Shown one piece after another: positions 1-64,000 of a stretch of DNA of 64,000 nt. This DNA is from Tubiluchus corallicola (taxonomy: Eukaryota; Priapulida; Priapulimorpha; Priapulimorphida; Tubiluchidae). Both the position numbers and the translations under genes were made by a program. A model generated the notes under the pieces. That model was not told where the DNA came from, ran no database searches, and saw only the letters and a program-made list of their open reading frames with translations. Location: NCBI GenBank assembly GCA_030141605.1, contig JAQGDQ010000175.1:186001-250000 (forward strand). The letters run 5' to 3'. Position 1 is the stretch's first letter. Every line of letters begins with the position of its first letter.

Positions 1-1400
1 AGTGATTCACTTGGATTTAAAGTTATTCATTACAATTAAGCAACAAGTTTATTTTCCTGCTATACTTGCAATACTTCTTAACTAGCTTCACGTAAAATAA
101 TATATGTAACATGTAACTATACCTGTCCAATTGGAAAGATGTTTCCAACACAATGTATGATGCAATTACTTTGTTTAATCTAGTAACCAGACTACTCGTT
201 ACTTTTCCAAACTGTTAAACTGCCATTTAAAATACCGCCATTGTAACGAGTAGTCTGATTAAACTAGGATTACTAATCTAGCCAAAAACATGCAGCGCTT
301 TAAATTAGGCTGTTTTGATTATTAGCCACCTTGTTTATCTTAGCCGCACCAAACCCAATGTTGCCGTTCTAACTGGGAAAGCCCAGGTATTTTAACTAAG
401 TTCCAAAGATAGCATAAGACAAATTTTCAAGGGTCAGTTAGAACAAATAAAAATATAATAGGTTTGCTCAGTGGCCCTAAATTTTAACTAATTAATACTG
501 TCTAGACTCTATTATTGTCTGGGATTAAGGCATATTATTCGTGCAAAAAATTTCTACATAAAACTGCTGGCAAGTTCCTTTTGTAAACCCTGCTGTGGAT
601 GTTATTCATTGATTTCATTCATTCAGTGAGGACGTTTGTTAAAAACTGAGTTGTGTTTTGCATAGGTGTCATGTACAGTCAATAAATTAGTCTCCAGAGA
701 TGCCATGTGACAACCTTTTAGCTCTTGGTGATACAGCGCATCGTCCAAGCACATTGTTTTAGAACATTTGTGCTGGTTATATACAAGCTAAGTACAATCA
801 CAGGGCAGCTAAATTTCTTTGCAATAAGCAAAAACTAGTAATACAGGAGTCTGGAGCTCTCTGTAAGCAAGATTTAAAAATATTGTTTATGCCTAAGATT
901 TGGCAGAATTTTAAATTTATTCGTAACAACCATAGTATCCCCCTTATAATAGGCCTCATTATAAGTGGATTATACTTTATTATACATTTGTGCAACTATT
1001 TTGGTCATATGAATGCCGTGTTTAGAGTTGAGAGGGTGTTTTGAGAGTGTTTATCACAATTCAATCTGCCGTTTTTAAATGTAGTAAAAATTTGAATCCA
1101 GTCCACGAAATTATGTATAATGTAGGCAGTTCTTTCAAATGTCCTTGGATCTGTTTCATTCCTAAACTTTTAATTACAATTAAATAAAGGAAAATAAAAC
1201 TAAAGATTGATGTTATTGTCACCATTTTCAAGAGTTAAATCTTAAATCTAAAATCTAAAAGGAAAGCCGAACGATTGTTTAGACTCCATCTCATTTTAAT
1301 TTACTGTCCTAAATATACATTTTCTTGCCTATAAAAGTTATCAATTGTTTCTTATATTTGAATAATTAGCTTAGAAAGTTAATTAACGGCAACCGAACAC
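1..1400. other. Left-edge intergenic DNA
   Basis: AT-rich sequence with no reading frame resembling a protein and no RNA gene that I can see. The only clear structure is the imperfect inverted repeat at 188-257, listed separately. It could hold distal 5' sequence for the NAXE gene or the end of a gene lying outside the window. Confidence 0.5.
176..272. repeat. Short imperfect inverted repeat (hairpin)
   Basis: CAGACTACTCGTTAC at 188-202 is the exact reverse complement of 243-257. The similarity continues outward in diverged form (TAATCTAGTAA on the left, TTAAACTAGGATTA on the right), giving arms of about 27 nt around a 40-nt spacer. It may be a relic of a miniature inverted-repeat element. 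No target duplication was recognised. Confidence 0.6.
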
Positions 1401-1404
1401 AGCT

Positions 1405-1660
1405 ATTGCTTACGTCAGAAGCTAACCACAGTTTATGCAAAAGCAGGCAGCTTAAACGCGTGATGTCACGAAAATGGGCTATACGTCATATGACGTCAGA
1501 AACTAATGCTGCAGTTCATTATCACGGTATCATGGTTTATCACGGTGCCGCCTTCTATTTGTCTGCCATGCGCATGTGACAAAAAGGCACCGTTGCCAAT
1601 CTCAGTAGATTCACTGAGTCGCGCTTAGCTTTGAAAGTTTAACAGAACTTGAGTATCCAA
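1405..1660 (+). promoter_or_regulatory. Probable NAXE promoter with clustered CRE/ATF-like sites
   Basis: Four CREB/ATF-like octamers lie within 90 bp: TTACGTCA (1410-1417), TGATGTCA (1461-1468), TACGTCAT (1482-1489) and the perfect palindrome TGACGTCA (1491-1498). The sequence is locally CpG-richer than its surroundings. A splice donor AAG|GTAATT at 1660/1661 pairs with the acceptor TTGCAG at 1929, so the stretch before 1661 contains the non-coding first exon. The transcription start itself cannot be placed from sequence. That these sites drive NAXE is inferred from position. Confidence 0.5.
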
Positions 1661-1929
1661 GGTAATTATTATTTAATCTAGGCTTTGATTTAAAAAAACT
1701 ATTGTAGTTTTCATTATTTTAGAGCATTCTTTATTTTGAATTAATGTTTACACAATCGTTCGCTTTTCCTTTAATAATGCCCATTTACAGATGTTTGAAA
1801 TTGCCAGCATTGTAAGTAGCTGTGTCTAGAAGCATTACAAAGCTTCTAGTAAAGTGGGTAAAAATGCTGTTTTTTTGTAATCAAACTAAACTTTGATACA
1901 TTGCATTTTAATTTTATTTTTTATTGCAG
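1661..1929 (+). other. Intron in the 5'UTR of NAXE
   Basis: Donor AAG|GTAATT and acceptor TTTTTATTGCAG|AGCC. It is placed just upstream of the start codon. The acceptor alone could also serve as a trans-splice site if this animal uses a spliced leader. I favour a cis intron because a good donor lies 269 bp upstream. Confidence 0.6.
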
Positions 1930-1949
1930 AGCCAGTGGAGTGAGGTTAA

Positions 1950-2708
1950 ATGCGGTTTCTTTTTGCAGTCAGATACAGAAGTGCAGCAGCAGCCATGTCG
2001 AAAATTAAGTACCTTGGACAGGAAGAAGCCATAAAAATAGATCAAGAATTATTCAATGAGTATGCTTTTTCTTTGGATCAACTGATGGAAAATGCTGGAA
2101 TCAGTTGTGCTGTTGCAGTAGCTAAATCCTATCCAATTGGTGCTGATCAGATGGGAAGAGTGCTGATTGCAAGCGGGCCAGGCAATAACGGAGGAGATGG
2201 ACTAGTTTGTGCTCGCCATTTAAAAATGTTTGGATACAAGCCGAGCATCTTTTACCCAAAACCAACTAACAAGCCGTTTTTTCACAACTTAGTGACTCAA
2301 TGTCATAAAATGGAGATTCCTTTCTTGGATAGTTTACCAAGCATTGAAGAACTCGATCAGAACTTTGATATCTGTGTAGATGCTGTGTTTGGGTTTAGCT
2401 TCAAGCCTCCTGTCCGAGGTGAATTTCTGGAGTTGATGGATAAGCTAAAGCAGATCAGTTTTCCTACGTGTAGCATTGACATACCGTCTGGCTGGGATGT
2501 CGAGAGTGGAGATCCAGGAGATGGACTACAACCAGATTGTCTTATTTCGCTAACAGCACCAAAGCATTGTGCCAGATTTTTTACAGGAAGGTATCATTGG
2601 CTTGGTGGAAGATTTGTTCCACCAGAAATGGAAGAACGGTATGGCCTGAACTTACCAGTCTATCCTGGTACTGACTGTGTTGTACGTCTGCCTAGTAAAA
2701 ATGACTGA
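1950..2708 (+). CDS. NAXE: NAD(P)HX epimerase (YjeF_N domain), intronless coding region
   Basis: A 252-aa protein that converts R- to S-NAD(P)HX so that the partner dehydratase can regenerate NAD(P)H. It spans the whole YjeF_N fold and matches vertebrate NAXE over its length. Visible motifs are GPGNNGGDG (76-84, nucleotide-binding loop), VDAVFGF (143-149), [11 protein letters not shown] (175-185), LTAPK (201-205) and [13 protein letters not shown] (213-225). The first ATG gives a short Arg-rich, acid-free leader ([15 protein letters not shown]) that suits mitochondrial import. The second ATG at 1995 (GCAGCC context) would give a cytosolic form starting [11 protein letters not shown]. The coding region has no intron, although NAXE is split in vertebrates; an intron (1661-1929) remains in the 5'UTR. 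AATAAA at 3346-3351 is a possible poly(A) signal. The gene is convergent with ANAPC5. Confidence 0.95.
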
Positions 2709-5373
2709 CCGATGAGGAGCAATTTACCATCTAATTTGTAAGCTTTCTCAGCTTTAAATTAATGATTTGTGTAATTACCAGTTGTCATTTGTTTGAACTA
2801 TTTCTAGAGTTTAGGAAGTGCCACTAATCCATAATTTAATGCTGAACTCTAAAATTCTTGGAAATATTGCTAACTGATGATAATGAACTTTAAATTTGAA
2901 TTTGTAAAACTTCATAAAACACCATGAATTTATCAAACAAAGCACAAGCGACTTTCTGACATGATTTTCATAAATATTGTGTTATCAAGTCGGCAAGCCC
3001 ATTCAGTTGTGTACAGTTAAAATACATTAGGTAAGGCAGTTACTACATTTAGATTATTTTAGATTTGGGCACGTATTGTACATTTGTCAGCCTTGAGCAC
3101 ATAAAATCTTATAAAATCAACTTGCTCGTTCATTAACCTTAACAGACCTTAGATAATGTGCATGTGATATGCATGTGCATGCATAACACTCTGCAACTGA
3201 AAGTACTAAGATTTTTTTATGAGTCATTTCATAATTGAAAAATATCCAATTATAATCTAACAAGTTAGAACATTTTTATGTTGTTTTTACGATGTAACTC
3301 AGTTTACTTGCATTTAGAAGGTTATGTTGTGCAACCTAGTAATTAAATAAAATATTATGTTTGTAATTGTTAAAAGCACACAAACGTTTAATTCATAACT
3401 GCATTGGTAAAAAATAATATGCAATAAATATGTATGTCGTAAATATGTGGCGACGAAAATAACTCAAGTTTCCAAATTCTAATTCAGATAACTTTTCTTT
3501 ATATATATAACTTTATGCAGTTTTTATACATTTGGAAAAGTTTGTCTGGAGCCTGGTTCATTATTAAAGATATCCTTCTAAGATGAGTCACTGAACCAGC
3601 ACAGGTGTCTCAGCCACATTTAGATACAATTATCCTTTCTGTATGAGGTAAATAGCCAGCATTTGTAATGGTACATGAAACCTCCTAAAGTGAGTATTGA
3701 ACTCAGGCAGACACAAAACATTCATGCACAGTAAACGTCCTTAATCTTCTGCCATACCGCGCATTTTTTTAAAATTTATCAGTGCATAAAAAATGTCAAC
3801 GAGTCTGGTGAATTCCTAATGTGATTGACCAAAAGATTAAAAATTTAGCTAATAAATTTAACCAGAGTAGCACAGCTGCGATCACGTTTAATTTAGGTAA
3901 CATAAGACTTTAGATTGGTGATGAATCTTGTGAGTCATGTTATAATTATGGACAGACTTGTTACTTAGCTGCACAGTATTGTGTGGCTTTTCCTTAAGAT
4001 GGACATCGGATAGCACAAATTAAAATTGTTCCAAGGATATTTGGACCTCGCCTTTGCGAGTGTATACTTAATGTAGGATGACATTTGCGTCACCTAAAAG
4101 ACAGCAGGACTCATTTACGAAACTCAAAATACACGTATCCAAAAGTGTTCGTATAGAATGTTTACTGTTGTTCATGTGACTCTAGTATGGTTGTGGTTTT
4201 GATGATATCAACTTTTATAATAAGAACAAAAATTACATAAGCACCAAGTAAGAAAATATGATTTTTTTCTCAATCAGTCATCACAAATATAGGTAAGCAC
4301 ATGATATGACAGCCTTACATATTTAAATATTTATAACAAAAAATTCAAATGGAAATGCCATTGTAACCAAACAACATCTTCCAATGACTGAGTAGTGCAG
4401 CTGCAACTTCATGTCAACTAGTGTGTCAAGTTTATTGCATCATATATTCCTACATGTAGTGGTAGTTTGTTCAGTAAAACTTAACAGAAATTAACAGGCT
4501 GTAATCCCCTGTATAAATACTTGTGCAGCTACAGATAATGTACAGCTACTAGAACTTAAAGATCTTCTCTTGTGAAAGTCTACTCAGCACCCAAATTTCA
4601 GTTTTTTTCTTTTTGTAAACAAACTGCACCTGTATCTAAAACAGTGGAAGTTTTTTACAGTTCTTGTTACAGACGTACAGTGCCACATGGCACCGAGTGT
4701 TATTCACGAATGGTTTAGAAGTTTTTACAGCAGCTCTCCCTGTCATTCATGAATAGTATAGAAATTTGTAAAGCAGCTCTCTCCAATTATTTCTCTAGTA
4801 TTGCTATAATAAACTGCCAATGATTTGACTCCTATGCATTGAAAATGTTGGATATTGTTGATTTAACTTCTTAAACTTTAACGCACAGTCGTTTCTTTCT
4901 TCAGTGCATCCAAGTTCGTTTTTCACAAGTGCCTGAAAATAGACACACATTATCAATCAGCTATAAATTATGTGTTTTACCTATTTACCACCAACAAATG
5001 ACAACAATGATATTTGAAGTACAAAATGGCACATTACCGAAAATGCACTGCAGGCATGCATTCTGCGCTGTAAAAATATGCACTACTGTATTAATTCCCT
5101 CACAGCTATCCTTATTCTGCCCTCTTTCTCAACAAATCTGAGTTTTGTGCAAACGACTGCTGCTGCTTTGCTCGATGGATTTAAATAAAAAACTGCTATT
5201 GACAACATGTTCCAGACCAATAGTAGCCCTTTGATTACAAGTTTTTATCCTAACTGACCATGGTTTGCGATTGATTCAGTTCTGAAATTAGTAAGTTTAC
5301 AGAATGATGACACAAAGATCTATCGTCGAGTTCTAATAATTAAAACTTTAGTACATTTACAGCAGGATTTTTT
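2709..5373. other. Region between the convergent NAXE and ANAPC5 genes
   Basis: This contains the NAXE 3'UTR (candidate AATAAA at 3346-3351) and the ANAPC5 3'UTR. TTTATT at 4431-4436 is a possible minus-strand poly(A) signal. A tRNA-like SINE fragment lies at about 3680-3765. The small open frame at 4929-5141 has no recognisable protein character. Confidence 0.5.
3680..3765 (-). repeat. tRNA-derived SINE-like fragment
   Basis: Read on the minus strand there is an A-box-like stretch (TATGGCAGAAGATTAAGG), then about 35 nt later a B-box-like stretch (GAGTTCAATACTC). This spacing fits a degenerate tRNA head. No cloverleaf stems are preserved well enough for a working tRNA, so a decayed SINE is the likelier reading. 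Confidence 0.4.
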
Positions 5374-5404
5374 TCATCTAGAAGCACCAAATTTAAACTT
5401 CTTT

Positions 5405-8400
5405 TCAAGGAAAGACATAGCGCTTTGCAACAGTATTACTTTAAAAAAGCAACAATATTTTTTATGAAAACCTTATGAGACCTGAGCTTACAGTACAAAT
5501 TTGCTACAAACTCTTTAAGTTACATTACTTCATGAAATATTTGATAACTAGAGTACTTTTTTGCAGCAAAAGCACTCAATTTTATAGAAAGAGTTTACAC
5601 TTCTTTCAAGATTCATCCTTTCAATGTTTAGCTTCATTATAAACACAATACAACACCATTATAGCAAACATTGTTTATTGCACATACATTTGTAATGTGA
5701 ACACAGAAAAAGGAACGAAACTCATCATTCATCTAACCAATATAAAAAAATCACTTTGTATACAGCATACTTGGTTATTGCGTACTGCAGATTTTTTGTC
5801 ATGCCTGTTGCCCGTACACTTATTTGTAAGTGTTTGCGTACCATTTGCAACGTCATGTTGAAAGGTTAGTTCGTCTAGTAGCTAATGAATCATTCAGTGG
5901 CTAGCATCAGCTGTTTTATGATTACTAACAATTAGCAACTTACGTATACTAGCAGCGCACTTCTGAGACGTTCAACAACTTTACTGCAATTATTTTGATG
6001 CAAAAATTTTCTATACAAGAGACAAGCAAAAATTTTGAATGGAATGACTTCGAATCTCATTACATCAAAAATAAACAGTACATGGTTTGGTTTATAATTC
6101 TAGTTGCTTAATAAATCCACAAAGCCTTGTCTGACTGTGGACTATTAACCAGTGAGTATCATGCATTTTTTGTTTATATGCATTAACTAGACATTCCTAA
6201 TTTCCCTCCATATTCACTTTATTGTTCCATTAAAGGAAAGTAAAATTTCTGAAACTGTACCTGGATCTTTGTAGTCGCCTGATTGAAAATTTGTTTAATA
6301 TTATGACCTTTTTATACAGGTCACTCCAATCAAGGCTGAAGGTGAAGGAATAGAACAAAAAAACCTGGATACATGTTCCTAAAATTAGAACTCTCATTGA
6401 TTTTTTAGTGACAAGACGAGTTACCTGCTCCCATTCTTGAAGCAGGTGAAGTTGTAATGAGTAGGAAAAAAACTTCCACATAATTTAATTTATGATACAA
6501 GGTTCGTGGGCAAAAATATATTTATACTTGAAACCAATGAAGGCAGATCTTAAGAACACCTTTCATAATTTTTTGTAGCGATAAAAGTGCCTTATATCAG
6601 TAACGGGTTTCCGCTAAATTACAGGCTTAATTCCATAATAGGCCTGATTAAATTGACAGTATTACTTTGTAATCTTTTGAGTGGGTTAAGGTGTAAGGCT
6701 GAGGCTCCTGCTCAGATGTGGCTGCAGTTGTCTAAGGACAACTGATTATGAAAAAGACAGTTTATTGAAATACTCTCGCTAATAAAGTTGCACAATGAAA
6801 CCATACCTGAAAGTACAATGCATCTTTTAGATATCTAAAGGCTTGCATCATCTTAAATCCAGCTATAGCACCAGTTAGTAAAGAGGTAGCTACGGATAAT
6901 GCTGTAAAAATTTGCAATTTTCAATTAGTATATATCAAGATCAGGAAACCTGCATAGATTAAGTCAAAATATTTTATTGCATTGCTATGCAGTTAGCAGT
7001 TAGCGTGAAATTCTTATTAACAAACTGCATGCTGAACTGTGGTTAACATATTTAATATTTTAGCAATTAGATTCGAAACCTCGAAAGATTTCAAATGAAT
7101 ACATTACAAATACAGTCTGGCAACATTTGCTCAGTCACTATAGATAATATGCCCTGCAAGATGAGCTATAATAAAACTTATATTGGCATGATCAAAAATG
7201 TGGCAGTTCTGTGAGGGGGAGGGATAACTGATAGAACTGATATTTTTTCTATTTGAAGAATGTGGACAAGTACAAATAAATGTTACATGATCATGGTAAT
7301 AATCAAGACAAAGGGTCACAACAAATCCATTCCTGAAAGCAACATACAAAGATAATGAAATAGGAACCATTAAGGAAATGTAAACTTGCTTAATACCTTT
7401 ATGCCGCTCTTGTCTTTGGTTCTTATTAGTTGCTTTTACCAGACATTTTGCATACAAATAACGTGCACACGCTTTGTCCATAGTTGAGTTACCAGCCAAA
7501 ATGTTGATGATTTTACTTTCTATCAGCCTTTGAGCTTGATTTGGCATATTCATTAGAAACTGTAAACAACAACTGTAGTATTGACTCAATCAGGTTACTG
7601 ATTACTGTACTTCCTTGTTTCAGAGTCTGTGCTTGATTAAGGGCCTGTCTGAGACTCTGAGTAAGTACCGAGGAAATAGAATGAAACAATAATATGCGGC
7701 TGTGTTTGAATATCCACAAGAACTACTGAGAAAATACTACAAGTCAATCTTGGTGCTCACATGAAAATTTACTGTTATACATTCTGCAATCCAAATAACA
7801 TGCAGACTAGCACGCAGGTAATATCACTGGTCACTCTATTTCTGTGACAACGACTTTAAAATATGGACATTGTCATGTAATGGCTATTAGAAAAGAACGT
7901 TTGCAACTAAATTTGGCAAGCCAGATTTAAATTCCATTGTAACAACAATGAACACATGAAGCACTTGTTCCCTTGTCTTTGTTTTACCCTTTTATTTTAC
8001 ATTATTGTTATTGTTTTTTACATTCTGTTCAAAGTTCTAAGATCTTATCTTGTTTATTTGAGTGATGATGAATGCAACATATTTGAAAGCTATCTGATTA
8101 AATTTGTAAATATAATACATTTTGTGTTGTTTTGTTGCTGTTTTTGTTGTTAACCATTAGTTTTCTGATTGTTTTGCACTTCCGGTAGACAGCTGAGAAA
8201 GTGTGTATTAAACTGACAATGTTTCTGCAAATCATGCTGAGTCCACAGTACTTCGAACTTTAAGTCACTAGGATTTTCCAGCTGAGTGGCTATACAGAGT
8301 GCTGATGCACAGACCTTGCTCAGGTTAGTCACGTTAAAATGCAAAGGCACTCATGCTTGAATTTAGGCATGCCTTAGTTTAAATAAAAAATAAAGACACA

Positions 8401-11400
8401 GGCTCTAAAGCAGGTAAATTAGGCGTATGGCAACTAAAATAAATGTTTTTCCTATTCCTCATATTAAAATGGATACAGAGCTTTGTTCTAACACAAAACA
8501 AGTTATTCGATCATTCCAAAATATTCAAGATCAGTTAAGAGCCATTTAACATGAAAATGCAAACAACATGCTTGACGTTACTAGACATTGTTGATAAGAC
8601 TAATACATGCAGCAATGCCTAAGTACTAATAATGCAACTGCAATTGCAATCTCTCACATAAAATGCAAATTACCTGTACATTTGCAAGATGCAGAGTTAC
8701 AAGAGCCTCCATATAATGTTTGTAATGCTCTCTACAGATCACAATAGCTTCAGTAAGGTACGTAATTGCTTGTTCTGCAATTCCAATTTGACAGTAATAC
8801 TGACAAATTGTCATTAATACTCTGCAAAAGAAATATGTATAGATGAAAAGTTGCTTCTCATGAGTGTTGACCACACAGCACCTATGAAACAATATTATTA
8901 AATCTGATCTACTGGACATCCTATCCACTGGATGCTAATTTGCTTAGGAACAATGGATAGTGCATAATTAAAATGAATAATTTTGTCATAATTTTTTGAG
9001 CTGTACTTAAAAAACTGTAGCTAAATGCTTGCTATCAAGCTACAACATTGCAGGAAGACCTTAACACAAATGCCATTGCTTTCAAGTACAACAGGATAAA
9101 AAGTGCTAAGCTTTGGCTATATACACTCTACTGCAATAAGCAAAAACTTGTTTTAAATCACTTTTGAGGTCACAGGCTGAAGCTTTATTGAATTTATAGG
9201 AAATGCTCATTACAGGACAAACAGATTAAACAAACTAACAGACAAATAAACATACAAAAATAATTAAATACGACTAAAAAGATAACTTCATTTTGTTAAC
9301 AACGTTATTAACCTTCCTTTAGTTATCAGTCATTGTAGCGACTTCCTGCTGACGTTATCCATGATGCGTTCAGCAGAGATTGAAAGGCAACGTAATTTTG
9401 AATAAAACTCAAATTCAATCCACAAAGTAACTAATTCTAACATTTATTTTTCTCCACAGCCTAAACACTAATAATTTTGTCAAATTAACTTAGTGGACCT
9501 CAACATAAACCTGACAAATTTCTAGTGAATGAGTATAATAGCATCTGACCAGCAAGCCATCAATTGCTTTACTGACTGCAAATCAGCGTGAGCGACAATG
9601 CCTGCCAATGCATTTCGCAGATGGGAGCCACCATCCAATAACATATGTGTGCTTGCATAGCAAAATCGTCCAAAAGTCAGCAATTAAACTTTTCTAGTTA
9701 TTCACATATCCTGAATCTCAATTTCATGAGGATCATTTTGATACCAAGTTCATCACTCTATCTTATTTCTAAGCTGAGATAATCCACATTGAAGATGAGG
9801 TGCAGGCTGCTTACTGAAAATCATAATCTTGAGAAAATCGCTGTTAAAGTTAGCCACTGTTTTTTGTTGCGTTTCTGCGAAACACTTAGCAACAGTACAA
9901 ATGTTGGTCGGTTGAACTTTGCAAGAACTCATTGCTGTTATGTTTAAATCCAGTAGATGGCTCTTTTTGACGCAGATCTGGGCTTGGCAACAGAAAAAAG
10001 ACGAAGCAAAATGACAGCTTCCAAGAGCTACAACTGGAGTTTGAATATACAAGTTTTTCTCAAGTGTAACACTAGTTTCTATACAGAAAAGTGGGTATGG
10101 GGTTACAAAATTAGATTTTTAGTATTTTGAAACATTTTCTTAACAATTTGATGCCAGAATATAAACGTCTAATATATTTACAGTTTGCTTTTATAAAAAA
10201 CAAAAAATTGACATTTGACCAAATTTTTGGTGCATTCTACTTTGAAGCAGCATAACGTAGATTTAACTATGCCAACTTATGCATGGTTTTGGCTTGCAAG
10301 CACACATATCCATGATGCTCTTACAGTCTTGCTTGCATAAGTTACTTATTTGCTTACTTACTTACTTAAAATCAATACCTGGCATGAAAATCACTAGAAT
10401 ATTCACTACTTTGCATTCGATTGTACTCGCTACATTGTTCTTTCAACACTTGCAGTAGATCATATGCTTCAGGTTGCCGACCAACAGCGATGTATAGCAA
10501 AGCTTTTCTGTTGAAAAAAGATTATTAAACAAACATAACTGACAGCTACAAAATACTTCTCAAAGTCAATGATAACTACACTACCAAAATTGAAAACAAT
10601 AAAGAGAGAAAATTCTATATTTTGCTGTTTTTTTAACAGCACTTACGCCATCTTTACGGTGAAGTGCTTGTATGCATCATTTCATGTATTAGGATAAAGA
10701 TATTATCCTAAAATATCAGAGGCATAGCAATGGGGGAGGGCAGTGGCGACAGGGGGCAATCATCGCTGGGCAAAAGTGCGAGAGGGCGCAAAATTTTTCC
10801 AGAGTTTAATGACTGTTAATTATTAATTACTAATTCGACATTAACAATAATTAACAAAAGTTTTCAAACTGCTACAAAATTTCCTAGTTACAGATCATAA
10901 ATACTACGTACAGCCTACAAAGAAGGCTAATGTCGTTACTTAGCAGCGAGTTTAACGACTGTTTCGTATTATGAGCAACTTTCCTAGACCAACACATAGA
11001 AGAGTTATTCTCGCGCAGTATCATATCAAACTCAGGATGATTCTCAGAAAAAAATTCCTTTAACCTTATCCCATCACGTCGATAAAGGAAAGTGGGGCTC
11101 AGGGATGCAAAAAACATTCACAATTTGTGGCTTCACCCACGAAACAAATAATCAAGACATTAAGAAGGTAGTGCGCCCGAAGTTTTTTGCGATCGGGTAC
11201 CACACGTCACTGAAAAATATATTATTATAAACAAATTTGTGAAGCTCTTTACTTCATAACACATGCTGCAACAGAAGAGCAATAAAAAAGTCAGCAGGCT
11301 AAATAAAATGAATAATTTATTTTTGGAGAATCTCAATAAGAGCAAAAATTGAAAAACAAAACCAAAATGACCACGGATAATAGTATAGTGATAACCAATT

Positions 11401-14400
11401 TACTGTGGTTTGCAAACGTTCTGCATATCACAAAACATTTGGAGAATACAATAAATTCACTATGTTGGTATTCGTGGCCATTTTAGCTTTTCAATTTCTG
11501 TTTTAAATAAAACACAGCTTTAAATAAATTAAAGAAACTATATCTAAATTACTCTGTAATGCATTATACAGGTAAATATCATCACACTGAATTGGCATTG
11601 TTCCTGCTCGTTCTAGTGGTACAGCAGATTAATTACAAACTCTTACTTTAAAGAACTCTCTGGTAGGTTTAAAGCAGCAAGATTGTTGGCATGTTGTTCA
11701 GCAGCTTGGAATTCACTTTGCAGGAGGCATTTATGGAACTTTATTATTTGCTCACATTCCATCCACAGATGAGCATGATTGCTGTAAGTTGGAAAGTTCT
11801 GTCGCACATGTGATAAAATTTCTAGTGAAGTGTGAGTGTCACCCTAAACAGACAAAGCAGCAATACATAGTCACTCGCTTCATTGACAGAATATTTGCAA
11901 CAAAATCATTTTCTACAACTATATATATAAACATTGCGTACCATTTTCAAAATTACAACATTAACGAAATTTACAGAGTTCTGAAAAAGATACATACCAA
12001 TTTAGAATAAATAAATATTCCACTTAAGTCTAATGTTACACTATGGTACTGTTTTAGGTGAAATTATGCTTAATACCCTTAAATTTACTTTTTGAAGTGG
12101 TGTGATATGCTTCCTCAAACAAAAGATCACATTTGAACACATTACAACAAAATATTAGTCATACATTTGCTTCTTCACTTCTTGTTTAACAAGGAGACAT
12201 AACTATGCCATAAACTTACCTAGCTATTCCAATTTTCCTAACTACATCAATGTCCCCTTGCCAAGAAATACAGGTTAACATGACCAGGTTTATAATTGTT
12301 CGATCTCTCTACATATCATGTAAATGTAATTAAGATGTGATAAAGAAACAAACCAATTTTGCATAGAAAGATGCCATGTTACACAAGGCAATACACACTG
12401 CCTCTCCATTGTAGTACACATTTTGCTTGGAAGGATCAGACAGATTCAAGTGCAGCAACGTCTGACTGCATAATGACATCATTGAACTGTAAAATGTTAA
12501 CACTTTGGTAAGAATTACGAAATGTTGGTTGCTACAGCTAGCTATTCACATTAGAGGCAAGGTCATGAGTGCAGAAAAAATCAATAGATCTGGAGAAATA
12601 GGAATGAAATGCTAACATGAAAGTTCTCTTTCATTTTTTAATTGCCAGCTTATTTAAATGGTTTATAACAGCAATAAAATAAACTTGCTACAAATGACAA
12701 ATTTCGAAGAAATCATTTGTACGATAATATCATAACTTAGTAGTTAAGTGTGATGCTATTACAATATGTGCAACATTGTATAACCTTTTTTCAAACCAGT
12801 CTAGCTGACAGCAACTAACTTCAACAGTGCAGTCACTTATTAAAGTTGTTCAATCACAATTAGGAATTAAGGTATCAAAACTTATACATTATTAAGCATA
12901 CATTATATAACTTGAAGTAAAAACAGAATTCTGCTTAGCTATTTTTTGTTATTGATAGTCTTGGGCTGCAGTAAATTCTTTACACGAATTTTAGTGAAAG
13001 ACTTGCTTCATTTTTCAACTATTGTGTGAAAAGGTAATGTGGGAACAAGTACCTTTCATTCCATATGATAGCTCTGACCACAAAATGAAGAAGAGGTTAA
13101 AGAATATGTCTGAATGATAAAAGAAATACCTGTTGCCGTACATATCCCACAATGCTGCTTTTTGCGCGTAGCTTGTTGCAAGCAGATCTAAATGAGAGTC
13201 TTGACAGTTGAGAATATCGCTTTTAACTAGGAACTCAAAAGTGTTAGCAGGCGAAACCTTCATTAAAGCTTTGTGCCTTGTAAATGATTGGATTCCTACT
13301 GACACAAGGTACTGAAATGACATGAGAGAATAACAGTACTAACAAAACATTTACATCCTGCTTACTAAATTAAATAGTAGCTGTTTTTGTAGAACTGTGT
13401 ATGATGCCTATATCAGAACAGCTTCTGTATTAGTGAGCATTCCTTAATGTTTATCCTCAATATAGATGACTATTGACTCGTATATCACAGTAGTAACAGC
13501 TTCTGCTTATAAACATTATGCTACTGTATAAACTGAGCTAGTTTGAGCAACAAACAGCGGCATGCAATTCAAAATAACCACATTAAGCATGACAATCGAA
13601 ATGCCCAGTAATGTGTCAAGAATTTTATAGATGTTAAAACAGGCCCATGATAATCAACAACGTTATATATGTTAAAACAGGCACATAATTGCTAAGTTGG
13701 TATAAATCAGGAGTGTCCAACATACGGCCCGCCATGCGTTTCTATCCGGCCCGCGAACTTTCTCTTATTTTGTCAAAATTTAATACAAAGCTTCATTGCG
13801 CATTGCGACTTCTACTGTTGGAGCAGACATAGACTACTTGTGCAAACAAAAGCAGTGCCAGATTTCACATTAAACTGATCAAAAGCATAAACAAGACTGT
13901 CTCTTCTAGCTTAAATGTAACATAAAATGTATTTTGTGCTTCATTGTCTTTTTGTGGTTATGAAATTGCTAATCCGGCCCGCGACTACTTTGAAGGTTGT
14001 ACACTTGGCCCTCAGTTCAAAAAGGTTGGACACCCCTGGTATAAATCATAGTCAGTGCTATACAGTAACACTGTATATAAATTTTCACTTCTATAAACAT
14101 ATGTAACATACTTGTGGAAGGTTTCTGCCTTTAGGAATTCTGTTCATTTGTGATGTTATAACTGGCTGCGCTCAAAGATGGTTGGTTAGGTTTTTAAGCT
14201 AATATTAATTATCATTATCAGAAATGCTTTGGTATTTGTTAAAATGTATACTTTTTATTGTAATTTAAAATGGGGTAGGATATGAAAAATCACTCAATAT
14301 AGCAAAAACTATTAAATAATTTTTTTTCATCATGTGTATAACGATGCAGTAAATATAAAAATACTAAAGCGTTTCTGATAATGATATTTAATATTAGCTT

Positions 14401-17400
14401 AAAAACTTAACTAACCATCTTTGAGCACAGCCAGTTATAACATCACAAATGAACAGAATTCCTCAAGGCAGAAACCTTTCACAAGTGTGTTACACGTGTT
14501 TACAGAAGTGAAAATTTATATACAGTGTTACTGTATAGCACTGACTATGATTTATGCCAACTTAGCAATTATGTGCCAGTTTTAACATCTATAACGTTGT
14601 TGATTATCATGTACCTGTTTTAACATCTATAACGTTGTTGATTATCATGTGCCTGTTTTAACATCTATAACGTTGTTGATTATCATGGGCCTGTTTTAAC
14701 ATCTATAACGTTGTTGATTATCATGGGCCTGTTTTAACATCTATAAAATTCTTGACATAATACTGGGCATTTCGATTGTCATGCCTAATGTGCTTGTTTA
14801 AATTGCATTGAAAGGATATGAAAAATCACTCAATATAGCAAAATTTATTAAATAAATTTTTTTCATCGTGTGTATAACGATGCAGTAAATGTTATTAAAT
14901 TCAAAAGTGCAGTATTATTATTTTAATGGTGTTACACTGCATTAGCCTTTATATGAGTTTTGTGTTGCATCTTTCTGCGAGCTTAACAACCACTAAACTA
15001 AAGAATTTGGACTTGAGCAATGAGCAGACATAGATAAGAACTTGGACTAGCGGAATAGGAGCTAACTACTTCAGTGATTAAAGACAGTGCATCCAGAAAT
15101 ATTCTCAACATAATTACCGACAATCCTAGCTCTCCTGCTTTACAAATAGATCGATGCATTAGATCTTCAACATCTCTGCTTGTTGTCTGTTGTATTTTAT
15201 ACAACCAACCAAGAGCATGCTGCAAGCAGACATTGTCATTCGATTCCTGCGCCATACGAATGGCTTCATTTACAGCAGCTAGCGCCTCCTGCCTGCCAAA
15301 ATTAAGAGCAGTTTGAAAAGTAATTCCCTCAAACGTAATAATTATTTTGAAAAAAATGCAATCAAATTACTTGCCTATAAAAACTTGTTTAAACTTACCT
15401 ATGTCCAAATCGATAATGAAGTGCAGTAAGATTCAAAGCTGCATATCGAAAGCTGCGTCCAGCTTCCTCCCGAGATGTCTTTGTATCATATGAGTTTAGG
15501 GAACATCGGTCAAAATAATGATGCAAACTATCAACTGCTAGGCAGTAATCATGAAGCCGCAAGCTATTCAGATAACTAAGAAAATGCTGCAATAAAAATT
15601 ACTGGTATAAATCACATTGAAATTAAAATCTTATCTTTTATAATATAGAAAGTTTGTATCATTAATACATGGTTTTAGCAACGTACACATATAATATTAT
15701 TATGTTTAATTTAAAAGCAAAGCAATTAAAATTTTCTGCTACAGATCAGCAGAAAAATTGCAAAAACATTAATAAAAAAATAATGTCAATAGGTGTGTGA
15801 AACACCATCATTTTAGGTCTGTAACGATACACCCAAGTCACGATACTAACCTCATGATACAATACGCATGTTAATACACCAGAGTTTATGTTTGCAGGCT
15901 TATAAAAAAAACTAGATGAAGCAGTTGATAATAAATGCTAAATCAACAAACTGGTTCATTTTTACCTATTACTTGCATAATGTGTAGGCTATTGTTTGCG
16001 TTGTAAACCACCAGAAAAGCAAAACAAATCATATCAAACGCTTTAGGTTTAAAAGTTGCTTATGCATTTTCTGTTTCGTGTTTGCCATTTTACGAGTTTA
16101 TATGCAAACAACGTAACTAACTACTTGTCAAACACCTTGTCAATCGTTTTAGTGTCTGTATCAAGTCAACTGTATCAACTGCACTGATTGCACGGTATCT
16201 ACTACACTTACACTAAACAGTTTTATCTTGATTCACTTCAAATTGTAGGATCAAGTGTGTGCTAATTTGCTGGATATCATTGATTCAGATTATCATGATA
16301 CGGGTGCACTTTGGCGATTTGCATATTGTAATAAAAGATATCATGATACATTGATGTATCATTACAAGCCTACACCATTTGGCATTAAATTTCTGTCACT
16401 GATGTTTCTATATCACAGATGTACTAACTTGTACATTAAGCAGCGGCTTAGCTATTAGTAAATTAAGGTCTCTAATATATAGAAATCTATAATAAAACTT
16501 ACTGCTTCAGCAAGTTCTGGGTTGGATTTGAGTAGCATCCCAAGACGAGACTGCAACTCTTTTGCACTAAGCGCTTGAATTTCATTTCTTTGCAGCAGAA
16601 TGGACTGTTGGGCAATAAAATATTCTGCCTGTTTTTGTGAATACATGCCACTTCGAAAAACACTTGAAATTCTAAACAAACAAATTATAGAAAACTTAAA
16701 ATGTTGACAGCATACCAGAGATTACATAATCATTGTGTTAGGTATTTTGTAGGTTTTGCAATAGAACTTGATAAAAAAGTTTGTAAGCCTGCATTCTATT
16801 TAATTAAAGCAATGATGATAATTAAATAAATGATACTTTACGATTGCTTTACTTAATTTATTCATTTAAATACAGTAAATAACAATTTAGTATCATATAA
16901 TGTTATCAAAGAATTTAAAAAAACTATCCGCAGAAGCTGCCAAAACATCTGGATACTGTGATATGAACTATGGTACATAATTTCATTAGAAAAATAATAT
17001 TTTAACACAACAATAAACAAATTGTAATAATGAAAGAATAAAACAACCTGTCAGAAATTTCTTCTGGCTTTTCAATATGGATGCTTATTTCTGACTCATC
17101 AAGATCATTTCCAAGGTCAGCAATCGATGTTTCAGTGCAGTCTAAGGTTACTTGATGACTTTTATGCATTTTATAATATTTATTAAAAGCCTTACAGAGC
17201 TTCGTTATCTGGCTGAAATACATCTTCTCAAACGATAAATACATCCGTCTGATAAAAAAGCCTAAAACATTGAAATCAGAATTAAAATATATAATATGAG
17301 AAACTGGGATTAAAAATTATAAGTACATAAATAAATTGAAAAATGTTAAAACAAAAAATAAATAAAAATTTGTAGATTTAATTTATTTACAAAAAAACAA

Positions 17401-20400
17401 GTAGGTTACAAACCATGTCATTATTAATATTAATCACTTACCTGCTTGCCACTGAAGCTAATGTGGCATTGACACATGGGCTTGTACAGCAGTGCTAGTC
17501 TTCAAAAATGCACAATAATTACAATTAAAATGCAGGTAAAATTGACTAGTTGTATTTACCTACTACGCTGCTTTTATGTACAAGTGCAGATGAATCAGAC
17601 AGTAAGCCATGGGCTGTTTGAATGGTATCCATCAATTTGCCAATGCCTTGCACATAAATCTGTTCAACACTAAACATAAATAAACAAACAAACAAAGTGA
17701 AAAAAGCTGTTCAGATAATGTGAAATTTACCGTATTGAACAAAGGGCTCAACAGTCGACACAGAAAGCCGTACTGAAACTAACTTCTAAACCAAAACTCT
17801 AGCAAAAAAAGTATGTCATATGCAAGTAGTAACAATCAACTGATGATAAGCTTCACTTTTAAATGTGCTACAAAATGTTTTAATGCATTTAAACATGTTG
17901 CAAATGCACCACAATAAAAGACTAAATTACACATTAGTTAATTGGTCAGTACTTTCAGAGCCAACAATTTTTATAAAATAAAGAAAATTTTAAATGCAGC
18001 ATGATTATATAATTTTTGTTGTTTGTTTTTGTGGTGTCACAGAAAAAATTTCAGCATTGATGGCCTATGCTGAGAATTTTTTTTAGAGTTGGACCAAACT
18101 TAAATAGTCTTGTAATGCTAAACAATTTTGGATTGCTCACTTGCAAATAACTCTGTAGAGCTATCCGTTTTGCCGTGATGTTGTTATCATTCATATAATA
18201 ATGAAAAAACTTTGCTGTTTACCCATTGTGTGAGAAACAATGCTAGTCAATTATCACACATTTGGATTCCACGGCAACTAAAGACATATCTACATCTTAG
18301 CACAAGTTTTTTATATCGTCTTGATCATTTTGCCTTGGAGCATGCTCACTAGACGTTCGTTTTTCATTATTTTCTGTCCGAGATATAACCGCTTTTTTGA
18401 CGTATCAGAATTATTTCAATATGAAAAATTCTGTGAGCCGATGATGTTGACAGTGCCACACTACTGCGCTTAAATTACATACAGATGCTTTTAATACTTT
18501 AATAATGAATTTAATGAGGTAAGGTAGAGAGCGAGGTAGAGAGAGGAAGGGAAAGAGAGGGAGAGAGAGGGAGAGAGAGTGAGAGAGAAAGAGAGAGAGT
18601 GAGTGAGTGAGAGAGAGAGAAAGGGAGGGTGAGAGAAAAGAGAAAGAAACAGGAGACAGAAGGAGAGAGGAAGAGGGAGGGAGAGAAAGAAGCAGTGAAG
18701 AGGAGAGATTCTATTGAAATAATGTAAAGACTACATAACGTAAAAATGGAAATAGTGTTCTAAATGAAGTGTCATAGCAGTTGGGCTGAAAAAACTAAAT
18801 AAGTGAATAACCAAATGCTTCGCATCCTGAACCAGTTTTTATTTAACATTCATGACAGACAAAGCAAGAGGGCAAACCATCAATACTTAACTGACATCCC
18901 TTAAGTCTACTACACCCTCATACTAATGATTAATCACAGATAGAAGTCCAGGGAAAGTTATGAGGGCCCTGTTGCAGTGAAAAATCAATGAGCAAGGCTA
19001 CACAGTAAACTATAATGTTAGTTATATAAAATTAAGATAGGCAATAGCAAACCTGTTTTTAAAAGCAATGGAAAGATTCTGATCAACGGTTTCTACAACT
19101 TGACTTAGTAACTTCTCAAGGGATACATCAGGACACTGAAAAATTGGAGAGAATATACAACAATACATAAAAATGAGTGATATTTATTGCTAAGGTTGAA
19201 ACTATCACATCAAAAAGATGTCAAACTTAGCATATTATTAGTTAAAGAAAAAAGTCGAGAAAGATGTTGTAACTTCAGTAGTTTAAGTCCCAAATAATCT
19301 GCATATATATGTAACTGAAATAGATCAAACCGACATACTTGTAGAGAAATAGGATTTAACTTGTGTTATTATGCTTTGTACTGTATATGACATTAGCAGA
19401 AAATGCACTTTATTAAATAAGGAAGGACTCTCAAGTGATGATAAAAAAGATGCTGAGGAAACCATGTTTACTGCTAACTAAACCGTAAAAACCAGGAAAC
19501 AAGGAAAAAGTAATGAGAAAAACAGTAAGGAAATTCACGCCTCATGTATGTCACTGAAAGGTCACTAATAGAATAGACGAAATGTCATCATTATGAAACA
19601 CGATGCTGCTTTGGAGCAGAGGTCACTGAAAGCTCACCATCATGTAATGTGACACTGCTTCAAAGCAGAAGCCAATGACATCATTGTGAACTGTGATACT
19701 GCACTTCTGAGCAGCGGTCACAAAAAGATCACATTATGAAACATGGATACTTCGGACCACACATCGCTGAAAGGTCGCCATTATGAAATGTGGTACTACA
19801 TTCGAGAAGAGGTCGTTAAAAGGTTATCATTATGAAATGTGATGAAGCTTCTGAGCAGAGGTAAACGCTGTGTTCATAATAAGATGCTGCTGCTTCAGAG
19901 CACATGTTACTGAAAGTTTACCACTATGAAATGTGGTACTACATCTGAGAAGAGGTCACTTTAAATGGATACAGTGCCAAACTTTTTAACAATAAGACAA
20001 CACAAAAAGTAGAGGTGAGCAAATACTACCAGAAATCGAATTTGAATAGAATTTTTGGTTTTGAATTTGAATGCTAACAAATTTCAAAATTTTGAATTTG
20101 AATCAAATTCAGTAATAAAGACAGTCCAATAAATTTTGTGTAAATAATAAAAATAATAATGTGTGCAAAAAAGTGAAAAAGCCAATTTAGTTGTGGGATG
20201 ACAAAGACTGTGCATGTAGCATGAATACTTGGATACTTATAAGATTTTATGGCCACAAAGACTATAATGACTGATTTGTGCAGCTAAAATTAAGAATCAT
20301 GTAAAATAGCAGTCTAGTAAACCTACTTTTACTTACTGGTTTTCAAGTGATATGTTTGAGATTAGTTGTCATTTTGCACATTTCAAACTGTATATTTCTT

Positions 20401-21958
20401 GCAAGGTGTTGCTGATCACTCATTAAACTTAAAGGATAATGAAATAAGTAGGCCTACTTGCTTGTACAAGCCATGTTAACAGTGCAAATATTTTCCAAAA
20501 TTACTACGATATGGCCCGATACGCATACTGCCGAGTGCAGGCGATCGCTAATGCTAGTGAATAATTGCCACTCTCACTACTTATTTTCATTTTACAGCAG
20601 CTTGCAAAGATCGCACATATTGCTTTTGCTCTAAAGTTAATCTAGCAATAATTTGTTAAAAAATAGTGTGCAAAAATTGCAATTGAATTGTTCTGACTGC
20701 ATGACATTTCAAATGTTTGAATGGCAAAGAATGAAAGCAATTGGGGCATTGAATTATTCAAATTCACAATTTGAAGTTCCAATAAAAATCAAATAAAAAA
20801 GTTTTTGATGCTCACACCTAACTGAAAGGTATCGGCATGATTTTTCTCAAACTTAGGTGTGGAACTCTTTACCATAATCATTAATTAGAGAGTGCAAGTA
20901 AACATAAACTTGTGATTTTTAATTTAAAATATCATAACAACATGTGCTGCCATCTACCGTTAACATAACTTATTATTTGAATCAAGTTTAATCCAGGTTG
21001 TGGCCTTGGTCTGTGCTGCCCAGTCACCTGTATCTGCTGGGCTTCCCATATATGGTAGTGTTGATTGCTAGTGTGCTTTGCTAGCCAATCAGGTAAGCTC
21101 AGTGGATACATGTGATCTGCAAAGGCCTAGCCTAGGCTTTATATTTGCTCTTGCTTTTTCTTCTTGAGCATGGCTATTGATTGTACGTCATGTGTAATAT
21201 CAGTGCAATGTGTAAATATTAATAAAAGTCTATCACAGTCCACATGATTTCAAAGTATGTTCTAACCACCAGAAGTGAACCAGCCCATAGCAGTCCAATA
21301 TTCTACAAAGTCAATACTCCCTTCTATGCTGTTTGCTATAAAAGCTTTCTACACTGTTATTTTTTTAAAAAAATGTGTATTAAGTGGGAGAGTATTTATA
21401 AACTAATGATGAGTACTTGAACAATGTCGTTTTGGGATGATATGCGATCGATGCGAGTTCGGATTAGCTCAGAGCAAAAGTCACTGAAAAGTTAAAACCA
21501 TGTAATGAGATGATAAAGTTAAAACCATCTAATGCTTCAAAGCACAGGTCGCTGAGAAGCACCTTGATGAAACATTCATACTGTCATAGCAGCTTCAAAA
21601 AGAACTGTCACATGATCAGGAAATTTGTATTTAATTTTACAATTAAAACTTTGTGTAAGTCGAGTTCTTGTCTTCACTTATTTAATTTAATTATAGCATG
21701 AACAAGCACTAGCTGTTTTTAAAGCACAAACTTTTAGTACCTTACCTGGAGGATGTTTAACAGTAACATTGCAAAATCTCTTCTCTGCGTGCTTGTTAAT
21801 AGAGTCTTATCTTTACTTATCAATGACAAGTACTCATTAATAAGAATCAAAATGCTGATCTTGTGTGGAGTTACTTGAACATTAGTTTCATGTGCAGAGT
21901 ACAGACAGAGATGAGGCAAACTGGCTGTCATTGTTTCTCCAGCATTTGTGGACGACAT
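5405..21958 (-). CDS. ANAPC5: Anaphase-promoting complex subunit 5 (APC5), 14 secure and 3 tentative coding exons
   Basis: APC5 is a TPR-rich scaffold subunit of the APC/C ubiquitin ligase, which drives mitotic exit. Coding exons in transcript order: 21958-21746, 19135-19053, 17669-17560, 17261-17048, 16671-16503, 15586-15399, 15292-15118, 13311-13130, 12486-12354, 11843-11647, 10507-10379, 8821-8674, 7559-7397, 6862-6807. All these junctions keep phase and encode 720 codons that are collinear with the human protein (755 aa). Landmarks are VTPHKISILILINEY, SQKQAEYF, HFLSYLNSLRLHDY, FRYAALNLTALHYRFGH, AQESNDNVCLQHALGWLY, VSVGIQSF and AQKAALWDMYGN. Three short tentative exons finish the C-terminus: 5983-5944 (KVVERLRSALLVY), 5510-5482 (FVANLYCKL) and 5438-5405 with its stop. 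An alternative last exon, 5422-5374, reads AMSFLEKKFKFGASR. The junction between 6807 and 5983 is out of phase as drawn, so the exact C-terminus is unresolved. The start ATG at 21958 follows an acceptor at 22005, implying a 5'UTR intron. Confidence 0.94.
5641..5825. repeat. Dispersed repeat, copy 1 of 2
   Basis: This stretch is clearly similar to 50283-50460 in the same orientation. Shared blocks include TATAGCAAACAT, GGTTATTGCGTA and GCCTRTTGCC in the same order. No coding potential or terminal structure was recognised. It lies in the tentative 3' part of ANAPC5. Confidence 0.6.
10720..11350. repeat. Possible decayed transposon fragment in an ANAPC5 intron
   Basis: A G-rich, locally atypical stretch (GGGGGAGGGCAGTGGCGA near 10731) is followed on the minus strand by two short open frames (10884-11117 and 11160-11345). 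These include LKEFFSENHPEFDMILRENN. Base composition differs from the intron around it. I cannot assign a family, so this is only a candidate remnant. Confidence 0.3.
13708..14038. mobile_element. hAT-like non-autonomous element (331 bp) with perfect 8-bp target duplication
   Basis: The left end CAGGAGTGTCCAAC and the reverse complement of the right end, CAGGGGTGTCCAACC, form terminal inverted repeats. GTATAAAT flanks both sides (13700-13707 and 14039-14046). The internal CGGCCCGC-type motifs near both ends are typical of hAT miniature elements. There is no transposase frame. It is inserted in the left arm of the inverted duplication; the right arm keeps the empty site. Confidence 0.85.
14579..14750. 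repeat. 38-bp tandem repeat array, about 4.5 copies
   Basis: Units begin at 14579, 14617, 14655, 14693 and 14731 with GTTTTAACATCTATAACGTT and differ at only a few positions. The array sits inside the right arm of the inverted duplication and is longer than its counterpart in the left arm. Confidence 0.9.
15814..16372. mobile_element. hAT-like miniature element (559 bp)
   Basis: The left end TAGGTCTGTAACGATACA is similar to the reverse complement of the right end, TAGGCTTGTAATGATACA, followed inward by repeated CATGATAC-type words. The flanks CATCATTT (15806-15813) and CACCATTT (16373-16380) match 7 of 8, consistent with an aged 8-bp target duplication. No transposase. It lies in an ANAPC5 intron. 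Confidence 0.75.
18525..18708. repeat. GA-rich microsatellite
   Basis: Imperfect (GAGA)n tract with GAGG, GAAA and GTGA interruptions, in an ANAPC5 intron. Confidence 0.9.
19550..19965. repeat. Degenerate satellite, units of roughly 50-60 bp
   Basis: About seven diverged units follow the pattern ATTATGAAATGTGATACT, then CTTC(A/T)GAGCAGAGGTCACT, then GAAAGGT. The same unit type reappears at 21470-21620. Unit length and sequence vary a good deal, so the array is old. It lies in ANAPC5 coding intron 1. Confidence 0.7.
20010..20820. mobile_element. hAT-like element (811 bp) with AATTTGAAT-rich ends
   Basis: The left end TAGAGGTGAGCAAATACT and the reverse complement of the right end, TAGGTGTGAGCATCAAAA, are inverted. 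Both ends are rich in AAATTTGAATTTGAAT-type words, as in many hAT miniature elements. The flanks ACAAAAAG (20002-20009) and ACTGAAAG (20821-20828) agree at 6 of 8, a possible aged target duplication. The right flank resembles the satellite word CACTGAAAGGT. No transposase frame. Confidence 0.65.
21470..21620. repeat. Second block of the degenerate satellite
   Basis: Units such as GCTTCAAAGCACAGGTCGCT and AGAAGCACCTTGATGAAACA are related to the 19550-19965 array. The two blocks flank the hAT-like element at 20010-20820. Confidence 0.55.
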
Positions 21959-22158
21959 GACACACACTCTTCACGAACGAGGTAATGTCAGTGTTAAATA
22001 GAGCCTGTAAATAAATAAAACCGTAACCTATCGGTATGTAGGTCTCAAATGAATATAATTTAATTTATTTTATTTATATTATACTCGAATGAGTATAAAT
22101 GCCTAATCATTTCCATCTTTAAGTACATTATCCATGCCACTGCTTAAAACAAATACGC

Positions 22159-23070
22159 TGTTGGGAGCCGTTTGGACCACTGCGCCAAGTAGACCACTTG
22201 ATGCGCTAAAAGTAGTGTCCTACATGGGCAGCCCAAGTAGGACACTAGCGATTTTTGTCGAGAAACTTGCTCTGGCAAAACTTGTTTCCAGTTTATATTA
22301 CCATTGTTTATAAGTATTGTTATGACATAATAAAGCATAAAACAAAATTTCTTTTAGAAACGGATATTCCTTGGCAATTTACAAATGCATTTCTTACAAT
22401 AATTTCATCATTATGATTAACTCCATTAATATATCATAACATTAAACCTAGTATCTAATGCTTTAAAGAGAGAAATTCTGCACACAGTTATTACAGAAAT
22501 AATTGCAAATTTAAAAATGAGACAGATGCTGCTAAGCCTTCACAACACCAAAAAGTAATTTTTAACATTTAAGAAAAGCAAGGATAATTAGTTTTAATAT
22601 TATCAGTAGTATTGTAACATGTAGGGCACTGTCCTACATGGCTCGCTAGCCCATGTAGGACACATAGATCGCTAGAACGTTTACTTATAAGAAAACAATT
22701 ATTTGCCCAAGAGGTAGTGAAACGGATCACCTGTTTGTGAAGTGAGACAAAATCAAAAATGATATACCTTAAACAAATGTTGAATTCGCAAAAAAGTGAG
22801 GTTTTTTCACTTCAACAACATTAATATCGAAACCAAATTTAATATTGTCCGTTCTACCAGCTCAGAATAAAATTCTTTTATTTTATTAGATGTATAATAA
22901 ATTATTCAACGTGTATTAACGTTTTTAATTATTATTATTACATAAACAAGCACAACGGACGGTGTCAGTACACTTAACGACTGAATTCACGACCTGTCTC
23001 TAGTGTCCTACTTGGGCAGCCCAAGTAGACCCCGGTCTACTTGGCGCAGTGGTCCAAACGGCTCCCAACA
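22159..23070. mobile_element. 912-bp element with perfect 37-bp terminal inverted repeats
   Basis: Positions 22159-22195 (starting TGTTGGGAGCCGTTTGGACC) are the exact reverse complement of 23034-23070. Inside each end is a palindrome-rich block (GTCCTACATGGGCAGCCC at left, GTCCTACTTGGGCAGCCC at right), and a further near-palindrome around GTCCTACATGGCTCGCTAGC lies near 22632-22662. No coding frame longer than about 60 codons is present, so it is non-autonomous. I see no convincing target duplication and cannot assign a superfamily. It lies upstream of the first coding exon of ANAPC5. Confidence 0.85.
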
Positions 23071-23234
23071 CCCTTCTATTTCAAATTAATTTAATAACTT
23101 AAGCTTTTTCTTGTTTTCATTTCGCGCATCTAAAAAGTAATACACAATGCCATGTCAATACACGTGACGGGCGCGGACTACGCCACTAGCCGTTGTAGGA
23201 CGTTTCTGCTAAATCGCATGTGCTAAATTTGCGG

Positions 23235-23806
23235 AAAAGCAGTGTCGTACATGGGCAGCCCAAGTAGGGCACTGGCGATTTCTGTCGAGAATCGAGAATT
23301 GTGACAATGATAAAACATAAAACTAAATTTGTTTTAGAAAAAAGTAACGTTATAATAATGATGGATAATCCTTGACAATTTACAAAACAAATGTATTTTT
23401 ATAATAATATCATCATTATTATTAGCTCCATTAATATTTTCATAACATTAAACCAAGTATCTAATGTTTTAAAGAGAGAAACTAGAAACGATGTAGGGTA
23501 CATAGCTCGCTAGACCGTTTACTTAGTGAAAAACAATTATTTGTCTAAGAGGTAGCAAAACTGAGTATCTGTCTGTGAAGCGAGACAAAATAAAAAATGA
23601 GATACCCTAAGCAAATGTTGGAATCGCCTGTCGATGTATAATAAGTTATTCAACGTGTATCGACGTTTTCAATTATTATTATTAAATAAACAAAGACATC
23701 AGTACGGTTAACGACTCAATTCGTGGCTGTCTCTGTTGCCCTACTTGGCCTAGCCCACGTACGCCAATTGTTCTACTTCGGCTAGTGTTCTACTTCGCTC
23801 CCAACA
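23235..23806. mobile_element. Diverged, shortened relative of the adjacent 37-bp-TIR element
   Basis: This stretch is collinear with most of 22215-23070. Shared blocks are TACATGGGCAGCCCAAGTAG, AGCGAGACAAAAT-type sequence, TTATTCAACGTGTAT and the closing GCTCCCAACAC. It is shorter and more diverged and lacks an intact left terminal repeat. Two related elements in direct tandem suggest duplication or a preferred insertion site. Confidence 0.7.
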
Positions 23807-23809
23807 CAC

Positions 23810-24000
23810 GGAGAAGCAAGCTGCAACCTCAGCGACAACCAAAGTTCAGGAAACGAAAGTGACGGAACAGATTGTTACGTATTTCGTTTTTGCGATTAGC
23901 GACTACGCTGGCGGAATCAAATTTTTAAACCGCACCTTGACCGTAATAATAATATTCTGAAGTCCACCAATAGTGTTGGTATACGCGCAATTTTGATAAG
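23810..24000 (-). promoter_or_regulatory. Candidate upstream promoter or 5'UTR exon region for ANAPC5
   Basis: A locally CpG-richer block (TACGTATTTCG, GCGATTAGCGACTACGCTGG) lies upstream of the ANAPC5 coding exon. That exon is preceded by a good acceptor (minus strand TTTATTTATTTACAG, exon start 22004). A non-coding first exon must therefore lie further upstream, and this block is the best nearby candidate. No donor could be chosen with confidence. Confidence 0.3.
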
Positions 24001-24255
24001 CCAAAATCACTTTTGCAGTTTTAATAAAAGAAGAAAATCTCAAATAAAAGCAATTATTAGTTTAAAAAACTAAAAACATTTCACGAAAACGAAAAACTGA
24101 TGTAGCAATAAGTTGTACTATGTGCTTGCAAATAATTCTTCAGTATTCTTCTAAGTAAAATTTTGCTGTTCTTCCTAAGGAAAGAGGCTAGCTTACTGCA
24201 TGATGGGCTGCCTACTGTGTAAAAAAGTAATGCTTTTTACTGATTCATTGATTTT

Positions 24256-24420
24256 TCTCTCCCTCCCTCTCTTTGAAAGAAGGAGATGGAGGGAGAGAGA
24301 GAGGGGGAGGGACTGAGGGAGAGAGACAGAGAGAGGGACGGAGAGAGAGAGAAAAAGAGAAAGAGGCAGAAAGAGGGAGGGTGGGAGGGAGAGAGAGAGA
24401 CAGACACATACAGAGAGAGA
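24256..24420. repeat. CT/GA microsatellite with a palindromic start
   Basis: CTCTCCCTCCCTCTCTTTG is followed at once by AAGAAGGAGATGGAGGGAGA, so the tract begins with a hairpin and then runs as (GAGAGAGGG)n. The open frames on both strands here are composition artefacts. Confidence 0.85.
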
Positions 24421-26340
24421 TCCTTCTTTCCTTTTGTTGAAGGTGCTGCCATTTGTTTACTGGTCATTTTACTCCAATGCAAGGTCGCAGATATGGCACA
24501 TTAAAAATTGCACCCATTTACATGCCCAGCAATTAATCTATAAAATTACACATATATTATATTGTAGGTTTGTATATAAATAATGTGCACATGTACGCAC
24601 GAACGAATGCACGCACACAACAAGTAATTGCATACGGTGCTTCATATATAAATAATCAATACAGTAGTAGAGATGAGTAGGACTGAACTGCCAGCCTAAG
24701 GCATCGTAACGTCTTGATACACCCATGCACACACAGTCAGATACATGTATGACGTATGCATTATTACATACAGAGATTCTATGAAGCTGAGCCTATATAT
24801 TTAGCAATATAAATTAATTGCCCTTAGCACCTAGGCCTATAAAATCAATTAATTCAAGCCCATCAATAAATAAATTATTTATCAAGACTTGTCTGTGAAT
24901 TTAGCCACAGGTGTCTTATTAGTACGTTTATGCAAGTACATTTTTTACATGTAAACAAACTGTATTTAATGAACATTTATTTTGACGTAAGCCTAATGGA
25001 ATCTTAAAAACTTAGGCTAAATGTAAGTGACGTCTACACATCATATATAAGATGTTATGACCCGCCTGCAGATTCTAATTTATGCGCCAGGTTGGCTTCT
25101 CACCTGAATTTTATAACTTGATCTTGACCTAGTTAGTTGGTTGTTATAGAGGTGGAAGTAATGTCGGCTGCTTAGGATGACAGCTCTGATGTTTGTTCGT
25201 TTTGTTATTTTTTGTTCACTGACAATAAAAAAGAGCAGTAATGTCATAAATGCATCTCTGTTTGTTTCTTAGTGATTTTATAATCAGCTTCAACTCATAA
25301 CAATGGCCAATGTATGATTATATGCTTTTTAAACATCTTTTAATTTGAAATTAACAAAACGTGCTTAGATTAAGTTGTATTCTGGAAAAATTATTTGCTC
25401 TTCTGAAAAAATTGATTTTTTTCTATGAAAGGTCTTACACTAGAAAGCCGGGCTTAATATTTCTTTAAGCTATATTTCCTGAAAAAAAAACACAGAAATA
25501 GAATTCTACATGAGATAGGTATTTGCAAACTTTCTTTATATTAACTTTCTTATTAATTACTACAAACAGATTAACTTTCTTAACTTCTTTTGTAAATAAG
25601 CCAATTAATTTTCATGAGATATAAATATAATAGTTTTTAACTACTAAATATTCTTAGTGCCTTTTGCACTTATGCTTGCTTTAAATAATATTCAAAAATA
25701 TAACAGCTGCTATAAATCGCCAAGACAGATGTGGGCTTTGCAGTCTTTGCTTTGTGTACATATATTTAGCTTGTAATGAAAGTTACAAAACTGTGATATA
25801 ATTAACATTTTGTTATAATTACTTGGCTGCATCCTCGAGAAATTTAAAAAGATTTTATTTATGTTTTTGCCACTCACTGCTATGCAAGTTATGAACGCCT
25901 GTTGACAGGCCTGGCTTTGGTGGTCTCATCAATTCATGAGCTTACGCTAGAGCGCGATTGACAACAACAGTCCGTACTGCTGTGCCGCTAGGGCGACACT
26001 AACTGCGCGAAGTGCTGCGCAATTTCCATAATTTCTACTGTGCGTATTCTTTGGCGCCAACAGCGTGTCAAAGTCCTCTAAAGATTTCCGATATTGCGTT
26101 TAGACGGCTAAACGTGCCCGCGTTTTTTGCCGGTTTCGTTGTTAAGAGTATGGTGTGGTTTGCCGCTTTGTCTTTTCATAAAATTATAACATCGGAGTAT
26201 TTGTGTACGCTCTTTTTGTGAATTACTGTGTCAGGAAGTTCTCATTGGCAGGACTTTCCGTCACTAGCACACCTTTGTGTATTAATTTTCAGTTTGAATG
26301 AGGTAGCATAATGTATTATTGACACACCAGTTGGTATCAC
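24421..26340. other. Intergenic DNA without recognised genes
   Basis: AT-rich sequence. The only departure is a CpG-richer patch at about 25920-26190 (TAGAGCGCGATTGACAACAA, GGCGCCAACAGCG). This might be a promoter or the remnant of an inserted element. No adjacent coding exon was recognised. Confidence 0.4.
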
Positions 26341-26369
26341 TAAACTAAGAAATTAAAATAAAGGAGGCA

Positions 26370-26970
26370 GTTAGGCAAGGAACCTTGTTAGGTCCGCTGT
26401 TGTGTTGTGCAACAGTAAATACAATAAAAGCAAAAACATTAATAACTCCTGAGCTTGAAACAGAAATTATGATGTATGTAGGTGATATTTTAAGCCTGGG
26501 TATGAAATGAAAATACAATTAAAAAATGATTAAAAATTGTAGAAAAATTGAAGAACTAAAAATACTAGAGCTCAGTGTTAAAAAAATGCGATTAGTGCGG
26601 ACAAAGGTGACTAGAAAGATTAAAATTCCCTCAGTTAAAGAAAAACTTAGCAAAGGAGAAATTGGGGAAGCACAAAGCTATAAATACCTTGGTAATTGGC
26701 TAAATGAGGAAAACACTTATAGAACATTAATTGAAAAGCGAAAAGAGCAGAACAAATTTAAAATCAGCTAAATTAACTCCTTAGCAAATGTAGGAATAAT
26801 GTCAGTAGGAATGAAACTAAAACTCTATTATTCGCTTGCACTACCATCATTGATTTATAATTCTGAAACTTGGTCAAACATGAAAAGAAATGAGTTTGAT
26901 AAATTTGAAAGCATTCAAGCCAAATCAATAAGAATTGTGTTGGGAGTGGCTAAAACTAAAAGTTACTGAA
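26370..26970 (+). pseudogene. LINE reverse-transcriptase remnant
   Basis: Broken frames read, in order, VRQGTLLGPLLC (fingers/palm motif RQG..LGPLL), MMYVGDIL at the position of the catalytic YADD (the first catalytic D is replaced by G), SYKYLGNWLNEENTY (the YLG motif), then MKLKLYYSLALPSLIYNSETW and FESIQAKSIRIVLGV. Stops separate these blocks. The order and motifs are those of a non-LTR retrotransposon ORF2 C-terminal half. The loss of the catalytic residue and the stops mean it is dead. Confidence 0.8.
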
Positions 26971-27429
26971 CTTCCTTAATATCAGGAAGTGAAAGGTTAG
27001 CCAGCAAAGTTGTAGCACAGCAAATGAAATATTTTACATTTTAAACAATTTTGTTACACTTTTGGATCAAACTTTACTTCTGTAGGAACAACTTGATTGC
27101 CCAATGTTGTAGACCTCCAGTTTGTCAACATGGACAAAATCCTTGTTGCACGAATGGCTGGCTTTGACGACAGTTTGGAGCAGTAAATTGGAAAAGGTAT
27201 TAAACAATTTCAAATAACTTATATATATTTATAAGACTCCATGCTAAAAGCTTGATTAAAAAAGTGTGAAATTTATTTAATGTACTTTATAATTAAAATC
27301 CCATTTTGTCTAATATAGGCCTATAACCAGTAGTCTAATCTAATCTGATCTATTTTATTCTAATTTATTTTGGTACTGTACAGAGTAGGCTGGTGTTAAC
27401 CTGATCTGATCTAGCAGTCTGAAATTTAG

Positions 27430-28640
27430 CACAATAATTTGAACATTTACTGTGTTCTTTTGTTTCTTGTCTATGTAAATGACGTTACCCATAATATACA
27501 GTGTGACATATGTCTTTTTGCCGATGATACTTCCATAATGGATACAGCCACAGACCCTGTAAATTGTGTATTGCGTCTGGATTCGGACCTGGATACCATG
27601 CAACACTCAGTTGACAGATAGTGTGTTACTTTTAATCCTCAGAAACCTGGAGTAGTGCTGTTCTCACAAAATCCAGCAACATAATCATATGCCACTTTAT
27701 CTTAATAACATAGCATTAAAATACATTAACTCCCATAAACATCTGGGGATATATTGTAAATGTGATGTGAAATGGGAACAACATATATAAATGATATCAC
27801 TGCAGCTGGGCAGCCAAAACTAAGAGACTTGCAAGGTCCAGCAACTGTGCTGCCACATTCAGCTTGTGAATCTTTGTTTAAAATTCTTATGGTAGTCGTA
27901 ATGTTGAACCTTTGCTCAACAATGTTCAGTTAAGTGCTGCCTCGTGCATATACCGGTGCTTTGTCAGGTTCCAATCATTCAAGCCTTTTGTTCAAAGTAG
28001 GACTGGATCCTTTTTCTAAGCACTTCGAAATTTTCCCTTTATGCACATTTTATAAAGTTGTCAGTCATTTAGCTCCCCCATACCTGTTTAATATTTTAAT
28101 TCCTCGTGTAAGGAACGTTACATTATATCCAGTTTGTAATATTCAAAATTTTCATAACTACACTTGCCATTGAACTGCTTTTGGTAATTCTTTTTTCTTG
28201 CATTACTTTAGTGCTGGAATAATTTACCTCTTGATATTCATAATTCTAACTCTTCTAAACACTTTTAAATCACGTATTCTAATAACTGGCCTACTTATTT
28301 CTCAAGTGGGACTCGTCCTTACACCATACTAGAATGAGAGTTGGTTTTTGTCAACTTAATCACGATTTATACCTCAGAAAATGTAAAAATTATGAAGTGT
28401 CGTTGGTGTCACTTAGTTGTCAATGTGGTTCTAGTTATGAAAGAGTTGGTCATTACTTAATTAGCTGCCCTCTTTTTCCACCAGGCCAGACATGATTTAT
28501 TTGCAAATCTCTGAACTCTTTTGTCAGCTTTTAATATCAATGTTTGTAGTCTTGCAAGAAATGAACTTGTACATCTGTTCCTGCATAGGATCCTTTCCCT
28601 AGATAACTCTATGAACACTAAATTTTTGTGTTAGTGCAGT
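27430..28640 (+). pseudogene. Second LINE ORF2 remnant of a different family
   Basis: Readable blocks are FLVYVNDVTHNIQCDICLF followed by the catalytic ADDTSI, then HKHLGIYCKCDVKWEQHI, TGALSGSNHSSLLFKVG, FYKVVSHLAPPYLF and, near the end, RMRVGFCQLNHDLYLRKC with a CQCGSSYERVGHYLISCP Cys/His segment. This order is that of a jockey/RTE/CR1-like RT with its C-terminal region. Several stops and frame changes interrupt it. The catalytic DD is intact here but the gene is not. Confidence 0.8.
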
Positions 28641-28649
28641 CTTTTATTG

Positions 28650-31600
28650 CAAACGCTAGAGACTTTAAATAGTGTTAAATTGTTACTTTTCTTACTTAGC
28701 ATTGTCTATAATTATTACAACATTTGTTGTAAATTGTGGTCACCATTGTACTGCATCTGCATGGTCACCGTTTCGGAGAACATGTACCAGTTGTATATCT
28801 GTCTGCTTCAAACCTAGTTTGTCAAATTACGTCTTCAATAAAATAATGTTTAAACCAACACATTTATTATACCTTACACAAATATATCTTGTTATTGTTG
28901 TACGTAGAAGCTTAGCGGTTAACATCTTTGAAATGCCTTTTGATTAGACAGTTTGCACTTTATAGATTTTTAATGATGCATTAATGGTCATAAACGTAAT
29001 TAATGAAATTTACTAGGACACTATCCACAACATTGTATTGACTGCATATGCAAACTGTAGGAACAGAGAGAGGGGAGAGAAAGGCAGGGTAAGGATAAAA
29101 ATGCAAGAGACGGGAGGGGCATTCTACAGATAGGTTGTCTGAAGAGGTCCCAGGTGAACAACGAGTGATATTGCAAAAAATTGCAGGTATATAAAACCGG
29201 ACAATGACACCACATTCACTGGTTTTCAAAATGTGAGGGAGAGATCATGTACTGAAAACTAAAAATGTGATTTCAATGGAAAAACGTGTTAAAAAATAAT
29301 CAGATTTTGCACTTGGTGTGTTTCAGTGTTAAAAAGCTGCAATTTGAGGGCTTTGCGCTGTACTCTAAAAAATACCTTTTTTGGCTTAAAGTTTGGCACT
29401 AATTATTTCTAAAGTCTTCAGCATATTGAACTGCTTTTAAACATGCAGTAAAAATGTAATTTTGCATGGACATCTGTTGTGACTGTTGAGTATTATTGTT
29501 CGTGGCTTTTTGTCGTGAATTTTATTTATAATTAGTAGATTGTTGTGTCATGTCATCTGCACATAGAATTTGTTAGACAGTTTACAATTCCTTCATTGTC
29601 AAACTGACAGAAGACCAGTTTAACCAACTAATTATTATTCCAACTGAAAACTTGTCATTTACTTGTTCTTCAGCTTGAAAGATTTGAGTTTAATTAGCAC
29701 AAGACAGGTTATGGTATTGACCTCCCATTCCACTGACAAGTTGCACTGATAGTAGTTGGTATTTGGTGACTTTTTCGCAACAACCATTTGTGTGTTGTAT
29801 AGTGTGTTGAAAATATTGTGCATGTGATTTATATTCTTATAATTTATGTTCTTGAGTGTTCTGTATATTGCCAAAAATATGTAGGCTAACTAGTCGACCA
29901 CTAGGTGATGCATTTAACGAATGCTTCAAAGCTCTATTTATTAATGAGGAAAATTATGCCTTGATTAATCGTTTTAATGAGGAACATACTAATGCTCTTG
30001 CTGATGTGCAAAATAGATGGAAGTCACGCATGCGAATGTATATCAAAATCAAAATTTATTACCTGTGCCATTGAAAGTTACCCTTAAAATGAGATGCCAT
30101 AATGACTCCACGTATAGTGATTTTCAGTAGTGACAAGTCGTCTAGTCAGTATTGGTATTGTGAATTGGAAGAATTGAACATTTTTTCAGAAATTAGAATC
30201 GATATCTGAATTTATTCAATTCTTAAAATGATTACTCTACATTTAAAACAGTAATAGCATTAGAGACTGCCAGAACTGAAAAATAATCACTGTTATCAGG
30301 GTCTTGCATTTTCAAAGCTTTTTTGGAAACATTTAGACACATGTATCAGGATAATTTGCAAATTGCAAGATGTTTACTATTTTAAGTACTACCAAAGACT
30401 GTGATGTATTTTGCTGAGTTGTTACAAACTTGTAACATTGTATCAAAATGATCTACTTCTCTACTTCTATAGAAGATGCTTTCAGGAGCTCTGATGACTG
30501 CTTTCTAAATGTTGACGGTTTGTTCTAATGTTTGTTTTCTGTTGCTTTTTAAGGCTGTCACCCTGCCCATCCGTATCTCTGTAGAACAACTGCTTATAAA
30601 CCCAGTTTTTCTTCTGACTTCTCATATGAAGAGGTCTCTATTAGACATTTGTTTCTGTAAAATGTACAACCTCGCTCAATTCAAGAAAAAAAATCAACAC
30701 GTACTTCCTTTCTTTATGCTGTCATAATCCTGCGTAAACTAAATCATAAATGTTTCCTAACTAAAATGTGAAACTTTACAGGAAACTATGCATCCTACCA
30801 TGTTTTTGAAAAGAATCAGAATCGAGACTTTTTATGGGAGCCGGTTTCAGAAGCAAAATCATCAAAAAAATTTGTGTTGTTACTATTTTTTTAGAATATT
30901 TAGTTTCATCTGTTTTTGCAGGAGTTTAGCCTGCCTTACAGTGGACCACTTTAGCATTATACAGCTCTTTACAAATTTATTATTATTCATTTACATTTGT
31001 CATTGCTATTGCTATATTTGCGAGTCTGAAGAATCAGTGCTCAAAGTCACAGCTTGACTTGTAAATTTTGCAAGTATTCATGGACATCAAAATGAAACTA
31101 AATTTTGCAATGATTTAACAATTTTTTAAGTTAAAAATGGAAGATATACCGCAGTACTCATATTAATAGGCATGTGCTCATAAATGCCTTAGTTTTCATG
31201 ACATGGTGACATCAGGACATTGTGTACCTTACATGTTATGGTGGTCCATCATATCTCAGCTCTTCAAACTGTTCTTCTAGACATGTCACGATTGTGGGAC
31301 AACTGCTACGTGCTTGTCTTTGTTTACATGTTTGTTTACACCTACAAATACTTTCTGTTTGTCATCTTATCTTAGACTTTCGTTAGTCTTCTTTAGATCG
31401 AATAAGTACATCTAACTAACTGTCTATTGTTAAGCACTTTAATGTAAGTGTTGTTGGTAAAATGCTATCAGAGTTAACACTACACAAGACTGATTTGCAT
31501 TGCCAGAAAGTGCTGCTTGGTTGTACTAGCATTGGTTTGCACGCGTGTGTAAGCTTCTGTTCACGTGTGATAAGTCTTGATTTTGTTGTTGAGCCAACAG

Positions 31601-33270
31601 ACGTGTAACCTAGCCATATTTGCCAATCGTGTACGGCTTGTTGACATCCAATACAAATTATGATTCCGCACTTTGCCTGAATCGGGCCATTTACTTATTT
31701 CCATAGAATAGTCTGCACCTCTTATCGTGAACAGACTGGTCGGCTATAAATATATTCCTTTCAAGCTGGAAAAGGTGGTTTTATATTTTCAAATCGTGAA
31801 CTTATACTTAAATTCTAATAAAATTGGAATTATTTGTAAGATTTAGAATGCTGTAAATGCAAACTCGTTGAGAGTCACAGTACCTTGAATTATGTGACAG
31901 GTTGAGTGCAAAAATGTTAATTTTGGGAAAATAGTATTATGATGGCAAACACGAATTTGAAGTTAAACTGTTACAAGCTTGCTTGACCTGAAGCTCACAG
32001 GTCAGAATGCAGTTAGTTCACCATTTAGCTGAGCTCAGCTTTAACATTGTATGACACTGAATTCAAACTTTTGTCCCAAGCTGTGTAAAGTTTCTAGATG
32101 AGGTCCAATTACTATTAAAATCTTTTACCTGGAAAATTACTGCTGTTGTTGAGCAATCGTGTAATGTTTAGAGTTCATTTGCTTTTTGTGCAGGTGGGTG
32201 TAAATTGAGTTTCTAATGGAAAACACAGGTGGAATATCGATATCTACTCACAATGGACCCTTACCTTACAAGGATATAAGGTTTGATATTTTTTTTATGT
32301 TTATTAATATTTCACATAATATTAATAATGTCAAAGCACATTTCTTATTGGAGAAATAGTGACTGGTTTTTCTCTGTAGTTTGGCTGTTTCTCAGTAAAA
32401 GTATTTTAAATTTTATCATAAACTAAGCCACTGAGCTTTGAAGCACTTAAAAGATAGACGTATTTGCCATTTGGTACACGTAGCACAGAGTCGGTATTTC
32501 AAATGACTATCCAATGTAGCTTATATGATTTAAATTAGCCGCTTGTAAAGCAGCTACTCTGTATCCATGCATATCAGTAGTGGTATAAATAAATATAGTA
32601 ATTTTCTTTGCATAACACTGAAACTAAGTTAATCGAACCTAGACACAGTGTAAACACATAATTGACTAGCCAATTATCATGTTTTTTTCTTTTCTTTTGA
32701 ACTTTCAAACTAATAGGCAATGCTTTATTTCTAGTATAGATATAACGTTTTGGAATCAAGTGATGTAGCTGTTGCTGGGGATTCTCTTTAGGTGTAAGGG
32801 TCGCCTCTAAGGGTAGCTTTGTTTTTGAAGGCAAACAATCAGAAACTTTTACCTAAAGTATTTTCTTAATTTTTGTGCACAGTGCAACTTCATACTTCAT
32901 GATTATCTGATGTTTTTCACACAAGGTTTAAGTGTAAGCACAGTAAGCTTTTTTCTGCAATATGAGTAAATGTCCGATGTCTAACTGTTCCTGACATTGA
33001 AGAGGTTGAGTCTGTTAGCTATATTATTAATGTAGTCAAAGTACAGTTTACTATCAAAGGTAAAGGTGTTACAGTGTTTGAACAAACTTAGTACATGATT
33101 TTTGGTAAACAGTTGTAAACATGCACCAGCATCATGCATGGCTGAATGATTTATTACAATCTGGGCTCTCTAAATGTAACTAAGGTCTGCACTTATTTGC
33201 AAAATAAGCATTATTTTAGCAATGTTTTTAATGTTTATGCGCCAACTGCAAATTAGTATGCTAATACATG
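28650..33270. other. Gene-poor intergenic DNA
   Basis: No gene recognised. One open stretch at 29856-30074 (GDAFNECFKALFINEENYAL, NEEHTNALADVQNRWKSRM) has protein-like composition but no family I know; it is discussed as a finding. The remaining small frames look like chance. Confidence 0.4.
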
Positions 33271-33276
33271 TATAAA

Positions 33277-33312
33277 GTATAGCTTTATTATTATTACTAT
33301 TATTATTATTAC

Positions 33313-33348
<36 letters not shown>
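33277..33348. repeat. (ATT)n microsatellite
   Basis: TATTATTATTA repeats with occasional ACT interruptions. Confidence 0.95.
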
Positions 33349-33948
33349 GTCATCCAAGTCTGTTTTAGGAAAATTATTTTGTAACACGAAACTGAAACAA
33401 AGGTATTTGACCATTAACGCTTAGAATAAGAGACCACAAAATGGGCAAAAATGAAGTAACTCCAGTGTTATACCATGAAAGGTGGATCCCATAAAAAACC
33501 TGTCATGCTTGAGAGACTAATATAGATTGGCCCTCTTGTCTGAAGTTTCAGTTAGGAGAATTATTACTTGCCCACTTAGAGTTCCATGTAAAAATATATT
33601 TAGTTGTGCAGTCAGTGATGGTCTGGGCGTTTAATTCTTGCTAGCAGAATATAAGTTAGCACAAGAGTGTATAATGTGCACAAAATGCTCAAGTTTCTGT
33701 AACGTATAGTTTCTATAACGTTTTGTAATAGTGCGCAAAAGTGAATGTTCATCTTATAGTAACTGTATAATATTTTCATCTCATCCGTGACATTTGCGGT
33801 TTTTCTTACAAATTATGAATACCTATATCTGTATTTTTTGTTTTTCTGCTAAATGTTTTTAATTAGGCGAGGTTCAGGATTTCGTTATTGCTGAAACACT
33901 GCCATCAGTGTTAATTATAGTAATTCAAGAGTGCCTAGTAATTTGGAA

Positions 33949-34124
33949 TACAGGTAATAAAGTCACAATTAAAAAAGTCACATGTAAGAGGTCACAAAAA
34001 GCCACAGGGAAAAAAAATTACAAGAAAAAAGAAATAATCCTAACCGTAACTCTAATCCTAACCGTAACCCAAACTCTAGCCAAAATTAATTGTTAACTTT
34101 TTCCTGTGACTTTATTGCCGTGTA
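33949..34124. mobile_element. Miniature inverted-repeat element enclosing telomere-like repeats
   Basis: TACAGGTAATAAAGTCACA (33949-33967) is nearly the reverse complement of 34105-34124 (TGTGACTTTATTGCCGTGTA). Inside the left half, AAGTCACA-type words recur three more times. Inside the right half, 34036-34080 is a degenerate CCTAACCGTAAC repeat. There is no coding content. Family unknown. Confidence 0.65.
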
Positions 34125-34334
34125 CAGTAATTTGACTTATCAAGTATTAAGCCGATACTTGCAACCAGTTTTAGTATTGCTTTTCTGTGTTCATCTTATT
34201 GCCATTTAATTTTTCCATATGTTGTAAATGAGTGGTTTTTCACAAAAGTAATGTGTACTTAGATAACTTATAAAAATCATTCTTGCTTTGGCATGTAGAC
34301 ACACAATTTTTTCTTGAAATGCTTTTTACCATTG

Positions 34335-34441
34335 TATTTAGTTTATTTCGTAATCGTTGTTGTTTTTCTTGTCTCCACAGACTGTAGGATCCTGCTGGTG
34401 GGTACATGGTATTTAGTGATGTATTCTTATGCAAAGTATTA
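34335..34441 (+). repeat. Exon-like duplicated segment, copy 1
   Basis: About 105 bp is repeated directly at 34880-34982. It contains TTGTTGTTTTTCTTGTCTCC, then ACAG resembling a splice acceptor, then a block that would read DPAGGYMVFSDVFLCK after an in-frame TAG. Function unknown. Confidence 0.55.
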
Positions 34442-34879
34442 ATCCAGCATTTTTTCAACAAAAAAATTCGTGATAGTTTAAAGCTTCGGTTAGTTATAGA
34501 CAGTTATTGGTACGCATACACTGATATCTGATAAGTGTGAAAAGTGTGTCAGGGAGTGTGCCTAGATGCATGTGAACCATCCACCTGGTGTTTCAGCTCC
34601 TTATCTTTCACCAAGACTACTCAATTCTTGGCATCATTTCCATATTTGATTTTTAGGATTTTAGTACAGCAAACATATGATGTGAACCTACAAACATAGG
34701 ATGCTTCAAAAGTCAGTCATTATTTTTAAAAAAATACTAAAAATTAATAGCTGTTACAACAGGAACCAAATAACAGATTTCTAGCTGGGTCTGGGTCCAT
34801 AAGAGTTTTGGCTTCATTAGTCTAGTGCAAGGATCTTTTATGTATACCTATATAGCAGTATGTTTTTTTACCACTGTAG

Positions 34880-34982
34880 TTTAGTCTATTCAGCTTCGTT
34901 GTTGTTTTTCTTGTCTTCACAGACTGTTGGATCCTGCTGGTGAGAACGTGGCATTTAGTGATGTGTTCTTATGCAAAGTGGG
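34880..34982 (+). repeat. Exon-like duplicated segment, copy 2
   Basis: The counterpart of 34335-34441. After a pyrimidine tract and CACAG it reads LLDPAGENVAFSDVFLCKVG without a stop. The last 31 bp (TGTTCTTATGCAAAGTGGGC) are themselves duplicated just downstream, before an (AT)n tract. Confidence 0.55.
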
Positions 34983-35007
34983 CATATATGTGTTCTTATG
35001 CAAAGTG

Positions 35008-35009
<2 letters not shown>

Positions 35010-35047
<38 letters not shown>
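35010..35047. repeat. (AT)n microsatellite
   Basis: Uninterrupted TATATA run. Confidence 0.95.
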
Positions 35048-35048
<1 letters not shown>

Positions 35049-35264
35049 CCCTGCAGCGATTTTAAGCCTAGAGCTGGTTTAGAGTCTACACGAAAGCAAG
35101 TTAAAACGGAGCAAAACTTTAAAAAAATCCTCATTTTCTGATTACGGGTTTGCCACAAGATGAATTTTCATGATTAGCTGCAAAGAAAATTGAAAATCAA
35201 ATTAATGAGTGACTTTTGAAATACCCATTTTACCGAACTCGACGCAAGGAAGGAAATGTGAAAA

Positions 35265-35350
35265 TTAGCATTTAGCTGAGTCTGGATTTGAACCAGGGGC
35301 TTTTAGATTGCAATGCCCAATATAATGAATTGTTATTAAAGCCTTTTGCA
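35265..35350 (-). repeat. tRNA-derived SINE-like fragment
   Basis: The minus strand contains GGTTCAAATCC, a perfect RNA polymerase III B box, preceded by GCATTGCAATCTAAAAGCCC. The A-box half is degraded and no acceptor stem is visible, so this is a SINE relic rather than a tRNA gene. Confidence 0.45.
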
Positions 35351-35359
35351 CTCAAGGTA

Positions 35360-37477
35360 TGTTTTTATTTGTTGTAGTTAGCTTATGAACCTATCATAGG
35401 AAATAATTCTAAGACTAAGGTTCTTCATGCTAGTTAGAATAATAACTAACTAATTACGTTAATCAGTTAATCACTCTGTTAATTCGTTTGGTGGGCTACT
35501 GAGATTGAATTAAGTGTTTAAGACAAATCACATCAATTTATTTTACTCCAGCAATACATATACAATACATCAACATACAATATGATTTAAAAAAACAGTA
35601 TAGGTAAAAAAACATTGATGAAGTCAAATTAACCAAATAAAAGAGTTGCTGTATGACACATTGAACGCTTGGCTTGTTAAGGTGGCACGAATGAGTGAAT
35701 GAAGCCTGCCTTATTTCACTGGTTTTGACGTCTGAGAAAATTGTATATTGAAGTAGCATAATTAATGAAGGAACCTATTGCAAACTACTGACATCGTAGG
35801 TCGTTCTTTTCTCAATTTCCTTTTTGTACAAACTGTTATTGATTAATCCAGTGCATGCACTATATTTCTGTGTGGGGGCTTGGTTGTGTTAATGCATGAA
35901 TATGATGATTGCTATCGATCAAGTTCCCTTTAGTTACCTGACCAGTTAGCTTGCGTTTTTTCTCTCTCCTGTAGTCTATATCTGCGTGCTTATAATGCAT
36001 GTTGTAATTACACAGCCTTGGATTTGGCTTACCTGTTTTTGGATGACTAACCAAACAGAAAAGAACAAATAGTTTGTGTAGTGTTCCTTCCCTTTGTAGA
36101 ACTTATTTATGAAGAAGATACGCGTTTAGTGTTCAGGCGGTTTTATCTGTGCGCGGTATCCTGACATACGTGCATAAGTAGCGTTTACATGAGTATTGAT
36201 TAGCATGTTTGTTATACTCTTGTGATATATTGACATGGATGTCAGCACTTTAACCGTTATCACTATGACAGCTCGTATTTATAAGATTTGTGTGTTTGTT
36301 TAAATTTATCTGCTGTTTATCTGCTGTTTACAGCTGAAGTCGTGCGAGTATTTTTCCAGCTTCGTCTGAAATGATAGCTTTTATGATCGCTTGCGTTCAA
36401 TATTGAATATCTTAATATAATTTTAGCAAGGCTGTTGATTCTTCCTCTAAAAATTTGAGCAACGTACTGCAGTGAGTGTGGTATAAAATTGCTGACTGAA
36501 TATCAACTTCCGGCTGGTTAAGCCCACTACCTAAATAATGAACCCTTTAGCTTTGTGTAACAACCGATTTTAAAAACCTTGGCCCGTCGTTTTCAGCAAA
36601 CTTCTTCAGGGACATAGGGGCATGAGACACTCATGCTGTTTTAAAAATTTATCTTTCTCCATTATGGGACAAGAAGGAAGGAGTGGTGCGAGTAATTATC
36701 GTAAATATATAACTTTTCCTTTTAGTCTTTTACTGGGATCTCATTCGTTGTAGAAGACCTACTTAACATATCGTAAATTTGTAACAATTCGTCACGGCTC
36801 AGTAGTGACGTACATCCGGCCACGATGATGAGGAATTGTCACATTTTCGCAGTAAGTCACCACTGAAGCTCATATATCGCCATAGTAACATTGTCTGCGC
36901 AGCTGCGTAATCAGATCATCATCCGTGCGTAACGCTATCCTAGTTCCACGTTGTACAGTAGTCGTAGTAGCAGAATTATTACTCACTCGTCCTAAACATG
37001 TCGTGTCCGTATTTCATTTGAACTGCTTTAGCCGCTCTGTTTGTGCTTTCTAACTGCGGCCATCGCAGTTCATAGAACCGCTTGTTATAACTAGAAAACT
37101 GTTTGCGTACGTGTAGCGTTCTTAAGTTTTATTTGAGTATATCGTGTTAAGCAAAGCATACTGGATTGCTAATCACTTCATTCATGAATTCATAGCTTTA
37201 ATTGTAAAAAAATAATTTCATAATGTATTGAACGCAAGCGATTCTGACTTGATTTTGATAATGACAACTTTTCCTTGAAAAAAGTCTGACGTTCATCGAT
37301 GAGTTTTTGATTATTTGACTCGTTAGTAGTAACAGTACATGTGATAAAGAAATTGCCGAAATCTTGTGTGAATCACGCGACTCGTAATAATTGCATTGAC
37401 TATAACAGAATTGTAACAGAGTTATAATAGTTATAAGCGTTTTACGGACGATATTTGCAAGGATTGTTCATTGAATC
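35360..37477. other. Upstream region of the ACSBG gene
   Basis: No gene recognised between 35360 and 36700. From about 36790 to 37477 CpG content rises (GGCCACGATGATG, TGCGTAACGC) and a CRE-like TGACGTAC lies near 36806, so this is the likely promoter and 5'UTR of the acyl-CoA synthetase. The transcription start cannot be placed. Confidence 0.4.
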
Positions 37478-40400
37478 ATGGGTGGTAGACATAGCAAATC
37501 TTTTACGCTACAGTAAGTGATGCTTTTGGCAATCTGTTATATAAACTATTTGTCTATAGGCAACTTTATATGTACGTTGATTAATTTAAACGTGAATTTT
37601 GGACATTTTAAACCACGTTTAATTTGGAGATCTTGGAATAAGCACAAACAACGTTTTCTTTTTAAAGTTTCTGACCTGCCCACATAAACATAAATAGCTA
37701 AGTAGATCACCTCTATCCGAACTTCCGCAAATCATTATAATAGATGTATTCAGATGTGATTTTTATAATTGCTAGATCTAGTAAAATGATAAAGAAATGC
37801 GTCTGTTATAGTGCATTCTGCTATTTTTGCATCAGTGTAACAAAAAATCCAAGTTTACGTACAGGAACCATTACGAGTCTTTCACGCTTGGGTATTCCCC
37901 CACCTACCACGTTGCCTGTCAGCTTGGCAGTTTGCCATATTGGCAACGTGCCAAATCTCATAGCGGAGCATTACACCCAGTGTTGGATTCATTAACGTTT
38001 CATAGGAATTTTTTGTCTTCGTAAAGTTACGATCGCATTTAATAACGTTCTTGGGTTACGAAACCTTTGTGAATTCCCTTGTAAGCCTATGAATGTTCTT
38101 GCGAATAAACGGTTTGAAAGAAAGTCATTTTGTGTTTTTTTATTTCAGGTAGTAACAAAATAAAGTACAGTATATTGCAGTACTTGATATGCTATGGTTC
38201 TTTTGTCGTAAATTTATTATAATTTCTACCAGATTTGTGGTACATAAAATATCAAATTTTCCCGAACTTAAATAACTTGAACTTTTTTGAGTTTACTTTA
38301 CTAGCAGTTTCATTTCTGTTTAAAGTTTTTGTTAGCTAAATAAATAATTGGTTTACTGACTGACATACATTTAACCTTTTATTTTCTAGTTCAAATGGTA
38401 GTGTCCCCTTCAATAAAGACTGTTCTAGAAATGGCTCAGCTGTACATGACAATGATGGTTTCGTAGATCAGGAATTACACTACAATAAGGTGACGGCTAA
38501 GCGTCTTTCAAAAGGATTTGTTCATCCCGCACCCGGAGAACCTCAGAATGGTAGGCATTTAAAAAATTTGATATATTTAATTTTTTTCGCCATGATTCAA
38601 TATGTCATGATAATAGATGTAATCAGTCTTTACTGATTCTTTTTTTATGAGTGCCAATATTATAAGTGTGCAATCATTCTTCTATGGAAATGATAAAAAA
38701 AGACTATTCTGAAACATTCTGTCAGTCTTTTGCAGAACATTGATATATGGAACTGATTTTCATTATTATCATTTATTTTCAACTATAAATATTTCGAACC
38801 ACTAAAGAAAAATGCTAAACAAAGGCAACAAAAGGTTAGAGGATAAAAAAGAAAAACACATGATAACAAGATCCTCATGCGCAAAGCAAATTGACATAGT
38901 TGAAAAATTATACCTAACATACTGCAACAAAGTTACAATAAAAAGAAATTTGTGTCTCCAAGCTATTGCATAAATACAACTTCTAGTTTATTTTGGTTGC
39001 TTTAGTGTTTTTTAATGACATGGAAATTTTCCAAATATTTATGTTCTTGTGTATGTTTTTGACGAATCTTATATCGTCCTATGTATATTTTATTTGAGAA
39101 TTTCCAAAAAAATTTTGTGAGATATTTGATTTGTGAGATATGAGTGAATTTAGATTGCTGCATCTCAAAGTTAGCTGTAAAAGATTTTTGTTAGTGTGAG
39201 AAACCTGTTTTTAAAGAATAGCAAAGCAATTAGGCATCCTGGTGAGTGGATAGGCTCCAAGTGCAGGGTTAGTTTGTTGCTTTTTTATTGCTAAGTTTAT
39301 AACTCGAGTAGCTACCAGGTTGCTATTAGGATAGTAATCCTCATATTTTATTTGCCTAAACATGATAACAATAGCTAAGGATTGCTGAACAGATATTATT
39401 CAAGAAAGCGAGGGCCATCAAGAATCACCCACACACTCAGCATGACCATAGTGGGTGGTCCATCAAGGCGCAGATAGTCGGATAAAACTCCAAAGAAAGT
39501 TGCTCTCTAAGTCTTGCCACTGTTGAACTGACTAGGTTCAATTTGTTGTGCTTTGATTTAGTATTTTAAATATGTTGGTCCTTCAAATTTTGATTTTTGT
39601 TGCTACTTTTTCTTTGACTCAATATGTTTTTAGTTCGATTTAATAATTTTTGACTTGATTTGTAAGTTGAATTGCTCATTGGATGTTCTGTTACAGCAAT
39701 TTTGCTTGTGTCTTAGTACCATAACCACTCCGGTTAAGTTTGCAAGATATATTTTTGTATTTTCTCACCCAAATTCCTATAATCGAAGACTGCTTGCTAA
39801 TTACTATTTAGTTACCTGAAAACCTGTAGGCAGGTTTTGCTCTTTTTTCTATTACAAAGTGCTCTTACAAGGTCACACCAAGAGTTAATTTATTTCTATG
39901 ACGCAATTTCTTTCTTAGCTTGGAATGACATTTTTTACTATACCTGTTTTGAAAGTGCATCAATCTGTTGCTCTGAGTCAAAGACACTTGAAATTATACA
40001 GTTGTTATTAAAAGGTTGGTGGCAGTCACTGTAAAGCAAATTTCCATCCTAGAATAGTGTTCTTGTGAAATATTATTTTCCTTAATAAACTTTCTAATTG
40101 TGATTTAATTGCGTTTAATATCAAACAGGTTTACTGTTTATCAACAAAATATGTTGATCAGGACCTCTCCCACTAAGCCATTGCCAGTCTGCAATATACA
40201 TATGAACTTTCTATTATTAATTATTACAAGTTATAAATAACCATAAAATGGCCTGTAATAATCTGCCTCAGTTCGCATAATAATTTTATGTAGTGTCTAA
40301 GTAGGTGAGTCTAAGCTGTTCACAGTTATGCTTTTTAGAAAAGTTTAAAACATAATAAAATTGTAAGCTATTGTTGTATTTTAGCTTCTTTAAATTGAAA

Positions 40401-43400
40401 ATAATGTTGTTTTTTTAAATATTTTATGACACAAGATCAGATAAGTCATGGTATTTGCAGGAAACTTGAGCTGCATCATTTTTATTTTCTGTATTTTTGC
40501 TTAAAAATCCTTGTACCATTATTTTTAGGAGTTCTTCGTCAGAAAACTAATGTTAATGCTAAATGCAAAAATTTTGAACTTTCTATTTAGGTCCCGACGA
40601 GGTCTTGCCAGCCACAGAATTCTACACATGTGATCCTCACGTCCCAGTTAGACTGCGTATTGGTGACGTTCATCCCTTTTCTGAAAAACCACAATCTGTA
40701 CCGGGGTTGTTAGCAGAGAGAGCAAAAGAGTTTCCTCACCATCCTGCGGTGTCAGTGAAAAGAAATGGAGAGTGGGTGACGTGGACATACAAGCAGTACT
40801 ATGAGGACATAAGAAGAGCTGCTAAGGGCTTTATACAAGTAAGATAATTATGTAGTTCGAAGTTTTGCACTGTTTTTCCTTTTTCCTTTTCTCTTTGAAA
40901 CCCTTTGCTTCATTGACCTCCAGTTAGTAAAGTTTCTATAATGACTAATATCTAAGAGTATTGTTTGCTTTGAGTAACTTGACCTTCTACATTTCTACTG
41001 CTGCTTACAGAACATTATCTATTTGTTTATTGTTTAACAAGACATACCAGTGAGAAATTGTGTTTCAAATTATGTACTTTATGCTTTACTTAAAAAAATT
41101 GTAATTTATTTTAGCTTGGGCTGGAACCATATCATGGTGTTGGTATTCTTGGATTCAACTCACCGGAATGGTTTATATCTGATTTTGCTGCTATATTTGC
41201 TGGGTTAGTTTTTTTTTCTATTTTGACATTTCATTTCAGCCTAGCTACAGTTTATGTTAAGTACTAATACTCTGTTTTCTCTTATTAAATACACATTAGC
41301 AATGCAGGTTTTTATATATTTTAGAGGTCTAGCATCTGGTATATATGCTACTAATTCACCGGAAGCTTGTCAGTTCGTAGCTGCAGACTGCGAGGCTAAC
41401 ATTATCGTTGTTGAAGACGAAAAGCAGCTGATGAAAATCTTACAAGTGAAGAAGGATTTGCCTCATTTAAAAGCGATTGTACAGTATTTAGGAAACCCTC
41501 CAAAAGAAACTGGTGCATACTCCGTAAGTATATTTTATGTTTTTATCAACTTTTTTCTGATAAGTTCATGCTAAAGTAGAGCATGTAATGGCCATTAAGT
41601 AAAGCTAATTGAGAAATTGTTTAACAATAAAATTACTTTTAGTGCTAATAATTGTTTTTCAATAATTTCACTGTAGGAACATCCTGTTTCTCAAAACATT
41701 ATTCAGATAATTTGCACAAACCTTTTTTCAGCATTCTAACTACACTTTTAATTGAAACAAAAAAATCACAACACTCTGACATACAGTAAGCTTTTCACAC
41801 CGAATCTAAAAAAGAGAAATGGCTATTGGCATTATACATTTGATATCAGATTTTTTCCTATTTTTTGTTTGCTGATAATTCATTTCTTTGTTGTTATTTG
41901 TGGAAAATTAAGGTCATGGATTATGTATGTATGTATGTACATATGCATATGTGTGTGTTTGTGTGCATGCGTGCGTGTGTGCATGCGCATGTGTACATGT
42001 GTGTATATATGTGTATGTATTTTTTCTGATGGAATAAAAGCAAAATTATGTTTCATATCCATGTCGATGTGACAGTTCATAAAAGTTGTGCATAACACGC
42101 TATACGCATTATATTTCTATGGAAAGTCGCCGACCCATTTGACAGCTTGTTCTACTCTTTAACTTATTGTGTATTATGTGCTGCTTGACTAACATAAATG
42201 ATGTTTTCGCAATTATGCAGTAAAATTACCCATTGTTAAATATGTTTTAGTGGTCTGAGCTTATGGATTTGGCATCAAGTGTACCTGATGCAGTTTTGGA
42301 TGAGCGAATTCGAACACTTGCACCTAACAAGTGTTGCACTCTTATATATACCTCAGGAACTACAGGAACACCCAAGGGTGTCATGCTCACCCATGATAAT
42401 GTGAGTACTGTACATTGTTTTCTATGTGGCGAAGCTAAATGTTAAGAAGTCCAAAAGCAATATGAGGTTGGAGAGCTACTAAATCACTTTTAATAGCAAG
42501 TGTTAAGCCTAATTTTGTTAAATTTTGTTTTTATAAAATATAATGTTTACATCTCTTCTTTCATGTGTACTATAGATAGTTTTACTTGAGCATTGTGTAA
42601 TCATGTATTTTTCTCTTACAGTTAATCTGGACAGCTAATCGCTGTGTAGAGTCTGTTTTTGGTAATCTTAATCGCAGATGTCAAGATGTTCTTGTCAGCT
42701 ATCTGCCGCTTTCACACATAGCCGCACAGGTACAATCATTTTCTAGTATTCATTAATCCGTGAGTTCAAGTAGTAATAAAATCTAATTACTGTATATCAT
42801 TTGAGTCTAATTAATGCCTATCATTTTGCACTCGTGTCCATTCAAATCATATCAGAGGAAAAGCAAACTATTCATTTAATATAACTCACCTCTGCAGCTC
42901 CTTTCATCATTTCGACACTGATTATGACTTTAGATTGGCAGATTCGTGTAAGGAACCCAAAACTGTGTTATTCATACACTTATTTTCTACACAACTTTTT
43001 TTTGGCTTGTGCTTTAACTATAATCACTATTGCAATGCGATACAACATATATATACTATATACACAATGAGCAAAAACATATAAGCATCAATAGCTAAGG
43101 ATACTAGTATCATGCTATAGAAAAACTCTGTGTTTGCAGACTTGTTTCTCATGAATCCATTCTGAATTTTGTTTTTTAATAACATTAACATACATTTGGA
43201 TTGCTTCTTTAAAGTGATTAATTGTGGCTGCTTCCATGGCCCATTGGGGTAAACAATTCCACAGATCAATTATCCAATGGCTGAAAAAGTATGTTCTTAA
43301 ATCCAGCTTCGCTGTATTCTTGTACAGTTATAACTGGCTTCGCATCGTCCTCCCGTGACTTTTAAATGTGAAGAAGTTTCCAACGTATAAGCATTTTCCT

Positions 43401-46400
43401 ATATAAGAAAGCATAGGCAGTCGGGTACTGGTTGTTCAAGTCTGTTGATATAAAGTTGTGTTAATCTTGGCTTGAAGATGTCAAAAGAGTGGCAGTTATA
43501 CTTTGAAATAAAGGGGCTCAAGATTAACATTCTTATGTATATTATTATTGAATTTCCTAAAACTTGTATATTCTTTTTCATGCACAATGGTTTTAGATTG
43601 CTTCAAAACAGAATATGTTTCAGTACTTTAGTGTTAACTGCACATAGCTCATTTAGCACAAACTGCATAACTTTGTTTTATTTTTGTGTGAATAAATAGA
43701 ATGTGTTACTCATTGCTGCAGCAAGAATATTCTAACTTGCAAATAGTGTCATTTTTCCTTACAGAAAAGTGTAAATAATGTATAGAAATTTTACAAAAAC
43801 AACTCTTTCATGAAATAATTGTTTCAGATGCAGGACTTGTTTTTACCAATTGTAGTTTGTGCTACAGTATGTATTGCTCAGCCAGATGCACTCAAGGTTT
43901 GTATTATTGTGATTACATTACAGCAGCTATCTAAAAACACAGCACTCGCACTTCAGTATTGTTTTGCTTGTGCTGTGTGATTTAGATTGGCTGAATTCAT
44001 TGATTAAAATATTAAACAGATTCATGTACTGTGTTTCAGTTGGTTGATATGTATTGTGGTATATCATTGGCGGCGAATGTTTGTTTTGCTGCTCCTGATG
44101 CATTGAAGGTTTGATATATCTGACATATTGTTGTGTTATACGTACAGCTATTTACGTGTTTCACGTTTTAGCTTAGTTTCTTGCTTTATTAGTGGGGATA
44201 CAGGTTTGATACTCGCATTGCCAGTAGGGAGATGGTGCTTAAGTTGAGCTTAGATAAATATTCTGTGTGTTTGAGGAAAAGATTGCAGATTACTTATAGT
44301 TGCTAAAATAAAAGTAAAGGTGGCCGGTATGCAAATTTTATGTTCATCTAATTCAGACATTGTCTTCTTAATGCTTGGTAGTGCTCGGTCCTATATAAAA
44401 GACTGTAAGATATTATTTTCAAAAGTTCGTCTCTTAAATCGTAATTTTAAATGATACAATTTGCTGACGATCTCTCATTTAGTATTATAATTATTTATCA
44501 TGCTGCTAGATGATACTGCTGTCTGTATTACTAAATGTTGTTGACTAATGGTGCTGCGGGTGAAGGGCGAGGCCGTAGTTTGTGCATCTCTGTTTGTTAT
44601 ATTAGCAAAGAATGTTTCTGTTAAACAGCCCTCAATGATTTGGCTGGAAACTGCTATTACATCATGATGTGTTTCTATATAATATGTTTGTTGTGACATG
44701 GTGTTACGAGTTTAGTTCCATTAAAGCTTCGTAGTTGTGCTTTTCTGGAAAAATTATTTTTAGATTTTGTGATAAAATTTGTTGTTCGTTAGTAATTGCT
44801 GTTCTCTGGTATGGCAAGTGGAACGCATTATTAGTTAATATATTTTTTATCTCATTAAAATTCATTAATTAACAACCTGTTCTCTTTGCCAACAATTTGA
44901 TTAATACTTTTCACTTATTTGAAACGTTTGTGTAATGGGTGTTAATTATTCAGAAATATAGAAAGCATTGTTATTGTTTTTATAATTTGATTTTTTGTCA
45001 TTTAACAGGGTACATTAGTCGATACAATGAAAGAAGTTCGGCCTACAGTATTTATGGGTGTGCCTAGAGTGTTCGAGAAAATTCAGGAGAAAATGCAAGC
45101 AGTAGGTCGCTCAATGACCGGATTAAAAAAAGCAATTGGTACCTGGGCAAAAGAAATCGGATTGAGAGGCAACATGGCATTAGTTAATGGGTAAAGTGTT
45201 TGTAATTATAATAACTCATTTATCCCCACAATAACTCAATGTTCTACCAGTTTGCAGTTATTCAGTTTGTTGTTGAGCTAAATAAATTTACTTTGCAGTT
45301 AGTGGTAAGTGTAAACATTTGCAGCTGTGTAAATATATGTCCTAGTCATCGACTATTACTGTTGTTTTTCACATGCAAACATTCTTTTTATTCTATGCAC
45401 AGAACACGTTTTTTCTGGGCAAACATTTTTTGCGCATGTGGACGATGAATTGCAACATGGCAGCAAAAACTGTGCATAATCATTAGAAAATTCGCTTTAT
45501 TGCTTAATTATTTTAGGTTAGCTTACTCTTTGTGCCATTTAATCAATATTCAAATCTAATTTGTTGATCTACTTGCTTTAGTTAAAAATTAATTCTTGTA
45601 GCGAATCACTACCATGGGGCTGGACGATAGCAAATGTTTTGGTATTCAAAAACATTCGCAAAGCTTTGGGTTTGGACCGTTGTCACATGTTAGTAACTGG
45701 AGCTGCGCCAATTACTCGAGACACACTTGATTATTTCATGAGTATTAATCTTCCTCTGTTTGAGCTCTACGGAATGAGTGAATCAACAGGTGAAAATGTT
45801 TTTCTTATCCGTGTTTGTCTTTTTGAGAGATTTATGCCCATTTTGAGAAAACTTATTTGCACGTTTCGCCCATGCTAAGTCATTACCACATAGTAGTCAT
45901 TTAATTACAAACTTTTCACTTTAGTGGCAATTTTTGGCTTTGTGTAAGATTCTAAATTTTATAAAGAGTTGCTACCTCAGCATTAATCACTGTACACTCA
46001 TATCTCGGTTTGCGGAACCTCATTGTTTAAATGTTGTTACAGAATCTGGTAACAAACCTCAGCTCATCGCAGAAAATGTATTATTTTGTCGATTTGTACC
46101 CAGATGTTGTTTTTTATTGCTAGCAGATCTGTTTTTCTTTCGAGCAGTGCACATTAAAATTGTTTTGTTTGAAAAATACTTGTTCGTACAAATTAGAAAT
46201 TTCATCACAAACCTCCAATCTTTCTATAACAAAATTATCAATTGTCCACTTGAACTTGTTTATAAAGTAATGCATTCTAAAATCATTGCGTTCTTTCATT
46301 TTGCGTGGATTTGACTTTCCACAATATCCCAATTGCTTAGAATATCATGCCGACTGACGCATTTGTACAAACAAAACAGGTGAACTATAATTTGGTCATT

Positions 46401-49400
46401 ACGGTTAACCTATCCATTTATAAGAAACATGTTGCTGTGGACTGACCTGCCAATTAACAACTGTTTGCTGTTAGAATAAAAAATTATATTCAAATTTGCT
46501 GTCTGTTTACTGTTGAGTCATAAAAATTGATTTCATTGATCTGTTTTAGGTCCACATACTGTTAATTTACCTACAGCTATACGGGTTGGCAGTGTTGGCA
46601 GAGTGTTTGTTGGTGCAAGTAATAAAATTTTTGAACCTGATGAAGATGGTGAAGGAGAGGTTAATATATTAGTATTATATTATTTACTAATATTGTCAGT
46701 TAGTCTTCTTTTTAATCAATTATTTGCAAAAACATTGAGCATATTATTAAGTTGATATACAATAATAAGGCAGCTGACAAGAACATATGCAGTCATGAAG
46801 AAAATTATATCCACGTAAGGATTTTTTCTCAAAGGCTGAAATGTGTCACTCTGACTATAGATACAGTGCAAAACTGTATGAATTTTAAACTCTACCTTAC
46901 CATTACGACAGCAGATTGTTTTATGTATTCTGTGGCATATGAACTTTTGCTTTAATTTAACTGATTAAAGTATTGCTTTGCTTCCTTTCTCACGCTATTT
47001 ATTGTAACTAAAGCTGGGAATATTTCATTGTTCATTAGTCCAATTCTTACATTACATTTTTAATGCATGGGACCACTACATCAGGTATTAAATATTTTGT
47101 GAGGGAACATTTTTTGTTGCAAACTTGCTGTGCATTCGTAATTAATTATCATGTGCTCTTTGACAGCTTTAAGAAATCACAAATCTGTCTGTAGTCTTGA
47201 AAAATACAAAAACATAGCACCATAACCGTAAGTGTTTTGAGTCATTATGTCAGTTATTATAAGCATTGAGGTGGGTGTGTTTTGCAGGTTTGTATGCGAG
47301 GTCGTCATGTATTTATTGGTTATTTGGGTGCCAAGCAAAAGACAGAAGAGACCATAGATGAAGATGGTTGGTTACACAGTGGTGATATAGGCAGAGTAGA
47401 TTCTGATGGATATGTTTATATTACCGGCAGGTAATGATATAATTTTACTATTGATAAAAACCCAAGATAAAATGAGTTCTTGACAGATAGCTAATCAACC
47501 TCATCAGCAACAGTAAAATAAGACATTAACTTGTTGTGGTTTGTCAGGCCAAAAGCAACACCAGTTAGGCCAAATCTGAAAGTTTTTCCTATTGCAGGCA
47601 CTAGAGCTGTTTTCTAAGCATAATTCAGATTGTTATTATTTACTGAGGTCATTGAATACAACAAAATCTTCAAAGAAAACATGGTTTTTTATGTGACATT
47701 ATTTGCAAGCAAAATTTCTGCAAAATAACATTACTAGTGCCAAATACCTTGGCATTGCTTTTAGTTAAATACAGTTGGATGTTTGGTTACTTGGCATACA
47801 GCTGTCAACAGTCTCCTAAAATGCACAGTTCATTGTTACAAATTTAAAGTAGTAAATGTGTAGCTTTTGAAATAAATTCAGTGAGCTACAAGACTGTCAC
47901 TTTTATTGGTTTGAAGTTTTCATTTATCAACTATTTATTATAGGATTAAGGAACTTCTTATAACAGCTGGTGGCGAAAATGTTGCTCCTGTGCCGATTGA
48001 GGATAGGATGAAAAAAGAGGTTCCAATTATCAGTAACGTGATGCTTGTGGGTGACAAACGCAAATTCATCTCTATGATCTTTACATTAAAAGTATGTTTG
48101 CTCCAAAAAGTGTCTTAGTTTGTATTTAATTATTTTGCTTATATGCTTATTTTATCATACATTTTCCATTGAATTTTATCAGTTTTTTTACAATTCAGCA
48201 CTCAGCAACTTGCAATCCAACACTCAGCGACAAGGCCTGCGCAATGTAAATCATTTGGGTGGAATCAAAATCAGTCACTTTGTCGAGGATAGTCATCTAT
48301 AACATACCAGCAGACATGTTTCAACTATGTTAAGTTGTGTATAAACCTTCTTCAACATGACAGATAACTATGGGCAGTACAGCAGATAAAACTTCTCAGA
48401 ATGTTTTTAATCAATCCACACCAGGCACTGTTTCACTTCGGTGGCTAAGCAATTTATTGAACTTAAATTGTCCTTTTCTATAGGTCCAGGTTGATTTGGA
48501 AACTGGAGAACCATCTGATAATCTTACAGACTTCACTCGAGATTGGCTGAGAAAATGTGACAGTGCAGCAACAACCACAGCAACAGAAATAATTCACACA
48601 AAGCCAGAAAAGGTGTGGCAAAGCTTTAAACTATTACAACTGTTTTTGACCATGTCATTAAACAAGCAATATCTGCTAACTTTCTTATACAATTTTGAAT
48701 CTTGCAAACCAAAATCCAGCATATAATGGCAAATACTACGCAAATTAGGTGGTCATAGCGAGGGATGAGCCGATCAGAAAAATAATCCACGATCGGCAAG
48801 CAAACTTGCATATCTGAAGAGATCGGAGATCGGAGTCATGATACACTTTAATATCGGTAATGGTAACGTGGCCTAATGATGTGCAGTTAAGTGAAATCAG
48901 ATCGTAATTCATCTTATTTTATGTCGCACTTATCCACCCCTAACCAAACTGTTGCAAAGTAACAAATCAGCTAACCGACAGAAGACGGTTTTTATTCTTT
49001 TCTAATGGATTGTGAGGTGCTAACCTGCATTTAGTTTACATGCTTACTCTGAAAGGTAAAATTAAGCATTTGCAGACACTCAAATTGCTTGCCATTGTTA
49101 TCGCCGGAGTAAAGAAATTACGTCTGATAATGCTCAGCAGCAACCAAGCAAAATGATCTTGAAGGGCTGAACCAGCTGGGATTGTATATACGACTCATGT
49201 CTGTTAGCTTTGGAAAGCTAATATTATCTTAGTGTATTACAAAGAATTACTGGTCTGACTACTATTGCCTATAATTAACAAGTTTACATTCTTTTCATAA
49301 CTTTCATCAGACATCAATTAAAGCAATTAAATAGTTATATTATTAACTTATTTACTTACACTTGACCTACTTTCAACTCTCTGTGATTGGCCATAAGTCT

Positions 49401-51354
49401 AGCACTACTGCTGAACTTTGTGAAACCACATCAGAATTTCTTTGTGTTTCACTTACTACTCACATGTGCATTTAAGCAGTTAATTCAATTAATGGCCATA
49501 AATATTGTAGAAGGCATTTAAATTACAAATTTTCACTGATGCTAAATTTTAAAGTTAACACCTGAAATAAATTTTCGCTCTGAGTACATTTTTTAATAAA
49601 GTTCTTATTTTGTCATTTAGTGTCTAATACGATCAGAATAAACACTTATGGTCATTAATCTCTCCAAAAATGCTTTCTTTATTTAATTTTGACTTCTACA
49701 ATCAGTCTTAAATTCATCGCTTGTTGCGGCAATTGTCATGCCATCATATCAGATTAGGTCTGAGATCGGATATCTGATCGGCCAATAAGCAAAAATAATC
49801 TGATCAGATTGAAAGAAGTTTGACATCCCTGGTTGTAGCAAGATTGGCCCTGGTGCATCATTAAGACTATACAGCAATTTTGGTTGTGCTTTTTTCATTT
49901 TTAACTTTACTTCTTTTGTTAGGTGTTCAAAGCAATTCAGGATGGCGTAGATCGTGCTAATAAAATGGCCGTATCTCGTGCGCAGATCGTACAGAAGTGG
50001 AGAATTCTACCTGGCGACTTTTCCATACCTGGTTTTGAATTAGGTATACCTTTTGCTTTGTTCTGCTGTACTTAATTTGTTATTATTTTATTTCTTCATG
50101 TTAATGTGATTATGTGTTTCTGTAATCTGCTTAGTCAAAACTCAGGAATCATACATAGATTTTATATACATAAGGCAACACAGTTACCCATAAGCACCTC
50201 GTAACAAATACCACAAACAATTTTGTTATATACTTGTGCTTCTTGGCTACTTGTGAATATTTCCTATTTTCAGCTTGCTCTGCTGTTTACAGTACAACAC
50301 TATAGCAAACATGGTTATTGTGCACACATTGGTAATGCGAACTCACAAAAAAGAACAAACTTTCTTCATTCGTTTAATTAATATAATCGCTTTCATTACA
50401 GCGTACTCGGTTATTGCGTATTGCGGACTTTTTGTTGGGCCTATTGCCTGTTTATAATGTATTTAGTTTTTATTGCATACTTTGCCTTTGCTAGCTGTTT
50501 GCAAATTTATTAATGGTTAAATTTAAACCATCATTCTTGGTGCTACAAAAACGTTGTTAACATGCAAATGATGCACTATGCAGAGTTGTTAACACGTCGT
50601 ATCTTAAGGTCATTTTGTCTATTTAGCTGTATTAAAACAATGAGTCACTCCTCCGGGGGTTTCGTGTTTTAAGTACTTAAATTGGCAGCTCACTCCTAAG
50701 ATGAGATGTTTCATCAAGTGATGAATACTACTGCAATTACTTTGCAAAAACTCATACAAGAGCGAAACAGAAATTTTATGCTGCGAAAACTGACTTACTT
50801 TTTTAATCTCATTGATTTTATACTTTATCACATAAGTTACAACTGAAAGTGTGCATGCAATTTAATATGAAACATTCATTAATTTTTAGTTTATTGAAGT
50901 CAAATAAACTACTTTTCATCGAATTTGAATATACTAGAAAGTAGGTGATTTTTGATAGCACATTCCAAAAGCACTTTACATCCTCTATGAAGCCAGATAT
51001 TGTACTTTATTTGTGCAAGTTAATTAATTGCTTGCCCATCTAGCAGTCGTATCCATATTATTAGTCCCATATGCTTATAAAGTAGCTCCGTTATAGAATG
51101 CTTTTTTCTGGGTCCCTAGCAGGTTCTCTGTAATGATATTATACTGTATTTCAATTTAATAGTTTCTATACAGTACTTATTTTTAACTTTTATTTTTCAA
51201 ATGATTAATAAAATATATTTAAACTTTTGTTACCGTAGCAAACTTAATAACTAAATATGTTGACTTGTTGTTCGTAGGTCCAACACTGAAGTTGCGTCGG
51301 CCGATCGTGCACAAGAAATACGCGGACATCATTAATGAAATGTATGCAGAGTAG
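37478..51354 (+). CDS. ACSBG: Bubblegum-family long-chain/very-long-chain acyl-CoA synthetase, 16-exon mRNA plus one alternative exon
   Basis: An ATP-dependent enzyme that activates fatty acids to acyl-CoA through an acyl-AMP intermediate. Exons: 37478-37512, 38390-38550, 40591-40838, 41115-41203, 41325-41523, 42251-42400, 42622-42729, 43828-43896 (8a) or 44040-44108 (8b), 45009-45190, 45602-45789, 46550-46659, 47288-47430, 47944-48091, 48484-48612, 49923-50043, 51278-51354. All junctions are GT-AG and in phase, giving 718 aa (vertebrate ACSBG1/2 are about 670-720). Motifs are [11 protein letters not shown] (277-287, P-loop), [10 protein letters not shown] (321-330), [10 protein letters not shown] (467-476), GWLHSGD (540-546) and [20 protein letters not shown] (562-581). 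The bubblegum subfamily is indicated by the last motif and the C-terminal [15 protein letters not shown]. The predicted N-terminus MGGRHSKS fits N-myristoylation. ATTAAA at 51632-51637 is a weak poly(A) candidate. I cannot choose between ACSBG1 and ACSBG2. Confidence 0.94.
41915..42022. repeat. TG/TATG-rich simple repeat
   Basis: Alternating purine-pyrimidine tract (GTATGTATGTA, TGTGTGTTTGTGTGCATGCG) in ACSBG intron 5. It explains the long low-complexity frames on both strands. Confidence 0.9.
42890..43410 (-). pseudogene. LINE 3'-end remnant inside an ACSBG intron
   Basis: On the minus strand one frame reads [17 protein letters not shown], then [16 protein letters not shown], the usual C-terminal end of CR1/L2-type ORF2 proteins (FF..R....WN.LP...V.A..INSFK). 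It is followed by non-coding 3' sequence that recurs at 55205-55419 and 55888-56010. It is antisense to the gene and decayed. Confidence 0.75.
43828..43896 (+). CDS. ACSBG alternative exon 8a (acyl gate segment, ancestral-like)
   Basis: A 69-nt, phase 0-0 exon encoding 23 residues that begin [10 protein letters not shown] and end IAQPDALK. Acceptor GTTTCAG, donor AAG|GTTTGT. It closely resembles the same segment of vertebrate bubblegum enzymes (AAQM.DIW.PI......AQ.DALKGTLV). It is one of two same-length alternatives; the other starts 143 bp downstream of its end. Confidence 0.9.
44040..44108 (+). CDS. ACSBG alternative exon 8b (duplicated, diverged)
   Basis: Also 69 nt and phase 0-0, encoding 23 residues that begin [10 protein letters not shown] and end FAAPDALK. 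Eleven of 23 residues match exon 8a. Acceptor GTTTCAG, donor AAG|GTTTGA, no stop codon. Use of either exon keeps the protein at 718 aa. Inclusion of both would also stay in frame but would duplicate the segment, so mutual exclusion is expected. Expression is not shown by the sequence. Confidence 0.8.
48760..49831. mobile_element. hAT-like non-autonomous element (about 1.07 kb) in an ACSBG intron
   Basis: The left end GAGGGATGAGCCGATCAG and the reverse complement of the right end, CAGGGATGTCAAACTTC, are inverted, with GATCGG/CCGATC words inside both ends. The flanks GTCATAGC (48752-48759) and GTTGTAGC (49832-49839) match 6 of 8, an aged 8-bp target duplication. No transposase frame remains. 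Confidence 0.75.
50283..50460. repeat. Dispersed repeat, copy 2 of 2
   Basis: Similar to 5641-5825 in the same orientation. Here it lies in the last ACSBG intron. Shared words include TATAGCAAACAT and TACTCGGTTATTGCGTA. Confidence 0.6.
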
Positions 51355-53780
51355 GGAAAGCTCATTAAATGTTGTGATATAGAATTGTAAAAAAAAATTT
51401 GCTGTTTTTTGCCCACTCGTAGCAGAATTTATTTTTCTATACAGTATCTTATACAAGAAAATTTAAAATTTCCATTTTTGCATACATACATATACATATT
51501 GCATATACATCAAGCAGTGCTTGAATTTCCAGTATAAATGGTAAGTGGGTAAAAATAATGGCCTATATTTTCCTTGTTATTTGTTGAACATAAAAATACG
51601 TACAATATATACGGTGAATTTATACCATTCTATTAAATGTGCTGCCACCTTTTGTTTCAAATTCTGTAACGTTACCCAATATCTTTAGCAGAGACATAAA
51701 ATTTTTGTAATAATTTTCTGCATAACTAACATTATTCACTGTTTATTGCATAAAAGTATGTGTAGATTGTTTTATAACATTTCTTGTGCAAGTGTGACAC
51801 TGTCCATTTATTTGGTTAAATATTCAGAATGACAGTCCAGCTGATTTTTTATATAAACATTCCTGATTTTTCGTACTTGTTTGTAAAGCGTGATAATTAT
51901 TTTGTACAGATGTTTGAATAATTATTTTTAAACCAGTTTTTTCAAATACTGTACTGTTGATAGTTAATGGCATATGTAAAAAATAATGAGAAAATTTGTC
52001 TGAAATTCTACCAGTTGATGCCTTCCTTTAACTTCTATTTTGTAAGAAAAATTTATGACATCAAAGAAAAACAGGTTTTTCACAATGATACAAAATCTTT
52101 TTCTTGTATTTGGTATTTGTTTGATGAGTTAAGTTGCATGTACATCCTGAAACTATGTTTAATGTGTCCACTTAAAACTGAGATTGTCAGGTAGAAGAGC
52201 GGACAGTAAGGGGTAGTACTCGACTTGGATTTGCATGTCACGGACAACAAATCTTAACTGGAGCTTGTAATAAGTGATTTGAACTTGACTCGGGCTCGAA
52301 ACAGTGATTAACTATTGGTTTGACTGTTAGCACCTGTGGGGGACATTGACTAACATTCTTATTCGTCGCATTTATCATATTACGTATATATCCTCTTCAT
52401 GATGAAATTGTATTTTTGAAAGAAATGCTGTCAAAAAAATTTTCCAGAAATTTACAAAATTTCTAAATCAAAGTAAGCAAAAAAGCAAAATGTCATGCAC
52501 AATAATCCCGAAAAAGTTGTCTTTATCGTAGTTCTTTTTACTGTTACAAAATTTCAAATTAGTATGCCCCCAATCAACTACTCATAATTTTAAAATTGAG
52601 TTATAGCGTGCCATTTTAACTTCCAGTACAGCATTCCCACGTTATCACCAACATTTTGTTTTCAAATTATGTTGAGACTTGCCCCTGTAGTGCTGCTGAG
52701 CACCTTGACAAAACTTCTAAACATTTGATAGCAAGATCATGTGCTCACCTGGAATCTTTCCTTAATTTTGTCACTAATGTTAGCGTTTTCAACTCTATAA
52801 CTCTATTTTTTATCACGCCAGTAATACTGAACACAGAGTTTATCACAACAGTAATACTGAATCAAGTATTAATAATTTCAATATTATTACATGTGTAACT
52901 GTTGAACCTTTCTTCCTTCAAGGAAACTACGTTATGCAGTTCTATATTTACTATAATTATCACTATTGTACTACTATACACTTCTCTGTTATGTTTCTAT
53001 CCACCCCTCTGTTGTTATTGATTCGTTGGAACAAGTTAATAGGCTTCTATGTAGTAACAAGTGATTAACTCTCTTAATTTATAAGCACCTTTGTTGCTGT
53101 AGTTAGTTCTTCCTAGTGATTTCACTGACTTCTTCGTGCTAAAGTCACATTACACCAGCAGGTGTTGAAACAATATCTGGAAATTTTGCTGCATTGTAAA
53201 TAAATTTGTGTGATTTTTGTACTTTGTCCAGTGCTAGTGTTTATTTTGTTCTCTCATTATTTTCGACGCCTTTCGAGGAAGATGTTACAGGTAGGCAGAA
53301 GTTTGACAAAGATGGCTTTAGTCGTAGTGACACAAAAAAGCTGGAATGAACTAAAATTCCGCGGGTTCGGTTAATATCGATCGATCGTTTGAGTCTGGAA
53401 ATCGTCGACGACCTCAACGTGATCACTTCAGTTCAAGTTTTCAATTGTTAATTTATTATTTCTCACTGCTATTTTGTATTTTTTTGCAAAAAATTGTTCG
53501 ATTGTTATAACTAATACAAAACATAACGGTCTGAAACTTGTTGCCGCTAGTATAACATGGACTATCTTGAGCTTGAAGAAATGAAACTAACCAATGCAAA
53601 CAGTGGTAACCTAGTACTAGTAGTAGTACTATAATATTACTTTAGTAATAACTTGAAATATGGGGTGCCCATGGCATTGAATAGTTTAGTAACGTTGGCT
53701 TTGAGCGCGCCTGTCTCGTTGTACTTTTAAAATCACTTGTGTGTTCTGAAGGTGTTACGTTATTTGGGAGACGATTCTAT
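51355..53780. other. ACSBG 3' flank and intergenic DNA
   Basis: This holds the 3'UTR of the acyl-CoA synthetase. ATTAAA at 51632 and AATAAA at about 53189 are both possible ends. No further gene recognised. A small tandem duplication (TATCAC(G/A)(C/A)CAGTAATACTGAA) lies at about 52811-52862. Confidence 0.45.
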
Positions 53781-53783
53781 GAA

Positions 53784-54430
53784 CTAATCACATACATTGC
53801 AGCGTGATGATTGCTCGTTACTTCTAACATTAGGATAAAAAAGTTTATCACAATGTCCCCGACGAAAAGATCTAAAAAAGAAATCAGTTAACTGCAGTAC
53901 AGTATCATCATTCAGAATCTTGTATGCATTTATAGGGCCTCCGATTTTCTGTTTCAAAATTGACAAAATCCCGTTTCAAAGAATCGTCACCAAATCAATA
54001 GTACTTCATCTTTGTTCTAGAGAAAACACGGGTGATAAATCAATATAATGTGCCAAGCAAAGGCAATACTTCTGAAACGACTCACTGACTGTATGTAATA
54101 CCTAATGACTATACAACAAGACCATATTCCAGCAAAGGACAGGCCAAATTTTATGCAGGCCCTTAAAGGCAAAATGACAGGCGGATCTTTACTGATTACA
54201 GTTCGCTTTATCATACCTTTAAGTCTATTGGTTTTTCTTTCTAATTCAGCAATATGATCATAAAACTTCCAATCATTAAACGCAATCATCCATAAGTCTT
54301 TAAAGCTGGAAATGTTGCAGACTGTTTTATCATTAACTACATAAGTATGACAAACGTGACTACTCATACGTACCAAGACATACTTAACAGGCTTCAGCTG
54401 CAAAAACCCCCAAACCAGAGAATAATTCAA
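53784..54430 (-). pseudogene. LINE ORF2 C-terminal remnant
   Basis: The minus strand reads FKDLWMIAFNDWKFYDHIAE, then ERKTNRLKGMIKR, then RACIKFGLSFAGIW with YYIQSVSRFRSIAF, and in a second frame GGPINAYKILNDDTVLQLTD followed by RRGHCDKLFYP. This is the typical run downstream of the RT palm in CR1/L2-like elements (LGV..dl.w..H, K..R.LG..kR, LVRP.LEy...vW.p, iEsVQrr.tk, dlie.YKil, RGH..KLf). Frame changes show it is dead. The 137-codon open frame here is not a cellular gene. Confidence 0.75.
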
Positions 54431-55204
54431 AAAGTGTAATAGTAATCTTAATAATCACTGTGTGCAATGTTAGTGTGCATCCAATTTAGTGCGCACCATA
54501 TGTCAACACTATACAACAACAAATACAGGTTCTTTTGGGCATCTAACACTTTGCGTGGCTTCTCATTTTTGACGTTGCCTATCAACATGCAAGCTTCAAG
54601 TTTATGTCATTCAAACGACAAGTTTTAGATTTCCGTGAAAGCGTCGTTACAAAAATTGCCAATTGCCAACTTTGAGTTCTTCGTTATTTTTAACACTGGT
54701 CATAAAAAGTACTTTGATGGATGAGGTACTTTGTAGAATGATTACTTTTAGTCATGTCCCCTTTACTAGGCCCTATGCTTCAAATTTTGCAGTAAGGTAT
54801 ACATAATATTTCAGATTTGGGGCCTATAACTTGATATAGTTGCTTTTTTGCAGAAAAACTTGAGCTACTACTTGAATGTTCTATAACAGATTATGTTGTT
54901 TATGTGCTTGACACATATTATATTATCACATTTGTATAATCATGTATGATTATTTTAAGCAACTGAGCAACCATTTATACACGACGACAAGTTTTGGTTT
55001 ACGTAAATTATTGTAATTTGGCGATTGGAAGGTGTCGAGATATTGCTATCTTTTCAATACATTCTTCTTACATTTACTGCCCTGATTATATTTAATTGCT
55101 GCTTGGTTGTGCTTTTTTGTAGTCTACTGCAGTTTCAGTTTGGCTGCAGTTAGGCTTACTGTAAGTTCAGCTATGTTTCGGTTGGACCTACTGTAGTTTT
55201 AACT

Positions 55205-56010
55205 AACCTTTAACTCACCTTTGCAGCTACCCTCATCATTCTGACACTTGTTATGGTATTAATTTTGGTAGCCATTGTGTATATATCGTACACACATTTT
55301 CTAAACAACTTTTTTGTGGTGCTTGCACTTTAACTACTATGATTATAACAATTTTATACGTTATATACACTATGCACATAGAGCATACATATAGGCATCT
55401 ATAACTAATGGTACTAGTAGAGTAATACCTCTGTTGTCGACCGTCTCTGTACTCGTACAAATCGGTTTTCGATGTGAAAGTTCAAGTTGAAATTGTCTCT
55501 GCTCTCGACCAGAATTTCAGTACTCGACCAACCGCCAAACACATGATGAACGCATATGCGCCGAGCCGAGTAGAGCCGAGAGTAGCCAAGCACAACATTT
55601 GAATCACCTAACATCGCTAAGTGTTTTCTCCGCTTTTTTCATGCAGGAATAATTATGTTTTTCTTTCTAAGTAATTCTGTTATGTTTTTATTATCAGTTA
55701 TATCATATCTACTGCTTAGATAAACATTTTTGCATTATTATATTTTGTTTTAGTAATACTTTACAGTTCATTTGGTGCTTGAGAATGGATTATTTGCTTT
55801 TACATTATTGCTTATGTGAATAAATGATTATTTCGGTTTTCAAACACTTAGGAACGAATTATGGTCGAAAACAGAGGTGCTACTGTATCATACCGCAGAA
55901 AACTCAGTTTTTGCAGACTTGTTTCTCATGAATCCAATCTAGATTTCGTTATTCAATAGCATTAACATACGTTTGGATGGCCCTTTTAAACTGGATCTGT
56001 GGTAATGTTT
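55205..56010 (-). pseudogene. LINE 3'-end remnant, split by a pogo-like element
   Basis: Positions 55205-55419 and 55886-56010 together are collinear with the LINE remnant at 42890-43410, including TTTGCAGACTTGTTTCTCAT and the minus-strand HFK-AIQTYVNAI equivalent. The two halves are separated by the element at 55420-55885. Confidence 0.75.
55420..55885. mobile_element. pogo/Tigger-like miniature element (466 bp) with TA target duplication
   Basis: The left end GAGTAATACCTCTGTTGTCGA and the reverse complement of the right end, CAGTAGCACCTCTGTTTTCG, form inverted repeats flanked by TA on both sides (55418-55419, 55886-55887). It is inserted in a LINE remnant whose paralogue at 43 kb keeps the empty TA site. 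No transposase. Confidence 0.8.

Positions 56011-56015
<5 letters not shown>

Positions 56016-56046
<31 letters not shown>
56016..56046. repeat. (TA)n microsatellite
   Basis: Uninterrupted TATATA run. Confidence 0.95.
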
Positions 56047-56049
<3 letters not shown>

Positions 56050-56743
56050 GAAATTTTTGAAATTTCCCTGCAATTGTAGGTCTGTGTTTGTCCAGCGAGC
56101 ATTTATTATGCTGTTGTTATATAATGTGGTTAATGACAGTGAAAACATTTTGATAATACTGGTTTCTCATTACTGCCTTTGTTTTTTGTGACTAAATGCC
56201 TGGACTTTCAGCACTTTTTGTGTTGTGTATTAGTTGGTAGTGTGGGCATTGAAAACATGCCAGCAACAGACCTACATCCATACTAACTAACTATATCAGA
56301 TGTACAATGAGCAAAAGGATTCTGTACTGCCCAAATCTACAAAACTACATAAGCGAATTTTTAACATTTCATTTAGTTACTAACTCAAGATATGCAACCC
56401 TCATAATTATGGAAAGCGAAAAAGACAGATCACTGATTTGTTCTAGTCTAAAAGTATTTTTAAAGGTCATAATATTATTAACACTTTTGCACAACATTGT
56501 TTCTTATCACCACTGTTTTACAAGTGTACTACAAGTACACTTACAAGTTTTACTTTGTATTTATTATATACCTAAATCCTGCTTGGAATGCCGATTCCAG
56601 TTACAGTTTGATGCTGTTTTATTTTGCTGATCCTATTTTTTGTTTCAGATTCAATGACTTTCAGAAGAATCATACACATGATAGTATTAAACAAGTGAAC
56701 ATCCGTATAAATACAAAACTTTTTATTCAGTAACAAAGGAAAT

Positions 56744-57632
56744 ATGGAAGGTAGTCAGCCAAAAATCAAATTTCTAAAAAGGAAGGCTGAAACGTCGCAC
56801 GAAAATGATGCACAGATCTGTAATACGAAATTTAAAGGAGGTAACCTAGGTAGACACATCTTGTGATTAATACTGTAACTTTGTTTGCTCAGCAGCTTCT
56901 CTTTTAAAATTCGTATAATAGAACTATAACATTTTGACGCAGATTGTTCTATTAATCGTGAGTCTAGTAAATGGTGAGCCTACTGTACTAAAATTGAATA
57001 ATTCATTATTTAGTGTTATAGCTGCTTTAGTGAAATTGCAAAATATGTTAGTCAAAATAGAACTCTGTTCTATAGTGCTTGCAGTTTTTTCACAAACATT
57101 TATTAATACTAAGATTATTAAGCATCCCTTACAAAAACCAAATTGGGTGTCATTTAGATTGTAGAATATATTATAATTGTGAAGATAGCTTTCCAGTTGT
57201 TTGTGAATGTGTCATAACATTTTTGAAAAGACTCTTAGTCAGAAATGTATCTGCCCATCTATAATTGCCTAGGTTAGCATTTATCATATTGAGTGACTTG
57301 TCATTGGGTTTTTTCATATCGCAGATGTGTGTCAGTACAAACTGTGTGGCTATTCTGCTGAAAGGAAAGGAGAACGGGATGAAATGCAGGATGCATGTGT
57401 GATAATAGATGACTTTCTAAGTTGCTATTCAAATTCTCATCGTTCCATGTATGTTTGTTGGCATTTCGTTTCTCTAAAGACTGTTAATTTTTTTACATGT
57501 TTATTTAAAGTGATTCTTAAAAAAATGAATTGGTCATTGGCTTTGAACTTTTTACAGGTCAAGAACAAGAAGAAACTTGTCACAGCTACTAGACTTTTCT
57601 GACATTTTTAGTCTTTGCTTAATATTTTATTA

Positions 57633-57665
<33 letters not shown>

Positions 57666-60600
57666 GTTGTTGTTGCTGTTGTTGTTATTATTATTTTTAT
57701 TATTACTATTGTTATTGTTGTTGTTAAAACTTAGTAGAGAAGGATGATGTCAGGCACTGAAGCAAACTTTTTTTGAGGCTGAAAACTATTGTAGGGTTTT
57801 AGGTTCATATTAATTACTTAAAAAAACATGTTAGTAGGAAGCAGTGACATGATGTTTAAGTACCACTTTTGATGAGTTACCATTGTTATCATTACTACTA
57901 TATCTTAGTCAACAGATGGCATTCTATGCTGTATTCGATGGCCATGGAGGCGTGCATGCATCTTCATATGCTGCTGCAAATCTTCATCTGAACCTCGCCT
58001 CTAAACTTCCTGAAGGTGACCTAGCAACAATAGAAAAAGATATAAAGAGAGCATTTTTTGAAGCCTTCAAGAAAACTGATGAGGAATTTCTCAAAGAAGC
58101 ATCAAAAAAGTTTGTTTTGTTAAAGTTTTACTTTGATTTGTGCATATAACTACTGTTTGGGCAATTTTTTGTCCATCGAAAGTAATTTAAAACTTTTGTG
58201 TTGCGATCATAAGTAACTGGCAAATAAGGTTGAATTTGCACAAGACAGTTCTGGCTAATTTAGATCTTCTTGTTAGTTCCTACTAAATGTTATCCCTATG
58301 AGCTCACATTAAGCCCAACCTGTAACTCACTAAACATAACTGCTGTTTTTAGTTCCCAGAGATACTACTTAAGAAGAGTCAATCATATGAATGAATAACA
58401 CTTTGACTTTCCTGTATAAAACAAACTTTAGGATTTCCTGCTAATACACATGTAAGTGAAAACTTTAAGGAACTAGCAGTGAGCATCAAAGTTAGGCATT
58501 CTGTAAAGAAATAAAAGAGACTATACACTGATCTTTACAGACCATTACAGATTACGGAGCTTACAATGAAGAGAAAAATAGAGCTATTACACCTTGACAG
58601 CTGACTGGAAAGTACAACAGATCATTTTGGTAAAAACAACCATAAAGTGATCAGTGATTATGCATAATTTAAGTCCATAAATTTTAGTGTAAGATTTTAC
58701 ATTTGCTATATCAGAAACTTTGAAAGCAAAAGTGAAAGTTGATCAAAAAGCTGGATACCAAACTGAAGTTACTATTCTATGCATGAATGACGCTACCCAG
58801 TGAATTCCTGTGTGCCACTGTTATGCCATTGGAAGTTGGAAATTGTCCCAGCTTTAGGTCGAAGTATTGTTCTCATATTGTGAGCTAAGGTGTCACAGGT
58901 TTTGCTAGGTCACACACATCCATTGCTACCTAGTTCCCTGCTACGTTCTGCATTTAGTGACACGATTTTGTGACTGAACAATGGTTTACTGAGCTGTGGG
59001 AGGTCTTGCCCAATGAAGAACAATTAAATGTGTTAAAGGCGTGTTTGTGTTAATTAGTAATGTTTTCTTGCTTGTTTACTGTAATGTTAGGAGATCATGG
59101 TTACAGTTATTTGTAAACTTACATTATTTATACAATCATAATTTCTTTCGTACATTTTATTAATTGGTTGCGCAGCATGTCACTCAGTCCTGTGGTTAAT
59201 AGTCACATAGTCATTTTAATTAGTATTTGAATTGTTACATAGTTTCTTATTTTGCAGTTTAAGACTGTGATTAAAATAATTATTTTTGTAATTTAGCAAA
59301 CCCATTTGGAAGGATGGTTCAACTGCTGTTTGTGTGTTTCTTCTTAATGATTGTCTATATATTGCAAATCTTGGTGATAGCAAGGTTAGTATGCAATGTA
59401 CATTATTTATCTAGTACGTAACTACGTATGTGCTTGGAGTGGGGTAAATTGTTAATAGGGAAGTAATTTTCTGGTAAAGAATTTCACAAATAAAAACCTC
59501 GAGGAAAAGCTGTATGGTAAGCAGCTATTCTAGAAATTAGTAATGTTGAATGCAGAATGGGTACTGTAATCAAGCTGTTGGCATTTAGGAACAAATGACG
59601 AGAGCTTCTGCAAGCATCTACCATTAAATTTATAATAAAAGAGGCTTGTGTATCAAGATTTCTACAGTATGAAGCACTGCTCACTCAATATTACTGATTG
59701 AGTTTTCATTGGTTATGTAATCAACATTGGTTCTGGTTCTTGCTGTATGCTGGTATTATAACAAATTTGACTCTGTAATGATTGTTCGTATTCTTACAAA
59801 TAACACCGCTAATTGGCAAGTTACACGTCATAGTCTTTGAGGTGAAGTCGTCTCAAACAAGGATTAAATGAGCATTTTTATGACCAGTAATGCTACACAT
59901 GGTGTTACGTTAACCCCCAATTGTGTGACCTGTGAGTCCTGCCATCTTTCACTTTCAAGTACTGTTGTTTTTGCACCTTATCCAAATTTAGACAGCTGTC
60001 AACTGTGTCAATGAAAAGAGACATTCGTCTTGTTTGTGACTATAACCGCTTCACAACTAAGACCTATCTCAGGCTGCCAAAACAATTCAACATGTAGAAT
60101 GATTGGGTATGGTCAGGTTTGATAGGAAATGGATTATGTGAATGATTATGCTTATACATGCCACTAAGGCTGCACCTTCTAGCAAACTACAAACAGCCTA
60201 TTTGAACACTGAACCATCCTCTCAATAACCAGCTACTGACTTGTCAGCTCTGTTAATTCATAAAGATAGAGAAAGCTGAACACGTGTAGAGGAAGGCTAA
60301 AATAAAGTTAATACATGAACATAATGGTATGGTCAGGGACTTATCAAGACTTTTGAATGCCAGGCTGAGAGTTTTGTCCTGCCCATCTCTATTATGGTTG
60401 TTTATGTAATGAGCAGATCAAACAGTTACTTATGGGGTATTAGAGACACTATTAACCTAGTTTCTACATGGTCATTATAATTATTTGTATTTGCATAGAG
60501 TTTATATTCAGTCAGGCTGCACAGCTGCTCGTTGTGTAATATCTTGCACCTGTTCATTATGTTGCACTTATAGAAGCTACACTCAGTAACTGCCTGAGGT

Positions 60601-63081
60601 GTGTTCTAAAATGCGCCTTTTACATTTATGAATGAATATGAAAGTATACACATGTGACGCCCCTCAAACTTTGGCACCCTAGCTGTAACCTAGTTAGCCT
60701 ATTGCTTAAGATGCCCTTGGGTATGCTCGATGATCCATTTAATTTTGTGTGGCACTTAGTACAGGCCGCAAATACTGTCTTGTTATATTACTAGTGTAAT
60801 GAATGAAGATTGTATAATTGAAGCAGGTATTGTTGATAGATTGGCACATGTTCTGGCATCAGACCAATCAAACTTTGTCATGTACAAATCGCTTAACCCT
60901 AATTTAAGTGTATTAGATGTTTATGTTAATCCTTCGTTAGATTTAAAAATGTTAGAATACAGATGACTAGGTTTCGCTTCTCAGCTCATAACCTTCATAT
61001 AGAAATTGGTAGGTGGTCTAGGACATCACATCAACTGAGATTGTGGCCACAGAATATCATTTCATTTGTGAATGTACTGATACAGAGAATATGCATCAGG
61101 ATTATGCCAAATTAGATTTTAGTTGTTTATCAAATTTATTTATTTGCAATCTAAAGCTTATAGCAAAGACTGCTTTGTGTTGTTGCAAAACTGATATACA
61201 CAGAAGGCTAGTTTCTGTTTGCTATTTATCTAGGTAGAGTTTACTTGGTAAACTGTATCTACTTATTGTATTGTAATGGACTGTAAAACTGTTCCGCTTA
61301 TAATTCATTCTTGCAGTCAATAAATTACTACTACTACTACAGTAGGCGCCGCTTAACAGACTCATTTTGGGACGGAACTGTTTTGACCCTATCAACCGAC
61401 TATTACTGTATTACTAATATAGAAGTGTGAATCAATCAGCTTGGTATGCACTACAAAGGCTTTTAATGAATTCTAGAAATGAAGCAATGCCTGAACTCCT
61501 ATGTAGTCATTAAACAATATTAATTTATAAAGTGAGTTAATTAAAAAATAAAATAAAAAGGTTTACTTTTCTAAATCACACAAGTCTGTTTATTTTTACA
61601 GAAATAAGTCCAAGGTCGGCTGCTTAATTTTTTGCGACAAGTTGGGTCACAAAGTTCTCATAAGGATAAAAATTTTGAAAATCTGTTGTTGTATGATGCA
61701 TAAATTCTCGTAAAATACTTGGTGCTTGGCATGCTTAATCTGTTGGTAGAGCACGTGTTTCCCCGCAAATACCTTCGTCTGCAGTTTCGTTTAAGAACCT
61801 GCTTGCTGTCGACTTACTGTATTGTACCTATATCCTTGGCATAACAACAACAGCTAACTGATTAAGCTTTCTGAGAAAGGCAGCCAGATCTTCAAAACAA
61901 ATTGCTAAGTAAGTGATTAAATGTTTAGTTTCCAAGAATTCTTGGATAACAAGATCAAAGCAAGCCATTAGGCTAGCATATTAGTTCCTGTTTACAAACA
62001 AAACAGTACTTAACATGATTGTTACTTAACATGTATATTATAGGGCAAAAACGAACTAAGATGATATAAACGTTTTAAAAGCTTATTAGTCACACGAAAG
62101 CATCTTACTGAAACATGTGAAGTCACAAAAATATTGAGTCAATTATGCGGAGTTATTTGAGTCTATTTTCGACAGTTTTTGTATACATTTGAATAGGAGC
62201 GGCCCGTACCAGACGTTTTTGAGTCAATTAAGTGACTGAGTCTATTAACCGTGAGTCTAATAAACGGTGCCTACTGTGCTACTATATTTATAATTTTTAT
62301 ATTGTCTTGCTTTATGTTCTACTGGACTTTTCGTTACAGGCTGTATTGTGCCGAACTAATTCCAATAAACCCTGCTCAATACCACTTACTCAAGATCACT
62401 CTCCAACGCAGTATAATGAACGAATTAGAATAGAAAAGTCTGGGGGCTGTGTCAAGTAAGTGTCATTAAATAGCGAACATTTTTCAAGTATTTCAGTTTT
62501 TCAACTTTTGTCACATTTGCCAAATGGGTGTTTTTTACATTCTAATATGAATGCTTATTATGAACTGTACACATGTTGTTTACTTGTTTATTTCCTGCAG
62601 CCATCAAGCTACAAAAATTGTCACTTTTTCTGTTTAACTGCACAGCTGCTAGAGGTTCCTTAGAGTTATTGAGAAAAGTAGCATAGTGCTTCTTATTTTC
62701 AGAAACACAAATGTTGTCTATTTAAAATTGTATATCACAATCCATCCATGTACAACTAGCCCTAGCTTGCAGCCTTGAAAATTTTTACACTAAGACTTTC
62801 GTTACATGTCAATTAGCAAATTTGTTGACTTGCTCAATATTATATTACAAGTTGTAAGAGACTTTAATAGATTAATTTAAATACACTAAAACACTAGACG
62901 ATACTGTGAACATTAGGAATCTAAACAGAAGTGGCCACATTTCACTATTTTATTTTTGCAGAGATGGCAGAGTAATGGGCGTACTTGAAGTGTCTCGGTC
63001 AATAGGAGATGGTCAGTATAAAACTTGCGGCGTCTCTTGCATTCCTGATGTGAAACGGTGCAAACTCTCAGAAAATGACAG
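56744..63081 (+). CDS. ILKAP: ILKAP-like PP2C-family Ser/Thr phosphatase, 3' end outside the window
   Basis: A metal-dependent protein phosphatase; in vertebrates ILKAP binds integrin-linked kinase and dampens its signalling. Exons: 56744-56840, 57325-57448, 57909-58109, 59297-59384, 62340-62455, 62962-63081. All are GT-AG and in phase, giving 248 codons plus two bases; the human protein is 392 aa. After a basic N-terminus (KIKFLKRK) come GYSAERKGERDEMQDA (41-56), AFYAVFDGHGG (78-88, metal-binding D84/G85), KPIWKDGSTA (142-151), YIANLGDSK (162-170), DHSPTQYNERIRIEKSGG and GVLEVSRSIGDGQYK (215-229). The next part, with the ACDGLF metal-binding motif, is not found before 64000, so the gene is truncated by the window edge, not broken. 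Intron 4 is long and carries LINE and pogo-like insertions. Confidence 0.93.
56940..56985. mobile_element. Terminal fragment of the pogo-like element found complete at 61340-62276
   Basis: TCTATTAATCGTGAGTCTAG and GGTGAGCCTACTG match the right end of the 61340-62276 element, followed by TA at 56986-56987. The other end was not found. It lies in ILKAP intron 1. Confidence 0.6.
57632..57726. repeat. (TTA)n/(TTG)n microsatellite
   Basis: Compound trinucleotide run switching from TTA to TTG and back, in ILKAP intron 2. Confidence 0.95.
60790..61340 (+). pseudogene. LINE 3'-end remnant ending in a (CTA)n tail
   Basis: Broken frames read RMTRFRFSAHNLHIEIGRW and then EYHFICECTDTENMHQDYAK, the C-terminal Cys/His region seen after the RT domain in several LINE families. 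The sequence ends with AATAAATTACTACTACTACT, a microsatellite tail typical of such elements. It lies in ILKAP intron 4. Confidence 0.75.
61340..62276. mobile_element. pogo-like non-autonomous element (937 bp)
   Basis: CAGTAGGCGCCGCTTAACAG at the left and the reverse complement of the right end, CAGTAGGCACCGTTTATTAG, are terminal inverted repeats, with AGACTCA and GAGTCAA words repeated inside. The left flank is TA (61338-61339); the right flank is TG, perhaps a mutated TA. It is inserted directly in the (CTA)n tail of the LINE remnant. No transposase frame. Confidence 0.75.
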
Positions 63082-63546
63082 GTTAGTTACTGAAGTAAAA
63101 GTTATAGTTTTCAAAATATTTAAGTATGGGCAAAATTATTTCATTTAAACAAGATACTGAAGCAGGTGAATACTTCATATTGAATGCAAGTTCACATATT
63201 ACTGCTCAGATGTTCTTCAGTCTTAACTAGTACCATGAAATTTGTTAGTTTTCACAACCATATTCCAAAATATAGAATTTAGAATTCACCTTAGCCTAAA
63301 ATTTAGCAGGAATAAAAAATTATCAGAGTAAAAGCAGGGCTTCTCTACTGTGCTTGTGATCCTGGCTTGTTCTCATGCATGACTTCAGAGAACTATATTT
63401 ATTATTTATTATAATTGTTATGTTTTGCTTTTATGCAACTATAAGCTTGGATTTTTGCTTTGCTGGCAGTTGGACAGAAACGTGCTATGTATTCAAACAT
63501 ATTCCCGTTCAGTCTGCATTTTTCATTATTGATCGTATTACATGTA

Positions 63547-63819
63547 CAGTGGTCGACTTACGACCTGTTGCGACTTACGATTGTTTGACTTTATGACCGA
63601 CTGCAATTTCATTAATGAAGTATTCAAAATCAACTATAACTCATATTTCTTTTTATTTTTTAAACAAATTAATTTTAAATTACGATCTGTTTTTATAAGT
63701 TAATCGTATGTGCTGCCATACTTGGTGTGCATACGCACACATACGTGTCCGACTTGTGTCCAATTCATTTTGTGACCAATCCGCTGTGCCATTTGTGGTC
63801 GTAAGTCGACACCAACCTG
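63547..63819. mobile_element. pogo/Tigger-like miniature element (273 bp) with TA target duplication
   Basis: The left end CAGTGGTCGACTTACGACC matches the reverse complement of the right end, CAGGTTGGTGTCGACTTACG, allowing a short insertion. TA flanks both sides (63545-63546, 63820-63821). The interior repeats CGACTTACGA. No coding content. It lies in the ILKAP intron that runs off the window. Confidence 0.75.
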
Positions 63820-64000
63820 TATACTATTTCTGCGGTCATGTAAGAACTTTTTTTTGATGAATGATTGACAATAACAAAACTGAAAATACTTCTTACAAAA
63901 TCTATTTAATTTAAATTTGTTGTTACATTCAAGTACCACGAAGTGTAATGATAGTGTCGAAACTGCTGAGCAAAGGTTTCCCCAGGGAATACAGCTGCTG

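Follow-up and report, generated by a model that had tools for sequence, protein, structure and literature searches.

Does one acyl-CoA synthetase gene of the priapulid Tubiluchus corallicola encode two interchangeable versions of a segment beside its fatty acid pocket, and what would exchanging them alter? The question is raised by two short open segments, termed exons 8a and 8b, within the 64,000 nt stretch of DNA analysed here (the window), which an earlier note took to be mutually exclusive exons of a bubblegum acyl-CoA synthetase.

The gene and its exon pair

Both the coordinates and the matching splice signals claimed for two adjacent 69 nt phase-0 exons free of stops are confirmed (Table 1). 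The exon numbering of the earlier note is retained; 38390 marks the first exon traced, and the start of the gene may lie elsewhere. The two exons are tandem, homologous and equal in length and phase, and their splice sites are compatible, TTTCAG acceptors and AAG/GTTTG donors being common to both. The joins 7-8a-9 and 7-8b-9 are in frame and lack stops; the joins 7-8a-8b-9 and 7-9 are also open, such that double inclusion and skipping would each preserve the frame. A recount agrees that 11 of the 23 residues are identical, as are 38 of 69 bases (13, 15 and 10 of 23 at codon positions 1, 2 and 3, respectively). The residues that differ include Q/V at position 2, L/C at 6, P/G at 7, C/A at 11 and I/F at 16 (8a/8b).

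Table 1. Features of the presumed ACSBG gene and its exon pair in the window (a slash marks a splice junction)
Feature	Position	Strand	Basis
ACSBG coding region, as traced by eye	38390..51354	+	Frames, splice signals, Pfam AMP-binding
First traced exon	38390-38550	+	Frames and splice signals
Constitutive exon 7, contains gate motif LPLSHIAAQ, Q being the last residue	42622..42729	+	Sequence; G motif from PMC3198602 (excerpt)
Intron 7, 1098 nt, CAG/GTACAA ... TTTCAG/	42730..43827	+	Splice signals
Putative alternative exon 8a, 69 nt, 23 codons, phase 0	43828..43896	+	Sequence, similarity scan, bacterial profile
Intron between 8a and 8b, 143 nt, AAG/GTTTGT ... TTTCAG/	43897..44039	+	Splice signals; in-frame stops if retained
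Putative alternative exon 8b, 69 nt, 23 codons, phase 0	44040..44108	+	Sequence, similarity scan, simulation, bacterial profile
Intron 8, 900 nt, AAG/GTTTGA ... TAACAG/	44109..45008	+	Splice signals
Constitutive exon 9	45009..45190	+	Sequence
Last exon, ends with stop TAG	51278-51354	+	Frames and splice signals

The gene is presumed to be a member of the ACSBG (bubblegum) family by reference to animal sequences of that family and to its nearest bacterial relatives. As far as this identification is testable it is supported: the Pfam AMP-binding profile is matched at E = 1.3e-77 by the 8a isoform and 2.8e-77 by the 8b isoform, and the P-loop, gate, A and linker motifs of the AMP-binding fold are all present, including ITGR and a 12-residue string that comes after it in the next exon. 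The sequences closest to the encoded protein, among the matches listed, are bacterial ligases, several of the nearest coming from the group tied to ACSBG1/2 in an excerpt of PMC3131387, where this tie to myxobacteria has weak support (56/0.57).

A genome-wide search outside the window gene returned matches of at most 58% identity, the 58% match spanning 36 residues at an ACSL locus. No close second ACSBG locus was found in the 343.5 Mb genome, and a second search agrees, assembly gaps and the limit on candidates weakening this result; from the assembled sequence, the gene looks single-copy. A search of the same assembly for TTAGG repeats found 318 matches, compared with 150 for the reversed pattern used as control, which on its own would be a slight hint of an arthropod; a COX1 search found no match.

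Other AMP-binding matches were also observed in this genome. Uninterrupted frames of 534-655 aa at G000:C731:11365-12507, C452:89247-90404, C1092:2275-3363 and C230:814-1917, in a genome that is intron-rich, may represent contigs of bacterial origin, or symbionts, within the assembly. A 36 kb run at G000:C1874:3130002-3166191 (+), comprising five AMP-binding matches above 240 bits or near it (211-225) and a shorter one, probably represents acyl-CoA synthetase-like genes clustered in tandem. Within the window itself, an open frame of 252 aa at 1950-2708 presumably resembles NAD(P)HX epimerase, and another at 14998-15366 on the minus strand is taken to resemble anaphase-promoting complex subunit 5.

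Position of the switched segment in the enzyme

In the long-chain synthetase of Thermus the gate motif is 226-VPMFHVNAW-234, with W234 as the gate residue (PMC3198602, excerpt). Counting residues along LPLSHIAAQ equates W234, with one residue of uncertainty, with the Q that ends constitutive exon 7, and Q occupies this place in 36 of 68 bacterial segments retrieved with a pattern limited to Q, R or K there. In the published alignment excerpted from PMC6122825, index 373 is the conserved His and 378 is W234, five columns but four residues apart; PDB alignments of the bacterial profile place the window His on those of FadD5 and FadD13, with a one-residue gap soon after, and together these two features account for the one-residue doubt on the gate position. 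The earlier claim of a gate residue within the switched segment is not borne out by this count, which assigns the gate to the last residue of exon 7, plus or minus one.

In the same excerpt of PMC6122825, index 381 corresponds to luciferase Thr251 and to FadD10 Trp231, the latter 3.7 Å from the acyl end; at index 390 a FAAL Leu lies 7.5 Å from the acyl end. Counting from the His, both indices fall in exon 8, the contacts being transferred by alignment from distant enzymes and the exact residues being good to plus or minus one or two. An AlphaFold model of one bacterial relative, L015 (built on a 20-row alignment drawn from 20 of 80 loci; mean pLDDT 90.2), shows a helix spanning residues 225-238 that starts after the gate His224, and a strand at 241-244. 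By alignment, exon 8 corresponds to L015 residue 229 onward, i.e. most of the gate helix, the turn, the strand and a loop. VIA-align assigns the bacterial relative to the common adenylate-forming fold (best Z 44.2 in the 50 matches listed) and gives no residue-level placement; the Thermus enzyme is absent among those 50, which is no evidence against the correspondence. The gate motif itself would therefore not be switched, and the exchanged part is predicted to be the rest of the gate helix, the turn and the strand adjoining the acyl tail. The proposal that the switch lies at the acyl pocket is thus upheld by alignment to the post-gate helix and by contacts in the published excerpt.

The explanation regarded as probable is that of one ACSBG gene in which an old tandem exon duplication has produced alternative copies that confer two acyl selectivities. 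Each transcript would join exon 7 to exon 9 through either 8a or 8b. The gate motif would be fixed by exon 7, with both isoforms sharing the gate and the catalytic machinery, and exon 8 would contribute the remainder of the gate helix, the turn, the strand and residues flanking the acyl tail. The lining of the acyl pocket would differ between the isoforms at positions 2, 6, 7, 11 and 16, and these, used according to tissue or stage, would probably accept fatty acids unlike in length or shape.

The chance that the switch chiefly affects acyl selectivity is about even. Exclusive exons might instead tune stability, membrane contact or partner binding, as could be argued from the absence of the strand and loop of the segment from the published acyl contacts considered here. 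Against this, PDALK is common to 8a and 8b, and the helix part of the segment (positions 1-10), which maps to the helix with published acyl-tail contacts, contains 8 of the 12 residues that differ; such an effect in place of altered selectivity is considered rather unlikely.

Conservation, age and use of the two exons

An alignment-based genome scan matched at least 597 stretches and 583 relatives, of which the best 80, all bacterial, were kept (top identity 48%). One extraction gave the segment in 69 of these and the profile extraction in 68, 12 being missed by the pattern; the 36 segments preceded by Q form the profile set, and the 32 preceded by R or K were set aside. The bacterial ACSBG-type ligases L015-L027, among the matches listed, are 41-48% identical to the window protein over the searched region and share the same 11-residue string in 10 of 13 cases, those caught by the pattern. 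Seven of the 13 carry the label Deltaproteobacteria, Labilithrix or Desulfobacterales; the other six include Gemmatimonadota and Acidobacteria. These ligases have one segment per gene, by contrast with the exon pair found here, and the span from segment start to VPR, 40 residues in the window gene, is 37 in each of the 36 profile members. Single-protein scans of genome and viral contig collections yielded 29 and 1 stretches fitting the pattern, with no relative among them.

Comparison with the 36 bacterial segments does not sustain the earlier picture of 8a as the family form from which 8b has diverged. Position 7 is P in 30/36, as in 8a, whereas 8b has G; position 16 is F in 33/36, as in 8b, whereas 8a has I; position 11 is G in 35/36 and is C in 8a and A in 8b; and position 1 is M in 20/36, with M in 8a and L in 8b. 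It had also been claimed that 8b keeps only the C-terminal anchor and a few core positions, yet it retains the F at position 16 that 8a has lost. Both exons appear, from these residues, to have moved away from a bacterial-type segment in complementary ways. Scanned with the 36-segment profile, 8a ranks second and 8b fourth of 38,801 stop-free 18-mers in the window, first rank being taken by a segment on the minus strand that corresponds to no known exon; their scores of 10.2 and 7.5 compare with a minimum of 22.7 among the bacterial members.

Vertebrate ACSBG1 and ACSBG2 belong to the same family, but are separate genes instead of exons. The human proteins presumably have G at position 7 in ACSBG1, like 8b, and P in ACSBG2, like 8a. 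Against the human segments, 8b would match ACSBG1 at 13/23 and ACSBG2 at 9/23, and 8a at 12 and 11, respectively, so that only 8b shows a preference. It is conceivable, but doubtful, that the pair is an old animal device, by which one gene splices the two pocket types that vertebrates presumably keep as ACSBG1 (8b-like, G7) and ACSBG2 (8a-like, P7). Were this true, each vertebrate paralogue would represent one half of an ancestral exon switch, whether inherited or evolved anew.

Among the 127,864 23-codon segments on both strands of the window, none apart from 8a matches 8a better than 8b does, with a score of 57 where the next scores 25; among the 104 open frames of the form AG-69-GT in the window, the next best after 8b scores 10. 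No third copy of exon 8 was seen in the window by the segment similarity scan. Of 14 exon entries scanned, 8a and 8b among them, none besides this pair was found to have a comparable duplicate within 36.0-53.0 kb (next best score 30), the exon-13 entry having been read out of frame and the scan covering the exons between the two ends of the traced gene. At the 212 nt offset between the copies, the 20 nt flanks share 8/20 and 8/20 bases on the upstream side and 10/20 and 3/20 on the downstream side, where chance gives a mean of 5.7/20. The likeness of 8a and 8b fades soon beyond the exons and their splice signals, which implies that the duplication is not recent.

A rival reading, in which 8a is constitutive and 8b a duplicate that is decaying or goes unused, the pseudo-exon anticipated by the earlier note, draws on the loss of the P at position 7 and on the 8b donor, whose score of 3.93 is the lowest of 11 introns (the other ten range from 4.10 to 8.71). 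A weak donor fits either a regulated exon or a poor one. Against the rival reading, the 8b frame is open, with its splice signals intact and its F at position 16 retained. The degree of similarity was compared with neutral decay simulated by random mutation at the base composition of the window until 31 bases differed, with 20,000 runs per exon, a procedure that loads all changes onto one copy and ignores indels. Runs starting from 8a remained stop-free in 34% of cases, were stop-free with at least 11 identities in 0.145%, and were stop-free with a score of at least 57 in 0/20,000; for runs from 8b the corresponding results were 34%, 0.095% and 2/20,000. Neutral decay thus rarely reaches the observed similarity without stops, which makes a decaying copy improbable. 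These simulations support coding constraint on both exons, which are best read, on their sequences, as selected coding exons.

It is therefore very probable that 8a and 8b are both functional coding alternatives. Their exclusive use is likely, at a lower level of confidence, and the likeliest reason to expect it is that a doubled core helix would hardly fold. Joint inclusion of both real exons in some or all transcripts, giving a 23-residue insertion, would keep the frame through their equal length and phase, and the 143 nt intron should be spliceable, but it would set a second helix-turn-strand copy inside the core fold near the active site, and both exons match the same family segment, which points to alternatives; it is accordingly given very little credence. 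As to how exclusion might be enforced, no duplex stands out as a competing docking and selector RNA pairing in 18 tests on this one species, the best being reached by 2/60 shuffles.

Relation to other exon switches

The nearest parallel to the exclusive alternatives favoured here is in the ACSL branch. The excerpt of PMC1543647 describes mutually exclusive exons of ACSL1 and ACSL6 that encode 26 residues including D-x4-(F/Y)-LPLAH-x2-E, with stress on the F/Y before LPL. In both families tandem in-frame exons lie at the gate of an acyl-CoA synthetase, their exclusive use being putative in ACSBG. The exchanged parts differ: LPLAH-x2-E is within the ACSL exons, whereas LPLSH of the window gene is in constitutive exon 7 and the next 23 residues are switched, so that the ACSL-type motif is not found within 8a or 8b. 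On the excerpted text, therefore, the earlier statement that the ACSL switch follows the LPL-H motif has to be corrected, and the ACSL exons cover a neighbouring segment rather than the same one.

An ACSL gene of the T. corallicola genome lies on contig C253, where a motif scan of the 9.8 kb locus gave three matches, of which one reads as an exon. This gate exon has 26 codons (GDAVTQSREIMISYLPLAHMFERTVQ), with a Y gate and E replacing D, and the next exon begins CCIYTIGG. Its end is at H+7, that of bubblegum exon 7 at H+4; if the human ACSL exons also end at H+7, the ACSL and ACSBG switched segments overlap by about 3 residues only. The different exon boundary, together with the single gate exon seen at the ACSL locus, supports the suggestion that the bubblegum switch is independent of that in ACSL, and the two are probably neighbours that arose separately.

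The C253 locus also contains a 107 bp tandem repeat of 2.1 copies with 94% matches (L014 6397-6618, G000:C253; gene on the reverse strand). The duplicated stretch takes in an intron end with its TTTCAG acceptor and 14 codons from the start of the post-gate exon (CCIYTIGGCMGFYM), and the extra copy runs into a stop. Its sequence suggests that part of the exon was duplicated recently, at a place adjoining the position of the bubblegum switch.

A further parallel is COQ-2 of Caenorhabditis elegans, in which, according to an excerpt of PMC8659336, exons 6a and 6e are mutually exclusive and set substrate choice via active-site residues. Both are metabolic enzymes with an exon pair at the active site, exclusive use and an effect on substrate being putative for ACSBG; COQ-2, however, is an unrelated enzyme, the isoforms and substrates of which were demonstrated by experiment.

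In agreement with the earlier note, which knew of no described ACSBG case, no ACSBG or bubblegum exon pair was found in the open-licence PMC literature among the matches listed, and annotated isoforms undiscussed in print may exist. By term, the main text of PMC3303723 on exclusive exons of 15 insects contains no bgm, acyl or CG4501; neither ACSL nor ACSBG occurs in that of PMC5740500, which deals with human exclusive exons, and those of PMC7351493 and PMC7570057 hold nothing relevant. Hence this kind of switch is known, from ACSL1/6 and, in the excerpt of PMC8659336, COQ-2, while the family and the switched segment appear to be new.

Loss of bubblegum family function leads to neurodegeneration in flies (PMC11506745, excerpt). 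If the T. corallicola switch is confirmed, a single bubblegum-family gene would set fatty acid selectivity by splicing, and its two natural isoforms, 12 residues apart in one segment of the acyl pocket, would provide a clean test of the determinants of that selectivity. Two neighbouring parts of the acyl-CoA synthetase pocket would then have come under exon switching.
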